A stretch of DNA of 64,000 bases, taken from contig NZ_WBKP01000015.1 of the NCBI RefSeq assembly GCF_009602465.1, positions 1 to 64,000 of the forward strand. The letters are read 5' to 3'. Positions within the stretch are counted from its first letter, which is position 1; each line of letters opens with the position of its first letter. The DNA is from Cumulibacter manganitolerans. GTDB lineage: Bacteria > Actinomycetota > Actinomycetes > Mycobacteriales > Antricoccaceae. A model generated the notes under the pieces. The model was given only the letters and a program-made list of their open reading frames with translations. It did no database searches and was not told where the DNA came from. Both the position numbers and the translations under genes were made by a program. Shown one piece after another: positions 1 through 64,000 of this stretch.

Positions 1-150
1 GAGCCCGAGGGAGCGCCATCCGCGTCCCCGGCACCGCCGGCGGATCCGCCGGCACCGACCGGCCCGCCGACGTCGCCGGGCCAGTTCGGCCGGGCCTCCG
101 GCGACGCGGCCGCACGGTTCGGCCGATTTCCCGAGGACGCCGACACCTGA
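1..150 (+). CDS. 3' end of an unidentified protein (partial)
   Basis: An open frame runs in from the window edge to a TGA at 148-150. The visible 49 residues are rich in Pro, Ala and Gly, followed by a short Arg/Phe-containing end (GRFPEDADT). The low-complexity stretch looks like a disordered C-terminal tail. No family can be assigned because the body of the protein lies outside the window. Codon use has G or C at almost every third position, as expected for a real gene here. Confidence 0.5.
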   Translation, partial: EPEGAPSASPAPPADPPAPTGPPTSPGQFGRASGDAAARFGRFPEDADT

Positions 151-231
151 GCCGATCGACCCCGGTCGGGGTGTGACGGGCGTAACATTCACCTTCGATC
201 CGTGACTCACCAGGCGATTCGGGGGACGACG

Positions 232-1653
232 ATGACCGCAGCAGCTGCCACCGATTCGCACGAGAGCTCCGGTGTCGTCCGGATCGCCTCGGTCGCCGCG
301 CTGGGCGGCTTGCTGTTCGGCTACGACAGCGCCGTCATCAACGGGGCCGTGAGCGCGGTCCAGAACGAGTTCAAGGCGCAGCCCGGGCCGCTCGGGTTCG
401 CGGTCGCAGCGGCCCTCATCGGCGCTGCGGTCGGCGCCTTCACGGGCGGTCGGGTCGCCGACCGGATCGGGCGCCTCGCCGTCATGAAGATCGCCGCGCT
501 GCTCTTCCTCGTCTCGGCGATCGGCTGTGGCTTCGCGCCCAACCTCGCGCTCTTCGTGACCTTCCGGATCATCGGAGGCCTCGGCGTCGGTGTGGCGTCG
601 GTGATCGCGCCGGCCTACATCGCGGAGATCTCCCCACCGCGGATCCGCGGCCGGCTGGGCTCGCTGCAGCAGCTCGCGATCGTCACCGGCATCTTCGTCT
701 CCCTGCTCGTCGACTTCCTCCTCGCGCGAATCGCCGGCAGCTCGAGCGCGATGCTGTGGTTCGGGATGGAAGCCTGGCGCTGGATGTTCATGATGATGGC
801 CGTCCCGGCGATCGTGTACGGCGCGCTGTCGTTCACCATTCCCGAGTCGCCGCGGTTCCTCGTCGCCCAGGGACAACCCGAGAAAGCGCAGCGCGTGCTC
901 GCCCGGGTGCTCGGCGTCGGCGCCCAGGAAACCGTCGAGCGGATCCAGCAGAGCCTCGCCACCGACCGCAAGCGGTCGATGCGCGACCTGCGCTCGCCGC
1001 GTGGCGGAATCTTCCCGATCGTCTGGGTCGGCATCGGCCTGGCGGTCTTCCAGCAGTTCGTCGGCATCAACGTGATCTTCTACTACTCGAACGTGCTGTG
1101 GGAGGCGGTCGGCTTCACCGAGTCGAGCTCGTTCGTGATCACGGTGCTCACGTCGGTCACCAACATCCTGACCACCCTGATCGCCATCGCCGCCGTCGAC
1201 AAGGCCGGCCGCAAGCCGCTGCTGATGATCGGCTCCACCGGCATGTTCGTCTCGCTGGCGGTGATGGCCTACATCTTCCAGACGGCGCCTCTGAAGAACG
1301 GCGCCCCGGTCCTCGAGGGCGCGGCCGGCCCGGTCGCGCTGGCCGCCGCCAACATCTTCGTCATCGCGTTCGGCATGTCGTGGGGCCCGGTCATGTGGAT
1401 CATGCTCGGCGAGATGTTCCCGAACCGGCTGCGCGGTGCGGCGCTCGCCGTCGCCGGCTTCGCGCAGTGGGCCGCCAACTGGATCGTCACCGTGTCGTTC
1501 CCGATCCTGAAGGACATCAGCCTCGGCCTCGCCTACGGCCTGTACGCGCTGTGCGCGCTGCTCTCGCTGCTGTTCGTCTGGCGGTTCGTGCACGAGACCA
1601 AGGGGCTGGCGCTCGAGGACATGGAGGACGGGTTCGTCCCCGCCGGCCACTGA
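232..1653 (+). CDS. MFS sugar porter (GalP/XylE/GlcP type)
   Basis: A 12-helix major facilitator of the sugar porter family, probably a proton-coupled monosaccharide importer in the cytoplasmic membrane. Family hallmarks are visible in order: GYDSAVINGA in helix 1, DRIGR in the first cytoplasmic loop, PESPRFL before the central loop, QQFVGINVIFYYS in helix 7, DKAGRK in the loop after helix 8, and ETKG near the C-terminus. The start is taken at ATG 232 (474 codons) because GGGGGA at 221-226 gives a good ribosome binding site. An in-frame GTG at 202 would add ten residues but has no such site. The substrate cannot be read from sequence. The gene faces the enoyl-CoA hydratase gene across a palindromic repeat. 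Confidence 0.9.
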   Translation: MTAAAATDSHESSGVVRIASVAALGGLLFGYDSAVINGAVSAVQNEFKAQPGPLGFAVAAALIGAAVGAFTGGRVADRIGRLAVMKIAALLFLVSAIGCGFAPNLALFVTFRIIGGLGVGVASVIAPAYIAEISPPRIRGRLGSLQQLAIVTGIFVSLLVDFLLARIAGSSSAMLWFGMEAWRWMFMMMAVPAIVYGALSFTIPESPRFLVAQGQPEKAQRVLARVLGVGAQETVERIQQSLATDRKRSMRDLRSPRGGIFPIVWVGIGLAVFQQFVGINVIFYYSNVLWEAVGFTESSSFVITVLTSVTNILTTLIAIAAVDKAGRKPLLMIGSTGMFVSLAVMAYIFQTAPLKNGAPVLEGAAGPVALAAANIFVIAFGMSWGPVMWIMLGEMFPNRLRGAALAVAGFAQWAANWIVTVSFPILKDISLGLAYGLYALCALLSLLFVWRFVHETKGLALEDMEDGFVPAGH

Positions 1654-1659
1654 GCCGTT

Positions 1660-1727
1660 CTGCGGGGCAGCCGGTGACGCTCCGGGGCGCGCAGCGTTCG
1701 TGGCTGCCCCGCAGATCACCGTCCGCT
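1660..1727. repeat. 68-bp intergenic palindromic repeat, family B copy 1
   Basis: An exact 11-bp inverted repeat (CTGCGGGGCAG at 1660-1670, its complement at 1704-1714) encloses a 33-bp centre. A unit of the same length, with the same first 20 bases and the same end GTCCGCT, occurs at 57183-57250. This copy lies between convergent genes, so it may act as a bidirectional terminator, but the conserved non-stem flanks suggest a repeat family rather than a chance hairpin. Confidence 0.7.
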
Positions 1728-2493
1728 AGGGCTTCGGCGCGTTGAAGGCGGCGACGCGGTCGCGATAGAACTCGCTGGCCGCCGCCCGACGCACGAGATC
1801 GCCGAGGTCGACCTCCGGCGCGCCGGCGACCGGCTGGTCGATGACGAGCTTCGCCGCCTCGATCGTGAGCGCCGACCGGTCGATCAGCAGCGCCACCAGC
1901 GACTGGACGGCGGCGTCGAGCCGGTCCTCGGGCAGGACGTCGTGCGCCAGACCGATCCGGGCGGCGTGCGCGGCGTCCATCAGCTGCGACGTGAACAGCA
2001 CGTGCTTGGCCCACGCGGGGCCGACGATCGCGGCCAGCCGCCGCGTCGAGGCGGCGCTGTAGACCAGCCCGAGCTTCGACGCGGTGATCCCGCAGCGGAC
2101 GGTCTCGCTCATCAGCCGGAAGTCGCACGCCAGCGCGAGCTCGAGACCGCCGCCGATCGTCGATCCGCGCAGCGCGGCGATCGTGGGGACCGCCAGGCCG
2201 GCGAGCGCCGCCTCCGCCGAGTCGACGAGCGCGCGGTAGCGCTCGGCCGCCTGCGGCGTCCCGCGGGTCCGCTCGAACTCCGCGATATCGGCACCTGCGC
2301 AGAAGTGCGCGCCGCTGCCGCGCAGCACGAGCACCCGCACGTCGTCGCGGGCGGCGATCTCGCCCAGGATCTCGGTCAGCGCCTGCCACATCCGCACCGA
2401 CATCGCGTTGCGCTTGTGCGGTCGGTCGATCGTCACCGTGGCGAGCCCCGCGTCGATCGACGCGGCGAGCTCACGCACCGGGCTGCGCACCAC
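1726..2493 (-). CDS. enoyl-CoA hydratase/isomerase (crotonase) family protein
   Basis: A 255-residue crotonase-fold protein, the usual length for the family. The oxyanion-hole segment FCAGADIAEF (residues 64-73) and the second loop GSTIGGGLELALACDFRL are clear, with one catalytic-position Glu at 118. The other Glu of classical hydratases (within the family pattern QPEIxLG) is replaced: the segment reads GITASKLGL, with Ala at that position. It may therefore not be a simple 2-enoyl-CoA hydratase and could act as an isomerase, thioesterase or decarboxylase. The start is GTG. It lies 9 bases downstream of a small membrane-protein gene on the same strand, so co-transcription is likely. No pathway partner is present. 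Confidence 0.8.
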   Translation of the reverse strand: MVRSPVRELAASIDAGLATVTIDRPHKRNAMSVRMWQALTEILGEIAARDDVRVLVLRGSGAHFCAGADIAEFERTRGTPQAAERYRALVDSAEAALAGLAVPTIAALRGSTIGGGLELALACDFRLMSETVRCGITASKLGLVYSAASTRRLAAIVGPAWAKHVLFTSQLMDAAHAARIGLAHDVLPEDRLDAAVQSLVALLIDRSALTIEAAKLVIDQPVAGAPEVDLGDLVRRAAASEFYRDRVAAFNAPKP

Positions 2494-2502
2494 TGCGCGG
2501 CT

Positions 2503-2946
2503 CTAGAAGTCCTCGACGGGATTGCGCCGGGCGGCGTCCTCGAGGAGGTTGAAGCCGAGCCAGCCCGCGCTGCCCAGGAGGCAGGCGATCAGGAAGGTCG
2601 AGCCGAGCGTGCTGTCGACGTACAGCGCCGTCAGCGCGAGCGGGAGGTTCAGCAGCGCCGCCAGCCAGGGAGCCGAGAGGCTGCCGAGGTGCCCGATCAC
2701 CGTCATCGCGATCGCCAGGAGGGCGACGAAGAACGGGATCCAGAACAGGTAGTACGTGTTGACGAAGAAGTCCGAATGCGCCGCGATGGCGAGGTACGCG
2801 TACACCCCCGCCACCATCAGCTGGGTGGCCCCGATCAGATACAGCGCGCGCTGGGTGCCGGCGCCGTGCCGGTCACTGCTCGGGAGCGCCGGCCAGTGTG
2901 CCCGCGGGAGGGGAATGCGACGGGACAGCGGACGCGTGGAGACCAT
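2503..2946 (-). CDS. small integral membrane protein, function unknown
   Basis: A 147-residue protein with an Arg/Pro-rich N-terminal 30 residues followed by about four hydrophobic segments (around residues 34-56, 66-86, 93-110 and 115-132) and a short charged tail. No enzyme motif or conserved family is recognised. The opposite strand also has an open frame, but the hydrophobic periodicity here looks like a real membrane protein. Its stop is 9 bases before the start of the crotonase gene, so the two probably form a two-gene operon. The 250-base gap to pckG would hold its promoter. Confidence 0.6.
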   Translation of the reverse strand: MVSTRPLSRRIPLPRAHWPALPSSDRHGAGTQRALYLIGATQLMVAGVYAYLAIAAHSDFFVNTYYLFWIPFFVALLAIAMTVIGHLGSLSAPWLAALLNLPLALTALYVDSTLGSTFLIACLLGSAGWLGFNLLEDAARRNPVEDF

Positions 2947-3021
2947 GGCGAGACCTTCGAAGCCGGGGAAGAGCTACGGATGCAGTGCGCCTAGAATACG
3001 GCCGCCGTCCCGAAGATCACA

Positions 3022-3044
3022 ACTGTTTCAACAGCCCCAACAGT
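3022..3044. promoter_or_regulatory. inverted-repeat cluster in the divergent region upstream of pckG
   Basis: The 249-base gap between the membrane-protein gene and pckG contains an AT-richer stretch with ACTGTT (3022-3027) and its complement AACAGT (3039-3044). A second CTGTT/AACAG pair is nested inside, and related CACAA motifs flank it. This is the only structured part of the gap. It could bind a regulator of pckG or of the divergent gene, but no regulator is encoded beside it. Confidence 0.3.
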
Positions 3045-3195
3045 CACAATTGCAACACGTCGTGACACCGCGCGGTGGGCGCCGTAGGGCGCCCTGTGTG
3101 AGCACTCTCGCGCCGTTTGCGCATACGCACGCGAACCTCTCAGGCTTATTGTGGATAGACCAGGTGTCATCCCAAAACTCCAAGGAGCACGAGAC

Positions 3196-5028
3196 GTGAC
3201 TTCGCCAGATTTCCCCGCCCTGCAGGACGCCCCGACCAAGCACAAGGAGCTCCTTGCCTGGGTCGCCGAGGTCGCCAAGCTGACGCAGCCCAAGGACATT
3301 CGCTGGGTCGATGGTTCCGATGCGGAGTGGAAGCAGATCACCGACGCGCTCGTCGAGGCCGGCACCATCGTGCGGCTCAACGAGGAGCTTCGCCCCAACT
3401 CCTTCTGGGCGATGTCCGACCCGTCCGACGTGGCGCGCGTCGAGGACCAGACCTTCATCTGCTCCGAGAAGGAGGAGGACGCGGGCCCGACCAACAACTG
3501 GATGGACCCGGAGAAGATGAAGGAGACCATGAGCGGTCTCTACGCGGGCTGCATGCGCGGCCGCACGATGTACGTCGTGCCGTTCTGCATGGGGCCGATC
3601 GACGCCGACGACCCGAAGTTCGGCGTCGAGATCACCGACTCCGAGTACGTCGTCCTCTCGATGCGCATCATGTGCCGCACCGGCCAGAACGTCCTGGACG
3701 CCATGGGCTCCGACAAGGCGTTCGTGAAGTGCCTGCACTCGGTCGGCGCCCCGCTGGCCGACGGCCAGGAGGACGTCTCGTGGCCGTGCAACACCACCAA
3801 GTACATCAGCCACTTCCCCGAGACCCGTGAGATCTGGTCGTTCGGCTCCGGCTACGGCGGCAACGCGCTGCTGGGCAAGAAGTGCTACGCGCTGCGCATC
3901 GGGTCGGTCCTCGGCCGGGACGAGGGCTGGATGGCCGAGCACATGCTCATCCTCAAGCTGACCTCGCCCGAGGGCAAGGTCCACTACATCACCGGCGCGT
4001 TCCCGTCGGCGTGCGGCAAGACCAACCTGGCGATGCTCGAGCCCACGGTCGAGGGCTGGAAGGTCGAGACGCTGGGCGACGACATCGCCTGGCTGCGCTT
4101 CGGCGAGGACGGCCGGCTGTACGCCGTCAACCCCGAGTTCGGCTTCTTCGGCGTCGCCCCGGGCACCTCGTACCAGACCAACCCCAACGCGATGCGCACG
4201 ATGGACGCCGGCAACTCGGTCTTCACGAACGTGGCGCGCACCGACGACGGCGACGTGTGGTGGGAGGGCATGACCGAGGAGAAGCCCGCGCACCTGATCG
4301 ACTGGCACGGCAACGATTGGACGCCGGACTCCGATCGGCTGTCCTCGCACCCCAACAGCCGCTTCTGCACGCCGATCGAGCAGTGCCCGGTGCTGGCCCC
4401 CGAGTACAACAGCGAGCCCAACGGCGTGCCGATCTCGGCGATCATCTTCGGCGGCCGCCGCAAGACCACGATCCCGCTGGTGACCGAGTCGCGCGACTGG
4501 CAGCACGGCGTGTTCATGGGCGCGACGACGTCGTCGGAGACCACGGCCGCCGCGACCGGCGCGGTCGGCGTCGTCCGCCGCGACCCGATGGCGATGCTGC
4601 CGTTCATCGGCTACAACGCCGGCGACTACATCAACCACTGGATCGAGATGGGCAAGAAGTCCGATGCGGCGAAGATGCCGCGGATCTTCTACGTCAACTG
4701 GTTCCGTCGTGACGAGGACGGCGGGTTCCTGTGGCCCGGGTTCGGCGACAACAGCCGCGTCCTGAAGTGGATCATCGAGCGCCTCGAGGGCACCGCGGAC
4801 GCGGTCGACACCCCGATCGGCCTCGTGCCGGCCGAGGGCGCGCTCGACACCGAGGGGCTCAACATCGACGCCGAGCAGCTCGCCAAGGCGTCGGCGGTCA
4901 ACGTCGACGAATGGCAGGCGGAGGTGCCGCTCATCGAGGAGTGGTTCGCCAAGCTCGGCGACCGGCTGCCGTCGACCATGCACGACGAGCTGGACACCCT
5001 GAAGACCAACCTCGAGAACGCCAAGTAG
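3196..5028 (+). CDS. pckG: phosphoenolpyruvate carboxykinase (GTP)
   Basis: Converts oxaloacetate + GTP to phosphoenolpyruvate + CO2 + GDP, the entry to gluconeogenesis, in the cytoplasm. The 610-residue length matches the GTP-dependent family. The P-loop is FPSACGKTN (residues 269-277), with the family's Cys preceding Gly-Lys, followed by the metal-site segment GDDIAWLRF and the C-terminal nucleotide-binding region around [22 protein letters not shown] 3196 is chosen as start because AAGGAG at 3182-3187 lies 8 bases upstream. An in-frame upstream start at 3151 lacks a binding site. It is a single-gene transcript closed by a very strong terminator. Confidence 0.97.
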
Positions 5029-5040
5029 CACGCAGCACGA

Positions 5041-5080
5041 CGACCGCGGCCCGTCACCGGAAGGTGACGGGCCGCGGTCG
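5041..5080 (+). terminator. intrinsic terminator of pckG
   Basis: A perfect 18-bp stem (5041-5058 with 5063-5080) with a GGAA loop, starting 12 bases after the pckG stop and followed by a short T-containing tail (TTGTG). The neighbouring MarR gene converges on it and may use it too. Confidence 0.9.
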
Positions 5081-5133
5081 TTGTGCCCCTGCCCCTCGCG
5101 CGCCTGCCCGGCAGGCCGCTCGATGAGCCGGGC

Positions 5134-5670
5134 CTACCGGTGCGCCACCCAGTCCTGCCGGCCGATCTCGACGAGGCGGCGCAGGAACGCCATGCCGCCG
5201 GCGCGTTCGGCGTCGCTGAGCTGGTCCACCCAGCGCACCTCCCGCCGGTTGTGCGCGCGGAAGACCTCCTCGAGCCGTTCCCGCCCGGCGTCGGTGAGCT
5301 CGAGCACCCGCCCCCGGGCGTCGCCGGCGAGGTCGGACCGGGTCAGCGAACCCTGCTTCTGCAGCGTGTTCGCCAACGACGTCACCGCCGGCTTGCTCAT
5401 GCCCGTGCGGCTGGCCGCGGCACGCAGCTCGAGCGGGCCGTCGACCCACAGGGTGAAGCACAACCGGAACGCCGACCAGCTCCAACCGGCGGGCCGGTGG
5501 ACGGTCGACTCGATGTCGTAGACGATCGCGTTGGACACTCGATACAGCAGCAGGACCAGCTGCATGGCGTCGATGTCGACGTGCGCCATGCGTTCCTGGA
5601 TGGCCGTGCGCGCATCGGCGATCAGCGACAGGGAGGCGCCCGGCTGCTCGGGGCTCGGATCGTGCGGCAT
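5134..5670 (-). CDS. MarR-family transcriptional regulator, likely regulator of the homogentisate cluster
   Basis: A 178-residue winged-helix protein. The recognition-helix region RTGMSKPAVTSLANTLQKQG and the wing sequence TRSDLAGDARGRVLELTDAG are typical of MarR proteins. It is divergent from the five-gene aromatic degradation cluster starting at 5766, separated by 95 bases containing an AT-rich palindrome. MarR proteins at such sites are commonly ligand-responsive repressors of aromatic catabolism. Here the ligand would presumably be homogentisate or a hydroxyphenylacetate, but that is inference from position. Confidence 0.85.
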   Translation of the reverse strand: MPHDPSPEQPGASLSLIADARTAIQERMAHVDIDAMQLVLLLYRVSNAIVYDIESTVHRPAGWSWSAFRLCFTLWVDGPLELRAAASRTGMSKPAVTSLANTLQKQGSLTRSDLAGDARGRVLELTDAGRERLEEVFRAHNRREVRWVDQLSDAERAGGMAFLRRLVEIGRQDWVAHR

Positions 5671-5724
5671 GGCGACCTCCTCGTCCGGACCCTTTACAGA
5701 CCCGGTGTCGAGTCCTACACTACC

Positions 5725-5743
5725 TTAAACGTTAAACCTTTAA
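5725..5743. promoter_or_regulatory. candidate MarR operator/promoter between regulator and homogentisate operon
   Basis: In a GC-rich setting this 19-base patch is almost all A/T. TTAAACCTTTAA (5732-5743) is palindromic apart from its central CC, and TTAAACGTTAAA overlaps it on the left. It lies 23 bases before the first gene of the operon and 55 bases before the MarR start, the usual place for a shared operator. Confidence 0.6.
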
Positions 5744-5765
5744 TGACCCATCTAGGGGGCATCAC

Positions 5766-6725
5766 ATGGCCAAGGCATTCGCCTCCAGCGCCGATCTGGG
5801 ACAGAAGACCGAGTCACTGGAGGTTCTCGCCGACGGCGTGTACGCGCTGACGGCCGAGGGTGATCCGAACATGGGCGCGATCGAGGCGGAGGACTTCGTC
5901 GTCGCGTTCGAGTCGCGGGCCACTCCCAAGGCGACCCGGGACTGGCTGGAGCAGCTGCGCGAGCACACCGACAAGCCGGTGCGCTACTGCGTGCTGAGCC
6001 ACTACCACGCGGTGCGGGTGCTGGGCGCGTCGGCGTACGACGCGGAGTCGATCATCACGCACGAGACGACGCGTCGGCTGATCGACGAGCGCGGGCAGGC
6101 CGACTGGGACAGCGAGTACGGCCGGATGCCGCGGTTGTTCCGCGAGCCGGAGACGATCCCGGGCCTGACGCATCCGGACCTGACGTTCACCGAGTCGCTG
6201 GTCATCCCGTTGGGCGGGGACCGCGGCGACCTCGAGCTGCATTACTGCGGCCGCGGGCACACCGCCGGTGACGTCATCGCCTGGGTACCCAAGCACAGGG
6301 TGCTGTTCGCCGGCGATCTCGTCGAGGCGCAGGCCGCGCTGTACACCGGCGACGCGTTCCACTTCGACTGGGCGGACGCGACCCTCGAGCGGGTGAAGTC
6401 GTTCGGGGCCGAGGCGCTGGTCGGCGGCCGGGGCGCGGTCGCGCTCGGCCGGGACGCGACGGACGCCGCGATCGAGCAGACCCGGCGGTTCCTGCGCGGC
6501 ATGATCGAGAACGTCGGTGCCGTGCACGGCCGCGGCGGCTCGCTGAAGGAGGCGTTCGACGCGACGCACGCCGCCCTGGCCCCGGACTTCGGCCAGTGGC
6601 CGATCTTCGAGCACTGCCTGCCGTTCGACGTCAAGCGGCTCTGGGACGAGTACGACGGCAAGGACTGGCCGGAGATCTGGACGGCCGAGCTCGACCGGCA
6701 GGTCTGGGACCAGCTGCAGGACTGA
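5766..6725 (+). CDS. MBL-fold hydrolase with atypical metal motif, first gene of homogentisate cluster
   Basis: A 319-residue metallo-beta-lactamase-fold protein. The usual HxHxDH signature reads SHYHAVRVLG: both early His are kept but the Asp and third His are Val and Arg. GHTAGD and LFAGDLVE, carrying later His and Asp ligands, are intact, while the final His position appears as Arg in GGRGAV. It may bind one metal or have changed chemistry. These substitutions sit in otherwise well-kept surroundings, so they look like a subfamily trait rather than decay. The next gene begins within a few bases of its stop, so it belongs to the operon. A hydrolytic step or ring-fission clean-up role is possible, but the substrate is unknown. 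Confidence 0.8.
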   Translation: MAKAFASSADLGQKTESLEVLADGVYALTAEGDPNMGAIEAEDFVVAFESRATPKATRDWLEQLREHTDKPVRYCVLSHYHAVRVLGASAYDAESIITHETTRRLIDERGQADWDSEYGRMPRLFREPETIPGLTHPDLTFTESLVIPLGGDRGDLELHYCGRGHTAGDVIAWVPKHRVLFAGDLVEAQAALYTGDAFHFDWADATLERVKSFGAEALVGGRGAVALGRDATDAAIEQTRRFLRGMIENVGAVHGRGGSLKEAFDATHAALAPDFGQWPIFEHCLPFDVKRLWDEYDGKDWPEIWTAELDRQVWDQLQD

Positions 6726-6728
6726 GTG

Positions 6729-8279
6729 ATGACCATCCCGCTCGACGTCCCCCGGCACGAGGGCCACGCCGACCTTCCGGTCGCCGTCGTCGGCGCCGGG
6801 CCCGGCGGCCAGACCGCCGCCCTCGCGCTGGCCCGCTGGGGCCTGGACGTCCGGTTCTTCGACAAGCGGGCCGAGCGCGACCCGATCGGGTCGAAGGCGA
6901 TCTGCCAGGCGCGCGACGTCCTCGACGTGTGGGGATCCCTCGGCGCCGGCACCGTGCTCGCGGACGAAGGGGTCACCTGGACCACCGCCCGCACCTACTA
7001 CCGCGGGCGCGAGATCGACTCCTGGCGGTTCGCCGACTCCGGCCGGTCGCCGTACCCGCCGTTCGTGAACATCTCCCAGCAGCGCACCGAGGAGGTGCTC
7101 GACGACTGCCTGGCGCGGCTGGGCGTGCGCTGCCGCTGGGGCGTGCGCATCGAGGAGGTCACCCAGGACGCCGCCGGGGTGACGCTGCGGATCGACGGCG
7201 AGCCGCAGCGGTTCAGCCACGCGGTCTTCGCGACCGGCGCCCGGGGCGTGATCCGGGAGGTGCTCGGGCTGGCGTTCGAGGGACGGACCTTCGACGACGC
7301 GTTCCTCATCTGCGACATCGAGGCGACGCTGCCCGGGTGGGAGACCGAGCGGCGCTTCCACTTCGACCCGGAGTGGAATCCCGGCCGCCAGGTGCTCATC
7401 CACGCGTGCCCCGGCTCGCAGTACCGGATCGACTGGCAGGTCCCCGAGGACTACGACCTCGTCGAGGACGAGCGCACCGGCGGCCTCGATCGCCGCATCC
7501 GGCAGATCATCGGCGAGCACACGCCCTACCGCATCGTCTGGAAGTCGGTCTACCGCTTCCAGTCCCGGCACGTCGAGCAGATGGCCGTCGGACGGATCCT
7601 GCTGGCCGGGGACGTCGCGCACCTGGTCGCGCCGTTCGGCGCGCGCGGGCTGAACACCGGCGTCCTCGACGCCGACAACCTCGGCTGGAAGATCGCCTTC
7701 GACGCCTACGGCTGGGGCGGTCCCGGGCTGATCGACTCCTACTCGGTGGAGCGGGTCGCCGCCGCGCGCGAGAACGCCGAGGTCGTGGACGCGACGATGG
7801 CCGTGCTCGTCCCGCAGGACGACGCGGCGCGCGCCCGCCGGACGGCGCTCCTGGAGGCGGCCGCGTCCGGGTCGGGAGCGCCGATCGACTCCGGCCGGTT
7901 CGCCGAGCCGTTCTGGTACGTCGACTCGCCGCTGACCACCCCCGACGAGAGCCGGCCGTTCGCCGGACGCCCGCCCAAGGGCACGGTGCCGCCGCCCGGC
8001 CCGGGCATCATGCTCCCCGACGTCCGGCTCGCCGACGGCTCCCGGCTGCGCGACGCGGCGCGGCTCGCCATCACGGTGATCGGTCCGCGGGAGGTCGCGA
8101 CCGACGTGCGCTGTCCGGTGGCCCACATCCCCGCGACCGGCCTCGGCGACGAGGCGCGCACGGCACTCGGGTACCGCGACGGCGAGTGGTGGGTGCTCCG
8201 ACCCGACTGCTACGTCGCGGGCATCGCGACCGCCCCCGGGCAGGTCGCGCCCGTCATCCGCAAGACCCTCGGTTTCTGA
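6729..8279 (+). CDS. FAD-dependent aromatic hydroxylase, probable homogentisate-forming monooxygenase
   Basis: A 516-residue class A flavoprotein monooxygenase. The N-terminal dinucleotide fold is VAVVGAGPGGQTAALAL, the middle motif is FATGARGVIRE (a variant of the usual DG motif), and the flavin-ribityl motif is GRILLAGDVAHLVAPFG. It is most similar in layout to 3-(3-hydroxyphenyl)propionate and hydroxyphenylacetate hydroxylases. Since the next gene is homogentisate dioxygenase, hydroxylation of a 3- or 4-hydroxyphenylacetate to homogentisate is the likely reaction. This is inference from context. ATG 6729 has CAGGA about 7 bases upstream; GTG 6726 is an alternative. It follows the MBL gene with a 3-base gap. 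Confidence 0.85.
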   Translation: MTIPLDVPRHEGHADLPVAVVGAGPGGQTAALALARWGLDVRFFDKRAERDPIGSKAICQARDVLDVWGSLGAGTVLADEGVTWTTARTYYRGREIDSWRFADSGRSPYPPFVNISQQRTEEVLDDCLARLGVRCRWGVRIEEVTQDAAGVTLRIDGEPQRFSHAVFATGARGVIREVLGLAFEGRTFDDAFLICDIEATLPGWETERRFHFDPEWNPGRQVLIHACPGSQYRIDWQVPEDYDLVEDERTGGLDRRIRQIIGEHTPYRIVWKSVYRFQSRHVEQMAVGRILLAGDVAHLVAPFGARGLNTGVLDADNLGWKIAFDAYGWGGPGLIDSYSVERVAAARENAEVVDATMAVLVPQDDAARARRTALLEAAASGSGAPIDSGRFAEPFWYVDSPLTTPDESRPFAGRPPKGTVPPPGPGIMLPDVRLADGSRLRDAARLAITVIGPREVATDVRCPVAHIPATGLGDEARTALGYRDGEWWVLRPDCYVAGIATAPGQVAPVIRKTLGF

Positions 8280-8295
8280 CACAGGAGGCTACGTC

Positions 8296-9486
8296 ATGGC
8301 TTACTACCGCGCCGTCGGCGACATCCCGCACAAGCGGCACACCCAGCACCGCGACGAGAACGGCCGGCTCTACTTCGAGGAGCTGATGGGCGAGGAGGGC
8401 TTCAGCTCCGACTCGTCACTGCTCTACCACCGCTACATCCCGTCGACCATCACCGACGCGCGTCCCTGGGAGCTCGGCACGCACAAGACGATGCCGAACC
8501 ATCCGCTCAAGCCGCTGCACCTGAAGCTGCACAGCCTGTTCACCGACGAGGAGGCCGACAGCATCGACGCCGTACGCGGACGCCGGCTCGTGCTCGGCAA
8601 CGGCGACGTGCGCATCTACTACGCGATGTCCTCCATCCCGTCGCCGGTCTACCGCAACAGCGTCGGCGACGAGCTCGTCTACATCGAGGCCGGGTCCGGC
8701 CGGCTCGAGACCGTCTTCGGCGAGATCGACTACCGGACCGGGGACTACATCGTCATCCCGCGGGCCACGAACCATCGTTACGTCCCGGCCGAGCGGACCC
8801 GGTTCTACATCATGGAGGCCAACAGCCATATCGTTCCGGCGCACCGGTACCTCTCGAAGTACGGGCAGCTGCTGGAGCACTCGCCGTTCTGCGAGCGGGA
8901 CCTCACCGGTCCCAGCGAGACGCTGCTGAAGGACGAGGAGAACGTCGAGATCTACGTCAAGCACCGCACCGCCGACGGCATCGTCGGCACGGTGTTCACG
9001 ACGCCGTACAGCCCCTTCGACGTCGTGGGGTGGGACGGCTGCCTGTACCCGTACACCTTCAATATCAGCGACTACGAGCCGATCACCGGTCGGGTGCACC
9101 AGCCGCCGCCGGCCCACCAGGTCTTCGAGGGCGCCAACTTCGTGGTGTGCAACTTCGTGCCGCGCAAGGTCGACTACCACCCGCTGTCGATCCCGGTCCC
9201 GTACTACCACTCCAACGTCGACTCCGACGAGGTCATGTTCTACTGCGGCGGCAACTACGAGGCACGCAAGGGATCCGGCATCGGCAACGGCTCGATCTCG
9301 CTGCACCCGGGCGGGCACGCGCACGGACCGCAGCCCGGCGCCTACGAGCGGTCGATCGGCGCGGAGTACTTCGACGAGCTCGCGGTCATGGTCGACACGT
9401 TCCGGCCGCTGGAGATCGGCGAGGCGGGCCTGGCCGCCGACGACGAGAGCTACGCCTGGAGCTGGTCGACGAACGCCGGCGCGTGA
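8296..9486 (+). CDS. hmgA: homogentisate 1,2-dioxygenase
   Basis: Opens the ring of homogentisate with O2 to give maleylacetoacetate, a central step of tyrosine and phenylacetate breakdown. The cupin-type iron site is visible: His305 and Glu312 in YYHSNVDSDEVMF and His343 in HPGGHAHGPQPGAYE. At 396 residues it is slightly shorter than eukaryotic forms, as in the bacterial subgroup. An AGGAGG site lies just before ATG 8296. It is translationally close to its neighbours on both sides (16-base gaps), placing it in the middle of the operon. Confidence 0.93.
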   Translation: MAYYRAVGDIPHKRHTQHRDENGRLYFEELMGEEGFSSDSSLLYHRYIPSTITDARPWELGTHKTMPNHPLKPLHLKLHSLFTDEEADSIDAVRGRRLVLGNGDVRIYYAMSSIPSPVYRNSVGDELVYIEAGSGRLETVFGEIDYRTGDYIVIPRATNHRYVPAERTRFYIMEANSHIVPAHRYLSKYGQLLEHSPFCERDLTGPSETLLKDEENVEIYVKHRTADGIVGTVFTTPYSPFDVVGWDGCLYPYTFNISDYEPITGRVHQPPPAHQVFEGANFVVCNFVPRKVDYHPLSIPVPYYHSNVDSDEVMFYCGGNYEARKGSGIGNGSISLHPGGHAHGPQPGAYERSIGAEYFDELAVMVDTFRPLEIGEAGLAADDESYAWSWSTNAGA

Positions 9487-9502
9487 CCCCGGGAGAAGAG
9501 CG

Positions 9503-10291
9503 ATGACCGACACCCTGCTGCACGGCCTGGTGGACGACGCGGGGCTGTTCCCGCCGACCGCACTGCCGATGCGCGATGCCCTGGCCCGCAATGCGAAGGA
9601 CCGCGCGGCACGCGACCCCATGCTCACCCAACGGTTCCTGGTGCCGACCGAGCTGCTCGACGAGCTGCTCGGCCTGCTGCCGGAGGGCTCCGGAATCGAG
9701 CTGGGACTGATCCACGCCGGATCCGGCGCGGAGCTCCTCGACGCCCTGGCGCGCGCCGAGGGCCGCGTGCGCCACGTCGAGCTGAAGGGCGCCGCGGCGC
9801 TGTCCGACGTACCGGACGACCTGCCGGTGTACGTCGAGCCGCTGCGCTTCGACGCCCTGCCCGGGGTGATCGAGGCGGTGCGCTCCGCGGGGCGGATCGG
9901 GCCGACCGGCGTGAAGGTCCGGTGCGGCGGCATCCGCGCCGACCTCTTCCCGACCGTCGATCAGCTCGCCGAGGCACTGCGTGCCGTGGTGTCGGCGAGC
10001 CTGCCGATGAAGGCGACCGCCGGGCTGCACAGCGCGATCCGCAACACGAACCCCGAGACCGGTTTCGAGCACCACGGCTTCCTGAACCTGCTGACCGCCA
10101 TCGACGCGGCGCTGTCCGGCGGCGACGTCGCCGCCGTGCTGGCCGAGCGCGACCCAGCCCGGGTCGCCGAGGCGATCCGCGCGATGGACGAGGACCGGCG
10201 CCGCGCCGTCCGCCACGTGCTGGTCAGCTACGGCTCGTGCAGCACGTCGTCGCCGGTGCAGCAGGCCGCCCGTCTCGGGTTGCGCCCCTGA
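9503..10291 (+). CDS. conserved protein of unknown function in the homogentisate operon
   Basis: A 262-residue soluble protein between homogentisate dioxygenase and fumarylacetoacetase. I do not recognise a characterised family. Distinct motifs are DDAGLFPP (residues 11-18), VKVRCGG (137-143), KATAGLH (170-176), HHGFLNLL (190-197) and SYGSCS (242-247). The spacing of Lys, Cys and His motifs on probable beta-strand ends suggests an alpha/beta enzyme, perhaps a barrel. It has no glutathione-transferase fold and no DinB-type mycothiol isomerase pattern. Its position is exactly where a maleylacetoacetate isomerase would be expected, and no other candidate is nearby. RBS GGGAGAAG precedes ATG 9503. 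Confidence 0.75.
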   Translation: MTDTLLHGLVDDAGLFPPTALPMRDALARNAKDRAARDPMLTQRFLVPTELLDELLGLLPEGSGIELGLIHAGSGAELLDALARAEGRVRHVELKGAAALSDVPDDLPVYVEPLRFDALPGVIEAVRSAGRIGPTGVKVRCGGIRADLFPTVDQLAEALRAVVSASLPMKATAGLHSAIRNTNPETGFEHHGFLNLLTAIDAALSGGDVAAVLAERDPARVAEAIRAMDEDRRRAVRHVLVSYGSCSTSSPVQQAARLGLRP

Positions 10292-10334
10292 CCGAGCACG
10301 CATCCACCCCTTCCCCTGTGAGGAGCAAGACCTG

Positions 10335-11489
10335 ATGCCCCAGAACGGCTTCGGACTGGCCAATCTGCCGTACGGCGTGTTCAGCACGCCGGACCGATCG
10401 CCCCGAGTCGGCGTCCGCTACGGCGACGGCGTGCTGGACCTCGCCGAGGCCTTCGGCGAGACCTACTTCGCGACCGCGACGTTGAACGAGCTCATGGCGC
10501 AGGGCCGGCAGGTGTGGGACCGCGAGCGCGCGCGGATCACCCGGCTGCTGTCCGAACGTGCGCCCTCGCTCGTGCCGATCGAGGACGTCACGATGCACCT
10601 GCCGATCAAGGTCGCCGACTACGTCGACTTCTACGCGTCGGAGCACCACGCGAGCAACGTCGGCCGGATCTTCCGGCCGGACGCCGAGCCGCTGCTGCCG
10701 AACTGGCGGCACCTGCCGGTCGGCTATCACGGCCGCTCGTCGACGATCGTGGTCTCCGGGACCGACATCGTCCGCCCGTCGGGCCAGACGAAGGGGCCGC
10801 AGGACGACGCTCCGACGTACGGCCCGTGCCGACGGTTGGATGTCGAGGTCGAGGTCGGCTACATCGTCGGCGTCGGCGCGCCGATGGGCGGTCGCGTGTC
10901 CGGCGCCGAGTTCGCCGACCACGTCTTCGGCTGCGTGCTGCTGAATGACTGGTCCGCGCGTGACATCCAGGCGTGGGAGTACGTGCCGCTCGGGCCGCAC
11001 CTGGGCAAGTCGTTCGCGACGTCGATCAGCCCGTGGGTGGTGCCGCTCGCGGCGCTGGAGCCCGCCCGGACGGGGCCGCCGGCCCGGACCGTCCCGCTGC
11101 TTCCCTACCTGCAGGAGGGCGAGGACTGGGCGCTGCGGCTCGAGCTGGAGCTGGAGCTCAACGGCGAGACCGTCAGCCGGCCGCCGTACGACACGATGTA
11201 CTTCACCGGCGCGCAGATGCTGGCCCACCTCACCGTCAACGGCGCCGCGCTGTCCACCGGCGACCTGTACGGGTCGGGGACGGTCAGCGGCCCCGAGCCT
11301 GACCAGCGTGGCTCGTTCCTCGAGCTGTCGTGGGGCGGCACGGAGCCGCTCACGCTGGCCGACGGCAGCCAGCGCACCTTCCTGCAGGACGGCGACACCG
11401 CGACGATCCGCGGCACGTTCACCGGCGCCGGCGGCGAGCTGTGCTCCTTCGGAGAGGTGACCGGCCGGATCCTCCCGGCGGCCGGCTGA
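10335..11489 (+). CDS. fahA: fumarylacetoacetase
   Basis: Hydrolyses fumarylacetoacetate to fumarate and acetoacetate, the final step of homogentisate breakdown. The 384-residue protein has the full-length FAH layout: an N-terminal SH3-like domain, then the catalytic domain with DYVDFYASEHHASNVG, GYHGRSSTIV, the metal-binding acids in VEVEVGYIVG and LNDWSARDIQAWEY, and the KSF segment. A GAGGAG site at 10320-10325 precedes ATG 10335. It is the last gene of the MarR-controlled operon. The next gene converges on it with only about 30 bases between, and no clear terminator hairpin is seen there. Confidence 0.95.
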   Translation: MPQNGFGLANLPYGVFSTPDRSPRVGVRYGDGVLDLAEAFGETYFATATLNELMAQGRQVWDRERARITRLLSERAPSLVPIEDVTMHLPIKVADYVDFYASEHHASNVGRIFRPDAEPLLPNWRHLPVGYHGRSSTIVVSGTDIVRPSGQTKGPQDDAPTYGPCRRLDVEVEVGYIVGVGAPMGGRVSGAEFADHVFGCVLLNDWSARDIQAWEYVPLGPHLGKSFATSISPWVVPLAALEPARTGPPARTVPLLPYLQEGEDWALRLELELELNGETVSRPPYDTMYFTGAQMLAHLTVNGAALSTGDLYGSGTVSGPEPDQRGSFLELSWGGTEPLTLADGSQRTFLQDGDTATIRGTFTGAGGELCSFGEVTGRILPAAG

Positions 11490-11519
11490 CGGTCTGCGCC
11501 GCAGCTCGCGGCGGTGGAG

Positions 11520-12989
11520 TCAGCCGACTGGCGTCGGGGTCACCGGCTCCGGGCGCGGGGTGGCGGCGAGCGCCGCGGCGCGGCGCCGGGGCACCAGCAA
11601 CGCGATGCACGCGCCGGCGATGGCCGCGGCGGCGCCCAGGATGAAGCACAGCCGGAAGGCCCACTCCGTCGGGACCGGCGGATAGCCGTCGGCCATCACC
11701 ACGGTGCTGCCCGAGAGGACGGCGCCCATGACCGCGCCCGAGACCGTCGTGCCGATCGAGCGCATGAGGCTGTTGACGCCGACACCGGAGGCCGCCTCGG
11801 ACGCCGGGACGTTGTCCATGATCAGCGACGGCATGGCCGCGTAGCCGATGCCGACCCCCGCCGACGCCACGCAGGAGGCGAGCATCAGCTGCCAGGGCGC
11901 GTGCATCAGGAACGCCGCGACGACGTACCCGCCGGCGAGCACCACCGCGCCGATGGCGAGGGTGAGCCGCCCGCCGATCCGGTCGAGCAGCCGGGAGGAC
12001 ACCGGCGCGAACAGCATCATCACGATGCCGCCCGGCGCCATCCACAGCCCGGCCTGCAGGATCGATTGCCCCAGCCCGTACCCGGTCGCCGCCGGCATCT
12101 CCAGCAGCTGGGGGACGACGATGGCCTGGGCCATCATGCCGAAGCCGATCAGCAACGCGGCGAGGTTGGTCATCAGCACGGGGCGGCGGGCGCTGACCCG
12201 GAGGTCGACCAGCGGGTCGTGGTGGCGCACCTCGTACCGCGCCCACAGGGCCAGCACCGCGGCGCCGCCGATGATCGCGCCGAGGGTGCTCGGCTCGCCC
12301 CAGCCCCACGACGACCCCTTCGACACGCCCACGAGAAAGGCGACGAGGCCGACGGCGAGGCCGAGCGCACCGACGATGTCGAAGGACGCCGGATGCTCGT
12401 CGCGGACGTGCGGGATGACGACCAGCGTCAGCCCCGCGACGATCGCGGCGAGCACCGCCGACAGCCAGAACAGCATGTGCCAGTCGTAGTTCTGCGCGAT
12501 GAGCGCCGACAGCGGCAGGCCGATCGCGCCGCCGACGCCGAGGGTCGCCGACACGGCGGCGATGGCGGTGGAGGCCAGCCGCGGCGGGGTGACCTCGCGG
12601 ACGAGGGCGATCGCCACCGGGATGAAGCCCATCGCCAGGCCCTGCAGCACGCGGCCGCCGAGCATCGGCAGCAGGTTGTCGGAGACCGCGCACAGCAGGG
12701 ACCCCACCACCAGGACCCCGGCCGAGATCACCAGCACCGGCTTCTTGCCGAAGATGTCGGCGAGCCGGCCGGTCACCGGCATGGCGACGCCGCCGGCCAG
12801 CAGGGTGGCCGTGACCACCCAGGACGCGTTCGAGGCCGTGGTGCCCAGCAGGGCGGGCAGCTCGGACTGGATGGGGATGACCAGCGACTGCATGAGCGAG
12901 GCGCAGAGGCTGCCGAAGCAGAGCGCTGCGACGATCAGCCCGGGCGGTACGGAGGTGCGCGGCACGCTGCCGCCGGGAACGGTGCTCAC
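11520..12989 (-). CDS. MFS drug exporter, DHA2 (EmrB/QacA) family
   Basis: A 489-residue, 14-helix-length major facilitator. The N-terminal part has the family pattern ASWVVTATLLAGGVAMPV followed by GRLADIFGKKPVL, and a proline-glycine-rich helix 5 (ATLGVGGAIGLPLSALI), as in drug:H+ antiporters. The start is GTG 12989 with GAGGAG upstream. It is divergent from a MarR gene, and the 66 bases between them carry two near-identical palindromes. It is therefore very probably repressed by that regulator and induced by the exported compound. The exported compound is unknown. Confidence 0.9.
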   Translation of the reverse strand: MSTVPGGSVPRTSVPPGLIVAALCFGSLCASLMQSLVIPIQSELPALLGTTASNASWVVTATLLAGGVAMPVTGRLADIFGKKPVLVISAGVLVVGSLLCAVSDNLLPMLGGRVLQGLAMGFIPVAIALVREVTPPRLASTAIAAVSATLGVGGAIGLPLSALIAQNYDWHMLFWLSAVLAAIVAGLTLVVIPHVRDEHPASFDIVGALGLAVGLVAFLVGVSKGSSWGWGEPSTLGAIIGGAAVLALWARYEVRHHDPLVDLRVSARRPVLMTNLAALLIGFGMMAQAIVVPQLLEMPAATGYGLGQSILQAGLWMAPGGIVMMLFAPVSSRLLDRIGGRLTLAIGAVVLAGGYVVAAFLMHAPWQLMLASCVASAGVGIGYAAMPSLIMDNVPASEAASGVGVNSLMRSIGTTVSGAVMGAVLSGSTVVMADGYPPVPTEWAFRLCFILGAAAAIAGACIALLVPRRRAAALAATPRPEPVTPTPVG

Positions 12990-13012
12990 AGAGCGTTCTC
13001 CTCGAATCGAGA

Positions 13013-13054
13013 GGATATGTAGCTTACATATCCGCGGTATGTAAACTACATACC
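13013..13054. promoter_or_regulatory. paired palindromic operators between exporter and MarR gene
   Basis: Two palindromes with the same core: arms GGATATGTA/TACATATCC with a 3-base spacer (13013-13033), and arms GGTATGTA/TACATACC with a 3-base spacer (13036-13054). Their centres are 22 bases apart, about two helical turns, so two dimers would sit on the same face. The second ends one base before the MarR start codon, so binding should block both divergent promoters. Confidence 0.8.
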
Positions 13055-13055
13055 C

Positions 13056-13550
13056 ATGAACGCCGAGGTCAACGCGGGACGCCGCCGAGAGACCAGTGAC
13101 ACAGTGCCGCGCGGGCTGCCCCCGGAACGCGAGCTGGCCGCGCTGGTGCTGAAGATGGACGCCGCACGACGGGTCGTGGAGCAGAATGCGCGGCTCGGGA
13201 CCGCCGATATGCGGCTGCTGTGGATGCTCGCCGACGGCCGGGCCCGCACGCTGCGCGAGATCGGCGACGAGCTCTGCCTGGAGCAGTCGACGGTCAACCG
13301 CCAGGTCAACGCGGCCCTGCGGGCCGGGCTGCTCGAGCGGATCCGGGCCGCCGAGCAGCCGGCCGCGCTGATCGCCCCGACCGCCGTCGGACGGACGGCC
13401 TTCGAGACGGAGGTCGCGGCGATCCTCGGCTACTTCGAGGACGGGCTGGCCGCGCTCGGGGAGCGTCGCGGCGAGTTCCTCGCGCTCCTCCGCGGCTTCG
13501 TCGACGCGTACGACGAGCGGGTGCGGCGAGCGACCGGCCGGCCCGGCTAG
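13056..13550 (+). CDS. MarR-family repressor of the divergent exporter
   Basis: A 164-residue winged-helix regulator. The DNA-reading segment is REIGDELCLEQSTVNRQVNA, followed by ERIRAAEQPAALIAPTAVGR as wing. The ATG starts directly after the second operator, leaving no room for a normal leader, so the mRNA may be leaderless or start from a promoter overlapping the operators. Autoregulation together with control of the DHA2 exporter is the simple reading. The stop lies 3 bases from the convergent PAC2 gene. Confidence 0.85.
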   Translation: MNAEVNAGRRRETSDTVPRGLPPERELAALVLKMDAARRVVEQNARLGTADMRLLWMLADGRARTLREIGDELCLEQSTVNRQVNAALRAGLLERIRAAEQPAALIAPTAVGRTAFETEVAAILGYFEDGLAALGERRGEFLALLRGFVDAYDERVRRATGRPG

Positions 13551-13553
13551 GGC

Positions 13554-14462
13554 CTACTCCTCGTCGAGGGTGCGCAGGAAGGCCTCGGCCTCCGCGGCGA
13601 TCTCGTCGGCCGTCGGCAGGTCGGTCTCCACCTCGGCGGCCGGCAGCGAACGGCGCTCCTGGGCACCGGCGTACGCGTCGTACTGCTGCTCGAGCGCCGC
13701 GACGACCTCGGCGACGTCCTCGCGACCGCTGAGCTCCTCGCGCAGGCCCGCCTCGGCCTGGGCCGCCGCCTGCGCGAGCTCCCGGCGATCGATCCGCAGG
13801 CCGGTCGCTCCGGCGATGCGGTCCAGCGCGACGACGGAGGCCTGCGGCATCGGCATCTGCGCGAGGTAGTGCGGCACGTGCACCGAGTAGCCGATGGCGT
13901 CCTTGCCGGCCTTGCCCAGCCGCAGCTCGATCAAGCCCTCCAGGCTGCCGGGCACCATGACCTTGCCGAACGGGCTCTGCGCACCGCCGGTCAGGCTGGG
14001 GTCCGTGGCGTGCGCGGTGACCCCGATCGGACGGGTGTGCGGCACGCCCATCGGGATCCCGTGCGCGAGCACCGTCAGCGTGACGCCGAGCTCGTCGCCG
14101 ATCCGCTGCACCGCGGCCACCACCTTCTCCCACTGGTAGTCGGGCTCGACGCCGGTGAGCATCAGGAACGGCGTGCCGTCGAGGTCGTAGACGCGGTGCA
14201 GCTCCAGCGAGGGGGCGGCGTACGACGTGTACCGGTCGCTCTCGAAGGTGAGCATCGGACGCCGGCTGCGGTAGTCGATCAGCCCGTCGACATCGAAGCT
14301 CGCGATGACCTCGTGGTCGTGCCGGCTCAGGATGTGCTCGACGAGCAGCCGCTGGGTGTGGCCGGCGTCGACGAACCCACCGAGCGCGATGAGCATGACC
14401 GACGCCTGGGCATCCTCGGGCGCCAGCCCGTCGCGGTAGCTGTAGATGTCATTTGTCTGCAT
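13554..14462 (-). CDS. PAC2-family protein
   Basis: A 302-residue protein of the PAC2 (proteasome assembly chaperone-like) family found in archaea and actinobacteria. The family core is visible: LIALGGFVDAGHTQRLLVEH at the N-terminus, FLMLTGVEPDYQWE in the middle and LAHGIPMGVPHTRPIGVTAH in the mid-protein. The last 80 residues are acidic and helical, probably an extension. The precise role of actinobacterial members is not settled; a link to the proteasome is known for the family name but is not shown by this context. It is likely a single-gene transcript. Confidence 0.85.
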   Translation of the reverse strand: MQTNDIYSYRDGLAPEDAQASVMLIALGGFVDAGHTQRLLVEHILSRHDHEVIASFDVDGLIDYRSRRPMLTFESDRYTSYAAPSLELHRVYDLDGTPFLMLTGVEPDYQWEKVVAAVQRIGDELGVTLTVLAHGIPMGVPHTRPIGVTAHATDPSLTGGAQSPFGKVMVPGSLEGLIELRLGKAGKDAIGYSVHVPHYLAQMPMPQASVVALDRIAGATGLRIDRRELAQAAAQAEAGLREELSGREDVAEVVAALEQQYDAYAGAQERRSLPAAEVETDLPTADEIAAEAEAFLRTLDEE

Positions 14463-14523
14463 GAGCGGTCCCTCTGCCGTCGTGGGGAAGGTTGTTCACG
14501 CTTCAACGTCCGGCCGGCGCGGA

Positions 14524-15459
14524 CTATTCCGCGCGCAGCTCCGCCGGCACCGACGCCCGCAGCGCCTCGCGCACGGCGCGGATCGCGGGATGGCCGGCGC
14601 TGCCTCGGCGTACCGCCGTGACGACCCGCCTGCGCAGCGGCTTGCCGGGGATCGGGAACAACGCCGCCTTCGGCTGGTGGACCAGCCACATCAGGTCCGG
14701 CACCACGGCGACGGCGTGCCCGGACTCGACCATCCGCAGCTGCGAGAGCACGTCGACCGACTCGTAGCGCGTATCCGGCATGAAGCCTGCGCGCAGGCAC
14801 AGGTTCTCCACCCAGGTGCGCGGCGACTCGGGCTTCGGGTCGAGGATCCACGGCTGGTCGGCGAGCAGCGCGAGGTCGCGGATCGTCGTCCGCCCGGACC
14901 ACGCCTCGCGCACCCGTCCGGCGAGGTGCGGTGGAACCGCGACCGACATGCCGTCGCGGCAGAGCTCCTGGAAGGACAGGCCGGGCGGCGTCGGCAGCGG
15001 CTCACCGGGATACTCCTCGCGCAGCGCGAGGTCGACGTCGTGGGTGAGCAGCATCTCGGCGCCGATCGACGGCTCGCGCTCCTCGACCTCGACGCGCAGC
15101 TTGGGGTGGGCCGTCTGCAGCGCCTCGAGCGCGTCGGGCAGCAGCGCGTGCAGCGCGCTCTGGAACATCGCGATCCGGACCCGGCCGGAGACCTCGTCGC
15201 GTGAGCGGGCGAGGTCGGCCTCCGCCTCGTCGAGCTGGTCCATGATGATGTCGGCATGACCGACGAGCACCTCGCCCTGCCGGGTGAGGCGGACCCGGCG
15301 CCCGACCCGCTCGAGCAGCGGCACACCGGCCTCGCGCTCGAGGACGGCGAGCTGCTGGGAGACGGCCGACGGCGTGTAGCTCAGCGCCTGCGCCACGGCC
15401 GAGATGGTGCCGCGCAGCCGCAGCTCGCGCAGCAGCCGCAACCGGTGCACGTCGAGCAT
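14524..15459 (-). CDS. LysR-family regulator of the divergent exporter
   Basis: A 311-residue LysR-type regulator. The N-terminal helix-turn-helix reads GTISAVAQALSYTPSAVSQQ, followed by the linker helix and a periplasmic-binding-protein-like effector domain from about residue 90. The start is set at ATG 15459 (MLDVHRLRLLREL), because the longer open frame upstream runs into the divergent gene. It faces the RhtA-like exporter gene over 96 bases containing a perfect LysR-type inverted repeat, so it probably activates that exporter. The effector may be an amino acid. Confidence 0.9.
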   Translation of the reverse strand: MLDVHRLRLLRELRLRGTISAVAQALSYTPSAVSQQLAVLEREAGVPLLERVGRRVRLTRQGEVLVGHADIIMDQLDEAEADLARSRDEVSGRVRIAMFQSALHALLPDALEALQTAHPKLRVEVEEREPSIGAEMLLTHDVDLALREEYPGEPLPTPPGLSFQELCRDGMSVAVPPHLAGRVREAWSGRTTIRDLALLADQPWILDPKPESPRTWVENLCLRAGFMPDTRYESVDVLSQLRMVESGHAVAVVPDLMWLVHQPKAALFPIPGKPLRRRVVTAVRRGSAGHPAIRAVREALRASVPAELRAE

Positions 15460-15480
15460 CCGCCGGCCCCTTCCTCGATG

Positions 15481-15501
15481 TTTCACAAATCCTAAATGAA
15501 A
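15481..15501. promoter_or_regulatory. LysR-type binding box
   Basis: TTTCA and TGAAA flank exactly 11 bases, containing the T-N11-A layout of LysR boxes. The site is 22 bases from the LysR start and 54 bases from the exporter start at 15556, in the only AT-rich part of the gap. Confidence 0.65.
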
Positions 15502-15555
15502 GGGCCTAGAAACATTCGCTGGAATACATCGCTGCGGCGGCGCAGACTGGATGCC

Positions 15556-16521
15556 ATGACCAGCGCCACGCGACCGGCGGCGTCCCCGACCACGACGTCC
15601 CCCGGCGGGGCCACCCGGCCGCGCGCGGGGCTGCTGCCGGTGCTGCTGGTGATGGGCTCGATCGTCTCGCTGCAGGTCGGCTCGGGCTACGCCACCACGC
15701 TGTTCGACCGGGCCGGGTCGACCGGCGTCACCACGCTGCGGCTCGGGCTGGCCGCGCTCGTCATGCTGCTGGTCACCCGCCCGCGGCTGCGGTCGTGGTC
15801 GCGCCCGCAGTGGCGGGTCGTGCTGATGTTCGGGCTGTCGCTGGCCCTCATGAACAGCTTCTTCTACGCCGCCATCGCGCGCATCCCGTTCGGCATCGCG
15901 CTGGCCTTCGAGTTCCTCGGGCCCCTCGGGCTCGCCGCGGCGCTGTCGCGCCGGCCCCGCGACTTCCTCTGGGTCGCGCTCGCGCTCGCCGGCGTGGCCA
16001 CCATCGGGGTGCACAACGCCGACGCCGGATCGCTGGATCTGCTCGGTGTCCTGTTCGCGCTGCTCGCGGCGTCCGCCTGGGCCGCGTACATCGTGCTGGG
16101 GGCGCGGGTGTCGACCGTCGTACCGGGCCACCAAGGGCTCGCCGCCGCGCTCGCCACGGCCGCGGTCATGCTGCTGCCGTTCGGCATCGTGACCTCGGGC
16201 GGCGCGGTGCTCAGCCTCGGGCTGCTGCTGCCCGGTCTCGCCGTGGCGCTCTTCTCCTCGGTGCTGCCGTACACCTTCGAGATGCAGGCGCTGAAGACGA
16301 TGCCCAAGAAGATGTTCTCGATCCTGCTGGCGCTCGAGCCCGCGGCCGGCGTCCTCACCGGGGCGCTCATGCTCGGCCAGCACCTGGACCCGCTGACCAT
16401 CGCGGCGATCGGTGTCGTCGTCGTGGCCGGCATCGGCGCCACCCTCGGGCGCCCCGACCGGCCGGCGCGCCGGGGGCTGCGCCGCCGCCGGGCCAACCCC
16501 GGCGACGCCGTCCTCACCTGA
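15556..16521 (+). CDS. EamA-family exporter, RhtA-like
   Basis: A 321-residue membrane protein with two EamA halves of about five helices each. Segments such as FFYAAIARIPFGIALAFEFL and YTFEMQALKTMPKKMFSILL match the RhtA group of threonine/homoserine exporters. ATG 15556 is preferred: an upstream ATG at 15496 would overlap the LysR box and add a charged, non-membrane stretch. Export of an amino acid or similar metabolite is likely, with the divergent LysR protein sensing it. The stop is followed after 4 bases by a stable hairpin. Confidence 0.85.
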   Translation: MTSATRPAASPTTTSPGGATRPRAGLLPVLLVMGSIVSLQVGSGYATTLFDRAGSTGVTTLRLGLAALVMLLVTRPRLRSWSRPQWRVVLMFGLSLALMNSFFYAAIARIPFGIALAFEFLGPLGLAAALSRRPRDFLWVALALAGVATIGVHNADAGSLDLLGVLFALLAASAWAAYIVLGARVSTVVPGHQGLAAALATAAVMLLPFGIVTSGGAVLSLGLLLPGLAVALFSSVLPYTFEMQALKTMPKKMFSILLALEPAAGVLTGALMLGQHLDPLTIAAIGVVVVAGIGATLGRPDRPARRGLRRRRANPGDAVLT

Positions 16522-16525
16522 CGGC

Positions 16526-16584
16526 CTTCGGCGCGGGGGCGCCGAAGCGGGCTCTGTCGGCAAGAGCGGGGAAGTTTCCCCGCT
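16526..16584. terminator. double hairpin between convergent genes
   Basis: Hairpin one pairs CTTCGGCGC (16526-16534) with GCGCCGAAG (16539-16547) around GGGG. Hairpin two pairs AGCGGGGAA (16565-16573) with TTCCCCGCT (16576-16584). The motif CCCCGCTTTCG of the second arm recurs once just downstream (16597-16607). It probably ends transcription of the exporter gene and of the convergent membrane protein. Confidence 0.65.
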
Positions 16585-16644
16585 TTCGCCGTCGAACCCC
16601 GCTTTCGGTAGGGGCCGCCTTCGTCGCGGCGCCCCGTCCAGAGG

Positions 16645-17556
16645 CTAGGGGCAGCTGGTCTCGGTCAGGCCGGCGTCCGCGCTGCCCGCGTACGCCTTGA
16701 ACTGCACGCCCTGCTGCTGCAGGGTCTTGCCGGCGGCGCAGGCCTCCTGGATCGAGGTGTACGGACCCAGGGCCAGCACGACCTCGTCGCGGACGTCGGA
16801 GTTCGCCACGCAGCCGGCCGGGATGGTCGAGAGCTTGCTGCCGGGGAACTTGGCCTCCGCGGCCTTGGGATCGGCGAGCAGCTGCTCGGTCGACTCGCCG
16901 GTCTGGACCATCACGTACGAGGACCCCATGCAGAGCACCTGGGGAAGCGACTCGGCGTTCACCGGCGTCGGCTTCGCCGACGTGGACGCCGTCGCCGCCG
17001 CCGAGCTCGAGGCCGCGGAGCCGCCCTTCGGTTCGTCGCCGCCGCTCGCGAGCGCGACGACCAGCCAGATGATCAGCCCGAGGACGACGACCCCGGCGAC
17101 CGCGATCATCCAGCCCGGCACCCGGAACGACGAGCCGGTGGCGGCGTGCCGTCGGCGCTCGGCGGGCGCCGCGGACGCCTCGTCGTCGCGCTGCGCGTCA
17201 CCCGGCGCGTCGCCGGGCACGGGATCGGACCCCGCGAGCGGGACGCCGTCGGCGGGTGGGTCGCCGTCCAGCGGAGTCGATCCCGCCACCGGGACGCCGT
17301 CGACCGGTACGTCGGCACCGAGCGTCGGATCGGCCGGTCGGACGTCGGCGGCCGATCCGGGCCCGCTCTCGCCGTCCGGCTGGGCGGGCAGATCGCCGCT
17401 CGGCGGACCCGCGTGCCGGCCCCGTCGCGAGGAGGAGTCGGACGGCGCCGCCGGGGCGGTCTCCTCGTCGTCCGGTGCGGCGTGGCGGCCGAGCCGTTCG
17501 CGCGCGGAGTCCGTGTCCGACGGATCGCCCTGCCCCGGCTCGCCAGGTCCTGTCAT
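16645..17556 (-). CDS. single-pass membrane protein with SPOR-like outer domain
   Basis: A 303-residue protein in three parts: a disordered, Asp/Pro/Gly-rich cytoplasmic region (about residues 1-145) with imperfect repeats of the type DGVPxAGSxPxxGD, one transmembrane helix (about 149-171), and an external domain after a Ser/Ala linker. The external part ends with LALGPYTSIQEACAAGKTLQ and QGVQFKAYAGS, a spacing like SPOR peptidoglycan-binding repeats, and has four Cys that could form disulfides. A cell-wall or division role is plausible but only by fold resemblance. The start is ATG 17556. Confidence 0.6.
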   Translation of the reverse strand: MTGPGEPGQGDPSDTDSARERLGRHAAPDDEETAPAAPSDSSSRRGRHAGPPSGDLPAQPDGESGPGSAADVRPADPTLGADVPVDGVPVAGSTPLDGDPPADGVPLAGSDPVPGDAPGDAQRDDEASAAPAERRRHAATGSSFRVPGWMIAVAGVVVLGLIIWLVVALASGGDEPKGGSAASSSAAATASTSAKPTPVNAESLPQVLCMGSSYVMVQTGESTEQLLADPKAAEAKFPGSKLSTIPAGCVANSDVRDEVVLALGPYTSIQEACAAGKTLQQQGVQFKAYAGSADAGLTETSCP

Positions 17557-17696
17557 CGGTGATGGCCTCCCGTGTGCCAGACGACTTCTGCTGAGCCTCC
17601 ACGGTACCGTGCCGGGGCAGCCGTGCCCGGACGCCGCCGCCGCACCACCGCCGCGCGGACGGCGACCATCGGCTAGCGTGTTTTCGTGGTGATCGC

Positions 17697-18938
17697 GTGC
17701 TAGGCCCCTACCGCGAGGTCCTGCGCACCCCGCGCACCGGCGTCATGGAGCTGTTCGGTTTCATCGGTCGCCTGCCGCTGTCGATGGTCGGTCTCGGTTC
17801 GGTCTTCCTCGTCGTCGGCGCGTACCCCGGCTCGTCGTACGGCCTCGGTGGCACGGTGGCCGCCGTCGGCGCCGTCGCCACCGCCTTCCTGGGCCCGGTC
17901 CTCGGCCGGCTGGCCGACCGGTTCGGGCAGCGCAAGGTCCTCATCCCGGTGGTCATCCTCTTCGGCTCCGGTGCCGCCATGTTCATCGTCGCGGTGCAGA
18001 ATCACGCCCCCACCTGGGTGCTGTACGTCGCGGCGGCCATCGCGGGCGGGTTCATCCCGCCGGTCGGCTCGATGCTGCGCGCCCGCTGGTCCTATCTCCT
18101 GGAGGGCTCCACCCGGCTGCCGACCGCGCTGGCGATGGAGTCGGTGATCGAGGAGCTCTGCTTCATCCTGGGCCCGGTCCTGGTGACGTTCCTGTCGACG
18201 ACCGGTCACGCGCCGCTCGGCATGACGGTGGCGGCGGGGCTGGCGGTCGTCGGCAGCGTGCTGCTGGCCTCGCAGACGGCGACCGAGCCGCCCCCGGGCC
18301 GCGACGAGGTCCCGCACGGCACCCGCTCGCCGATCCGCATCCCCGGGCTGATGATCCTGTGCGTCGTCGGGCTGGCCATGGGCGTCGTGCTCGGCACGTT
18401 CGAGCTGGTGCTCACGGCGTACGCCAGGACGCAGGGCCACAGCGAGATGGCCGGCGTGCTGATCGCCGCGCTCGCCATCGGCTCGATGGTGGCCGGGATC
18501 GTGTGGGGCACCATCGACTGGCTGGCGCCGCTGAACCGGCGCCTCGCCCTGCTGCTGTCGGCGCTCACCGTAGCCACCCTCCCCACGCTGATCATCCCGA
18601 ACGTCTGGTTGATGGCGGTGTTCGTCGCGCTGTGCGGCGTCGCGGTCTCTCCCACGCTGATCACGTCGTTCACGATCTGCGAGATCATCGTGCCCCGCGA
18701 GCAGACCAACGAGGGGTTCACCTGGATCGGCACGATGATCGCGCTCGGCGTGGCCGTGGGGACCTCGATGTCCGGCCTGGCGACCGACAGGTACTCCGCG
18801 AACCTGGCCTTCGGAGTCGCCACTACCGCTGCCGGCCTCACGGCGCTCGTCGTGTGGGCCGGACGGCGGCACCTGCAGCCGCGCGGCCGGCACGTCACCG
18901 CGGACGCGTCGTACGGCTATCCAGAGCTCGACGTCTAG
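17697..18938 (+). CDS. MFS transporter
   Basis: A 413-residue, 12-helix facilitator. The loop motif GRLADRFGQRKVLIP is clear in the first half and the second half starts near RIPGLMILCVVGLAMG. The start is GTG 17697; the upstream GTG at 17688-17690 runs into a stop. It is followed after 17 bases by the thiamine-binding-type gene, and the two probably share a transcript. The substrate is not evident. The pairing raises a vitamin or precursor as one possibility, but the facilitator's own sequence does not show it. Confidence 0.8.
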   Translation: MLGPYREVLRTPRTGVMELFGFIGRLPLSMVGLGSVFLVVGAYPGSSYGLGGTVAAVGAVATAFLGPVLGRLADRFGQRKVLIPVVILFGSGAAMFIVAVQNHAPTWVLYVAAAIAGGFIPPVGSMLRARWSYLLEGSTRLPTALAMESVIEELCFILGPVLVTFLSTTGHAPLGMTVAAGLAVVGSVLLASQTATEPPPGRDEVPHGTRSPIRIPGLMILCVVGLAMGVVLGTFELVLTAYARTQGHSEMAGVLIAALAIGSMVAGIVWGTIDWLAPLNRRLALLLSALTVATLPTLIIPNVWLMAVFVALCGVAVSPTLITSFTICEIIVPREQTNEGFTWIGTMIALGVAVGTSMSGLATDRYSANLAFGVATTAAGLTALVVWAGRRHLQPRGRHVTADASYGYPELDV

Positions 18939-18955
18939 AGATACGGAGTCCCACC

Positions 18956-19255
18956 ATGATCGTCGCCTTCTCGCTGTCACCCATGTCGACCGACCCCGAC
19001 GGGTCGGTCACCGACGCCGTCGCCGCCGCGGTACGCGTCGTGCGCGAGAGCGGACTGCCGTGCGAGACCAATGCGATGTTCACCAACATCGAAGGTGAGT
19101 GGGACGAGGTGATGGCCGTCGTCAAGCGCGCCGTGGACGTCGTCACCGCCGCCTCGCCCCGGGTCGGCCTGGTGCTCAAGGCGGACATCCGCCCGGGCTA
19201 CACCGGGCAGCTCACCGCGAAGGTCGACCGGATCGACCGCGCGCTCGAGGAGTAG
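18956..19255 (+). CDS. thiamine-binding protein (MTH1187/YqgV/DUF77 family)
   Basis: A 99-residue ferredoxin-like-fold protein. MIVAFSLSPMSTDPDGSVTD, the central MFTNIEGEWDEVM and the C-terminal half match the small MTH1187-type family, whose members bind thiamine or thiamine-like compounds. ATG 18956 is preceded by ACGGAG about 7 bases away. It lies directly behind the MFS gene and stops 3 bases from a convergent transporter gene. It may act as a cytoplasmic sensor or carrier; which one is not known. Confidence 0.8.
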   Translation: MIVAFSLSPMSTDPDGSVTDAVAAAVRVVRESGLPCETNAMFTNIEGEWDEVMAVVKRAVDVVTAASPRVGLVLKADIRPGYTGQLTAKVDRIDRALEE

Positions 19256-19258
19256 CGG

Positions 19259-20488
19259 CTACCGGCTGCCGGCCCGCGTCGCCGGCATCCGCTCGTCGCC
19301 GGCCGAGCGCCGCAGGATCGCTCGGCCGGGGCCACCGAGGAGCGCCGCGATGACCAGGGCGACGACGCCGTGCACGACGATGGTCGATCCCTTCTCGAGC
19401 GACTCCTTGCCGGCGATCAGCGCGAAGATGGTCGGCACCATGAACCCGAAGTACACGACGATGTAGAACATCGACACGAGCGCGCCGCGCCGGTCGGGCG
19501 GCGCGAGGAGGTCGGAGACCATCAGCCCGCCGGTCATCGCCAGGCCGCCGGAGAAGCCGATCAGCAGGGACGCCGGGACGAGCCACGGCCATCCGCCGGG
19601 CAGCACCGAGAAGTAGCCGCAGAAGCAGCCGAGCGCGCACAGCAGCCCGGCCAGCCAGCCGGACGTCGTGGCACCCCACCGGCGGGCGTAGATCGCCGCG
19701 AGCGCGGCGCTGCCCTGCACGAAGAACAGCGAGACCCCGGCGAGCACGTAGATGACCGTCACGCCGGTCTTGGCGATCTGCAGCGGGAAGATGGTCAGCG
19801 CCAGCATCGCGGGGGTGTACACCAGCAACGCGATGGGCAGCAGGTAGACGAAGAAGCCCGCCCGCGCGGTGGCCGGCACCCCGATGCGGATCCGTCCCTC
19901 CCGACGCTCGGTCACCGTCTCGGGGACCGAGCGCAGGAGCAGCAGCGAGATCATCAGCAGCAGCGCCGGCAGCAGCATCGGGACGATCTTCGGCCAGGGC
20001 ACCCACTGCACCAGCACGCCGGAGACCAGCGGTCCGCTGGCGAACCCGGCCGCCATCACTCCGCTGGCGACCATCGCGGCCCGCTGCGCGAGATGTGCGC
20101 CGGCGAGCTCGCGCAGCCACACGGTGCCGACCGTGAACACCGCGCCGGCGGTCAGGCCCTGGAGGAACCGCGCCAGGATCAGCGCGGTCTCCCCGAAGGC
20201 CGCGGCGGCCTCGACCGCACCGACCGCGCACACCACCAGGAAGACCGACGGCAGCACGACCGCCCGTCGTCCGATGCGGTCCGAGTGCGCGCCACCCAGC
20301 AGCAGCGCGGGCACCAGCCCCAGCGCGTAGACCGCGAAGAACACGGTGAGCATCGTGCCGGACAGCCGCAGGTCGTTGGTGTAGTACAGCAGCAACGGGG
20401 ACACCGCCTGCGACGACATGGCGACCGCGAACAGGGTGAACGCCAACCGTGCCGTGGTCGCCGTGATGAGCCGTTCACTCTGCGCCAT
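19259..20488 (-). CDS. MFS transporter
   Basis: A 409-residue facilitator with about 12 hydrophobic segments and the loop motif GGAHSDRIGRRAVVLPS after helix 2. Helix 5 contains GVMAAGFASGPLVSGVLVQW, a pattern common in efflux-type members. The start is ATG 20488. It converges on the thiamine-binding-type gene and diverges from the asparaginase region. No regulator lies beside it. The substrate is unknown. Confidence 0.8.
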   Translation of the reverse strand: MAQSERLITATTARLAFTLFAVAMSSQAVSPLLLYYTNDLRLSGTMLTVFFAVYALGLVPALLLGGAHSDRIGRRAVVLPSVFLVVCAVGAVEAAAAFGETALILARFLQGLTAGAVFTVGTVWLRELAGAHLAQRAAMVASGVMAAGFASGPLVSGVLVQWVPWPKIVPMLLPALLLMISLLLLRSVPETVTERREGRIRIGVPATARAGFFVYLLPIALLVYTPAMLALTIFPLQIAKTGVTVIYVLAGVSLFFVQGSAALAAIYARRWGATTSGWLAGLLCALGCFCGYFSVLPGGWPWLVPASLLIGFSGGLAMTGGLMVSDLLAPPDRRGALVSMFYIVVYFGFMVPTIFALIAGKESLEKGSTIVVHGVVALVIAALLGGPGRAILRRSAGDERMPATRAGSR

Positions 20489-20597
20489 AAGGGGAGGCTA
20501 GTGGATCACGCCGCCGGGCTCGTAAATTGGCGGTGAGGTGTGCTAGATGCCCGCGGGCCTGTGGAGCGGGCGACCCGATGAGGTCTACACTTGGCAC

Positions 20598-20675
20598 GCA
20601 TTCGAATGCAGCCTCTCGGGCGCTGCACCCCGGACCCCCCGCCGTAGGTGCCCCGTCGCCCGAGAGGCGTTTTCG
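20598..20675 (+). ncRNA. C-loop hairpin RNA or attenuator upstream of asparaginase (6C-like candidate)
   Basis: A palindrome GCATTCGAATGC (20598-20609) is followed at once by a perfect 12-bp stem (20611-20622 with 20657-20668) and then GTTTT. Inside it a second stem, GCACC with GGTGC and CGG with CCG, presents an apical loop of six consecutive Cs. TACACT (20586-20591) is a possible -10 box for a start near 20598. C-rich loops of this kind recall the actinobacterial 6C RNAs, but the arrangement is a nested hairpin rather than two separate ones. It ends about 20 bases before the asparaginase start, so it is either a separate small RNA or a leader attenuator. Confidence 0.45.
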
Positions 20676-20693
20676 ATTCCTAGGCTATTTCGC

Positions 20694-21662
20694 ATGCCTC
20701 GCGTTCACGTGATCTCCCTCGGCGGCACGATCGCCTCCACCGCTCCCCGGCCCGGATCACCCACCGGCGTCAGCCCCGGCCTGACCGGCGCCGACCTCGT
20801 GGCGGCAGTCCCGCAGCTCTCCGGGATCGCCGAGATCACGACCGAGCAGCTGGCCCAGGTCGGTTCGTCCAGCCTCACGATCGACCTCGTCGTGGACGTC
20901 GCTCGGGCCGCCGCGCGCGCGGTCGCCGACGGCGCCGACGGCGTCGTCGTCACGCAGGGCACCGACACGCTCGAGGAGACGGCGTATCTGCTGTCGCTGC
21001 TCAACGCGGCCGAGCGACCCGTCGTGGTGACCGGCGCGATGCGCAACCCCACCCTCGCGGGCGCCGACGGTCCGGCCAACCTGCTCGCCGCGGTGACCGC
21101 CGCGGCGGACGACGCTCTGGCCGGCGTCCGCGCGGTGGTCGCCTTCGCCGACGAGCTGCACGACCCGCTGTGGGTCCGCAAGGCGCACGTGGCCAGCATC
21201 GCGACGTTCACCTCGGGCCCGCAGGCCGGTCCGCTCGGCTGGGTGCACGAGGGCGCCGTCCGGCTCGGCTACCGGCCCGAGCCGGCTCCGCCGATCGCGC
21301 TGCCCGACGGTCCCGTGCCGCCGGTCGCGCTGGTCCAGGCGTCGCTCGGCGAGGACCTGCGGATCCTCGACGCGGTGCCCGGCGCCGGCTACGCGGGCGT
21401 GGTCATCGACGGCGTGGGCGGCGGGCACGTCAGCGCCGACGCCGTCGAGCGCGTCGCGGCGCTCGCCCGGCAACTGCCGGTCGTCCTGGCCTCCCGCACC
21501 GGATCGGGCCACATGCTGGCTCGCACCTACGGCTACCCCGGCAGCGAGATCGACCTGCTGTCGCGCGGCCTGCTGTCCGCCGGACCCCTGGCCGGGCGCA
21601 AGGCCCGGCTGCTGCTCGCCCTGCTGCTGGCGAACGACGCTCTCGCCACGTGGCCCTACTGA
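20694..21662 (+). CDS. L-asparaginase
   Basis: Hydrolyses asparagine to aspartate and ammonia. The 322-residue protein has the first active-site segment ISLGGTIAST (Thr12), the second VTQGTDTLEETAY (Thr90, Asp91) and the Lys-containing segment VRKAHVASIATF. No signal peptide is present, so it is cytoplasmic. TAGGCT (20681-20686) sits 7 bases before the ATG, and there is no ribosome binding site, so a leaderless mRNA is likely. A structured C-rich hairpin with a T-tract lies just upstream. Confidence 0.92.
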   Translation: MPRVHVISLGGTIASTAPRPGSPTGVSPGLTGADLVAAVPQLSGIAEITTEQLAQVGSSSLTIDLVVDVARAAARAVADGADGVVVTQGTDTLEETAYLLSLLNAAERPVVVTGAMRNPTLAGADGPANLLAAVTAAADDALAGVRAVVAFADELHDPLWVRKAHVASIATFTSGPQAGPLGWVHEGAVRLGYRPEPAPPIALPDGPVPPVALVQASLGEDLRILDAVPGAGYAGVVIDGVGGGHVSADAVERVAALARQLPVVLASRTGSGHMLARTYGYPGSEIDLLSRGLLSAGPLAGRKARLLLALLLANDALATWPY

Positions 21663-21759
21663 CCAGGCCGGCGGCCGACCGGCGCCGCCGAGCCGGCCGG
21701 CGTCGCTGAGCCGACCGGGCCGCTGAGCCGCCCGTCGCGCCTCGGCCGACGGACCGCCG

Positions 21760-23058
21760 CTACCGGGACTGCTGCGCGACGGACTGCGACAGCGCCTCGC
21801 GGTGATCCGGGTGCGCGATGGCGATCAGCCGCGCGGGCCGCTCGCCGAGCGGGACGCCGCGGAGGTCGGCCACGCCGTGCTCGGTGACGAACAGGTCGGC
21901 GTCCGCGCGCGGGGTCGTCACCACGCCGTCCGCGAGCCGGGAGACGATCCGCGACACGGTCCCCTTGGCGGCCGCCGCCGGGAAGGCGATGATCGATCGG
22001 CCGCGGTCCGAGGTCATGGCCGCGCGCACGTAGTCGAGCTGGCCGCCGATGCCGCCGGCGTACGCGCCACCCATCAGCTCGGCGTTGACCTGCCCGTAGA
22101 GGTCGACCTCGATGGCCGAGTTGATCGCCCAGAAGTCGTCGAACGCCGACAGCGCCCGGACGCCGTGCGTGTGGTCCAGGCAGCGCACGCCGAGCTCGCG
22201 GTTGTCGTCCGCCCACCGGGCCAGCCGGTCGCTGCCGAAAACCAGGCCCGTCACCGTCACGCCCGGATCGATCGGCTTGCGGGCGTTGGTGACCACGCCC
22301 GCTTCGATCATGTCGAGGACGGCGTCGGTGATCATGCCGGAGTGCACGCCGAGGTCGCGCTTGCCGTGCAGCGCCGAGGCCATGGCCTCGGGGACCGCGC
22401 CGATGCCCAGCTGGATCGTCGCCGCGTCGGGCACCCGCTCGGCGATGAGCTCGGCGATCCGTCGGGCTTCGTCGCTCTGCCGCGCGGCCGGCCACTGCAT
22501 CAGCGGACCGTCGCTGCGCACCACGACGTCGAGGTCGCTCCACGCCACCTGGGTGTCGCCGTGGGTGAACGGGACGTTGGGGTTCACCTCGCCGACGACC
22601 ACTCGGGCGCGACGGATCACCTCCTGCAGCATGTCGCCGATCAGGCCGGTCGAGCAGACGCCGTCGCGCGGCTCGCTGAGCTGCACGAACACGACGTCGA
22701 AACGCAGCAGGCCCTGCCGGATCAGCTGGGTGACGCTGCCGAGCCGGATCGGCAGCACATCGATCGCGCCGACCTTCGACAGCCGGGAGGTCTCGCCCAG
22801 GCCGCCCAGCCCGAAGTAGCGGAAGCAGTCGGTGTGCTCGACCGTGAGCGTCCCGCCGCGCGTGACGCCGAGGAAGATGTTCAGCCGCTCGCCGTCCCCC
22901 ACGATGCCGGCCCGCTGCGCGACCAGGGCGTTCGTGAGCGCGGTCGGCTCGGCCGTGCCCTGCCCCCACACCAGCGTGTCGCCCGGGCGGACGATGCCGG
23001 TCAGGTCGAGGTCGCCGGCATCGAGCTCACGGGGTTCGGTGGCGCGGTCGCGCAGCAT
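21760..23058 (-). CDS. acetyl-CoA hydrolase/CoA-transferase family protein
   Basis: A 432-residue protein of the acetyl-CoA hydrolase/4-hydroxybutyrate CoA-transferase family. Key features are the CoA-binding GIGAVPEA segment and EVDLYGQVNAELMGG, which carries the Glu that forms the CoA thioester. It moves CoA between short acids such as acetate, butyrate, 4-hydroxybutyrate or propionate; the real substrate pair cannot be told. The start is ATG 23058. It is divergent from the molybdenum hydroxylase gene, with a palindromic repeat in the 198-base gap. Confidence 0.85.
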   Translation of the reverse strand: MLRDRATEPRELDAGDLDLTGIVRPGDTLVWGQGTAEPTALTNALVAQRAGIVGDGERLNIFLGVTRGGTLTVEHTDCFRYFGLGGLGETSRLSKVGAIDVLPIRLGSVTQLIRQGLLRFDVVFVQLSEPRDGVCSTGLIGDMLQEVIRRARVVVGEVNPNVPFTHGDTQVAWSDLDVVVRSDGPLMQWPAARQSDEARRIAELIAERVPDAATIQLGIGAVPEAMASALHGKRDLGVHSGMITDAVLDMIEAGVVTNARKPIDPGVTVTGLVFGSDRLARWADDNRELGVRCLDHTHGVRALSAFDDFWAINSAIEVDLYGQVNAELMGGAYAGGIGGQLDYVRAAMTSDRGRSIIAFPAAAAKGTVSRIVSRLADGVVTTPRADADLFVTEHGVADLRGVPLGERPARLIAIAHPDHREALSQSVAQQSR

Positions 23059-23135
23059 GCAGGCCTCCAGGTCGCTCTCGCGGCGACCCAGGGTGCCGCC
23101 GGGGCCAGCCTACCCAGCAGCCGCACCGCGCACCC

Positions 23136-23193
23136 GCGGCGTACGTCGGTACCGATCCGCCGCCGTTTCGGTACCGAAGCACGCCGCAGGTCG
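23136..23193 (+). repeat. 58-bp palindromic repeat, family A copy 1
   Basis: A 52-bp imperfect palindrome (GCGGCGTAC ... ACGCCGC) with a GGTACC in each arm, followed by the invariant tail AGGTCG. The same unit, length and tail occur at 38415 and 40799. This copy is in a divergent promoter region, so the family is not just a terminator. Its arms pair less well than those of the other copies. Confidence 0.75.
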
Positions 23194-23256
23194 CGTTTCG
23201 GCGGGCGAAAGCGGTCCCGTGTTGATGGCGCGGGGGAAATGGGACAGGATGACCCG

Positions 23257-25554
23257 GTGAGCATCCTCGGAACCCGCGTCCTCCGGACCGAGGACCCCCG
23301 CCTGCTGACCGGCGCCTCGACGTACACCGCGGACGTCGTCGACGACCGCCTCGCGGGCTCCCTGCACGCGCATTTCGTGCGCTCGAGCATCGCGCACGGC
23401 GAGATCGTCTCGATCGACACGACGGCCGCCCGGCAGCTCCCCGGCGTGGTCGCCGTCTACACCGCCCGCGACCTGCCGATGCTCCCGATCCCGCCGCAGC
23501 TGCGGCCCCTCGAGCGCAACATGAACCGCAACGCCCTCGCGACGGACCGGGTCCGCTTCGTCGGCGAGCCGATCGCGCTGGTCGTCGCGACCACCGAGGC
23601 GGCGGCGATGGACGCAGCGGAGTACGTCGATGCCGACATCGCGTGGCTCGACCCGATCGTCGATCCCAAGGTCGCGCGCGACGGCACCGACTACCTCTTC
23701 CCCGAGGCCGGCACCAACGTGACGGTGGCGCACGGCTTCGACGAGCCGACCGACCCGGGCCTCTTCGACGGCTGCGAGGTCGTCGTCGAGCAGGAGATCG
23801 TCAACCAGCGGCTGGCCGTCGTCCCGCTCGAGGGCCGGGCCGGCGCCTGCGTGTGGGACGACGACGGGCGGCTGACGATGTGGCTGTCCAACCAGGGCGC
23901 GCAGGCGGCGCAGGCCGAGCTGGCGATGATGCTCGGCATCGACAAGGCCAAGGTGCACGTGCTGACCCCCGACGTCGGCGGTGCTTTCGGCGCGAAGTTC
24001 CGCAGCGAGCCCGAGCACGCCGTGATCGCGTCGGCCGCGCGGGTGCTGAACCGCCCCGTGACGTGGATCGAGCACCGCACCGAGAACCTGGTCGGCATGG
24101 TGCACGGCCGCGGCCAGATCCAGACCGTCCGGATCGGCGGCGGCGCCGACGGGAAGATCAAGGCGTATTCGTTGGAGATCCTGCAGGACGCCGGGGCGTA
24201 CCCGCGGATGGGCGCGATGTTGCCGATGGGCACCCGGCGCATGGCGCAGGGCTGCTACGACATCCCGGCCGTCGAGAGCCGCGCCGAGTCGGTCGTCACG
24301 AACACCTCGCCGGTGGGCGCCTACCGCGGCGCGGGGCGCCCGGAGGCCGCTGCCGCGATCGAGCGGGCGGTCGACATGTTCGCCGCGGAGATCGGCATGG
24401 ACCCGGCGGAGGTGCGGCGGCGCAACTTCATCCGGCCCGGCGCCTTCCCGTTCACCGTCAAGAGCGGGGCCGTCTACGACTCCGGCGACTACGAGGGCTC
24501 GCTGCAGAAGGTGCTCGAGGTGGCGTCGTACGACCGGCTGCGCGACGAGCAGCGCCGTCGCCGGGCGGCCGGCGACCCGGTGCAGCTCGGCATCGGCCTC
24601 GCGACGTACGTCGAGATCACCATGGGCGGCGACATGGAGAACGCGACCGTCGAGCTGCACCCGGACGGCACGGTGACGGTGCTGACCGGCACCTCCCCGC
24701 ACGGCCAGGGCCACGCGACGTCGTGGGCGATGATCGTCAGCGACCAGCTCGGCGTACCGGTCGAGAAGATCACCGTGCTGCACGGCGACACCGATCTGAT
24801 CCCGCACGGCGGCGGCACCGGCGGCTCCCGCTCGCTGCAGCTCGGCGGCACGGCCGTGCACGCCGCCACCGAGGACCTCGTCGAGGCGATCAAGAAGCGG
24901 GCGGCCGACCTGCTGGAGGCCGACCCGCGGGACCTGCAGATCGACAAGGAGCGGCAGGCCGTGATCGTCCGCGGGGCCGCGGCGTCCGCCTCGGTGCCCC
25001 TCACGCAGCTGGCCGACGGCGACCCCCTGTCGGCGTACCGGGTGTGGAACGGCGTGGGCCCGACCTTTCCGTTCGGCGCCCACCTCGCCGTCGTGGAGGT
25101 CGACACCGACACCGGCGGCGTCCGCGTGCGCGAGATGTATACCTGCGACGACGCCGGTCGCATCCTCAACCCGATGCTGTTCGACGGGCAGCGGCACGGC
25201 GGCATCGCGCAGGGCATCTCCCAGGCGCTCTACGAGGAGTTCGTCTACGACGAGTCCGGCAACCCGCTGACCGCCTCCCTCATCGACTACACGATCCCGA
25301 CGGCGGCCGACCTGCCCAGCTTCACGCTGAGCACCCAGGAGACCGAGACGACGTACAACCCGCTCGGCGCCAAGGGCATCGGCGAGGCCGGCACGATCGG
25401 CGCGACGCCCGCGGTCCAGAACGCCGTGATCGACGCGCTGTCGCCCTACGGCATCCGGCACCTCGACATGCCGCTGACCCCCGAACGCGTCTGGCGCGCG
25501 ATCAGGCAGGCGCCGCCCGCCCGGCGCGCCGCGGAGGACTACACGGTCGACTAG
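23257..25554 (+). CDS. molybdenum hydroxylase large subunit (xanthine/CO dehydrogenase family), orphan
   Basis: A 765-residue molybdopterin-cytosine-dinucleotide subunit. The pattern is complete: GGAFGAKFRSEPEH, the active-site loop GAYRGAGRPEAAAAIERAVD, GTSPHGQGHATSW, HGGGTGGSRS and the catalytic Glu in GAKGIGEAGTIGA. The CoxL CO-dehydrogenase loop (AYxCSFR) is absent, so it hydroxylates an organic substrate such as an aldehyde, purine or N-heterocycle. The FeS and FAD subunits that normally accompany it are not nearby. GTG 23257 is supported by AGGA 7 bases upstream; ATG 23239 is an alternative. The gene ends 23 bases before a siderophore-interacting reductase gene. Confidence 0.88.
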   Translation: MSILGTRVLRTEDPRLLTGASTYTADVVDDRLAGSLHAHFVRSSIAHGEIVSIDTTAARQLPGVVAVYTARDLPMLPIPPQLRPLERNMNRNALATDRVRFVGEPIALVVATTEAAAMDAAEYVDADIAWLDPIVDPKVARDGTDYLFPEAGTNVTVAHGFDEPTDPGLFDGCEVVVEQEIVNQRLAVVPLEGRAGACVWDDDGRLTMWLSNQGAQAAQAELAMMLGIDKAKVHVLTPDVGGAFGAKFRSEPEHAVIASAARVLNRPVTWIEHRTENLVGMVHGRGQIQTVRIGGGADGKIKAYSLEILQDAGAYPRMGAMLPMGTRRMAQGCYDIPAVESRAESVVTNTSPVGAYRGAGRPEAAAAIERAVDMFAAEIGMDPAEVRRRNFIRPGAFPFTVKSGAVYDSGDYEGSLQKVLEVASYDRLRDEQRRRRAAGDPVQLGIGLATYVEITMGGDMENATVELHPDGTVTVLTGTSPHGQGHATSWAMIVSDQLGVPVEKITVLHGDTDLIPHGGGTGGSRSLQLGGTAVHAATEDLVEAIKKRAADLLEADPRDLQIDKERQAVIVRGAAASASVPLTQLADGDPLSAYRVWNGVGPTFPFGAHLAVVEVDTDTGGVRVREMYTCDDAGRILNPMLFDGQRHGGIAQGISQALYEEFVYDESGNPLTASLIDYTIPTAADLPSFTLSTQETETTYNPLGAKGIGEAGTIGATPAVQNAVIDALSPYGIRHLDMPLTPERVWRAIRQAPPARRAAEDYTVD

Positions 25555-25577
25555 TGGCCCCTGCGACAATCGGGACC

Positions 25578-26333
25578 ATGGACCGCACCACCACCACGTA
25601 CTTCGCCGACGTCGTGAGCAACGCGCTGCTCACCCCGCACATGCGCCGCGTCGTCCTGGAGGTGCACGGCGACTGGGCGTCGTCCGGAATCGCCGACGAG
25701 TGGGTGCGGCTGTTCTTCCCCACGCCGGCCGGCGAGCCCGCCGTGCTGCCGGTCAGCCAGGGCAAGGGATGGTCGTTCCCGGACGGCGTGCCGCGGGAGG
25801 GCCGCTGGTACTCGGTGCGGGCCGTCGAGGGGGCCCGGCTGACCATCGACGTCGTCGTCCATGAGGCCGGCGTGGCCGCGGAGTGGGCGCGCACCGCGAC
25901 GCCGGGCTCACGCATCGCGATCAGCGGCCCGGACGGCCGCTACGGCGCCGAGGGGCCCGTCGACTGGGAGCTGATCGTCGCCGACATGACCGGCCTGCCC
26001 GCGGCCCTGCGGATCCTGGGCGAGCTGCCGGCGGGCCGGCGCGCGGTGGCGATCCTGGAGGTGCAGTCCGCCGACGACGAGCAGGAGGTCGTCTCCGCCG
26101 CGGACGTCGCCGTCTCGTGGGTGCACAATCCCGACCACGGCCACGCCGCCAGCCTGCTGCCGGCCGCGGTGCGCGAGGCCGCCTGGCTCCCGGGAGCGCC
26201 GTACGTCTGGATGAGCGCCGAGGCTGCCGCCACCCGCGACATCCGCTCGTTCGTGCGTCGCGAGAAGAAGGTGCCGAACGGGTACGCCGACGTCGTCGGC
26301 TACTGGAGCATCAAGCGGAACACCGCCCGGTAG
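25578..26333 (+). CDS. siderophore-interacting protein (FAD/NAD(P)H ferric-siderophore reductase)
   Basis: A 251-residue protein of the ViuB/SIP family: an N-terminal FAD-binding barrel with [10 protein letters not shown] and [10 protein letters not shown], then a C-terminal SIP domain with [15 protein letters not shown] and [19 protein letters not shown]. It would reduce ferric siderophores in the cytoplasm to release iron. No siderophore uptake genes are adjacent. It closely follows the molybdenum hydroxylase gene; co-transcription is possible, though a functional link is unclear. The start is ATG 25578. Confidence 0.9.
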
Positions 26334-26360
26334 CCGCGGCCGGCGCGCTCGCAGTGTCTG

Positions 26361-26411
26361 GCGGTGGGTTGCACCCCGCTATCGGGCCCGCAGCGGGGCA
26401 CAACCCACCGC
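26361..26411. terminator. long inverted repeat between convergent genes
   Basis: Two 20-base arms (26361-26380 and 26392-26411) pair with two mismatches around an 11-base loop, 27 bases after the reductase stop and 13 bases from the dehydrogenase stop. It probably ends transcription from both sides. There is no T-run on the plus side. Confidence 0.65.
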
Positions 26412-26424
26412 GAGAGGGTCACTG

Positions 26425-27249
26425 TCACGGGGCGCGGGAGTAGGCGCTCGCCCGCGCGACCTGCTCGGGCGTCGGCCGGACGCCGGTGTACAGCGCGAAC
26501 TGCTCCGCGGCCTGCAAGGCGATGATCTCGGCGCCGGTGATCGTGACCAGGCCGCGCTCGGCCGCCGCGGCCAGGAACGGCGTGACCTCCGGCGTCGCGA
26601 CGACGTCGAGCACCGCGGACGCCGCCGCGATCCGCTCCTCCGCGAACGGCAGCCGTCCCTCGTTGCCGCCGTCCATCCCGATCGGCGTGGCGTTGACCAG
26701 CAGGTCGACGTCGCCGAGGACGTCCTGCCGCCAGCGGAAGCCGTACTGTTGCGCCAGCGCGCGCCCGTTGGTCTCGTTGCGCGCCACCACGGTGCCGTTC
26801 GTCATGCCGTGATCGCGCAGCGCCGCGACCACCGCCTTGGCCATGCCACCGCTGCCGACCACGGCGAAGCTCATCGCCGGGTCGATCTGCTTCTGCCGCA
26901 GCAGCAGCTCGACCGCCTGGAAGTCGGTGTTGTACGCCGCCAGCCGGCCGTTGGTGTTGACGATCGTGTTGACCGCGCCGATCGCCGCCGCCGAGTCCTT
27001 CACGACGTCCACGAGCGCCAGGCAGTCCTCCTTGAACGGCATCGAGATCCCCGCGCCCCGGATGCCGAGCGCCCGGATCCCGCCGACCGCGGCCTCGATG
27101 TCGTCGGTCGTCATCGCCTTGTAGACGAAGTCCAGCCCGAGCTCGGCGTACAGGAAGTTGTGGAAGCGGGTGCCGATGTTCGACGGACGTCCGGACAGCG
27201 AGATGCACAGCCGGGTGTCCTTGCTGATCCGATTGACGCTGTCGCCCAC
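26425..27249 (-). CDS. shikimate dehydrogenase-like protein (HI0607/SdhL type)
   Basis: A 274-residue NAD(P)-dependent dehydrogenase of the shikimate dehydrogenase superfamily. Catalytic Lys73 (ISMPFKED) and Asp109 (AYNTDF) are present, with the nucleotide loop [10 protein letters not shown] and NATPIGM. The substrate-binding start reads [17 protein letters not shown], the form seen in the SdhL/HI0607 group rather than in classical AroE. Its physiological role may therefore be in quinate or related metabolism, not the main aromatic pathway. GTG 27249 has GGGAGG 5 bases upstream. No other aro gene is nearby. Confidence 0.88.
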
Positions 27250-27357
27250 GTGCCCTCCCGCCGCGATGGTTCTCTCGACGGTAGCGCCCGGGAGCGGGGA
27301 CCGCCCGGGGCCGTCGCGCAGTGGTGCGGACCGATCGCCGGTTCGTATTCTCGTCTC

Positions 27358-28269
27358 ATGAGCAGCGCCATCGAGATCCGCGGGCTCGTCAAGCGGTTCG
27401 GGCAGCACGTCGCCCTCGACGAGCTCGACCTGACGGTCGCGGCCGGCGAGGTGCACGGCTTCCTCGGCCCGAACGGCTCGGGCAAGTCCACCACCATCCG
27501 CGTGCTGCTGGGCCAGCTGGGCAAGGACGCCGGCGAGGTCCGCATCCTGGGCCTCGACCCCTGGTACGACGCGCCGCAGGCGCACCGGCAGATCGCCTAC
27601 GTGCCGGGCGATGTGGCGCTCTGGCCCACGCTGACCGGCGGCGAGACGATCGACCTGCTCGCGCGGTTGCGCGGTGGGGTCGACGCCCGGCGGCGCGCCG
27701 AGCTGATCGATCGCTTCGACCTCGACCCGACCAAGAAGGCCCGCGCCTACAGCAAGGGCAACCGGCAGAAGGTCGCCATCATCGCGGCGTTCAGCAGACC
27801 GGCGGACCTGTTCGTGCTGGACGAGCCGACCGCCGGCCTCGACCCGCTGATGGAGAAGCACTTCCAGGACACCCTCGTCGAGGCGCGCGCCGACGGTGCC
27901 ACCGTGCTGCTGTCCAGCCACATCCTCTCCGAGGTCGAGCACGCCTGCGACCAGATCTCGATCATCCGCGCCGGCAGGATCGTCGAGAGCGGCTCGATGG
28001 CCCAGCTGCGGCACCTCACCCGCACCTCCATCCACGCCGTCGTGGACGGCGACCCGCAGCGGCTCGCCGCGCTGCCCGGAATCCACGACCTGCGCATCGA
28101 CGGCCGGCGCGTCGAGCTGGACGTCGACGACGCCGACCTGCAGCAGGTGGTGCGGGCGCTGTCCGATCTCGGGGTCCGCTCCCTCGAGTCGCAGCCGCCG
28201 TCGCTCGAGGAGATCTTCCTGCGGCACTACGGCGACGCGCCCGCGCCCGGGCCGGCGACCGCGAGATGA
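27358..28269 (+). CDS. ABC-2 type exporter, ATP-binding subunit
   Basis: A 303-residue ATPase with Walker [11 protein letters not shown], signature [11 protein letters not shown] (a variant of LSGGQ typical of drug/polyketide exporters) and Walker [14 protein letters not shown]. The C-terminal 80 residues form the regulatory extension common to this group. ATG 27358 opens the frame. Its stop overlaps the permease start by four bases (ATGA), so the two are translationally coupled. Confidence 0.92.
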
Positions 28270-29930
28270 CCTCGCGCACGGCGGCGCGCGCGTCGCACCC
28301 CACCCCCACGCCGGGCCCCGGCCGCGACCGTCCGCGTGGTGTGCTGGTGGGGACGCCGACCCTGGTGCGGCACAACCTGCGCCAGGACCGGGTACGGATC
28401 CCCGCCTGGATCCTCGCGCTGCCCGCCCTCGCCTTCGGCACGGCCAATGCCTACGTGGCCCTGTACCCGTCGGTCGCCGACCGCCAGAATCTGGACGTGC
28501 AGTTCGGCACGAACAAGGCGATCGCGCTCGTCACCGGCCCCGTGCACGGGCTGAGCACCCCCGGCGGCTTCACCGAGTGGCGGCTCGGCGGGTCCCTGGC
28601 CACCCTGGTCGCGCTCATGGCGCTGTTCCTCGTCGTCCGGCACACCCGCGCCGACGAGGAGAAGGCCCGCTCCGAGCTCGTCACGGCCGGACAGGTGGGC
28701 CGGCTGGCGCCGCTGGCCGCCGCGCTCATCACGAGCATCGGCAGCTGCCTGCTGCTCGGCGTCGTGCTGGCCACGGCGATGGTCGCCGCAGGCACGCCGC
28801 CGACCGGTTCCGTCGCCTTCGGGCTCGCGAGCGCGTTGTGCGGGGTGGTGTTCGCGGCCCTGGCCGCGGTCACCAGCCAGCTGTCCACCTACAGCCGGGC
28901 GGCGTCCGCCCTCGCCGGCACGGCCCTCGGTGCGGCGTACGTCCTGCGGGGTCTCGGCGACTCGGCGGACGCCGTCGCGTGGCTGTCGTGGCTCTCACCC
29001 GTCGGCTGGGCGCAGCAGCTGCGCCCGTACAACGGCGAGCGGTGGTGGGTGCTGGGCCTCAGCGTGGCGCTCGCCGTCGTGCTGCTCGCGGTGGCCGCCG
29101 GCCTGCAGCTGCGCCGCGACGTCGGGGCCGGGATCATCGAGCGGTCGACCGGTCCCGCCGCGGCGGCCGCCCGGCTGCGGAGCACCACCGCCCTCGCCTG
29201 GCGCCAGCACCGCGCGGCGTGGGTCTCCTGGCTGCTCGGCGGGATCGTCTTCAGCCTGCTGTTCGGCTCACTCACCGATGCCGTCTCCCAGATCGCGACG
29301 ACCAGCCCGCAGATCCAGATCATCCTGGAACGGATGGGCGGCTCGAAGACGATCGTGCAGACCTTCATCGGCACCGCCGTCGGGATGATCGCGATGATCG
29401 TCGGCTTCTACGTCGCGCAGGCGTTCGCGCGCGTCTACGACGAGGAGCAGTCCGGCCGCGCCGAGCAGCTGCTGGCCACGCCGGTCCCCCGGCTGCGCTG
29501 GCTGGCCGGGCACGTGCTGGCGGCGTACGCCGGGATCGGCACGATCATGCTGGGCTGCGGGCTGGCGGTCGCATCGTCCGCGTCGCTGTCCACCCCGGAC
29601 GCCTCGTTCGGCAAGGTCCTCGGGAGCGCCGCCGCGCAGATCCCGGCGCTGTGGATCATCGCCGGCGCCTGCCTGTGCGCGTACGCCTGGCTGCCGCGCT
29701 TCGGCGCGCTGGTATGGATCATCGTCGGGGTGGCCCTCGCGATCGCGATGTTCGGCGGCCTGCTCAACGCACCGGACTGGTTGCTGAGGATCTCGCCGTA
29801 CACGACGGCCCCGGCCGTCACCGACGGTCCGTTCGCCTGGGGAACAGTCGCCCTGCACCTGGCGATCGCCCTGGTGCTGCTCGTGGTGGGCGCGTACGGC
29901 GTACGGCGGCGGGACGTCGTCTCCTCGTGA
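28266..29930 (+). CDS. ABC-2 type exporter, permease subunit
   Basis: A 554-residue membrane protein with about 12 hydrophobic segments in two halves, preceded by a Pro/Arg-rich tail of roughly 35 residues. This layout matches the actinobacterial polyketide-antibiotic exporter permeases (about 530-560 residues). With the preceding ATPase it forms a complete exporter, likely for a lipophilic antibiotic or lipid. No biosynthetic genes are adjacent, so it may serve resistance. Confidence 0.88.
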
Positions 29931-29961
29931 GGGTCGCCGCGGCCGGTCCGCCGCGCTATAT

Positions 29962-29978
29962 TATCAGGAGTCCTGATA
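29962..29978. promoter_or_regulatory. palindromic operator upstream of the phenol-hydroxylase-like gene
   Basis: TATCAGGAGTCCTGATA: 8-bp arms around one base, sitting in the only AT-rich patch of the 69-base gap and 21 bases before the GTG start. The form is typical of MarR or TetR dimer sites. No regulator gene is adjacent, so control is probably from elsewhere in the genome. Confidence 0.65.
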
Positions 29979-29999
29979 TTCCAGCGCGGGGAGAACGAC

Positions 30000-31892
30000 G
30001 TGCAGTTCTATCGTGACGGCTTCTACACCGGCGATCCGCGCCTCCACCCGGCCGCTCCGGACGCTCCCGGCGACCGCTCGGAGGTCGACGTCCTGATCGT
30101 CGGATGCGGGCCGGCCGGCCTGGTCCTGGCCGCCCAGCTGGCGGCCTTCCCCGACATCCGCACGCGGATCATCGAACGCAAACCCGGCCCTCTGCAGCTC
30201 GGCCAGGCGGACGGCGTGGCGTGCCGGTCGGTCGAGATGTTCGAGGCGTTCGGCGTGAGCGAGCCGATGCTCGCCGAGGCGTACTGGGTCAACGAGACCG
30301 TGTTCTGGCGCCCCGACGAGACCGACCGCACCCGGATCGCCCGCAGCGGCCGGATCCGCGACACCGAGCCGGGCCTGTCCGAGATGCCGCACGTCATCGT
30401 CAACCAGGCCCGCGTGCACGACTACCTGCTGGACGTGATGGCCACGTCGCCGACCCGCCTGCGGCCGGACTACGGGCTGGCCCTCACCTCACTCGGCGTC
30501 GATCACGCCGCGGAGCACCCGGTGACGGTCGTCGCGGCGGCGGCCGACGGCACGAGCGAGACGATCCGCGCGAAGTACGTCGTCGGTTGCGACGGAGCCC
30601 GCAGCGCGGTCCGCGAGGCCATCGGGCGGCGGCTCGGCGGCGACGCGGCGAACCAGGCGTGGGGCGTGATGGACGTCCTGGCGGTGACCGACTTCCCCGA
30701 CATCCGGCTGAAGGCGGCGATCCACTCGGCCGCCGAGGGCAACATGCTGATCATCCCGCGCGAGGGCGGCTACCTCGTCCGGCTCTACATCGAGCTCGAC
30801 GAGCTGGCCCCCGGCGAGCACGTCGACCGCGACCGCGTCACTCCCGAGAGCCTGGCGCAGACCGCGCAGCGCATCCTGCACCCCTACACGCTCGACGTGA
30901 AGGAGGTCGCATGGTGGTCGGTGTACGAGATCGGCCAACGGCTGACCGACCGCTTCGACGACGCCTCCGACGACGGCTCGCGACCTCCGCGGGTGTTCAT
31001 CGCCGGCGACGCCTGCCACACGCACAGCGCCAAGGCCGGGCAGGGGATGAACGTCTCGATGGCGGACGCGTTCAACCTGGGCTGGAAGCTCGCCGGGGTC
31101 CTGCGCGGCACGCACGCGCCCGAGCTGCTGCGCACCTACTCCGAGGAGCGGCAGGCCATCGCGCAGGAGCTGATCGACTTCGACCGGGAGTTCGCGGCCA
31201 TGTTCAGCGCGGCGCCGAGCACCGGCGAGGACGCCGGCGGCGTCGACCCGTCGGCGTTCCAGGCGTACTTCCAGCAGCAGGGTCGCTTCACCGCGGGCAC
31301 CGCGACCCGGTACCGGCCGTCGCTGATCACCTCCGCAGGCACCGCGCACCGCCACCTCGCCACCGGCTTCGCGGTGGGCATGCGCTTCGCGTCGGCGCCG
31401 GTGATCAGGCTGGCCGACGCCAGAACCGTCGAGCTCGGGCACGCCGCCCGGGCGGACGGCCGCTGGCGGCTGTACGCCTTCGCCGACGCCGCGCCGGTCG
31501 CCGATCCGCGTTCGCGGCTGGTCGCACTGTGCGAGCGGCTGAGCGCCCCGGCGTCCGTGCTGCGCCGCGAGGCCGAGCAGGATGTCGACGCCGTGCTCGA
31601 CCTGCGCGCGATACTGCAGCAGCCGCACCGCGACGTCCCGCTCGAGTCCCTGCCGGCGCTGCTGCTGCCGCGCACCGGCCGCTACGGCCTCATCGACTAC
31701 GAGAAGGTGTTCTGCCCGATGGGCGGCGACTTCCCGGGACCGGACGTCTTCACCCAGCGCGGCATCGACCGGCAGGCCGGCGCGCTCGTCATCGTCCGCC
31801 CCGACCAGTACGTCGCCGCGGTGCTCCCCCTGGACGCCCACGACGAGCTCGACGCGTTCTTCGACCCGATCCTGCCGACCGCCGCCCGGTAG
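30000..31892 (+). CDS. FAD-dependent monooxygenase, phenol 2-monooxygenase/3-hydroxybenzoate 4-monooxygenase type
   Basis: A 630-residue flavoprotein hydroxylase with the three-domain layout of phenol hydroxylase and MobA: FAD fold VDVLIVGCGPAGLVLAAQLA, YVVGCDGARSAVRE, ribityl motif VFIAGDACHTHSAKAGQGMN, and a C-terminal thioredoxin-like domain from about residue 440 (ending PMGGDFPGPDVFTQRGID). It should ortho-hydroxylate a simple phenol or hydroxybenzoate. GTG 30000 is preceded by GGGGAGA at a good distance. No ring-cleavage gene is adjacent, so the downstream pathway must lie elsewhere. A palindromic operator sits just upstream. Confidence 0.88.
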   Translation: MQFYRDGFYTGDPRLHPAAPDAPGDRSEVDVLIVGCGPAGLVLAAQLAAFPDIRTRIIERKPGPLQLGQADGVACRSVEMFEAFGVSEPMLAEAYWVNETVFWRPDETDRTRIARSGRIRDTEPGLSEMPHVIVNQARVHDYLLDVMATSPTRLRPDYGLALTSLGVDHAAEHPVTVVAAAADGTSETIRAKYVVGCDGARSAVREAIGRRLGGDAANQAWGVMDVLAVTDFPDIRLKAAIHSAAEGNMLIIPREGGYLVRLYIELDELAPGEHVDRDRVTPESLAQTAQRILHPYTLDVKEVAWWSVYEIGQRLTDRFDDASDDGSRPPRVFIAGDACHTHSAKAGQGMNVSMADAFNLGWKLAGVLRGTHAPELLRTYSEERQAIAQELIDFDREFAAMFSAAPSTGEDAGGVDPSAFQAYFQQQGRFTAGTATRYRPSLITSAGTAHRHLATGFAVGMRFASAPVIRLADARTVELGHAARADGRWRLYAFADAAPVADPRSRLVALCERLSAPASVLRREAEQDVDAVLDLRAILQQPHRDVPLESLPALLLPRTGRYGLIDYEKVFCPMGGDFPGPDVFTQRGIDRQAGALVIVRPDQYVAAVLPLDAHDELDAFFDPILPTAAR

Positions 31893-32002
31893 CCGCACCG
31901 GCCGGGAAACACGGTCCCACCAGGCGATATGGTCACGTACTTGCACGCCGCTTCGCCGTAGCGGAAAGATGATGCAGGTACCAACCGCGAAGAGGGTGAC
32001 GC

Positions 32003-33643
32003 ATGACGAACGATCCACGTGCCGGCAAGAAGGCGACGAAGAAGGACCTGGTCAACGTAGAGGAGCTCATCGCCGCCTACTACGAGCGCCAGCCGAACAT
32101 CGCCGTGCCGGGGCAGAAGGTGTCGTTCGGGACGAGCGGGCACCGCGGCTCGTCGCTGAAGACGTCGTTCAACGACGCCCACATCGCCGCGACCGCGCAG
32201 GCGATCTGCGAGTACCGCGCCAAGGAGGGCATCACCGGGCCGATGTTCATGGGCAAGGACACCCACGCCCTGTCCGGCCCGGCCAAGCAGACCGCCATCG
32301 AGGTGTTCGCGGCCAACAACGTCCGCGTGCGGGTCGACTCCCGCGGCGGATTCACCCCGACCCCCGCGATCTCGCATGCGATCCTCACCTACAACAGCAG
32401 CGGCCGCTCGGACCGGGCCGACGGCGTGTGCGTGACGCCGTCGCATAACCCGCCCGGCGACGGCGGCTTCAAGTACAACCCGCCGGACGGCGGGCCGGCC
32501 GGCTCGGACATCACCAGCCGCATCCAGGACCGCGCCAACGAGCTCATCGCGACCGGCCTCGGCGGCGTCAAGCGGGTGTCCATCGACGAGGCCCGCTCGG
32601 CCTCCACGACGGGCGTGTTCGACTACCTCGACAGCTACGTCTCCGACCTCGAGTCGGTCATCGACATGAGCGCGATCAAGGAGGCCGGCGTCCGGATCGG
32701 CGCCGACCCGCTCGGTGGTGCGTCCGTGGCGTACTGGCGCGAGATCGCCGCCCGGTACGACCTCGACCTCACCGTCGTCAACGAGCAGGTCGACCCAACG
32801 TGGTCGTTCATGACGCTGGACTGGGACGGCAAGATCCGGATGGACTGCTCGTCGCCCTACGCCATGGCCTCCCTGGTGGCCAACAAGTCGAAGTTCGACA
32901 TCGCGACCGGCAACGACGCCGACGCCGACCGGCACGGCATCGTCACGCCGGACGCCGGGCTCATGAACCCGAACCACTACCTCGCCGTCGCGATCAAGTA
33001 CCTCTTCGAGAACCGGCCGGGCTGGCCATCGAGGGCCGCGGTGGGCAAGACCCTCGTCTCGTCGTCGATGATCGACCGCGTCGCCGAGTCGCTCGGCCGC
33101 CGGCTGATCGAGGTACCGGTCGGCTTCAAGTGGTTCGTTCCCGGCCTCGTCGACGGCTCGATCGGGTTCGGCGGCGAGGAGTCCGCGGGCGCCTCGTTCC
33201 TGCGCCGCAACGGCAAGGTGTGGACCACCGACAAGGACGGCATCATCCTGGCGCTGCTCGCCTCCGAGATCAAGGCGGTCACCGGCAAGACGCCCTCCGA
33301 GCTCTACCAGGAGCTGGTGGAGCAGTACGGCTCGCCGGCGTACGCGCGGATCGACGCCGCCGCGACGCCCGAGCAGAAGGCCAAGCTGGGCAAGCTGAAC
33401 CCGAACGCCGTGTCGGCGACCGTCCTGGCCGGCGAGCCGATCACCGCCAAGCTCACCGAGGCGCCCGGCAACCGCTCGCCGATCGGCGGCCTGAAGGTGA
33501 CCACCGAGACCGGCTGGTTCGCCGCCCGGCCCTCGGGGACCGAGGACGTCTACAAGATCTACGCCGAGTCGTTCAAGGGCGAGGCCACCCTCGCGAAGAT
33601 CCAGGACGAGGCCAAGAAGGTCGTCGACAACGCCATCGGCTGA
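32003..33643 (+). CDS. pgm: phosphoglucomutase (alpha-D-glucose phosphate-specific)
   Basis: Interconverts glucose 1-phosphate and glucose 6-phosphate, feeding glycogen, trehalose and wall polysaccharides. At 546 residues it matches the bacterial Pgm family. Visible are [10 protein letters not shown] near the N-terminus, the phosphoserine loop [12 protein letters not shown], the metal loop [10 protein letters not shown], the sugar loop GFGGEESAG and the phosphate-binding [10 protein letters not shown]. The start is ATG 32003 with GAGGGTGA upstream. It is a single-gene transcript converging on the PP2C gene. Confidence 0.96.
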
Positions 33644-33670
33644 GGACCGCCCACAGGCCGCGGCCCAGAG

Positions 33671-35197
33671 CTACGCGTTCGATACGTGCGGGACGGCGGC
33701 GATCTCCAGGACGCGGTGCGCGGTCGTGTCCGCCGGCGCGACCAGCAGGATCGCCTCATGATGCGCCGCGGTGAACTGATGCAGCACACGCACCGCGCCG
33801 CTGGAGATGTGCGTCACCGTTCCGACGTCCACCACGGCGATGTGCACGCCGCTGTCGCTGAGCCGCGACAGCTCGGCGCGCAGGGTGTCCGCGACGTAGT
33901 CGTCGATCGGTCCGTGCAGCCGCACCGCGTGGTTCGCGTCGTCGACCTCCACGGCGAACTCCTCCGCGTCGCGGACGGCCGGCGTCGCGGCGCCGGGCAG
34001 CGCGGTGAGCAGGTCGGCCTCCCGGGTGAGCCGGAACCGCGCGTTCACCGCCGTGCCGTCGTCCCGGCGGTCCAGGCGCAGCTCGTCGGCGAGCCCGGCG
34101 ACGATCTGCAGGCCCCGCTGGGACCCGCCGCGGGCGGCGGGCGCCTGCCAACGGCCGTGGTCGTCCACCGCGATGTCGATCCGCCCCTCGGCGTCGATCG
34201 ACATCCCCAGCTCGATCGGTCCCGGGCGGCGGTCGGCGTAGGCGTGGTTGATCGCGTTGGTGACGAGCTCGCCGACGACGTGCTGGGCGGCGACCCGGTC
34301 TGCGGCTCGCAGATGGGCGTCGTGCAGCCACCGGGCCGACGCGTCCATCGAGGCCCTCAGGGCATCGGCGCCGCGCTCCGTGCTGACGATCGCGTGCCGC
34401 AGCGGCGCGGTCGGCAGCTGCCGCTCGGCCGCCAGCACGGTCACGTCGTCGCGGTGGCCTCCGGAGCGCATCAGCCGCTCGAGGGTGATCGCGCAGGCCC
34501 GCTCGACGGGCCGGCCGGAGGCGCCGGGGCCCGACGCGCCGCGCACCGCCGCTTCGGCGACCTCCCGCAGCTCGTCGATACTGGCCTGGAACGACCTTCC
34601 GGGGCGCTCGATCAGCCCGTCGGAGTACAGCAGGAGCACATCGCCGACGGCGAGCCGAGCCGACCGCGTGCGGCGGACGGCGTCGGGCGTGCCGAGCGGT
34701 GGACCGCCGGTCAGCGGCAGGAAGTCCGCGTGCCTCCCTCCGACCAGCAGTGGCGCCGGGTGGCCGGCCGTGAGGTACTCCAGCGCCCCGGTGCGCGGAT
34801 CGAGGTCGGCGATGCACAGCGTCGCGCGCGCGTCACCGTCGGCCAGGTCGGCGAGGTAGCGTTCGGCCGATGCCGCGGCCTCGAGCAGCCCGACGTTCTC
34901 CCGCAGTCGTTCGTGCAGGACCGCGCGCAGCTGGCCCATCGTCGCGGCTGCGCGCATCCCATGCCCGAGCACGTCCCCCACCACGAGGGCCACGCCGCCG
35001 CCGGCACGCGGGACGGCGTCGAACCAGTCGCCGCCGGCGGACGTCCCGTCCTCGGCGAACAGGTACCGGCCGGCCAGGTCGACGCACGGCAGCACCGGGA
35101 GATCCGCCGGCAGCAGCGTCTCCTGCATCGCGAGAACGGTGCTCAGGGTGGCCACGGGTGCGCGGCGTGATGCGGACTGCGGGAACTCGGTGGACAC
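33671..35197 (-). CDS. PP2C phosphatase-ATPase-STAS stress regulator
   Basis: A 508-residue fusion of three partner-switching modules: a SpoIIE/PP2C phosphatase (about residues 25-255; GGDWFDAVP, LVVGDVLGHGMRAAATM, YSDGLIE, HRDDVTVLA), an anti-sigma-type HATPase (about 265-385; ELVTNAINHAY, VDDHGRW) and an antagonist-type STAS domain (about 400-508) with the target-like Ser in VTHISSGAVRV. It probably controls a sigma factor or another STAS protein in response to stress. The start is GTG 35197 with a GAGGAGG site. A GAF-ANTAR gene lies about 100 bases upstream on the same strand, so the two may be co-regulated. Confidence 0.88.
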   Translation of the reverse strand: MSTEFPQSASRRAPVATLSTVLAMQETLLPADLPVLPCVDLAGRYLFAEDGTSAGGDWFDAVPRAGGGVALVVGDVLGHGMRAAATMGQLRAVLHERLRENVGLLEAAASAERYLADLADGDARATLCIADLDPRTGALEYLTAGHPAPLLVGGRHADFLPLTGGPPLGTPDAVRRTRSARLAVGDVLLLYSDGLIERPGRSFQASIDELREVAEAAVRGASGPGASGRPVERACAITLERLMRSGGHRDDVTVLAAERQLPTAPLRHAIVSTERGADALRASMDASARWLHDAHLRAADRVAAQHVVGELVTNAINHAYADRRPGPIELGMSIDAEGRIDIAVDDHGRWQAPAARGGSQRGLQIVAGLADELRLDRRDDGTAVNARFRLTREADLLTALPGAATPAVRDAEEFAVEVDDANHAVRLHGPIDDYVADTLRAELSRLSDSGVHIAVVDVGTVTHISSGAVRVLHQFTAAHHEAILLVAPADTTAHRVLEIAAVPHVSNA

Positions 35198-35294
35198 CTG
35201 GTCCTCCTCGGAGTCGCTGATGGCACCTCGGATGCTGCTCGCAGATGCCCGGCTGCCGCGGTGCGGCTGGGCGACGCTCGTGCCGCCTAGGACG

Positions 35295-36014
35295 TCACAT
35301 CCCTTCCTGCGCGTCCGGGGTGAGCAGCTCAGGGATCGCGCGGGTCTGCACGATCTCCCGGGCGACCTCGCGCAGCTTGCGGTTCAGCGACTGGGAGAGC
35401 CGCCGCAGGAACGCGAACGACTGATCCACCGTGAGGTCGTACCGCTCCATCACGATCCCCTGCGCCATCCCGATTTCGTGCCGGGTCCCGATGGCCGTCT
35501 CCAGACCGGTCACCAGCCGCGCCGCGCTGAGCGCGTTGGTGGCGTGGATGGCGTACAGCAGCGCGAACTCGACCTGGTCGCGGTCCCCGAACGCGCTGCG
35601 CTCCTTCGAGTAGAGATTCAGCGCACCGAAGATCTCGTCGGCGGCACCGAGCCGGACGCTGAGCATCGAGTGCACCCCGTGCTCGGCGGCGAGCGGCCCC
35701 CAGCGCGGCCAGCGGGGATCGGCCGGCAGGTCGCCGCTGCGGAACCACTCCCCGCTCTCGGCGGTGTCGACGCACGGTCCCTCGTCGAGCGCGTACTGCG
35801 CCTCGTCGAGCGCCCGGGCCTCCTCGTGGGTGGCGCCCAGCGTCTTGTAGGTGTGCCGGCGGGCCCGCAGGGTCAGGCTGGCCATCTGCGCGTCGTCGAT
35901 CATCGCCAGCGCATTCTCGAGCACCGCACCGGCGGTGATCCCCTCGTTGGGCTGCGCCTGGAGCTCGGCGGCGAGCCTGGCCATGCTCTCGGCGTCGAAC
36001 GCACTCGACTGCAT
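35295..36014 (-). CDS. GAF-ANTAR regulatory protein
   Basis: A 239-residue soluble regulator: GAF sensory domain (about residues 20-165, with DEGPCVDTAESG and GALNLYSKERSAFGD), then an ANTAR RNA-binding domain (about 170-225, IGMAQGIVMERYDLTVDQSF). ANTAR proteins bind paired RNA hairpins and prevent transcription termination. The target is not evident here. It lies upstream of the PP2C-ATPase-STAS gene on the same strand, a combination often seen in actinobacterial stress signalling. A paralogue is at 59758. Confidence 0.9.
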   Translation of the reverse strand: MQSSAFDAESMARLAAELQAQPNEGITAGAVLENALAMIDDAQMASLTLRARRHTYKTLGATHEEARALDEAQYALDEGPCVDTAESGEWFRSGDLPADPRWPRWGPLAAEHGVHSMLSVRLGAADEIFGALNLYSKERSAFGDRDQVEFALLYAIHATNALSAARLVTGLETAIGTRHEIGMAQGIVMERYDLTVDQSFAFLRRLSQSLNRKLREVAREIVQTRAIPELLTPDAQEGM

Positions 36015-36240
36015 CTCGGCCTCCCTAGATACTTCCCATGAAGCCGCGCGGCCGCGGACTGGACCGTTGAGCCCAGGCTAGCATCGCGGCCCGGCCGCGG
36101 CGGTCGAGCGCATGTCGTCGCCGGCGCCCGACGGAGCGGCTGTCCGCGGAACGCATTCTCTGCAGAAAGCCTCTTCACCATGTGGCGGCGGTCACCTAGG
36201 GTGGGACCTGATCCGAATGTCATCTTCGCCCGGAGGCTTC

Positions 36241-37212
36241 ATGGCCAAGCAGGTGTCCACCGTCCGCGGAATGGTCGATCCCGACGATCTCGGCACGACG
36301 CTCATGCACGAGCACGTCTTCATCGTCGACCCCGACATCCTGCGCAACTACGGCGAGCACTGGGACGAGGAGCAGCGGATCACCGACGCCGTCCAGAAGC
36401 TGACCGCCGCGAAGGAGGCCGGCATCGACACCATCGTCGATCCGACCGTGGTGGGCCTGGGCCGGTACCTGCCGTGGGTGCAGCGCGTCAACGAGCAGGT
36501 CGACATCAACATCGTGCCGGCCACCGGCATCTACTCCTTCGGCGAGATCCGGCACTTCTTCGAGCACCGGGGCCCGGGCCAGCTGCTCGACATCCCCGAG
36601 CCGATGACCGAGCTGTTCGTCCGCGACATCCGGGAGGGCATCGCCGGGACGGGCGTCAGGGCAGCCTTCCTCAAACACGTCGTCGAGGAGTCCGGCCTCA
36701 CGCCCGGCCAGACCCGTATCGCCACCGCGGTGTGCGAGGCGCACCAGGAGACCGGCGTCCCGATCACGGTGCACACCAACGCCGCGCACGAGATGGGGCG
36801 CGTCGCGATCGAGTTCTACGAGAAGCACAACGTCGACCTGACGAAGGTGGTGATCGGGCACGCGGGCGACTCCAACAACCTCGACTATCTGCGCTACATC
36901 GCCGACAAGGGCGCGATCATCGGGTGCGACCGATTCGGTCTGGACGTCTACAACACGACCGACCAGCGGATCGCCTCGATCGCCGCGTTGTGCAGGGAGG
37001 GCTACGCCGACCGCATCGTGCTCTCGCACGACGTGTCGTGCTACCTCGACTACTTCCCCGGCGAGCAGCAGGCCGCCATCGGCCAGGTCGCGCCCAACTG
37101 GCATCTGCTGCACATCACCAACGACGTCCTGCCCGCACTGCGCGAGCAGGGCGTGACCGACGACCAGATCAACCAGATGCTGGTCGAGACCCCCAAGCGT
37201 TACTTCAGCTAG
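36241..37212 (+). CDS. phosphotriesterase-family hydrolase (PLL/parathion-hydrolase-related)
   Basis: A 323-residue amidohydrolase-fold metalloenzyme. All metal ligands are present: His23 and His25 (MHEH), bridging carboxylated Lys145 (FLKHVVEE), His178 (VHTN), His207 (IGHAGDS) and Asp264 (SHDVSC). Most natural members are lactonases, so lactone or ester hydrolysis is more likely than phosphotriester cleavage. CGGAGG lies 4 bases before ATG 36241. The alcohol dehydrogenase gene starts 31 bases after its stop, and the two look like an operon, which suggests that the hydrolase and the dehydrogenase share a substrate or product. Confidence 0.87.
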   Translation: MAKQVSTVRGMVDPDDLGTTLMHEHVFIVDPDILRNYGEHWDEEQRITDAVQKLTAAKEAGIDTIVDPTVVGLGRYLPWVQRVNEQVDINIVPATGIYSFGEIRHFFEHRGPGQLLDIPEPMTELFVRDIREGIAGTGVRAAFLKHVVEESGLTPGQTRIATAVCEAHQETGVPITVHTNAAHEMGRVAIEFYEKHNVDLTKVVIGHAGDSNNLDYLRYIADKGAIIGCDRFGLDVYNTTDQRIASIAALCREGYADRIVLSHDVSCYLDYFPGEQQAAIGQVAPNWHLLHITNDVLPALREQGVTDDQINQMLVETPKRYFS

Positions 37213-37243
37213 ATCCGTACACCCAACTAGGTTAGGAATGCAC

Positions 37244-38389
37244 ATGAAGGTCAAGGCAGCAGTACTCGCGGCACCGGACGCCGGCAAGTGGGACATCCAG
37301 GAGATCGAGGTCGGCGACCCGGTCGCCGGCGAGGTCCAGGTCAAGCTGACCGTTTCCGGCCTGTGCCACTCGGACGAGCACCTGCTCACCGGGGCCACCC
37401 CGGTGCCGTTCCACCCCGTGCTCGGCGGCCACGAGGGCGCCGGCGTGGTGACCAAGGTTGGCGACGGCGTGACGGGCCTGAAGGAGGGCGACCACGTCGT
37501 CCTGGCGTTCATCCCGGCGTGCGGCAAGTGCCGCCCCTGCTCGAAGGGCCTGCAGAACCTGTGCGACCTCGGCGCCGGCCTGCTCACCGGTGAGGCGATC
37601 GCCGACGGCACCTTCCGCTACACCACCGCCGACGGCAAGCCGATCATGCCGATGTGCCTGCTGGGCACCTTCTCGCCGTACGTCACGGTGCACGAGGCGT
37701 CGGTGGTGAAGATCGAGGACGACGTCCCGCTGGACAAGGCCGCCCTCCTGGGCTGCGGCGTGTCGACCGGCTGGGGCTCGGCGACCGAGATCGGCGGCAC
37801 GAAGGCCGGCGACACCGTCGTCGTCATGGGCTGCGGCGGCGTCGGCATGAACGCCGTCCAGGGCGCCGCGGCCGCCGGCGCGCGGTACGTCGTCGCCGTC
37901 GACCCGGTCGAGTCCAAGCGCGAGAAGGCGATGGAGATGGGTGCGACGCACGCGTTCGCGTCCATGGCCGAGGCCATGCAGCCGGTCGCCGACATGACCT
38001 GGGGAACGATGGCCGACGTGACCATCGAGACCGTCGGCGACGTCCAGGGCGAGGACATCAAGGCCTGCACCGACATCACCGGCAAGGGCGGCACCATCGT
38101 CGTCACCGGCATGGGCGATGCCTCGAAGGAGGACGTGAAGCTGTCGCTGTTCGAGCTGACCCTGCTGCAGAAGCGCGTCCAGGGCGCCATCTTCGGCGGC
38201 GTCAGCCCGCGCACCCAGATCCCGCACCTGCTGAACATGTACCGCTCCGGCCAGCTCAAGCTCGACGAGCTGATCACCAAGGAGTACAAGCTCTCCGAGA
38301 TCAACGAGGGCTACCAGGACATGCGCGACGGCAAGAACATCCGCGGCATCATCCGCTACACCGAGGAGGACTACGCCGGCGTGAAGTAG
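37244..38389 (+). CDS. NDMA-dependent alcohol dehydrogenase, copy 1 (mycofactocin-type)
   Basis: A 381-residue zinc alcohol dehydrogenase of the group that needs nitroso-dimethylaniline as an artificial acceptor because the nicotinamide cofactor is bound tightly; in vivo, mycofactocin is thought to re-oxidise it. Catalytic zinc ligands lie in GLCHSDEH and GGHEGAG, structural zinc in CGKCRPCSKGLQNLC, and the NAD fold in VVVMGCGGVGMNAVQ. ATG 37244 is preferred to ATG 37238 because AGGA (37234-37237) is 6 bases away from it and the paralogue starts at the same residue. No mycofactocin genes are in the window. Confidence 0.92.
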   Translation: MKVKAAVLAAPDAGKWDIQEIEVGDPVAGEVQVKLTVSGLCHSDEHLLTGATPVPFHPVLGGHEGAGVVTKVGDGVTGLKEGDHVVLAFIPACGKCRPCSKGLQNLCDLGAGLLTGEAIADGTFRYTTADGKPIMPMCLLGTFSPYVTVHEASVVKIEDDVPLDKAALLGCGVSTGWGSATEIGGTKAGDTVVVMGCGGVGMNAVQGAAAAGARYVVAVDPVESKREKAMEMGATHAFASMAEAMQPVADMTWGTMADVTIETVGDVQGEDIKACTDITGKGGTIVVTGMGDASKEDVKLSLFELTLLQKRVQGAIFGGVSPRTQIPHLLNMYRSGQLKLDELITKEYKLSEINEGYQDMRDGKNIRGIIRYTEEDYAGVK

Positions 38390-38414
38390 CCCCGGCGCTC
38401 CGAAGGCATCGCTC

Positions 38415-38472
38415 GCGGCGTACTTCGGTACCGAAATCACCCGATTTCGGTACCGGAGTACGCCGCAGGTCG
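38415..38472 (+). repeat. 58-bp palindromic repeat, family A copy 2
   Basis: Two 24-base arms with one mismatch around the loop ACCC, each containing GGTACC, followed by AGGTCG. It is located 25 bases after the dehydrogenase stop and abuts the stop of the convergent gene at 38473. It would make an extremely stable RNA hairpin and could serve as a terminator for both genes. Confidence 0.85.
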
Positions 38473-39510
38473 TTACCCGCCAGGGTGGACGTCGACGTGG
38501 CGGTGCCAGGTGTACGTCGTGTACGTCGTCCGCCAGCCCATCGAGGTGTAGAGACCGTCGGCGCCGGTCGGCGACTCGGCGTCCACCTCGAGCCCGACGC
38601 GGTTGCGTCCGCGGGCGGCGGCGTCGCCGATGACGGCGTGCAGCAGCGCCTTGGCGACGCCGTGCCCGCGCGCGTCGCGGTGGACTCCGATGTAGTCGAT
38701 GTACGTGCCTTCGCACCCGCTCGCGTCCGCGGGCGTCACGGAGGACACCACGGCGCCGGCCGGCGCCTCCGCGCCGTCGCGGGCGATCGTGGCGATCCAC
38801 CAGTGGTCCCAGCGGTGCCCCGGATCCTCGCGCAGCCGCATCACGAACTCCGGGAAGCTCTCGCGGTAGGAGCTGAAGTGGTCCTGGAACGACTCCTCGA
38901 GCAGCCGGTGCACGATCTGCAGGTCGCCGGCGACCGGCAGGCCGTCCGCGTGCTGCTCCACCCTCCGCACGGTGACCCCGGGACGCGGTGCCGGAACCGC
39001 CGAACCCCGCTCGACCGGTCGGGACATGTGCCACCAGGTGCGCACGCACCGGTAGCCCGCGCGCTCGAGCCATCCGCGCTGCCGCGCGTCCCCGTCGTAC
39101 GACGAGGAGTCGAGCATGCCGCTGCGCAGTCCACGCAGCACGGCGATCTCCTGCGCGAACCGCTCCGCGGCCGCGAACAGGCTGGCCGCCAGCGGGTCGG
39201 CGACCGCCCCCGGCAGGTCGGGATGCAGCACCGCCTCGACCACCGTGCGACCGGCCGCGCGGTCGTGCACCGAGAGCCGGGCGACGAGCCGCCCCGCGCC
39301 GTCCTCGACGAGCAGCTGCCGCCGCGTCCAGGACCCGATGCCCGACGTCTGCAGCCGGACCATCTGCTCGTTCGCGCCGCCCGTGCTGCCCCGGGCCGCT
39401 CGCTGGTAGGCCGTCTCGAGCTCGGTCAGGGCGCTCGCGTCGTCCACCGTCGGTACCCGGCTCGACCATCCGGCCGGTAGCCCGGCGATCTGCAAATCCG
39501 TGTTGGCCAT
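38473..39510 (-). CDS. tandem GNAT acetyltransferase, MshD-like
   Basis: A 345-residue protein with two acetyltransferase-fold halves. The C-terminal half has a clear acetyl-CoA-binding segment, GVHRDARGHGVAKALLHAVI, followed by VGLEVDAESPTGADGLYTSM, the pattern seen in mycothiol synthase MshD and related enzymes. The N-terminal half is degenerate, as in MshD. Mycothiol synthesis itself is possible but unproven; MshD paralogues with other substrates are common in actinobacteria. The gene sits between the two alcohol dehydrogenase copies on the opposite strand. The start is ATG 39510. Confidence 0.75.
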   Translation of the reverse strand: MANTDLQIAGLPAGWSSRVPTVDDASALTELETAYQRAARGSTGGANEQMVRLQTSGIGSWTRRQLLVEDGAGRLVARLSVHDRAAGRTVVEAVLHPDLPGAVADPLAASLFAAAERFAQEIAVLRGLRSGMLDSSSYDGDARQRGWLERAGYRCVRTWWHMSRPVERGSAVPAPRPGVTVRRVEQHADGLPVAGDLQIVHRLLEESFQDHFSSYRESFPEFVMRLREDPGHRWDHWWIATIARDGAEAPAGAVVSSVTPADASGCEGTYIDYIGVHRDARGHGVAKALLHAVIGDAAARGRNRVGLEVDAESPTGADGLYTSMGWRTTYTTYTWHRHVDVHPGG

Positions 39511-39629
39511 CCCTCCAGCGTTTCATGCGCGGCCCCGACGTCCGCCGCGGACCGACCGGACGCAGCGCTCGGAGGGAGGCATGCCACGATGTTTCTATAG
39601 AGAACGTCACGCGTGGTGAGGGAGACGGC

Positions 39630-40769
39630 ATGAAGATCAAGGCGGCGGTGCTCGGCGGTGTCGGGCAGGACTGGGAGGTTCGGGAGATCGAGCTCGGTGA
39701 CCCGGTCGCCGGCGAGGTCCAGGTCAAGCTGACCGCCTCCGGGCTGTGCCACTCCGACGAGCACCTGCGCACGGGCGCGTCGCCGGTTCCCTTCTTCCCG
39801 GTCATCGGCGGGCACGAGGGCGCCGGCGTGGTGACCAAGGTCGGCCCGGGTGTCACCGATCTCGCGGTCGGCGACCACGTCGTCCTGGCGTTCATCCCGG
39901 CGTGCGGCAAGTGCCGGATGTGCGCCAAGGGTCTACAGAATCTCTGCGACCTCGGCGCCGGGCTGGTCAAGGGCAAGGCGATCAGCGACGGCACCTTCCG
40001 CTGCACGGTCGAGGGGAAGCCGGCCATCCCGATGTGCCTGCTGGGCACCTTCTCGCCGTACGTCACGGTGCACGAGGCGTCGGTGGTGAAGATCGAGGAC
40101 GACGTCCCGCTCGACAAGGCCGCGCTGCTCGGCTGCGGCGTGTCGACCGGCTGGGGCTCGGCGACCGAGATCGGCGGCACCAAGGCCGGCGACACCGTCG
40201 TCGTCATGGGCTGCGGCGGCGTCGGCATGAACGCCGTCCAGGGCGCCGCGGCCGCCGGCGCGCGGTACGTCGTCGCGGTCGACCCGGTCGAGTCCAAGCG
40301 CGAGAAGGCGATGGAGCTCGGGGCAACGCACGCGTTCGCGTCCATGGCCGAGGCCATGCAGCCGGTCGCCGACCTCACCTGGGGAACGATGGCCGACGTC
40401 ACGGTGATCACCGTGGGGGATCTGCAGGGCGAGGACATCAAGCCCGCGACCGACATCACCGGGAAGGGCGGCACGGTCGTCGTCACCGGCATGGGCGGCT
40501 ACGCCAACCAGGACGTGAAGCTCTCGCTGTTCGAGCTGACCCTGCTGCAGAAGCGCGTCCAGGGCGCCATCTTCGGCGGGATCGGCCCCCGTGAGCAGAT
40601 CCCGCAGCTGCTGAACATGTACCGCGCGGGCCACCTGAAGCTCGACGAGCTGATCACCAAGGAGTACAAGCTCTCCGAGATCAACGAGGGCTACCAGGAC
40701 ATGCGCGACGGCAAGAACATCCGCGGCATCATCCGCTACACCGAGGAGGACTACGCCGGCATCGAGTAG
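39630..40769 (+). CDS. NDMA-dependent alcohol dehydrogenase, copy 2 (mycofactocin-type)
   Basis: A 379-residue paralogue of the enzyme at 37244, with the same zinc ligands (GLCHSDEH, GGHEGAG, CGKCRMCAKGLQNLC) and NAD fold. From about residue 135 to the end the DNA is almost identical to copy 1, including third codon positions, while the first third differs at many positions. It has its own start region (GAGGGAGA before ATG 39630) and the same type of palindromic repeat behind it. The two enzymes probably act on similar alcohols under different regulation. Confidence 0.92.
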   Translation: MKIKAAVLGGVGQDWEVREIELGDPVAGEVQVKLTASGLCHSDEHLRTGASPVPFFPVIGGHEGAGVVTKVGPGVTDLAVGDHVVLAFIPACGKCRMCAKGLQNLCDLGAGLVKGKAISDGTFRCTVEGKPAIPMCLLGTFSPYVTVHEASVVKIEDDVPLDKAALLGCGVSTGWGSATEIGGTKAGDTVVVMGCGGVGMNAVQGAAAAGARYVVAVDPVESKREKAMELGATHAFASMAEAMQPVADLTWGTMADVTVITVGDLQGEDIKPATDITGKGGTVVVTGMGGYANQDVKLSLFELTLLQKRVQGAIFGGIGPREQIPQLLNMYRAGHLKLDELITKEYKLSEINEGYQDMRDGKNIRGIIRYTEEDYAGIE

Positions 40770-40798
40770 CGGAGCCTCCTGCCCGACGACACGCGCCC

Positions 40799-40856
40799 GC
40801 GGCGTACTCCGGTACCGGAATCACCCGATTTCGGTACCGGAGTACGCCGCAGGTCG
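40799..40856 (+). repeat. 58-bp palindromic repeat, family A copy 3
   Basis: The same layout as copy 2: 24-base arms with one mismatch, loop ACCC, tail AGGTCG. It lies 29 bases after the second dehydrogenase and ends 10 bases before the convergent gene. The right arm is identical to that of copy 2, while the left arm differs at two positions. Confidence 0.85.
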
Positions 40857-40866
40857 TCGCGGGAGG

Positions 40867-41382
40867 CTACGAGGCGGCGCTGCGGAACGCCCTCTCGCGG
40901 ACCCACTCGTGCAGCTCGCTCAGGTCGTCGATCTGCCGGCGCGCGATGGTGATCAGCGCGTCCACCTGCTCGGTGGAGATCTCCAGCGCGTCGGAGTAGG
41001 TGCGCAGCGTCTGCCAGCCGCCGATCTTGCCGAGGACGGCCGAGCGCATCACCTCCGCCTCTAGCAGCGGGGTCATCGGCGAGGTGCCCAGCAGCCGCCC
41101 GTTGAGCTTCAGCCGACCGAGCTGCTCGAAGACCGCCGCCGCCACCTGCCGGTACGGGCGGATCGACAGCTCCTTGCGCCGCATCGTGTCGCGCAGCAGC
41201 TCCCGCTCCTCGTAGAGCTCGTTCGCGATGAGCGAGAGCTTGCCGCCGTACGGCGAGTCGGCGTAGTCCTTGGCCATGCGGCTCACGCGGGCGATCCCGG
41301 CGGTGGCGCCGCTGACGTGATCGCTGAGGTACAGCCCCAGAAGGGCCCAGTCGATGTCGTTCTGCTCGGGTGTGCTCGTCAT
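40867..41382 (-). CDS. all-helical protein of unknown function
   Basis: A 171-residue soluble protein, predicted as a bundle of four or five long helices (for example LGLYLSDHVSGATAGIARVS and the basic-acidic NELYEERELLRDTMRRKEL). The general look resembles ferritin-like bundles, but no paired EExxH metal motifs are found, so a metal role is not supported. The start is set at ATG 41382; longer readings upstream lack the same coding bias. It diverges from the zinc dehydrogenase gene at 41556. No function is assigned. Confidence 0.6.
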   Translation of the reverse strand: MTSTPEQNDIDWALLGLYLSDHVSGATAGIARVSRMAKDYADSPYGGKLSLIANELYEERELLRDTMRRKELSIRPYRQVAAAVFEQLGRLKLNGRLLGTSPMTPLLEAEVMRSAVLGKIGGWQTLRTYSDALEISTEQVDALITIARRQIDDLSELHEWVRERAFRSAAS

Positions 41383-41555
41383 GGCGCCACGGTAGCCCGC
41401 GATCGGGTCATGGGGAGCCGCTTCCGCCGACCGAGCGCGGACCGGCCCCTCGTGGCCGAATCGGCATAGGGTGGGCCGAACCGGGCACCCCGCCCGCGAC
41501 AACGCAGCGGCTGAGCGACCACGCCCTGTGCTATCTCCTACCGAAGGAGCACAGC

Positions 41556-42746
41556 ATGCGCGCACTCACATGGCAGAAGAAAGGCGAAGTGGCGATCGAG
41601 GAGGTCGCCGATCCCGTCGTCGAGCACCCGACCGACGCCGTCGTCCGGCTGACGTCCACCGCACTGTGCGGCTCCGACCTGCATCTCTACACCGTCCTCG
41701 CGCCGTACCTCAGCAAGGGTGACATTCTCGGGCACGAGGGGCTCGGCGTCGTCGAGTCGGTGGGGGACGCCGTCTCGCACGTCGCCCCGGGCGACCGGGT
41801 GGTGATTCCCTTCAACATCTCCTGCGGCACCTGCCGGATGTGCCGCGCCGGGTTGCAGTCGCAGTGCGAGACCACGCAGGTGACCGCCGAGGGCAAGGGC
41901 GCCGCGCTGTTCGGCTACACGCGGCTGTACGGCGCGGTTCCCGGCTGCCAGGCGGAACGCGTTCGGGTACCACACGCCGACTACGGCCTGGTGAAGCTCG
42001 CGGACGATGCTCCGGACGAGCACTACCTGTACCTCTCCGACATCCTGCCGACGGCGTGGCAGGCGGTCCAGTACGCGGGTATCGAGCCGGGCAGCACCGC
42101 CGCGATTATCGGCCTCGGCCCGGTCGGTCAGCTCGCCGCCGCCTGCGCCCAGCACCTCGGTGCCGGCAAGGTGATCGGGGTCGACCTCGTCCCGGAGCGG
42201 CTCGCCCGCGCCGCTGCGCGAGGAGTGCACACCATCGATGTCAACCAGGTCAAGGATGTCGCCTCGGCGGTGCACGACCTGACCGACGGCCGTGGCGCGG
42301 ACGGCGTCGTCGACGCGGTGGGCATGGAGGCGCACGGCAACCCGATCGCGCACGCCGCCATCTCGGCGACCAGCAGCATGCCGGCCCCGCTGGCACGGGC
42401 CGCGACCGAACGGTTCGGGATCGACCGCCTCAGTGCGCTGCACACCGCCATCGCCAGCACGCGCCGCGGCGGAACGGTGTCGATCAGCGGCGTCTACGGC
42501 GGCATGGCCGACCCGATGCCGATGATGCAGATGTTCGACAAGCAGCTCACGGTGCGCATGGGCCAGGCCAACGTGCGCCGGTGGACCGACGAGCTCCACG
42601 GTCTGCTGGCGAACGGCGCGGATCCCTTCGGCGTCGACGATCTACGCACGCATCGACTGCCGCTGAGCGAGGCGCCGGCGGCCTACGAGATGTTCCAGAA
42701 GAAGCAGGACGGCTGTATCAAGGTCGTCTTCGATCCGACCAGTTAG
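41556..42746 (+). CDS. zinc-dependent alcohol dehydrogenase, glutathione-independent formaldehyde dehydrogenase-like
   Basis: A 396-residue medium-chain dehydrogenase. Catalytic zinc ligands are in ALCGSDLH and GHEGLG, structural zinc ligands in SCGTCRMCRAGLQSQC, and the NAD fold in AIIGLGPVGQLAAACAQ. The long insertion after this fold (about residues 255-290, AVGMEAHGNPIAH) is typical of the formaldehyde dehydrogenase/dismutase group that works without free thiol cofactor. GAAGGAG lies 6 bases before ATG 41556. It shares its strand and an 11-base gap with an epimerase-type gene, so the two form an operon. The natural aldehyde or alcohol is unknown. Confidence 0.88.
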   Translation: MRALTWQKKGEVAIEEVADPVVEHPTDAVVRLTSTALCGSDLHLYTVLAPYLSKGDILGHEGLGVVESVGDAVSHVAPGDRVVIPFNISCGTCRMCRAGLQSQCETTQVTAEGKGAALFGYTRLYGAVPGCQAERVRVPHADYGLVKLADDAPDEHYLYLSDILPTAWQAVQYAGIEPGSTAAIIGLGPVGQLAAACAQHLGAGKVIGVDLVPERLARAAARGVHTIDVNQVKDVASAVHDLTDGRGADGVVDAVGMEAHGNPIAHAAISATSSMPAPLARAATERFGIDRLSALHTAIASTRRGGTVSISGVYGGMADPMPMMQMFDKQLTVRMGQANVRRWTDELHGLLANGADPFGVDDLRTHRLPLSEAPAAYEMFQKKQDGCIKVVFDPTS

Positions 42747-42757
42747 CGGTGGTGAGC

Positions 42758-43828
42758 ATGCGCGTCGCGGTAGTGGGTGCGAGCGGGAACGTCGGCACGG
42801 CAGTACTTCGGGCCCTCGCCGCCAGCGAGCAGGTGGACGGTGTCGTGGCGATCGCTCGCCGGATCCCCGACGTGACGGCAGAGCCGTACCGCTCGGCGAC
42901 GTGGCACTCCATCGACATCGCCACCGCGGAGTCGGCGCGCACGCTCGAAGAGGCCTTCGCCGGCGTGGACGCCGTCATCCATCTCGCGTGGCTCATCCAG
43001 CCGAACCGGCAGCGCGAGCTCCTGCGTCGCGCGAACGTCGACGGCACCGCGAGGGTGGCGACGGCGGCGGCCGCAGCCGGCGTCCGCACCCTGGTGGTCG
43101 CCTCGTCGGTCGGCAGCTACTCCCCCGCGCGGGACTGCCTTCCGCACGACGAGGGCTGGCCCACTGAGGGGATCGCGTCGTCCGACTACAGCGTCGACAA
43201 GGCAGCGCAGGAACGGTTCCTCGACAAGTTCGAGGCCGACCACCCCGGCATCGCGGTGTCGCGGATGCGCACCGCGCTGGTGTTCCAGGCCGACGCGGGT
43301 GCGGAGATCCAACGGCTGTTCCTCGGCCGGCTGCTGCCGTCGCGCCTGCTGCGGCGTTTCACCCTTCCCGGAATTCCGCTCCCGCAGGGGATCCGGCTTC
43401 AGGTGGTGCACGCCGAGGACGCCGCGCAGGCCTATCTGCTGGCGGCGCTCACCGGGCCGCGCGGCGCGTTCAACATCGCCGCCGATCAGGTGCTGGCGGC
43501 CGAGGACCTCGCGGCCGCGCTGCGGGCCCGGCGGCCGTGGCCGGTGCGGCCGGCGATCGCCCGCGCGGCGATGAGTCTCGCGTACCGCGCGCACGTCATC
43601 CCGGCGGGCCCCGGGTGGCTCGACATGGGTATGCAGGTGCCGGTCATGGACTGCGCTCGCGCGAAGGCGACGCTGCGGTGGAACCCGAGGCGGACGGCGC
43701 GCCAGGCGCTGGACGATCTTGTCGGCGGCATGCGGGCGCACCGGGGCACCGCGTCGCCCGCGCTGCGCCCCGAGGACACCTCGATGCCTACTACCCGGCC
43801 GGATCCGAACCGGCAGCCGCACTCGTGA
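42758..43828 (+). CDS. NAD-dependent epimerase/dehydratase family (extended SDR)
   Basis: A 356-residue extended short-chain dehydrogenase. The N-terminal cofactor motif is VAVVGASGNVGTAVLRAL, and DAVIHLAWLIQP follows. The catalytic Tyr-Lys pair appears as YSVDKAAQE with Ser in VVASSVGSYSP. The substrate could be a nucleotide sugar or another small carbonyl compound. It follows the zinc dehydrogenase gene by 11 bases. Its last 38 bases overlap the end of the convergent threonine aldolase gene. An alternative start is GTG 42752. Confidence 0.83.
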   Translation: MRVAVVGASGNVGTAVLRALAASEQVDGVVAIARRIPDVTAEPYRSATWHSIDIATAESARTLEEAFAGVDAVIHLAWLIQPNRQRELLRRANVDGTARVATAAAAAGVRTLVVASSVGSYSPARDCLPHDEGWPTEGIASSDYSVDKAAQERFLDKFEADHPGIAVSRMRTALVFQADAGAEIQRLFLGRLLPSRLLRRFTLPGIPLPQGIRLQVVHAEDAAQAYLLAALTGPRGAFNIAADQVLAAEDLAAALRARRPWPVRPAIARAAMSLAYRAHVIPAGPGWLDMGMQVPVMDCARAKATLRWNPRRTARQALDDLVGGMRAHRGTASPALRPEDTSMPTTRPDPNRQPHS

Positions 43829-44864
43829 CGACCCTCCGCACCGCCTCGGCGGCCGGTTCGACGTCCTCGTCGGCGATGTCCAGGTAGAACACCGCCCGCA
43901 CGGCGCGGGGTCCGCTCGGGAGCATGTGCACTCCCGCCGCGTGCAGCCGCTCGCAGAAGGCGCCGCTGTCGCCATCGGTCAGCTCGAACCGGACGATGTT
44001 CGTGGCCACGTGCGCGGGGTCGATCTCGATCCCCGGCATCGTCGCGATCTGCTCGGCGAACCGAGCCGCCATCTCGTGCGTGCGGCGCAGCAGCGGCCGG
44101 TGCTCGCGCAGGGCGTACAGCGCCCCCGCGGCGATGATCCCCGCCTGACGGAAGCCACCGCCGAGCTGCTGCTTGTAGCGGCGCGCTCGGGCCACCAGCT
44201 GCTCCGGCCCGGCGAGGGCGGACCCGACAGGCGCGCCGAGCGCCTTGGAGAAGCACACGCTAACGGTGTCGAATCCGGCGGCGAGCTGCGACTCGGCGGT
44301 GCCGACGGCCAGGGCGGCGTGCCACAGCCGCGCACCGTCCAGATGGCTCGGCAGCCCCCGCTCGGCGGCGACCGCGGGAATCTCGGCGAGCCGGTCCGCG
44401 GGCCACACCGCGCCACCACCGTTGTTGTGGGTGTTCTCGGCCCACACGACCGCCGGCGGGGGGCCGACCGTGCGCGGGAAGAACCGGTGGGCCGGCGCGA
44501 ATGCCGCCCGCACCGCGTCGGCATCGTACACGCCGCGCTCGTGGGCCACCGGGATCGTCGTGACGCCGCTCAGGCCGGCGAGCGACGCCGCCTCGACGGT
44601 GACCACGTGGGCCAGCGGATCCGTCACCACCGCCTCGCCGGGCCGCGCGTGCAGCCGGACCGCGATCTGGTTGGCCATCGTCCCACTCGGCACGTAGACG
44701 GCGTCCTCCTTGCCGAGCAGCTGCGCGGTGGCCGCCTCGAGCTCGCGCACGGTCGGGTCGTCACCGAAGAGATCGTCGCCGACCTCGGCGTCGGCGATCG
44801 CGCGACGCATCGCGGACGTGGGTCGTGAGCAGGTATCCGAGCGCAGGTCGATCACGCCCGCCAT
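43791..44864 (-). CDS. ltaE: low-specificity L-threonine aldolase
   Basis: A PLP enzyme that splits threonine or allo-threonine into glycine and acetaldehyde. The 357-residue protein has IDLRSDTCSRPTSAMRRA at the N-terminus, the cofactor-contact segment HLDGARLWHAA and the PLP-binding Lys207 in VCFSKALGAPVGS. The last 12 codons overlap the convergent epimerase gene. The acetaldehyde product could be handled by the neighbouring dehydrogenase, but this is only suggestive. The start is ATG 44864. Confidence 0.92.
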   Translation of the reverse strand: MAGVIDLRSDTCSRPTSAMRRAIADAEVGDDLFGDDPTVRELEAATAQLLGKEDAVYVPSGTMANQIAVRLHARPGEAVVTDPLAHVVTVEAASLAGLSGVTTIPVAHERGVYDADAVRAAFAPAHRFFPRTVGPPPAVVWAENTHNNGGGAVWPADRLAEIPAVAAERGLPSHLDGARLWHAALAVGTAESQLAAGFDTVSVCFSKALGAPVGSALAGPEQLVARARRYKQQLGGGFRQAGIIAAGALYALREHRPLLRRTHEMAARFAEQIATMPGIEIDPAHVATNIVRFELTDGDSGAFCERLHAAGVHMLPSGPRAVRAVFYLDIADEDVEPAAEAVRRVVTSAAAGSDPAG

Positions 44865-44923
44865 TCTCGCGCACCGGCGCGACCGTCACCCGTAGGCCCT
44901 CGGCGGGTGCAAGACTGAGGTGC

Positions 44924-45712
44924 ATGAGCTCCTCGGACGTCGTACGCCGATATCTGGCCCGCCTCGACCTTCCCGAGCCGCCGCCGGTCTCGGCGAAGGG
45001 ACTGCGCGCCGTGCACGAGGCGCACCTGCGGACCGTGCCGTTCGAGAACCTGTCGATCAACATGGGCGAGGACATCCCGCTGCGCCACCGGGCGTTCGCG
45101 GAGAAGGTCGCGCTGCGTCGCCGCGGCGGGATCTGCTATGAGCTCAACGGCGCGCTGTACTGGCTGCTGAAGAAGCTGGGCTTCGACGTGGTGCTGGGCT
45201 CGTGCCGCGTGTGGGCCGACGGGAGGCTGACGCATCCGGGTGATCACATGATCGTGCTGGTCACCCTCGACAGCCGCAGCAGCGACGTGCGGATCGCCGA
45301 CGTCGGCTTCGGCGCGCACGCCGTGAAGCCGCTGAGGCTGGGCGAGGTGGGCGAGCAGCGCGACAGCACCGGGACGTACGTCGTACGGCCGGTCGGCGCC
45401 GGCGGGTTCGACGTCCTGCACGACGACCGGCCCGTGTACCGCATCGAGCCCGGGCACCGGTCGTTGGAGGACTTCAAGGCGGTGTACTGGTGGCAGCGCA
45501 CGTCGCCGGAGAGCCGCAACACGCAGCGCACCGTGTGCTCGCTGCCGACCGACGACGGCCGCATCACGCTCAGCAACAACGAGCTGACCCGCACGGCCGG
45601 CGGCACCAAGGAGGTCCGGGAGCTGGACGACGCCGCGGTGCTAGCCGCCTATCACGACTACTTCGACATCGTGCTCGACCAGGTCCCGCGGCCGAGGCTG
45701 CCGCCGGCCTGA
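44924..45712 (+). CDS. nat: arylamine N-acetyltransferase
   Basis: Transfers acetyl or propionyl from CoA to arylamines and hydrazines. The catalytic triad is complete: Cys71 (RRGGICYELNGA), His108 (HPGDHMIVLV) and Asp126 (RIADVGFG). The length of 262 residues is a little shorter than the common 275-280. ATG 44924 is preceded by CTGAGG. Its last 72 bases overlap the end of a convergent gene. In related bacteria NAT supports use of sterol- or lipid-derived propionyl-CoA; no such genes are next to it here. Confidence 0.93.
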   Translation: MSSSDVVRRYLARLDLPEPPPVSAKGLRAVHEAHLRTVPFENLSINMGEDIPLRHRAFAEKVALRRRGGICYELNGALYWLLKKLGFDVVLGSCRVWADGRLTHPGDHMIVLVTLDSRSSDVRIADVGFGAHAVKPLRLGEVGEQRDSTGTYVVRPVGAGGFDVLHDDRPVYRIEPGHRSLEDFKAVYWWQRTSPESRNTQRTVCSLPTDDGRITLSNNELTRTAGGTKEVRELDDAAVLAAYHDYFDIVLDQVPRPRLPPA

Positions 45713-46186
45713 GGGCGGCAGCAGCAGCCGCAGCAGCCGCGCGTACGCCGACCCCCGCGCCGGCCTGTGCACGCGGCCGCCGACCGCGCGTTCGAGGTTG
45801 TCGAGCAGCTCCTCGATCAGCGCGTTGTGCAACGGCCGGACGACGAGGACCCACGCGATGCGCAGCCGACGGCTCGTGCGCGCCTCGAGGGTGTGCCGGA
45901 CGACGCACGCCAGGCCGTCGGGGTGCACGACGAACCGGTGCTCGCCCTGCATCCCCTTCGGATCGGTGAACCGGAAGACGATCTGGCGCTCGCACGCCGA
46001 CTCCACCACGTAGCCGATTCGGCCGTGGCCGCCGGCCGAGCCGACCACCGGGCCGCGGTCCAGGCGCAGTGCGGGCCAACGGTCGGCCGGCCACACCGGA
46101 TCCTCGGCGGTGCCGAGCGCGTCCAGGACGCGCCGTGCCAGCGGAGCCTGCACGGGCAACCGGCGAGTGTGCGTGTTCGTGATCAT
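45641..46186 (-). CDS. SRPBCC-like protein, function unknown
   Basis: A 181-residue protein with a START/SRPBCC-like pattern: an N-terminal helix region, beta-rich middle (GRIGYVVESACERQIVFRF, GEHRFVVHPDGLACVVRHTL) and a long C-terminal helix (LHNALIEELLDNLERAV). The last 40 residues are basic and probably disordered. The gene overlaps the end of nat by 72 bases, so the true C-terminus may be as shown or shorter in an ancestral form. The ligand is unknown. Confidence 0.6.
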   Translation of the reverse strand: MITNTHTRRLPVQAPLARRVLDALGTAEDPVWPADRWPALRLDRGPVVGSAGGHGRIGYVVESACERQIVFRFTDPKGMQGEHRFVVHPDGLACVVRHTLEARTSRRLRIAWVLVVRPLHNALIEELLDNLERAVGGRVHRPARGSAYARLLRLLLPPSGRRQPRPRDLVEHDVEVVVIGG

Positions 46187-46333
46187 GACGGTGTCCTTCC
46201 GTGGCCCGTCATCCAGCCTGCCCGGCGGACGGCGTCGGCGAATCAGCCCAAAGGGTGATTCGCGGGTCCTCCCCAGGGACGACTCGACCCGCCCATCGCG
46301 TTCCCTCGGCGACTGCCGACGCGCGGCTCGCGA

Positions 46334-46771
46334 TCAGTCGCGCTCGGGATCCGTCGCGTCGCCCGGCGGGCCTTCGCGCGGCGCGCCGCCCCGCCGCGGG
46401 CTCTCGGCCGTGCCGGCGTCGCGCTCGGCGCGTTCGAGGGCGTCGGCGAGCTCGTCGAAGTCGAACTGCTCACGATGCACCAGGCCGGCGCGGTAGGCGG
46501 CGCGGCTGAGCATGTGCGCGGACACCGGAGCGGTGAGCGCCTGGGCGATCGCCACGAGCAGCAGGGTGCCGAGCGCGTTCCAGGTGCGCAGCGTCAACGC
46601 CAGCCCCACCAGGATGAGCAGCAGCCCGAGGGTCTGCGGCTTGGTCGCGGCGTGCATGCGCAGGTACAGCGACTCGAAGCGCACCAGGCCGATCGCGGCG
46701 ATCAGCGTGAGGAGCGCACCGCACAGGATCGCCACCGCGCCCGCGACGTCCAGGGTCGTGGCCCAGCTCAT
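46334..46771 (-). CDS. mnhG: Na+/H+ antiporter subunit G
   Basis: A small Mrp/Mnh subunit of 145 residues with three hydrophobic segments in the first 95 residues (AGAVAILCGALLTLIAAIGL and following) and the typical LRMHAATKPQTLGLLLILVG. The charged 50-residue C-terminal tail is longer than usual. It is the last gene of the six-gene operon and overlaps mnhF by four bases. Confidence 0.9.
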   Translation of the reverse strand: MSWATTLDVAGAVAILCGALLTLIAAIGLVRFESLYLRMHAATKPQTLGLLLILVGLALTLRTWNALGTLLLVAIAQALTAPVSAHMLSRAAYRAGLVHREQFDFDELADALERAERDAGTAESPRRGGAPREGPPGDATDPERD

Positions 46772-47040
46772 CGGCCGCCCCCGCTCTCGCGGTCGACGAG
46801 GAACCGCGCGACGGACACCGCGCCCAGGAAGCCGATCAGGCTCAGCGCGACGAGGATGGGCAACGCGGAGACCGACCGGGTGGCGACGACCACCACGGCG
46901 AGGCCGCAGACCACCACCACGACGATCACGTCGGAGGCGAGGATGCGGTCGGCGTTCGAGGGCCCCTTGGCCATCCGGACCATGGCGATGAGGACGGCGA
47001 GCACCAGGATGACGATGGCGATCACGTAGACGACGATCAT
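46768..47040 (-). CDS. mnhF: Na+/H+ antiporter subunit F
   Basis: A 90-residue subunit with three transmembrane helices and the family segment MAKGPSNADRILASD in the first loop. The start is taken at ATG 47040, four bases inside the end of mnhE, which indicates coupled translation. A larger open frame upstream in this frame is a shadow of mnhE. Confidence 0.9.
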   Translation of the reverse strand: MIVVYVIAIVILVLAVLIAMVRMAKGPSNADRILASDVIVVVVVCGLAVVVVATRSVSALPILVALSLIGFLGAVSVARFLVDRESGGGR

Positions 47041-47603
47041 CGGTCCGCCTCCTCGACGAGCGCGATCTCCTCGGCGGTGCCGATCGCGCGGACCAGCCGG
47101 CGCTCGATCGCCAGCACGGCCCGGCGCTGCTGCTCCAGCGTCACGGCGTCCACGGCGTCCACGTCGTGCACGAACAGCACGCCCGCGCGCCGCCGCGCCT
47201 CGATCACCACCGAGCCGGGCACCAGCGCGACCTGCACGGCGACCAGCGTCAGGTACAGGTCCGAGCGGGTGCGCAGCTGCACCGCCACGATCGATCCACG
47301 GGGTGGGTCGGAGCGGCGCAGCGCGAACACCGCGACGTGGATCGCCGCGCGCACCAGGTCGCCGAGGAACCGCGCAAGCAGCGCGGCGACCCGCAGTGGC
47401 CGCGGCCGGCCGAAGTACACGATCGGCGGCAGCGGGAACACGAACGTGACCAGGAACCCGACCAGCAGGCCGTTGATCAGGTTGCCCCACGACAGCCGGT
47501 CCCACATCAACGTCCACACCACGGCGATCGCTATCGCGGTGCGCGGCTGGAAGCCACCTCGACGGGTGGTCCGGGTCGCGCGGCTCGAGGCGTCCACGCT
47601 CAT
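47037..47603 (-). CDS. mnhE: Na+/H+ antiporter subunit E
   Basis: A 188-residue subunit. Two hydrophobic helices follow a basic N-terminus (TAIAIAVVWTLMWDRLSWGN, LLVGFLVTFVFPLPPI), and the soluble C-terminal part holds the family pattern TLVAVQVALVPGSVVIEARR. It starts at ATG 47603, sharing a base with the mnhD stop. The soluble part ends in an acidic tail. Confidence 0.9.
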   Translation of the reverse strand: MSVDASSRATRTTRRGGFQPRTAIAIAVVWTLMWDRLSWGNLINGLLVGFLVTFVFPLPPIVYFGRPRPLRVAALLARFLGDLVRAAIHVAVFALRRSDPPRGSIVAVQLRTRSDLYLTLVAVQVALVPGSVVIEARRRAGVLFVHDVDAVDAVTLEQQRRAVLAIERRLVRAIGTAEEIALVEEADR

Positions 47604-49246
47604 CAGCGCACCCCCGCGGGCAGCACGGCGTCGATGTAGGGGGTGCGCTGCAGCATGTCGCGGGCGGCGTTGTCGGCGTAGCCGAACATCGGGCCCGCGA
47701 GCAGCGTGATCGCCAGGCTGACCACGATCATGGCGGTCGCGGCGCCCATCATCGCGGTCGGCAGCGCCCGGCTCGGGGTCTCCCCGGCCCGGCCGGTGTC
47801 CTCCTCGTCGTCGAGCGCCTCGGCCGGCTCCCGCGCGGAGAGGTCGTACTGCAGCACGACGCCCTCGCGTCGCGCGGCGGCCTCCGGGTCGAGGTCGGGG
47901 CGGCGGGCCATCACCGACGCGAGCGCCTCGCTCGGCGTCCGCCAGAACGCCTGCGACCACGTCTTGGCCATCACGTAGAGGGTCAGCAGGCTGGTCACCA
48001 GCATGCCGGCCACGAGGACGTAGGCCAGCGGCGTGCCCAGGCCGACGGCGGCCTGCAGCAACCCGGTCTTGGCGATGAAGCCGGACATCGGCGGGATGCC
48101 GCTGAGGTTCATCGCGCCGGCGAAGAACAGGATGCCCAGCGCGGGGGAGATCGCGGCCAGCCCGCCGAGCTTCTCGAGGGACGTGGTGCCGCTGGCCCGG
48201 TCGATCAGCCCCGCCACGAGGAACAACGCCGTCTGGATCGTGATGTGGTGCGCGACGTAGAACACCGCGCCCGACAGTCCCGCTCGGTCCGCGAGCGCGA
48301 CGCCGAAGATCATGTAGCCGATGTGGCTGACGAGGGTAAAGGACAGGATCCGCTTGATCCCGGTCTGCGCCACGGCGCCGAGGATGCCGACGACCATCGT
48401 CAGCAGCGCCACCCACATCAGCGGCGTCGTCAACGGCGAGTCCGGGAACAGCAGCGTCTGGGTGCGGATGATCGCGTACACGCCGACCTTCGTCAGCAGC
48501 CCGGCGAACACCGCCGTGACCGGTGCCGGGGCGGTCGGGTAGCTGTCGGGGAGCCAGGCGGACATCGGGAAGACCGCGGCCTTGATCCCGAAGACGGTCA
48601 GCAGCAGGATCTGCAGCACCAGCGCGACGTGCGGGTCGATGTCGCGCAGGCGGAGCGCGAGCTGCGCGAGGTTCGTGGTGCCGGCCGCGGCGTACACCGC
48701 GGCGATCGCGACGAGGAACAGGAACGACGACAGCAGGCTGACGACGACGTACGTGGTGCCGGCGCGGATGCGCGGGCCGAGGCCGCCGAGGGTGAGCAGC
48801 ACGTAGGAGGCGAACAGCAGGATCTCGAAGCCGACGAAGAGGTTGAACAGGTCTCCGGCGAGGAACGCGTTGGAGACGCCGGCGGACAGCACGAGGTAGG
48901 TCGGGAAGAACACCGTCAGCGGGGTGTCGCCCTCCCCGTCGGCGATGCCCTGCCCGATCGAGAAGACCAGGACGACCAGCACCACGATCGAGGAGACGAG
49001 CAGCATCAGGGCCGTCAGCCGGTCGGCGACGAGCGCCACCCCGAGCGGCTCCTCCCACGCCCCGAGCCACAGTGCCAGCGGGCCGCCGTCGGCGGTGATC
49101 AGGATCAGGGCGGTCGCGACCGCCACGGTCGCCAGCAGGACCGCGAAGCTGACGATGCGCTGGGCGCGGGCGGAGCGGCGCAGCACGAGGCACAGCGCGG
49201 CGCCGAGCAGCGGCAGCAGCACCGGCAACGGCAGCAACCAGGTCAT
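47603..49246 (-). CDS. mnhD: Na+/H+ antiporter subunit D
   Basis: A 547-residue, about 14-helix subunit homologous to complex I proton-pumping subunits. The central region has the conserved Lys-containing helix LLLTVFGIKAAVFPMSAWLP and the following His-Lys segment GAVAQTGIKRILSFTLVSHI. It forms part of the proton path together with subunit A. The start at ATG 49246 overlaps mnhC by four bases. Confidence 0.93.
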   Translation of the reverse strand: MTWLLPLPVLLPLLGAALCLVLRRSARAQRIVSFAVLLATVAVATALILITADGGPLALWLGAWEEPLGVALVADRLTALMLLVSSIVVLVVLVFSIGQGIADGEGDTPLTVFFPTYLVLSAGVSNAFLAGDLFNLFVGFEILLFASYVLLTLGGLGPRIRAGTTYVVVSLLSSFLFLVAIAAVYAAAGTTNLAQLALRLRDIDPHVALVLQILLLTVFGIKAAVFPMSAWLPDSYPTAPAPVTAVFAGLLTKVGVYAIIRTQTLLFPDSPLTTPLMWVALLTMVVGILGAVAQTGIKRILSFTLVSHIGYMIFGVALADRAGLSGAVFYVAHHITIQTALFLVAGLIDRASGTTSLEKLGGLAAISPALGILFFAGAMNLSGIPPMSGFIAKTGLLQAAVGLGTPLAYVLVAGMLVTSLLTLYVMAKTWSQAFWRTPSEALASVMARRPDLDPEAAARREGVVLQYDLSAREPAEALDDEEDTGRAGETPSRALPTAMMGAATAMIVVSLAITLLAGPMFGYADNAARDMLQRTPYIDAVLPAGVR

Positions 49247-49797
49247 CGCGGCGTCGCCTCCCCGCCGCCGTGCTCGGCGGCGGACGTCCCGGCCCGCGCG
49301 CCGCCCGTCTCGACCGGGACACCGGCCGCCTCGTCGACGGCGTCCGGGTCCTCCTCGGCGTCGGTGGTCGTCGAGACGTCGGTGTCGTAGGTCTCGGAGG
49401 TCTGGTCCTCCTCGGCGAGCCGCTGGACCAGCGCGTCCTCGGCGTCGTCGGGGACGTCGTCGCTGCCGGTGAGCTGCCACTGCCGGTACGCCAGCGCCAT
49501 CACGAACGCGACGGTGGCCAGCGAGATGACGATCGCCGTCAGCACGAAGGCCTGCGGCAGCGGGTCGCTCATCTCGCTCGCCGGTCGCTCACCGAGCAGC
49601 GGCGCGCCCTTGGCCTCGCCGCTGATCACGAGGTAGAGCAGGGCCACCCCGTTGCTCATCAGCACGATGCCGAGCAGCAGACGAGCCAGCGAGCGTTCCA
49701 GCAGCAGGTAGACGCCGGTCGCCACGAGCACCGCGACGACCACGATGAGCGTCAGGTTGGGGCGCAGCGTCGCTGCTCCGTCGGCGAGCGGGCTCAT
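49243..49797 (-). CDS. mnhC: Na+/H+ antiporter subunit C
   Basis: A NuoK-like subunit with three transmembrane helices in its first 115 residues (LLERSLARLLLGIVLMSNG, LPQAFVLTAIVISLATVAFV). The 184-residue length comes from a 65-residue acidic, Thr/Asp-rich tail, longer than in most homologues. The start is ATG 49797, four bases inside the end of mnhA. Confidence 0.92.
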   Translation of the reverse strand: MSPLADGAATLRPNLTLIVVVAVLVATGVYLLLERSLARLLLGIVLMSNGVALLYLVISGEAKGAPLLGERPASEMSDPLPQAFVLTAIVISLATVAFVMALAYRQWQLTGSDDVPDDAEDALVQRLAEEDQTSETYDTDVSTTTDAEEDPDAVDEAAGVPVETGGARAGTSAAEHGGGEATPR

Positions 49798-52583
49798 GCG
49801 GCCGCCTCCTCTCTCTGGCGGTCGACGCCACTGCCGAGGCTGCGTCCGATGTCCAGCAGCAGACCGATGACGATGAGGTATACCCCGATGTCGAAGAACA
49901 GGGCGGTCACGAGGTGGACGTCGCCCCAGACCGGCAGGTGGAAGTCGAGCACCGTGGTCTGCAGGACGGTCCCGCCGAAGGCCAGCGGCAGCAGCGCCGA
50001 GGCGACGACGACGAACAGCCCGATCCCGACGAGCAGGCCGGCGTCGATGGGCGCGGCCTCGTCGAGCTCGTACCGACCGCCGGCGAGGTAGCGCACCAGC
50101 AGTGCGAGACCGGCCACCAGGCCGCCGGCGAAGCCGCCACCGGGATGGTTGTGCCCGACGAACAGCAGGTAGAGCGAGAAGGCGACGACCACGTGGAACA
50201 GCAGCCGGGTGATCACCTCGAACATCACCGACCGGCGTTCGGGTCGCAGCGCGCGGTCCCCGGCGGCCCGGGCGAGGCGCGCGTTGCGGGTCCGCACGAA
50301 GACCAGGCTCGCGACCCCGGTGGCGGCGACCACGAGCACCGACACCTCGCCGAGGGTGTCCCAGGCCCGGACGTCGACCAGAGTCACGTTGACCACGTTC
50401 TTGCCGTGCCCGAAGGCGTACGCCGCATCCGGCAGCGCGACCGAGATCGGCAGCGCGACCCGGGCGCCGGTCGCGACGATCGCCACGATCGCCACGGTCA
50501 CGCCGGACGCCGCGGCGAGCGCCATCCGCCAGTACCGGCTGGCGCGCAGCGGCCGTCCGCTGAACCGGCGCGGCAGCCGGCGCAGCACGAGCACGAACAC
50601 GACCAGCGACACCGTCTCGACCAGCATCTGCGTCAGCGCGATGTCCGGCGCCCCGTGCAGCAGGAACAGCAGGGCGCAGCCGTATCCGGTGACGCCCACG
50701 AGGATCACCGTCTTGAGCCGCTTGCGGGCCCGCGCGGCGAGCACCGCCGCGACGATCATCACCAGCGCGATCGCGCCCTGCCCGGGCGTGTCCCACAGCA
50801 CCGGGTCGACGTCGGCCAGCGCGAGCAGCCCGGCGCCTCCGGTGGCGGCCACGACGACCAGCAGGATGGTCGCGAGGTAGATCGGCAGCGAGCCGCGTTG
50901 GCTGATGGCGGTCGCCTCGACCGAGCCGCGCTCGACGGCGCGGATCACCCAGTTGTAGGACCGTTCGCCGTCCACCAGCGCAGGCACGCGGTCCTGCGCG
51001 CGGGCGACGCCGTCCCGCCACCGGAACAGCCCCAGCCCGAGCGCGAGCGAGACCAGCGACATCGCCAGCGCGCCGGTGAACCCGTGCCACAGCGGCAACC
51101 GGGAGTACGGCGCGTCGTCCGGCAGGGTGCCGGCGTACGGCGCGATCATCGCGCTGAGGCTGCCGCCGAGGAAGCCGAGCACCAGTGAGCAGCCGGCGAT
51201 CAGCACCGGCACGGCCACGAACGGCGCGGCGGGCCGCGTGATCGCGCTCGGCTCGACCCCCGGCTTGCCGGCGAACGCGCCCCACAGGAACCGCGCGGTG
51301 TATGCGACGGTCAGCACCGACCCGGTGAGCAGGACGAGGGCGAGCAGCACGCCGGCGCCACCGAGCGGCGCGGCGATGCTCGCCAGGGCCGCCTCGAAGG
51401 CGGCCTCCTTGGCGACGAACCCGAGCATCGGCAGCACGCCGGCCATCGACAGCCCGGACAGCACTGCCACGACGGCGAGCAGCGGCATGCGCCGACCGAG
51501 GCCCGACAGCTCGCGCAGGTCGCGGGTGCCGGTGGCGCGGTCGATGATCCCGACGGTCAGGAACAAGGTGCTCTTGAACAGCGCGTGCGCCATCACGAGG
51601 GCGACGGCGGCGAGGGCGGCGGCTCGCGTGCCGATGCCGGCCATCGCGGTCAGGAAGCCGAGCTGGCTGACCGTGCCGTAGGCCAGCAGCAGCTTGATGT
51701 CGTGCTGGCGAAGCGCGCGCCAGCCGCCGACCAGCATGGTGAACGCGCCGAGGCCGATGGTGATCGGCCGCCAGCCCGGGTAGCCGCCGAAGACCGGCGC
51801 GAGCACCGCCACCAGGTAGATGCCGGCCTTCACCATCGCCGCCGCGTGCAGGTAGGCGCTGACGGGTGTCGGGGCGGCCATCGCGCCCGGCAGCCAGAAG
51901 TGGAACGGGATCTGCGCGGACTTGGTCAGCGCCCCGACGAGCATCAGGATGGCGGCGGTGGCGAGGACCGGGGTCGCCGGCGGCCTGGCGGCGACGAGCT
52001 CGCTGATCCGGTAGCTCGCGCTCTGGCCGATCATGATGATCCCGGCCAGCATCGCCAGGCCACCGAACGTCGTGACGAGCAACGCCTGCATCGCCGCGCG
52101 ACGGTTGGCCGAGCGCACCGGGTTGTGGCCCACCAGGAGGTAGGAGAAGACCGTGGTCAGCTCCCAGAACACGTAGAGCATGATCAGGTCGTCGCTCAGC
52201 ACGAGGCCGAGCATCGCGCCCGCGAAGAGGGTGAAGACCGCGCCGATCCGCCACAGCGTGGTGTCGTCGCGCCGGAAGTACCAGGCGCAGTACACCAGGA
52301 TGAGCGCACCGACACCGGTGACCAGGAGCGCCAGCACCCACTGCAGGCTGCCCATCCGCAGTGCGAGCTCGATGTCGAGGGACGGGATCCAGCGCACCCG
52401 CTCGGTGACCGCCTCGCCGGCGCGCACCGCGCCGGTCTGTGCGACGACCCACCCGAAACCGCTGGCCGGGGCGAGCGCGAGCGCCAGGAACGCTCGGCGG
52501 CCGAGCCACCGGCTGAGGGCTGGAGCCAGGACGCCTGCCACAAGATGCACGAGCAGCAGGACAGACAACGACAGGCCCCTCAC
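49794..52583 (-). CDS. mnhA: Na+/H+ antiporter subunit A with fused subunit B domain
   Basis: A 929-residue first subunit of the Mrp/Mnh complex. The N-terminal 600 residues are NuoL-like with the conserved GALTKSAQIPFHFWLPGAMA helix (Lys) and AGIYLVAVLAPVF. The middle contains the MrpA-specific DUF4040-type segment (ALLFLLHGAPDIALTQMLVE), and the final 150 residues are an MrpB domain (GHNHPGGGFAGGLVAGLALL). The complex exports Na+ for protons and supports salt and alkaline tolerance. The start is GTG 52583. It heads the operon, 29 bases behind the alkyltransferase-like gene. Confidence 0.95.
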   Translation of the reverse strand: MRGLSLSVLLLVHLVAGVLAPALSRWLGRRAFLALALAPASGFGWVVAQTGAVRAGEAVTERVRWIPSLDIELALRMGSLQWVLALLVTGVGALILVYCAWYFRRDDTTLWRIGAVFTLFAGAMLGLVLSDDLIMLYVFWELTTVFSYLLVGHNPVRSANRRAAMQALLVTTFGGLAMLAGIIMIGQSASYRISELVAARPPATPVLATAAILMLVGALTKSAQIPFHFWLPGAMAAPTPVSAYLHAAAMVKAGIYLVAVLAPVFGGYPGWRPITIGLGAFTMLVGGWRALRQHDIKLLLAYGTVSQLGFLTAMAGIGTRAAALAAVALVMAHALFKSTLFLTVGIIDRATGTRDLRELSGLGRRMPLLAVVAVLSGLSMAGVLPMLGFVAKEAAFEAALASIAAPLGGAGVLLALVLLTGSVLTVAYTARFLWGAFAGKPGVEPSAITRPAAPFVAVPVLIAGCSLVLGFLGGSLSAMIAPYAGTLPDDAPYSRLPLWHGFTGALAMSLVSLALGLGLFRWRDGVARAQDRVPALVDGERSYNWVIRAVERGSVEATAISQRGSLPIYLATILLVVVAATGGAGLLALADVDPVLWDTPGQGAIALVMIVAAVLAARARKRLKTVILVGVTGYGCALLFLLHGAPDIALTQMLVETVSLVVFVLVLRRLPRRFSGRPLRASRYWRMALAAASGVTVAIVAIVATGARVALPISVALPDAAYAFGHGKNVVNVTLVDVRAWDTLGEVSVLVVAATGVASLVFVRTRNARLARAAGDRALRPERRSVMFEVITRLLFHVVVAFSLYLLFVGHNHPGGGFAGGLVAGLALLVRYLAGGRYELDEAAPIDAGLLVGIGLFVVVASALLPLAFGGTVLQTTVLDFHLPVWGDVHLVTALFFDIGVYLIVIGLLLDIGRSLGSGVDRQREEAAA

Positions 52584-52612
52584 GGGTCGGTGCGGACCAG
52601 TTTACCGAATTC

Positions 52613-52948
52613 TCACAGCCCGGCGGTCGGCTCGGCGGCGGTGGGCGTCGGCCCGCCGGGACCCCGGCGGCGGTCGTCGCGGAGCTCCGCCCAGCTCACC
52701 TTCGCGCCGGCGAACGGCACCCGCTCCTGCCGGAGGAGCTCGGCGGCCCCGCCGTCGTGGCAGGTGGCCGGCGAGCCGTCGGCGAACACGATGCGCCACC
52801 ACGGGATCTCGTCGGTGATGGTCGCGACGATCCGCCCGACATGGCGCGGATGCAGCCCAGTCGCCCGGCCGATCTCCCCGTAGGTCATGACGGCCCCGGC
52901 GGGGATGGCGTCGGCGACGGCGCGGACACGCTCACGGGCGGCCGTCAT
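52613..52948 (-). CDS. alkyltransferase-like protein (ATL, MGMT family without active Cys)
   Basis: A 111-residue protein matching the DNA-binding domain of O6-alkylguanine transferases (AGAVMTYGEIGRATGLHPRH, VGRIVATITDEIPWWRIV). The usual active-site PCHRV reads PWWRIV, so the acceptor Cys is replaced by Trp as in ATL proteins. These bind O6-alkylguanine and pass it to nucleotide excision repair instead of repairing it directly. Its start overlaps the end of the DUF488 gene by 17 bases, so they share a transcript. Confidence 0.9.
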   Translation of the reverse strand: MTAARERVRAVADAIPAGAVMTYGEIGRATGLHPRHVGRIVATITDEIPWWRIVFADGSPATCHDGGAAELLRQERVPFAGAKVSWAELRDDRRRGPGGPTPTAAEPTAGL

Positions 52949-53489
52949 CGCGGTCGTCCTCCTTCGGGTAGCTGATCTCCTCGCCGTCCACCCGGGCGAA
53001 CGGAGTGAGCGCGGCCTCGCGGGTCAGCGTCTCGGACATGATGTCGAGCACCTCGACGCCGCGGACCAGCAGCGCGTCCGTGATCAGCCGCCGGTGGCAG
53101 CGCCACGGCACGGCCTCGCTGCACATGATCGCCGGGACGTCGTCGGCGGCGGCCTGCAGCAGCCTGCGCAGCCCGGCGTGGAACTCGGGGGTCGCCATGT
53201 AGTCGGCGTAGCTGCGGAAGGCCTTCACCCGCCAGCCGTCGTTGGCGCTGACGACGCCGGCGGGCGTGTGCCTGCGGCCGCCGAGCTCCCGGATCCACTC
53301 GTAGCCCATCCGGTCGCCCAGCGACGCGACGATGGCGTCCTGGTTCCACTGCGGGAAGGCGCGCGACGACGGGTACGAGCGGACGTCGACCAGCCGCGTG
53401 ACGTCGTTGGCCTGCAGCATCGCCAGCACCTCGTCGAGGTCCCGGGTCGAGTGCCCGATCGTGAAGACTCGCGTGGGCCGGCCGGCCAC
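52932..53489 (-). CDS. DUF488 family protein
   Basis: A 185-residue protein with the DUF488 pattern: FTIGHSTRDLDEVLAML at the N-terminus, LVDVRSYPSSRAFPQWNQ, and MCSEAVPWRCHRRLITDALL near the end, where Cys and His are well conserved in the family. The function of the family is not established. It lies between a universal stress protein gene (10-base gap) and the ATL gene (overlap), suggesting a role in stress or DNA damage response, by context only. Confidence 0.85.
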   Translation of the reverse strand: MAGRPTRVFTIGHSTRDLDEVLAMLQANDVTRLVDVRSYPSSRAFPQWNQDAIVASLGDRMGYEWIRELGGRRHTPAGVVSANDGWRVKAFRSYADYMATPEFHAGLRRLLQAAADDVPAIMCSEAVPWRCHRRLITDALLVRGVEVLDIMSETLTREAALTPFARVDGEEISYPKEDDRDDGRP

Positions 53490-53499
53490 GGCGAGCCGG

Positions 53500-53955
53500 C
53501 TACCGGTCGTGCTTGGCGCGGGCCTCGTGCTTGCCCCGGATGACCACCACCGGGCACTCCGCGTGCGCGACGACGTGCTGGCTGACCGACCCGAGCACCA
53601 GCCCCGTGAAGCCGCCGTGGCCGCGCGAGCCGACCACGACCAGGTCGGCGTTCTTGGAGGCCTCGGTCAGCAGGTAGGACGGATGGCCCTGGTCGACGAT
53701 CCGCTCCACCGCACCGGCGGAGTCGCCGAGCGCCTCGGTGAGGGCCTCCTCGAGGGCCTGGGTGGCGTTGGCCTTCCAGTCGACGGCGTCCTCACCGCCG
53801 AACGCCACGCCGTACGACGCGGGAATGGACCAGGCCGTGACGGCGACGACGGTGCTTCCCGTGAGCGCCGCCTGACCGGCTGCCCAGCGAATGGCGTCGA
53901 TCGATGCCGGCGATCCGTCGACTCCGACGACGATGCGACCCGTGCGGTCGGTCAT
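53500..53955 (-). CDS. universal stress protein
   Basis: A single-domain 151-residue UspA-type protein. It starts with RIVVGVDGSPASIDAIRWA and has the ATP-binding pattern GSRGHGGFTGLVLGSVS near the end, so it probably binds ATP. The start is ATG 53955. It is first in a likely operon with the DUF488 and ATL genes, and perhaps with the antiporter operon beyond. Confidence 0.92.
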   Translation of the reverse strand: MTDRTGRIVVGVDGSPASIDAIRWAAGQAALTGSTVVAVTAWSIPASYGVAFGGEDAVDWKANATQALEEALTEALGDSAGAVERIVDQGHPSYLLTEASKNADLVVVGSRGHGGFTGLVLGSVSQHVVAHAECPVVVIRGKHEARAKHDR

Positions 53956-54135
53956 GGCCTGCCTCCCTGCGTGTGGTTTCTGCTTCACCTTCACGATAGC
54001 CCCGCCACGCTGGGCATCTGCGCGCGAGGCACCCGTGGGGCGAGGGCGGCCGCGGTCGGCGATCGGGCCGCCACGGCGGCGCGAAACGGCCCTCGGGTGG
54101 CCGGTGCGCCGGCGGCCTGCGGCACAGTGGAGGCC

Positions 54136-55524
54136 GTGAAGAACAGATGGCTGATGCGGGCCGCCGACTCGATCCGGCCGCGGGTCGCGCAGCAGGAGAC
54201 CGGGGACGGCGAGACGGATCTCGAGCGGCTGACCGAGCGGCGTGTCATCGATCTGGCGATGCGGGTCGCCGAGACGATGCTGACCGTCGGCGCGTCGGTC
54301 AACGACGTCACCCTCGCGGCGCTGCACATCCTGAAGCGGTACGGCGTGCATCCCGCGCACGTCGACGTCACCTACACCTCGATCACCGTCTCCTACTACC
54401 GCGGCCCGCGCGAGGACCCGCTCAGCGTCACCCGCGTCATCCAGGCGCGGACGACCGACTACACCCGCCTGCAGCGGCTCGCCGAGCTCACCTCGCGGAT
54501 CGACGACGGCTTGGGGCTCGACGAGGCGCGCGCCCAGTTCGCGGGGATCAGCGCCGCCCCGCATCCCTACCGCCGCGCGGTCGTCACGCTGGCCAACGGC
54601 GGGATCGCCGGCGGCGTCGCGATCCTGCTCGGCGGCCAGCCGCTGATCGTGCTGGCGGCCGTGTTCTCGACGATCCTGATCACTGTGCTGCAGCACTCGC
54701 TGGGCAAGCGGCTGCTGCCGACCTTCTTCACCCAGGCGCTCGGCGCGCTCATCGTCACCGGCATCACGATGGTCATGACGGCGCTGGCGAAGGACCACGG
54801 CTGGTTCGGCGAGGTCCGGCCGTCGATCATCGTCGCCGCGGGCATCGTCGTGATGCTCGCGGGGATGTCCGTCGTCGGCGCGGCGCAGGACGCGATCGAC
54901 GGGCACTACGTGACGGCCGGGGCCCGGGGCCTTGAGGTGGTGCTGCTGACCCTCGGCATCGTGATCGGGATCGCCGCCGGCCTGCGGCTGGGCTCGCGCG
55001 TCGGCTACGGCTTCCTGCTGTCGACCTCCGCCCCGAGCCTCGGTTCGCTGCAGGAGCAGCTCGTCGGCGTCACGGTGATCGCGGCCAGCTACGCCGTGGC
55101 GACGTACGCCGGGGCCCGCGCCGTCCTGCTCGCCGCCGCCATGGGGCTCATCGGCTGGGGCTTCTACCTGCTCGGCACCTGGGCGCAGCTCGGCCCGGCG
55201 GCCGCGAACGGGCTGGGCGCTCTCGCCGGCAGCTTCATCGCAGTGCTGATCAGCCGGTGGCTGCGGGTGCCCGCGCTGGCGCTGACCACGGCCGCGATCG
55301 TGCCGCTCGTGCCCGGCGCGACCATCTTCCGCGGTCTCCTGCAGCTGATCGACGCCAACGGCGCGCCGTACGACATGATGAACGGCGCGTCCACCCTGCT
55401 CGCCGCCGCCGGCGTAGCGGTCGCCATCGCCGCGGGCGTCTCCCTCGGTGCCTGGTTCGGCCGCCCGACCCGCGACACGATCACGATGGCCGCGCGCCGG
55501 CTGCGCCGGGACGGCGCTGCGTAG
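54136..55524 (+). CDS. thrE: threonine/serine exporter, ThrE family
   Basis: A 462-residue protein combining the ThrE cytoplasmic and 10-helix membrane regions. The N-terminal part has RVAETMLTVGASVNDVTLAA and HVDVTYTSITVSYYRGP, typical of ThrE proteins. The second half contains VPLVPGATIFRGLLQLI. It exports excess threonine and serine. The exact start is unclear: GTG 54136, GTG 54127 and ATG 54154 are all in frame, and 54136 is taken as intermediate. It is followed after 10 bases by ilvA, forming a compact unit for threonine overflow: export plus deamination. Confidence 0.88.
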   Translation: MKNRWLMRAADSIRPRVAQQETGDGETDLERLTERRVIDLAMRVAETMLTVGASVNDVTLAALHILKRYGVHPAHVDVTYTSITVSYYRGPREDPLSVTRVIQARTTDYTRLQRLAELTSRIDDGLGLDEARAQFAGISAAPHPYRRAVVTLANGGIAGGVAILLGGQPLIVLAAVFSTILITVLQHSLGKRLLPTFFTQALGALIVTGITMVMTALAKDHGWFGEVRPSIIVAAGIVVMLAGMSVVGAAQDAIDGHYVTAGARGLEVVLLTLGIVIGIAAGLRLGSRVGYGFLLSTSAPSLGSLQEQLVGVTVIAASYAVATYAGARAVLLAAAMGLIGWGFYLLGTWAQLGPAAANGLGALAGSFIAVLISRWLRVPALALTTAAIVPLVPGATIFRGLLQLIDANGAPYDMMNGASTLLAAAGVAVAIAAGVSLGAWFGRPTRDTITMAARRLRRDGAA

Positions 55525-55534
55525 CATCGGGTGA

Positions 55535-56809
55535 GTGACCGACGCTCCTTCGCCGCATCCCGTAGAGGCCCCGCCGACGGCCGCCGACGTGGCGTACGCC
55601 GCCGCACGGCTGCGCACCGTCGTACGCCAGACCGCCCTCGAGCCCAGCGAACGGCTGAGCCGCCAGGCCGGCGTGCCGGTGCTGCTGAAGCGCGAGGACA
55701 CCCAGCTGTGCCGGTCGTACAAGGTGCGCGGCGCGTACAACTTCATCTCCTCGCTGTCGCCCGAGGAGCGGCGCCGCGGCGTCGTCTGCGCCAGCGCGGG
55801 CAACCACGCGCAGGGCGTCGCGTACGCCTGCCGCGAGCTCGGCATCCACGGCAAGGTGTTCCTGCCGACCAACACGCCGCGGCAGAAGCGCCGGCGCATC
55901 GAGCAGATCGGCGGCGAGTGGATCACGCCGGTGATCGTCGGCCGCTCGTACGACGAGGCGAACCGCGCGGCGGTGGCCGACAGCCGCGAGACCGGCGCAC
56001 TGTTCGTGCACCCCTTCGACGCGCCGCGCACCATCGCGGGACAGGGCACCGTCGCTGTCGAGATCCTCGAGGCGCTGCCGGAGGTCGACACCATCGTCGT
56101 GCCGGTCGGGGGCGGCGGGCTGCTGGCGGGCGTCTGCCTGTGGGTGCGGGAGAACCGGCCGGGCGTGCGCATCGTCGGCGTCGAGCCGGCCGGCGCGCCC
56201 AGCATGCAGGCCGCGCTGGACGCGGGCCTCCCGGTGGCGCTGCCCGAGATCGACACCTTCGTCGACGGCGCCGCGGTCGGGCGCGTCGGCGACACGTCGT
56301 TCGCCGTCGCGGCGGGGCTCGTCGACCAGATCGTGTCGGTGCCCGAGGGCGCGGTCTGCACCGAGATGCTGGAGCTGTACCAGAACGAGGGCATCATCGC
56401 CGAGCCGGCCGGCGCGCTGGCGTCGGCCGCGCTGCGCGGCTACCTCGACCACCGCCCGGAGGGGCCCGTGGTGTGCATCGTCTCGGGCGGTAACAACGAC
56501 GTCTCCCGGTACGCCGACATCCTGGAGCGCTCGCTCATTCACGAGGGCCTGCGGCACTACTTCCTGGTCACCTTCCCGCAGGAGCCCGGCGCGCTGCGCG
56601 GCTTCCTCACCGACGTCCTGGCCGAGGGCGAGGACATCGTGCTGTTCGAGTACGTCAAGAAGAACAACCGCGAGACCGGACCGGCGCTCGTCGGCATCGA
56701 GATCGACGACGCCGGCGGGCTGCCGTCGCTGCTGGAGCGGATCGCCGCCAGTCCCCTGCAGATCGACCGCGTCCAGCCCGGCACCCCGCTGTCGGGGTTC
56801 CTGCTGTAG
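55535..56809 (+). CDS. ilvA: threonine ammonia-lyase, short regulatory form
   Basis: Deaminates threonine to 2-oxobutyrate, the first step towards isoleucine. The PLP Lys63 is in CRSYKVRGAYN, the phosphate-binding loop is VPVGGGGLLAG, and SAGNHAQGVAYAC follows the family. The last 90 residues (FLVTFPQEPGALRGFL) form one ACT-like regulatory domain, as in the Corynebacterium-type enzyme of about 430 residues. The start is GTG 55535. It is in an operon with thrE. Confidence 0.94.
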   Translation: MTDAPSPHPVEAPPTAADVAYAAARLRTVVRQTALEPSERLSRQAGVPVLLKREDTQLCRSYKVRGAYNFISSLSPEERRRGVVCASAGNHAQGVAYACRELGIHGKVFLPTNTPRQKRRRIEQIGGEWITPVIVGRSYDEANRAAVADSRETGALFVHPFDAPRTIAGQGTVAVEILEALPEVDTIVVPVGGGGLLAGVCLWVRENRPGVRIVGVEPAGAPSMQAALDAGLPVALPEIDTFVDGAAVGRVGDTSFAVAAGLVDQIVSVPEGAVCTEMLELYQNEGIIAEPAGALASAALRGYLDHRPEGPVVCIVSGGNNDVSRYADILERSLIHEGLRHYFLVTFPQEPGALRGFLTDVLAEGEDIVLFEYVKKNNRETGPALVGIEIDDAGGLPSLLERIAASPLQIDRVQPGTPLSGFLL

Positions 56810-56868
56810 CGAGGGGCGCCCCATCACGCCGTCGGCGGCCGACGCCCGCGCGGGGCTAGCCTGGCGGC

Positions 56869-57150
56869 ATGACGATCGACGTGCGCAAGAACGCTGAGCT
56901 CCACCGGTACGAGGCCGTCGCCGACGGCGACACCGTCGCCGGCTTCGCGGAGTACAAGGAGAACGGCGACACCGTCACGTTCACCCACACCGAGGTCGAC
57001 GACGCGTTCGGCGGCGAGGGCGTCGGTGGGCAGCTCGCGAAGGTCGCGCTGGATCAGTCCCGCAGCGACGGCAAGCGCGTCGTCCCGCTGTGCCCGTTCA
57101 TCAAGGGCTACATCGAGAAGCATCCCGAGTACGCCGACCTCGTCCGCTGA
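56869..57150 (+). CDS. small GNAT-like N-acetyltransferase (YjdJ/COG2388 type)
   Basis: A 93-residue minimal acetyltransferase-fold protein. The acetyl-CoA loop is FGGEGVGGQLAKVALDQSRS, followed by VVPLCPFIKGYIEKHPEYAD with the Cys characteristic of this small family. Members are cytoplasmic, with no established substrate. It starts 59 bases after ilvA on the same strand, so it may be its own transcript. A palindromic repeat follows 32 bases after the stop. Confidence 0.87.
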   Translation: MTIDVRKNAELHRYEAVADGDTVAGFAEYKENGDTVTFTHTEVDDAFGGEGVGGQLAKVALDQSRSDGKRVVPLCPFIKGYIEKHPEYADLVR

Positions 57151-57182
57151 GGATCCGCCGCCACCCGGCGTCCGACAGCGAT

Positions 57183-57250
57183 CTGCGGGGCAGCCGGTGA
57201 CGGTAATGCCCCCATACCGTCACTGACTGCCCCGCAGATCTCGGTCCGCT
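57183..57250. repeat. 68-bp intergenic palindromic repeat, family B copy 2
   Basis: A perfect 14-bp inverted repeat (57180-57193 with 57227-57240), with a nested hairpin in its centre (GTGACGGTA with TACCGTCAC). The first 20 bases and the GTCCGCT end equal those of the unit at 1660. It lies between convergent genes. Confidence 0.8.
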
Positions 57251-57269
57251 CGCCGGCGGACGTCGTTCG

Positions 57270-57590
57270 CTACCCCCCGAGCGGCGGCTTCGTCGGGTTG
57301 CACGCGTCGCCGGGGCTCGGCACGATGCTCTTGTACCCCTGCGAGACGAACTGCCCGTAGCTCTGGGTGCCGTGGATCGTCAGCCAGTCATCGTTGAAGC
57401 CCGGCGGGTTGTTCTCGATCGAGTCCGGCGCATCGAGGCCGGAATAGACGCATTCCGACTTCGCATGGGCCGGCCCTTGCGTGGATCCGTAGTTGTTGCC
57501 GGTGTACTCCCCCGCCCAGGCGGTCCCCCCGAGACCGATGACCAGGCCTGCCGCGAGCCGAGGCCCGTTACTGCTCGTCGCATGTCCCAC
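57270..57590 (-). CDS. small secreted protein with a possible frameshift in the signal peptide
   Basis: A 106-residue frame from GTG 57590. After RLAAGLVIGLGGTAWA comes a likely signal peptidase site and a mature part of about 80 residues with two Cys (SECVYS and DACNPT) and Asn/Gly-rich composition, so it is probably exported. An ATG at 57583, better placed behind AGAGGTGGG, opens a different frame starting MRRAVTGLG, which looks like the natural start of the same signal peptide. A one-base length change between them would join the two. The gene may thus be slightly broken, or the sequence may have an error. No family is recognised. Confidence 0.55.
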   Translation of the reverse strand: MGHATSSNGPRLAAGLVIGLGGTAWAGEYTGNNYGSTQGPAHAKSECVYSGLDAPDSIENNPPGFNDDWLTIHGTQSYGQFVSQGYKSIVPSPGDACNPTKPPLGG

Positions 57591-57718
57591 CTCTTTCCCG
57601 CCGCCCCCCACGAACGGCTAGTTCGGATGCTAGACCCGGCGAAAGCGACGGCGACCCCGTAGAAATACGGGTGTCCGGCGCCGTCTCCCGCGCGCGCCGG
57701 CGGCCTGCGGGAGCGCTC

Positions 57719-59527
57719 CTAGGTCGGGATCTGACCCTTCGCCGCCCGGATGAAGTCCCCCGCGACCGCGACGGCCGGCTTCGAGGAGTCGGCTCCGACG
57801 AGCAGGACGGCGAACGCCAGGTCCTTGTAGTAGCCCACGAACCACCCGTGCGAGTGGCTGCCGTCGCCGAACTGCGCCGTCCCGGTCTTCCCGGCGAGCC
57901 CGCTGATGTCGTTGACCGACTTCGCCGTACCGGAGGCGACCGTCTCGGCCATCATCGCCCGTAGCGCCGTGATGACCTGCGGCGACGGCGCCGGCGGCGA
58001 CTGGTCCGCGGTCGTTGGCTGCCCGGTGACGAGGGTCGGCAGAGGCGTGCTCCCGTGCGCGACGGTCGCCGCCATGAGGGCCATCGCGAACGGGGACGCG
58101 ACCACCTTGCCCTGGCCGATCGAGTCCTCGACCATTTCCGCGTCGCTGGTCGCCACCGGTGCCTTCCCGGTGATCGTGGTGAGACCCGGCGCGACGTAGT
58201 CGACGCCCAGGCCGAAGCCGAGGGCCTGGTCGTGCAGGGCGTTCGCCGGCAGCTCGGCCGCGAGCGCCGCGATCGTGGTGTTGCAGGAATGCGCGAACGC
58301 GGTGTGCAGCGGGACGGTACCCAGATCGAACTCCTCGTCGTTGGGAATCGTGCGGCCCTTGATCGTGGCCTTGCCGGGGCAGTCCAGCTGGGTGTCCGGT
58401 TGCGCGGCGCCCGCGGCCAGCGCGGCGGCGGTGCTGACGATCTTGAACGTCGAGCCGGGCGCGTACTGGCCGGTGAGGGCGACGGGCCCCTCGACGTCCG
58501 CGGCGGCGTTCTGCGCCACCGACAGCACACCACCGGTCGACGGTTGCACGGCGACGAGCACCGCCTGCCCAGGCACCTTGTCAACGGCCGCCTGGGCGGC
58601 GGCCTGCAGGGTCGCGTCGAAGGTGGTCGGGATGGTGCTCACCGGGGCGGCCGGCACGTCGAGCAACGTGGCGCGGTTGTCGTTCTTGGCGTCCTGCAGC
58701 TGCAGGCTCCAGCCGGTCGAGGCCTTGGCGGCGCTGTCCCAGGTGCTCTGCAGCCCGGACAGGGCGACCGAGCGCAGCCCCTTCGCGGCGGTCAGCAGCC
58801 GGGCCTGCTTGTTGCTGGTGATCCCCGGCAACGCCGGCACCGAGACCGACGCGGCGGCCTCGGGGCGCAGCGCGACCAGCGTGAACGTCTCGCTCGCCGA
58901 TGAGATCTGGCCGGCGATCGCATCGGGGGTGAACGAGGCGTCGATGGGCGACAGCGCCCCGGACAGCGCCTGCGCGGTGCCGGCCGGATCGGTGACCTTG
59001 CGGGGGTCGACCCGCACGACGGTGACCAGCTGCTCGCTCATCAGCGGCTGGCCGTTGCGGTCGAGGATCACCGGCTTGGTGCCGGGCGCCTGCACGACCT
59101 GCAGGTGGGTGTCTCCGGTGAGCTGGGGGTGGATGACCGACGGCTTCCAGTCGATCTTCCAGTCGTTGTTCTTGTCGGTCACCAGCTGCGCGGTGACCTT
59201 ATAGGCCAGCTCCCGGCCGAGCACCTTCAAGGCGACCTGGTACTTCACGGTGCCCTCCGCTGTCGACGCCGTCACCTCGTCGAGGGTGTATGCCGTCTCG
59301 GGCTTGCTGAGCTGCTCGGTGACGAAGGTGAGGTCGGCCGCCGCCTTGTCGGGGTCGGTGGTGTACGACGCCGCGTGCGCGTAGTCGCGGGCGGTCATCG
59401 CCTCGGCGAACTTCGCGGCCACGTCGCGGGCCGCGGCGCGCTCCTTCTTGGTGAGCCCGCACGATGCCGTGATGAGCGTCAGGGCGACCAGCAGCGCCAC
59501 GATCGCGGTACGGCGTCGGCTCGGCAC
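57719..59527 (-). CDS. lipoprotein penicillin-binding protein (transpeptidase with MecA-N/NTF2-like domain)
   Basis: A 602-residue class B penicillin-binding protein anchored as a lipoprotein: signal peptide with lipobox ITASC (Cys23), an NTF2-like MecA-N domain (about residues 27-140), a dimerisation region, then the transpeptidase domain with SxxK in APGSTFKIVS, SxN in AHSCNTT and KTG in LAGKTGTAQFGD. It cross-links peptidoglycan outside the membrane; relatives include the M. tuberculosis lipoprotein Rv2864c. GTG 59527 is preferred because GAAGGAG lies 6 bases upstream. ATG 59533 has no spacing from that site, and the longer frame from 59587 adds an Arg-rich tail. Confidence 0.9.
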   Translation of the reverse strand: MPSRRRTAIVALLVALTLITASCGLTKKERAAARDVAAKFAEAMTARDYAHAASYTTDPDKAAADLTFVTEQLSKPETAYTLDEVTASTAEGTVKYQVALKVLGRELAYKVTAQLVTDKNNDWKIDWKPSVIHPQLTGDTHLQVVQAPGTKPVILDRNGQPLMSEQLVTVVRVDPRKVTDPAGTAQALSGALSPIDASFTPDAIAGQISSASETFTLVALRPEAAASVSVPALPGITSNKQARLLTAAKGLRSVALSGLQSTWDSAAKASTGWSLQLQDAKNDNRATLLDVPAAPVSTIPTTFDATLQAAAQAAVDKVPGQAVLVAVQPSTGGVLSVAQNAAADVEGPVALTGQYAPGSTFKIVSTAAALAAGAAQPDTQLDCPGKATIKGRTIPNDEEFDLGTVPLHTAFAHSCNTTIAALAAELPANALHDQALGFGLGVDYVAPGLTTITGKAPVATSDAEMVEDSIGQGKVVASPFAMALMAATVAHGSTPLPTLVTGQPTTADQSPPAPSPQVITALRAMMAETVASGTAKSVNDISGLAGKTGTAQFGDGSHSHGWFVGYYKDLAFAVLLVGADSSKPAVAVAGDFIRAAKGQIPT

Positions 59528-59757
59528 AAGCATCTCCTTCGGGCGGGAACGGCGAGCGCGGCGTCGCCACCTGCGATTCTTCCCCATGCGCCGCGGCGCT
59601 GCTGCGACGTGCGCCGCGGCGTTCGCCCCACCGTCCGGTCACAGTCGCTCCTGGGCGATGACCACCCGCGGCGAAGTGCTTAGAATTCCAGGGTGCTCTG
59701 ACTGACCTCGGAGCAAGGAACGATCGCGCCGTCGCGCGATGAGCAAGGGGGAGCTAC

Positions 59758-60561
59758 GTGAGCGCTTTCGACATGAGCCAGCAGGAGGCGACCGCGCCGG
59801 CCGCGCCGGCCGCGACGGCCCACCAGCGCGCCGAGCAGCCGTCGGACGCCGCCGATCCCGGTGTCGTGTTCCAGCGCCTCGCGCACCTGATCTACCAGGA
59901 CACCGACCCGAAGTCGGTGCACCAGGCCCTCGTCGTGGCCGCGCGCGAGCTGATCGACGGATGCGATCACGCGACGCTGATGGTCGCGACGCACGGCCGC
60001 TTCGATACCGTCGCCGCGACCGATGAGACCGCCGCGCTGATCGACTCCTACGAGCGCGAGCTCGGCACCGGTCCGTGCCTGGACGCGATCCTCGACGAGG
60101 CGTTCCAGCTGGACGCCAACCTCGAGGACGGCAGCCAGTGGCCCGAGCTGGCCGCCCGGGTGCTCAGCACCACTCCTGTGCGCGGCATGCTCGGCTACCG
60201 GCTGATGGCCGACGAGCGGAAGGTGGGCGCCCTGAACGTCTTCTCCGACACCCCGGGCGCGCTGGACGAGCGGTCGGCCAACCAGGGTGCCGTCGTCGCG
60301 GCGTTCGCCTCGGTGTCGCTGATGATGCTCAGCGCCAAGGACCAGGCCGACACGATGCGCCTCGGCCTGGACAGCAACCGCGAGATCGGCAAGGCGATCG
60401 GCCTGCTGATGGCCGCGCACCGCTTCACCGAGGACGAGGCCTTCGCGCTGCTCCGCAAGACCTCGCAGAACCTCAACATAAAGATCTCGGCGGTCGCCCG
60501 CAAGATCATCGAGGGCCAGCAGGTGCAGTACTCGCCGAACCAGAAGCCGACCTCGCGCTGA
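59758..60561 (+). CDS. GAF-ANTAR regulatory protein, paralogue
   Basis: A 267-residue regulator with an Ala-rich disordered first 35 residues, a GAF domain (about 40-195; ELGTGPCLDAILDEAFQLDA, VGALNVFSDTPGALDERSA) and an ANTAR domain (about 202-255; IGKAIGLLMAAHRFTEDEAF). Its target RNA is unknown. GTG 59758 has a strong GGGGGAG site. It converges on dnaB. The GAF pocket keeps the GPCxDA pattern shared with the protein at 35295. Confidence 0.9.
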   Translation: MSAFDMSQQEATAPAAPAATAHQRAEQPSDAADPGVVFQRLAHLIYQDTDPKSVHQALVVAARELIDGCDHATLMVATHGRFDTVAATDETAALIDSYERELGTGPCLDAILDEAFQLDANLEDGSQWPELAARVLSTTPVRGMLGYRLMADERKVGALNVFSDTPGALDERSANQGAVVAAFASVSLMMLSAKDQADTMRLGLDSNREIGKAIGLLMAAHRFTEDEAFALLRKTSQNLNIKISAVARKIIEGQQVQYSPNQKPTSR

Positions 60562-60589
60562 GCGCGGCGCCGCGGCCGACGTTCCGCCG

Positions 60590-62035
60590 TCAGTCCATCC
60601 CGGCGTCGGCGAACCGGCTGAACTTGCCCTGGAAGATTGCCAGCGCCTCACCGGTCGGGCCGTTGCGGTGCTTGGCCACGATGAGGTCGGCTTCCCCGAC
60701 CCGGTCGGTGTCCTTCTCGTAGACCTCGGGGCGGTTGATCAGGATCGCGACGTCGCAGTCCTGCTCGATCGCGCCGGACTCGCGCAGGTCGGACAGCATC
60801 GGCTTCTTGTCCGTACGGGTCTCCGGTCCGCGGTTGAGCTGCGAGATCGCGATGACCGGCACCTCGAGCTCCTTGGCCAGCAGCTTCAGCGCTCGGGAGA
60901 ACTCCGATACCTCCTGCTGGCGCGATTCGACGCGCTTGCCCGAGGTCATCAGCTGCAGGTAGTCGACGACGATCAGGCTGAGGTCGTGGCGCTGCTTGAG
61001 GCGGCGTGCCTTCGCCCGGATCTCCATCATCGACATGTTGGGCGAGTCGTCGATGAACAGCGGCTTGTCGGCGATGTCGCCGCTCTTCAGGACGAGCTTG
61101 CTCCACTCGTCGTCGTTGAGGTCGCCCGAGCGCACCCGGTTCAGCGGGATGGAGGCCTCGGCGGAGAACAACCGCATCGCGATCTCGGACTTGCTCATCT
61201 CGAGCGAGAAGATCACCGAGGCCTTGTTGTGCCGCAGCGAGCACGATCGGACGAAGTCGAGGGCGAGCGTCGACTTGCCCATGCCGGGGCGGGCGGCCAC
61301 GACGATCATCTGGCCGGGAAACAGGCCGTTGATGATCTCGTCGAGGGAGTGGAATCCGGTCGGCACGCCGGCCTGCTCACCGTGTGCGCCGATCATCTCG
61401 ATCTCGCTGATCACCGGCTCGACCAGATCGCCCAGGACGACGTAGTCCTCGGTGGTACGCCGCTCGGTGACGTCGTAGATCGCGGCCTGTGCACGGTCGA
61501 CGACCTCGTCGACCTCGCCCAGCGAGTCGGCGTCCCCGCTGGCCGCCCCGTAGCCCATCTGCACGATGCGGGTGCCGGCGTCCACCAGCCGCCGCAGCAC
61601 GGCCTTCTCGGCGACGATGTTCGCGTAGTAGCCGGCATTGGCCGCCGTCGGCACCAGGTTGATCAGGGTGTGCAGGTAGGCGGCGCCGCCGATCCGCATC
61701 AGGTGCCCGCGCTTGGTCAGCTCGTCTCCGACGGTGAGGATGTCGGCCGGCTCACCGCGACCGTAGAGGTCGAGGATCGCCTCGTGGATGAGCTGGTGGG
61801 CGGGCCGGTAGTAGTCGTCGGTCTGCAGCGTCTCCACGACATCGGCGATGGCGTCCTTCGAGAGCATCATGCCGCCGAGCACCGACTGCTCGGCCGGTAC
61901 GTCCTGCGGAGGCTGACGGTCGATCTCGCTACGAGTCGGCTCGTCGTACTCCGGCGGGCTCTCGATCAACACGACCTCCAACTTCGGCAAGCTCCTCGCG
62001 TCGAGGAAGTCCTCGATCGCCCCTGATGTGCGCAT
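60590..62035 (-). CDS. dnaB: replicative DNA helicase DnaB
   Basis: The hexameric replication-fork helicase. The N-terminal DnaG-interacting domain begins DRQPPQDVPAEQSVLGGMML, and the RecA-like motor has Walker A RPGMGKST, the Walker B-type LIVVDYLQLM, and the arginine-finger region DLRESGAIEQD. No intein interrupts it. The start is uncertain: ATG 62035 has GGAGG directly against it, and GTG 61972 or TTG 61969, with GGAGG close by, would give about 460 residues, nearer to the usual length. It is separated from rplI by 500 bases with a DnaA-box-like cluster. Confidence 0.95.
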   Translation of the reverse strand: MRTSGAIEDFLDARSLPKLEVVLIESPPEYDEPTRSEIDRQPPQDVPAEQSVLGGMMLSKDAIADVVETLQTDDYYRPAHQLIHEAILDLYGRGEPADILTVGDELTKRGHLMRIGGAAYLHTLINLVPTAANAGYYANIVAEKAVLRRLVDAGTRIVQMGYGAASGDADSLGEVDEVVDRAQAAIYDVTERRTTEDYVVLGDLVEPVISEIEMIGAHGEQAGVPTGFHSLDEIINGLFPGQMIVVAARPGMGKSTLALDFVRSCSLRHNKASVIFSLEMSKSEIAMRLFSAEASIPLNRVRSGDLNDDEWSKLVLKSGDIADKPLFIDDSPNMSMMEIRAKARRLKQRHDLSLIVVDYLQLMTSGKRVESRQQEVSEFSRALKLLAKELEVPVIAISQLNRGPETRTDKKPMLSDLRESGAIEQDCDVAILINRPEVYEKDTDRVGEADLIVAKHRNGPTGEALAIFQGKFSRFADAGMD

Positions 62036-62138
62036 CCTCCGGGACGGCTCCGACAGTTTTCCGGACCTCCGCGGACGATGGACCACTCGACGATAGGGGC
62101 CTCCTGAGGGCCCCGACAACTCTCGATGTGCACGCACG

Positions 62139-62382
62139 TGTGGACAACCTGTGGACGACACGCACGGCCATGTGGACGACCCGCGGACGGCTTGTGGTCG
62201 CCGCTGTGCACAACTGGTGGATTACTCACCGACATGCCGTCTGACCTGCGGATTTATGCAGCCGACCCTGTGGATGAAAGTTTTTTCGCGCGAATTTTCG
62301 CGACCCCGGCCCGGCTCTTACACCGGCCTCCGGGCGTGTCGCAACCCCCGATGAACGAGGGATTTTCCCCATGTTATCCACA
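62139..62382. promoter_or_regulatory. cluster of DnaA-box-like sequences upstream of dnaB
   Basis: The 506-base gene-free stretch between dnaB and rplI contains six 9-mers close to the DnaA box: TGTGGACAA (62139, exact match to the actinobacterial TTGTCCACA), TGTGGACGA (62150 and 62171), TGTGCACAA (62205), TGTGGATGA (62269) and TTATCCACA (62374, exact E. coli consensus on the opposite strand). The first three are 11 and 21 bases apart, about one and two helical turns. An AT-richer tract (62276-62300) lies within the cluster. No dnaA or dnaN is visible, so this is not claimed as oriC; it may regulate dnaB or titrate DnaA. Confidence 0.6.
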
Positions 62383-62456
62383 GCACGAACACGGACTTCA
62401 CGTCCGCGGAGCCGGTGCGCGGCGGCGCGCCAGCGTGGTATCGCGGGCAGCACGAA

Positions 62457-62511
62457 AGAGGGGTCGCCCGCGCGGCAGGAACAACTACCTGCCTGCGCGG
62501 ACGACCCCTCT
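62457..62511 (-). terminator. intrinsic terminator of the ribosomal protein/ssb operon
   Basis: A long hairpin (outer stem AGAGGGGTCG at 62457-62466 with CGACCCCTCT at 62502-62511, inner GCAGG/CCTGC) starts 30 bases after the rplI stop on the minus strand and is followed there by TTT. It closes the operon, so dnaB has its own promoter. Confidence 0.85.
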
Positions 62512-62541
62512 TCGCGAAGAGCTGTCTCGCCTACCGACCGA

Positions 62542-63000
62542 TCAGCCGGCGGCCACGACCTCGACCTTGAACGAGCCGGTGACCTCGTCGTGGATCCGGA
62601 CCTTGACGTCGTGGGTTCCGGTCGCCTTGATGTGGCCCGGGATCTCGATGCGACGCTTGTCCAGCTCCGGACCACCGGCGGACTTGACGGCCTCGACGAT
62701 GTCACCGGAGGTGACCGAGCCGAAGAGCCGGCCGTCGGCGCCGGCGCGCGCGGCGTGCGTGACGCTCAGGCCCTCCAGCGACGCGGCGATCTGCTTGGCG
62801 TGGTCGAGGTCGCGGGCCCCGCGGACGTCGCGAGCGCGCTTGATCTGGGCGATCTGCTTCTCGCCGCCCTTGGTCGCGACCATCGCGACGCCGCGAGGGA
62901 TGAGGTAGTTGCGGCCGTAGCCGCTCTTGACCTCGACGACGTCGCCGGGGGCGCCCAGACCGGTGACTTCCTGGGTAAGGATCAGCTTCATGTTCGACAT
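62542..63000 (-). CDS. rplI: 50S ribosomal protein L9
   Basis: A 152-residue protein with the L9 layout: N-terminal RNA-binding domain MKLILTQEVTGLGAPGDVVE with GYGRNYLIPRG, a connecting long helix and a C-terminal domain from about residue 80 (GRLFGSVTSGDIVEAV). ATG 63000 is chosen because AAGGAG is well placed; ATG 62991 would remove three residues. It is last in the rpsF-ssb-rpsR-rplI operon. Confidence 0.97.
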   Translation of the reverse strand: MSNMKLILTQEVTGLGAPGDVVEVKSGYGRNYLIPRGVAMVATKGGEKQIAQIKRARDVRGARDLDHAKQIAASLEGLSVTHAARAGADGRLFGSVTSGDIVEAVKSAGGPELDKRRIEIPGHIKATGTHDVKVRIHDEVTGSFKVEVVAAG

Positions 63001-63013
63001 CTTTGGCGTCTCC

Positions 63014-63250
63014 TTAGCGAGCGGTGCTCGTGTAGGGCAGCAGAGCCATCTCGCGGGCGTTCTTGATCGCCTTGGCGAGCTGGCGCTGCTGCTGCGAGGT
63101 CACACCGGTGACGCGGCGGGCACGGATCTTCCCCCGGTCGGAGATGTACTTGCGAAGCATCGCGGTGTCTTTGTAGTCGATGTACTCGATCTCGGCCGCG
63201 AAGAGCGGGTTGGGCTTCTTCTTCGGCTTGCGGATAACGGGCTTTGCCAT
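63014..63250 (-). CDS. rpsR: 30S ribosomal protein S18
   Basis: A 78-residue S18. Typical segments are [20 protein letters not shown] and [20 protein letters not shown]. It has no Cys pair, so it is the zinc-independent form. It binds S6 in the small subunit. ATG 63250 has a GGAGCAAC site. It lies 13 bases before rplI. Confidence 0.97.
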
Positions 63251-63301
63251 GTGTTGCTCCTGATGAAATGCGTGCTGAGGTGCGGCGTACGCCGCTGATC
63301 G

Positions 63302-63781
63302 TTAGAAGGGCGGTTCGTCGCTGAAGCCGCCACCGGACGATGCCGGTGCCGAGCCCCAGGGATCCTCGGTGGCCGCTCCGCCACCGCCGCCGTAGCCGCC
63401 ACCCCCGCCGGAACCGCGAGAGGCGCGCGTGACCTTGGCGGTCGCGTAGCGCAGCGACGGGCCGATCTCGTCGACCTCGAGCTCGACGACCTGACGCTTC
63501 TCGCCTTCCTTCGTCTCGTACGACCGCTGCTTCAGCCGGCCGGTGACGACGACCCGGGCGCCCTTGGTGAGCGACTCGGCGACGTTCTCGGCCGCCTGCC
63601 GCCAGATCGAGCACCGCAGGAACAGCGCTTCGCCGTCCTTCCACTCGTTGGTCTGGCGGTCGAAGGTGCGCGGGGTCGATGCGACGGTGAAGTTCGCTAC
63701 GGCCGCACCCGAGGGGGTGAAGCGCAGCTCGGGATCAGCGGTCAGATTCCCGACCACGGTGATGACGGTCTCGCCTGCCAT
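63302..63781 (-). CDS. ssb: single-stranded DNA-binding protein
   Basis: A 159-residue SSB: OB-fold in the first 115 residues ([38 protein letters not shown]), a Gly-rich linker and the partner-binding acidic tip FSDEPPF in place of the usual DDDIPF form. ATG 63781 is preceded by AGGACACCTC on the minus strand. It is located between rpsF and rpsR, as in most actinobacteria. Confidence 0.96.
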
Positions 63782-63909
63782 GAGGTGTCCTCTCGAAGGT
63801 CCGTTCGCGGTGCGTCCGGCTCAGTCTGTCCGCCGGTGCCGACCTTGGGAAGGCCGGGGCGAGACTGGCTGTGCACACCGCGCGGGCAGTGGATAAGTCC
63901 GCCGGATTC

Positions 63910-64000
63910 CTAGCGGATGTCCGGGCGGATGACCTTGGTGCGCAGGATCGACTCGTTCAGGTTGAGCTGACGGTCGAGCTCCGACACGGTCGCGGGCTCG
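63910..64000 (-). CDS. rpsF: 30S ribosomal protein S6 (C-terminal part only)
   Basis: The frame entering from the right edge ends at 63910 and encodes 29 residues, EPATVSELDRQLNLNESILR followed by TKVIRPDIR. This is the end of S6, whose C-terminal helix and TKVIR strand are well conserved. The rest of the gene lies beyond the window. It is first in the operon with ssb, rpsR and rplI. Confidence 0.9.
   Translation of the reverse strand, partial: EPATVSELDRQLNLNESILRTKVIRPDIR

What the first reader, a model, noticed from the sequence alone, without database searches (positions are those of the whole stretch)
9503..10291. Unassigned conserved gene fills the isomerase gap in the homogentisate operon
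The operon encodes a probable homogentisate-forming hydroxylase, homogentisate dioxygenase and fumarylacetoacetase, but no glutathione-transferase-zeta or DinB-type isomerase for maleylacetoacetate. The only gene between the dioxygenase and the hydrolase encodes a 262-residue protein with distinct motifs (DDAGLFPP, VKVRCGG, KATAGLH, HHGFLN) and no characterised family that I know. It may be a new type of isomerase or another side-step enzyme. The operon context and motifs are seen; the function is inference.
Basis: partly seen in the sequence, partly recalled or inferred. Interest (0 to 1): 0.68.

Follow-up and report, generated by a model that had tools for sequence, protein, structure and literature searches.

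The report
Orphan barrel protein paired with fumarylacetoacetase
A protein family with no name or known function sits directly in front of the last gene of bacterial tyrosine/homogentisate breakdown in three phyla, and it is the best available candidate for the missing enzyme that performs the cis-to-trans step there without glutathione, although this has not been tested at the bench.

Summary
The gene is real: window 9503-10291 (+), 262 aa, 16 bp after a homogentisate-dioxygenase-like gene and 43 bp before a fumarylacetoacetase (FAH). It matches no Pfam, NCBIfam or PDB sequence. AlphaFold2 gives a confident (beta/alpha)8 barrel (pLDDT 96), unlike either known maleylacetoacetate (MAA) isomerase type. 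It belongs to a family, "X", found immediately upstream of FAH: 38 of 47 copies in the window's order, 77 of the 80 best genome contigs, 8 of 8 inspected plasmid loci incl. Priestia, and a cyanobacterium. All 40 X genomes of 101 have FAH; none of the 101 has a maiA match. K138, R140 and K170 are invariant in 129 copies; Cys246 is in 116 of 117 FAH-linked ones and replaced in 9 of 12 unlinked. Best reading: a thiol-cofactor-independent MAA isomerase. Caveats: 25 of 65 FAH genomes lack X, X was lost repeatedly, some FAH-linked copies have lost key residues, and the genome holds 10 mycothiol-isomerase-like (DinB) paralogues elsewhere. Function is inferred, not shown.

The parts
9503..10291 (+). 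X: 262-aa (beta/alpha)8-barrel protein, proposed maleylacetoacetate isomerase
   Evidence: ORF; no family; structure; family and linkage
10335..11489 (+). fumarylacetoacetase (FAH)
   Evidence: TIGR01266 436.9 bits, over cut-off 375.3; PF01557, PF09298
8296..9486 (+). divergent homogentisate 1,2-dioxygenase-like protein (HGO)
   Evidence: PF20510 2.2e-10, PF04209 2.3e-07; TIGR01015 73 bits, far under cut-off
6726..8279 (+). FAD-dependent aromatic monooxygenase, probable ring hydroxylase feeding the pathway (substrate inferred)
   Evidence: PF01494 7.1e-43; NF006002 357 bits, under cut-off 416
5766..6725 (+). metallo-beta-lactamase-fold hydrolase, first gene of the operon
   Evidence: PF00753 2.5e-08; found with the monooxygenase in relatives
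5134..5670 (-). divergent MarR-family regulator (role in this operon inferred)
   Evidence: PF12802 1.4e-06; same position in L055

Best explanation
X is an enzyme of the homogentisate pathway that acts between HGO and FAH, most likely a maleylacetoacetate (MAA) cis-trans isomerase that needs no glutathione or mycothiol. Proposed mechanism: the barrel mouth binds the two carboxylates and the conjugated ketone of MAA with K138, R140 and K170 (with E93, E112, D11/D12). The thiol of Cys246, at the end of strand 8, adds to the cis double bond, the new single bond rotates, and the thiol leaves to give fumarylacetoacetate, which passes to the coupled FAH. SHOWN: the gene, the fold prediction, residue conservation, FAH linkage, absence of maiA matches. 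INFERRED: the reaction, the role of every residue, contact with FAH.
For: Pathway hole: HGO makes MAA and FAH takes fumarylacetoacetate (established pathway), and the operon has no other enzyme for the step between. Linkage: X directly upstream of FAH, same strand, in 38 of 47 X genes of 40 genomes in the order (31 of the 40 loci mapped; the window; 6 more by coordinates), in 77 of the 80 best genome-contig loci of 542 confirmed stretches (one of them a single joined ORF), in 8 of 8 inspected plasmid loci of 23 hit records, and in 12 of 14 genomes with a strong X match in a 246-genome phylum sample, 3 of which are also in the order set. Median gaps between domain ends 5, 2 and 17 bp. Reach: Actinomycetota, Bacillota (Priestia, hppD-X-fahA), Cyanobacteriota (HGO and hppD divergent from X-FAH). 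Co-occurrence: 40 of 40 X genomes have near-full-length FAH, and none of the 36 genomes without it has X (one weak 53-residue match, G002, not counted); Fisher p 4e-11 by genome, 1e-4 by genus, relatedness not corrected. maiA: no match in 101, none over cut-off in 246. Cys246 in 116 of 117 FAH-linked copies, replaced in 9 of 12 unlinked, all one paralogue clade. Gap in print: no MAA isomerase gene identifiable in B. anthracis (PMC4457819, passages) or B. thuringiensis (PMC6193087, passages).
Against: No biochemistry. 25 of 65 FAH genomes in the order lack X, with the rest of the operon intact in close relatives (L089-L092, L097, L098, L107) and no recurring substitute gene found beside FAH. 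X presence changes at least 9 times on the FAH tree, and decayed copies exist, so X is dispensable in some backgrounds. FAH-linked relatives that lost key residues: L220 (K138, K170, Cys246 all replaced), L212 (Cys246 and the first lysine motif), L071 (Cys246 and H176). Three of the nine unlinked copies without Cys246 carry a Cys one position earlier (L052-L054). Mycothiol-type isomerase paralogues exist in the genome. No detectable sequence link to any characterised enzyme.
Confidence: 0.6

Rival explanations
1. X acts in the same pathway but on something else: it repairs or detoxifies side products of MAA/fumarylacetoacetate (for example wrong tautomers or thiol adducts), perhaps by aldolase-like lysine chemistry in a DERA-like barrel. 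The isomerisation itself is done by mycothiol with a DinB-type enzyme, or without an enzyme.
For: Patchy loss of X from otherwise intact operons; 10 PF11716 paralogues over cut-off in the genome; best fold matches are deoxyribose-phosphate aldolases, Z up to 12.9; two invariant lysines on neighbouring strands. S. albidoflavus work lists a mycothiol-dependent maleylpyruvate-isomerase-family gene among tyrosine-metabolism genes (PMC11012174, figure legend).
Against: None of the 14 PF11716 matches lies on the window's contig, and no substitute gene was found to recur beside FAH in X-less operons. X is bound to FAH as tightly as a main-line step. The loss pattern would also fit an isomerase whose reaction runs slowly without enzyme.
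Confidence: 0.22
2. X is a non-catalytic or allosteric partner/assembly factor of FAH, kept next to it for co-translation.
For: Abutting or overlapping genes; one X-FAH read-through ORF of 674 aa in a MAG; a copy without the proposed catalytic residues kept beside FAH (L220).
Against: Charged residues at strand ends (E93, E112, K138, R140, K170) are nearly invariant in 129 sequences, an active-site pattern; 25 FAH genomes do without X.
Confidence: 0.1
3. X is an MAA hydrolase (giving maleate and acetoacetate), a second route beside FAH, as reported long ago for some Bacillus.
For: PMC4457819 cites Crawford 1976 for an MAA hydrolase in some Bacillus, gene unknown (passages).
Against: A near-full-length FAH accompanies X in 40 of 40 genomes of the order and 13 of 14 of the phylum sample; a hydrolase would bypass FAH rather than need it.
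Confidence: 0.06

Closest known systems
Maleylacetoacetate isomerase MaiA / GST zeta (TIGR01262)
   Same: Expected reaction and pathway position.
   Different: MaiA is a glutathione-using GST-fold enzyme (recalled); X is a predicted (beta/alpha)8 barrel, does not match TIGR01262 and occurs where maiA has no match.
Mycothiol-dependent maleylpyruvate isomerase / DinB family (PF11716, Corynebacterium type)
   Same: Solves the analogous cis-trans step in Gram-positives (recalled).
   Different: Helical-bundle, mycothiol-dependent (recalled); X has no PF11716 match and another fold.
2-deoxyribose-5-phosphate aldolase (DERA, TIGR00126)
   Same: Nearest solved folds (most of the top 35 rows, Z 12.0-12.9, 10-19% identity). 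By strand count, X E93 / K138 / K170 on strands 4, 6, 7 parallel DERA D102 / K167 / K201 (DERA residues and strands recalled).
   Different: No sequence relation (hhalign probability 0.1-0.2); X has Cys246 and a KxRxGG motif; different neighbourhood.
Glutathione-independent MAA isomerase activity of Gram-positive bacteria
   Same: The activity expected of X, in Gram-positive bacteria.
   Different: To my knowledge the gene was never assigned; a link with X is inference.

Membership tests
MaiA / GST zeta | match to TIGR01262 | tested here: not met
   P0001 has 0 NCBIfam families at E<=1
MaiA / GST zeta | GST fold (thioredoxin-like plus helical domain) | tested here: not met
   AlphaFold2 model is a (beta/alpha)8 barrel, pLDDT 96.2; a prediction, not a solved structure
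MaiA / GST zeta | MAA isomerase activity | not testable with these tools
   needs an assay
Mycothiol-dependent isomerase (PF11716) | match to PF11716 | tested here: not met
   Pfam scan of P0001 and of 54 members: not among the matches
Mycothiol-dependent isomerase (PF11716) | mycothiol requirement | not testable with these tools
   X occurs also in Priestia and a cyanobacterium, which are not mycothiol makers (recalled)
DERA / class I aldolase | match to the deoC family by sequence | tested here: not met
   No Pfam/NCBIfam hit; hhalign against 15 DERAs probability 0.1
DERA / class I aldolase | (beta/alpha)8 barrel fold | tested here: met
   Foldseek itself gives no match at E<=0.001
DERA / class I aldolase | Schiff-base lysine on strand 6 with helper lysine on strand 7 | tested here: inconclusive
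   K138 (strand 6) and K170 (strand 7) by DSSP of the model, invariant in 129 copies; chemistry not testable and DERA positions recalled
FAH-linked family X (new, defined here) | immediately upstream of FAH on the same strand | tested here: met
   window; family 38 of 47 and 77 of 80

The most novel reading that the evidence does not exclude
X is a third, unrelated protein family for maleylacetoacetate isomerisation: a TIM-barrel enzyme that carries the catalytic thiol itself (Cys246) instead of borrowing glutathione or mycothiol, used in Actinomycetota, some Bacillota and at least one cyanobacterium, and so the missing gene for the old glutathione-independent isomerase activity of Gram-positive bacteria.
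Probability: 0.4. Interest if true: 0.75.

Novelty: new variant of a known kind. Interest (0 to 1): 0.62.

Why it matters
Tyrosine/homogentisate breakdown is textbook biochemistry, yet papers on Bacillus state that the isomerase gene cannot be identified (PMC4457819, PMC6193087; passages). X gives a clonable candidate with a predicted structure and specific residues to mutate.

Tried and rejected
Rejected: spurious ORF (65% identity with the same gene order in another genus); X as a GST, DinB or other named family; DERA homology by sequence; a recurring replacement gene in X-less operons. Clustering of rough ORF calls around FAH gave no credible one; a LanC-like gene follows FAH in two same-genus X-less loci only (L104, L108). 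FAH residues that might compensate for lack of X: no column beats the permutation 95% level. The single-sequence AlphaFold job gave a poor model (pLDDT 54) and was wasted; the alignment-based model is the one used. Foldseek gave no match at E<=0.001. Residue geometry in the model could not be measured, since coordinates are not held. Dropped rows: G002 (E 4.8e-4, 53 residues) and G103 (E 7e-4) were not counted as X. L072 and L083 entered as partial ORFs. The script listed L148, L168, L192, L193 and L083 as not adjacent, because it kept one domain per ORF; the recount with all domains puts them beside FAH (gaps up to 300 bp accepted, largest found 191).

Literature: eight searches showed no paper on this family among the rows listed (2 of 2 papers listed; 21: 20 of 107; 27: 24 of 24; 30: 20 of 80; 76: none found; 77: 15 of 58; 78: 15 of 52; 81: 10 of 22). 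Open-licence PMC only; subscription journals are mostly missing. Papers opened: PMC4457819, PMC6193087, PMC11889516, PMC11012174, passages only. Hagedorn and Chapman 1985 is recalled and was not seen.

Full report
OBSERVATION. The ORF at 9503-10291 (+) encodes 262 aa, starts 16 bp after the HGO-like gene and ends 43 bp before FAH. Operon: metallo-beta-lactamase-fold hydrolase, FAD monooxygenase, HGO-like, X, FAH, with a divergent MarR gene. FAH is certain (436.9 bits against 375.3). The HGO is a divergent type (73 bits against 510.75). The monooxygenase's substrate is inferred. P0001 matches no Pfam or NCBIfam family beyond chance-level E-values, nor do 54 family members in Pfam, and no PDB sequence convincingly.

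FAMILY AND LINKAGE. In the window's order, P0001 found a match in 41 of 101 genomes; I dropped G002 (weak, partial) and count 40. A profile search gave the same 40. I read 65 of 101 genomes as having near-full-length FAH (at least 287 bits); 56 of 101 pass the curated cut-off there. All 40 X genomes are among the 65; none of the other 36 genomes has X (Fisher p 4e-11 by genome, 1e-4 by genus; relatedness not corrected). The 40 genomes hold 47 X genes. 38 have FAH directly downstream on the same strand: 31 of the 40 loci that I fetched and mapped, the window, and 6 by coordinates. Nine do not: eight paralogues in one clade (L047-L054) and G078 (L079). In a 246-genome phylum sample, 14 genomes have a strong X match (G103 dropped; 3 of the 14 are also in the order set), 13 of them FAH, 12 adjacent; G336 has the two on different contigs, and G331 has only a contig-end fragment.

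BREADTH. Of 23 plasmid records hit, I inspected 8; all 8 have X before FAH. Tsukamurella: hppD-HGO-X-fahA. Priestia aryabhattai: hppD-X-fahA-hisC-HGO. Streptomyces Alt3: HGO-X-fahA plus CoA transferase genes. Two Streptomyces plasmids have X-fahA without HGO in the stretch. A search from the Priestia protein added a cyanobacterium, Kovacikia minuta, where X overlaps FAH by 4 nt, with HGO and hppD divergent. Where these records carry a gene for X, it is called 'hypothetical protein'.

COMPETING ISOMERASES. maiA (TIGR01262): no match in the own genome even at E 10, none in 101 relatives at E 0.001, and none over cut-off in 246 of the phylum, where 47 have weak GST matches. PF11716 (mycothiol-dependent type): 14 matches in the own genome, 10 over cut-off, none on the window's contig; not surveyed in relatives. 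So a thiol-dependent isomerase elsewhere cannot be excluded.

STRUCTURE AND RESIDUES. The model from 54 sequences is a (beta/alpha)8 barrel, pLDDT 96.2, pTM 0.92; Foldseek has no PDB match at E<=0.001. VIA-align's top 35 rows are mostly DERA and the Kemp eliminase KE70 (built on a DERA scaffold; recalled), Z 12.0-12.9, rmsd 3.3-4.5, 180-210 residues aligned. There is no sequence signal to DERA. In 129 sequences, K138, R140 and K170 are invariant; E93, E112, D11 and H191 nearly so; by the model's DSSP most fall at or near strand ends. Cys246, just after strand 8, is present in 116 of 117 FAH-linked copies (L071 lacks it) and replaced in 9 of 12 unlinked copies; the nine form one paralogue group that has also lost G174 and G244, so this is probably one event and not nine, and three of them have a Cys one position earlier. 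Among 10 further copies from other orders and classes, L212 and L220 have lost several of these residues beside FAH, and the cyanobacterial copy has Q at the position of H191.

AGAINST. 25 of the 65 FAH genomes have no intact X. Close relatives carry the same operon with X neatly absent (L089-L092, L097, L098, L107), without a recurring substitute that I could find. On a tree of 59 FAH proteins (31 with X, 28 without), X presence needs 15 changes, 9 forced by well-supported branches. Decayed X lies between HGO and FAH in G038 (L100) and before FAH in G078. X is therefore useful but dispensable, which fits an isomerase whose reaction also runs with thiols (non-enzymatic bypass is known for human MAA isomerase deficiency; recalled), but it fits a side-product enzyme too.

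MECHANISM. Inferred: cationic pocket (K138, R140, K170) for the dicarboxylate, Cys246 as built-in nucleophile. Alternative: a lysine Schiff base (iminium/dienamine) in the manner of DERA-like aldolases. The thiol route is favoured because Cys246 largely follows FAH linkage, while the lysines are kept in the unlinked paralogues.

PRIOR KNOWLEDGE. Papers on B. anthracis and B. thuringiensis say that the MAA isomerase gene cannot be identified (PMC4457819, PMC6193087; passages). For Rhodococcus globerulus, HmgA and HmgB were seen by proteomics (PMC11889516; passages). Eight searches, seen as capped listings, showed nothing on this family. A glutathione-independent MAA isomerase activity in Gram-positives was reported in 1985 (recalled).

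VERDICT. A real, uncharacterised family; the best candidate for the missing isomerase; function unproven.

Noticed in passing
window 5766-8279 and equivalents in L055, L062, L124 and others: Two alternative feeder modules stand beside HGO/FAH: a metallo-beta-lactamase hydrolase, usually with a FAD monooxygenase (18 loci), or hppD (18 loci); no locus among the 158 scanned has both. The hydrolase-monooxygenase pair has no assigned substrate.
   Followed up: partly
L047-L054, L191: A paralogue clade of X away from FAH has lost Cys246, G174 and G244 but keeps the lysines; in L047-L051 it lies divergent to an HGO-like gene, in L052 near DUF2470 and cytochrome bd genes.
   Followed up: partly
L175:6980-9001 (+): X and FAH read as one 674-aa ORF in a Sphaerisporangium MAG; either a natural fusion or an assembly indel.
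   Followed up: no
L100:4521-4801; G078:C194:19316-19635: Decayed remnants of X in its usual place before FAH in two genomes that keep another X copy elsewhere.
   Followed up: partly
L104:3504-4736 (-); L108:5974-7266 (+): A lanthionine-synthetase-C-like gene follows FAH in two X-less hppD-HGO-FAH operons of one genus; LanC-like proteins handle thiol additions (recalled), so it may be another solution to the step.
   Followed up: partly
L220:6233-7162 (-); L212:4911-5825 (+): X relatives beside FAH that have lost most or some of the proposed catalytic residues.
   Followed up: no
L210:2991-8189: Tyrosine-catabolism cluster (HGO, hppD, X, FAH) on a cyanobacterial plasmid (Kovacikia minuta) that carries no annotation in the collection.
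   Followed up: partly
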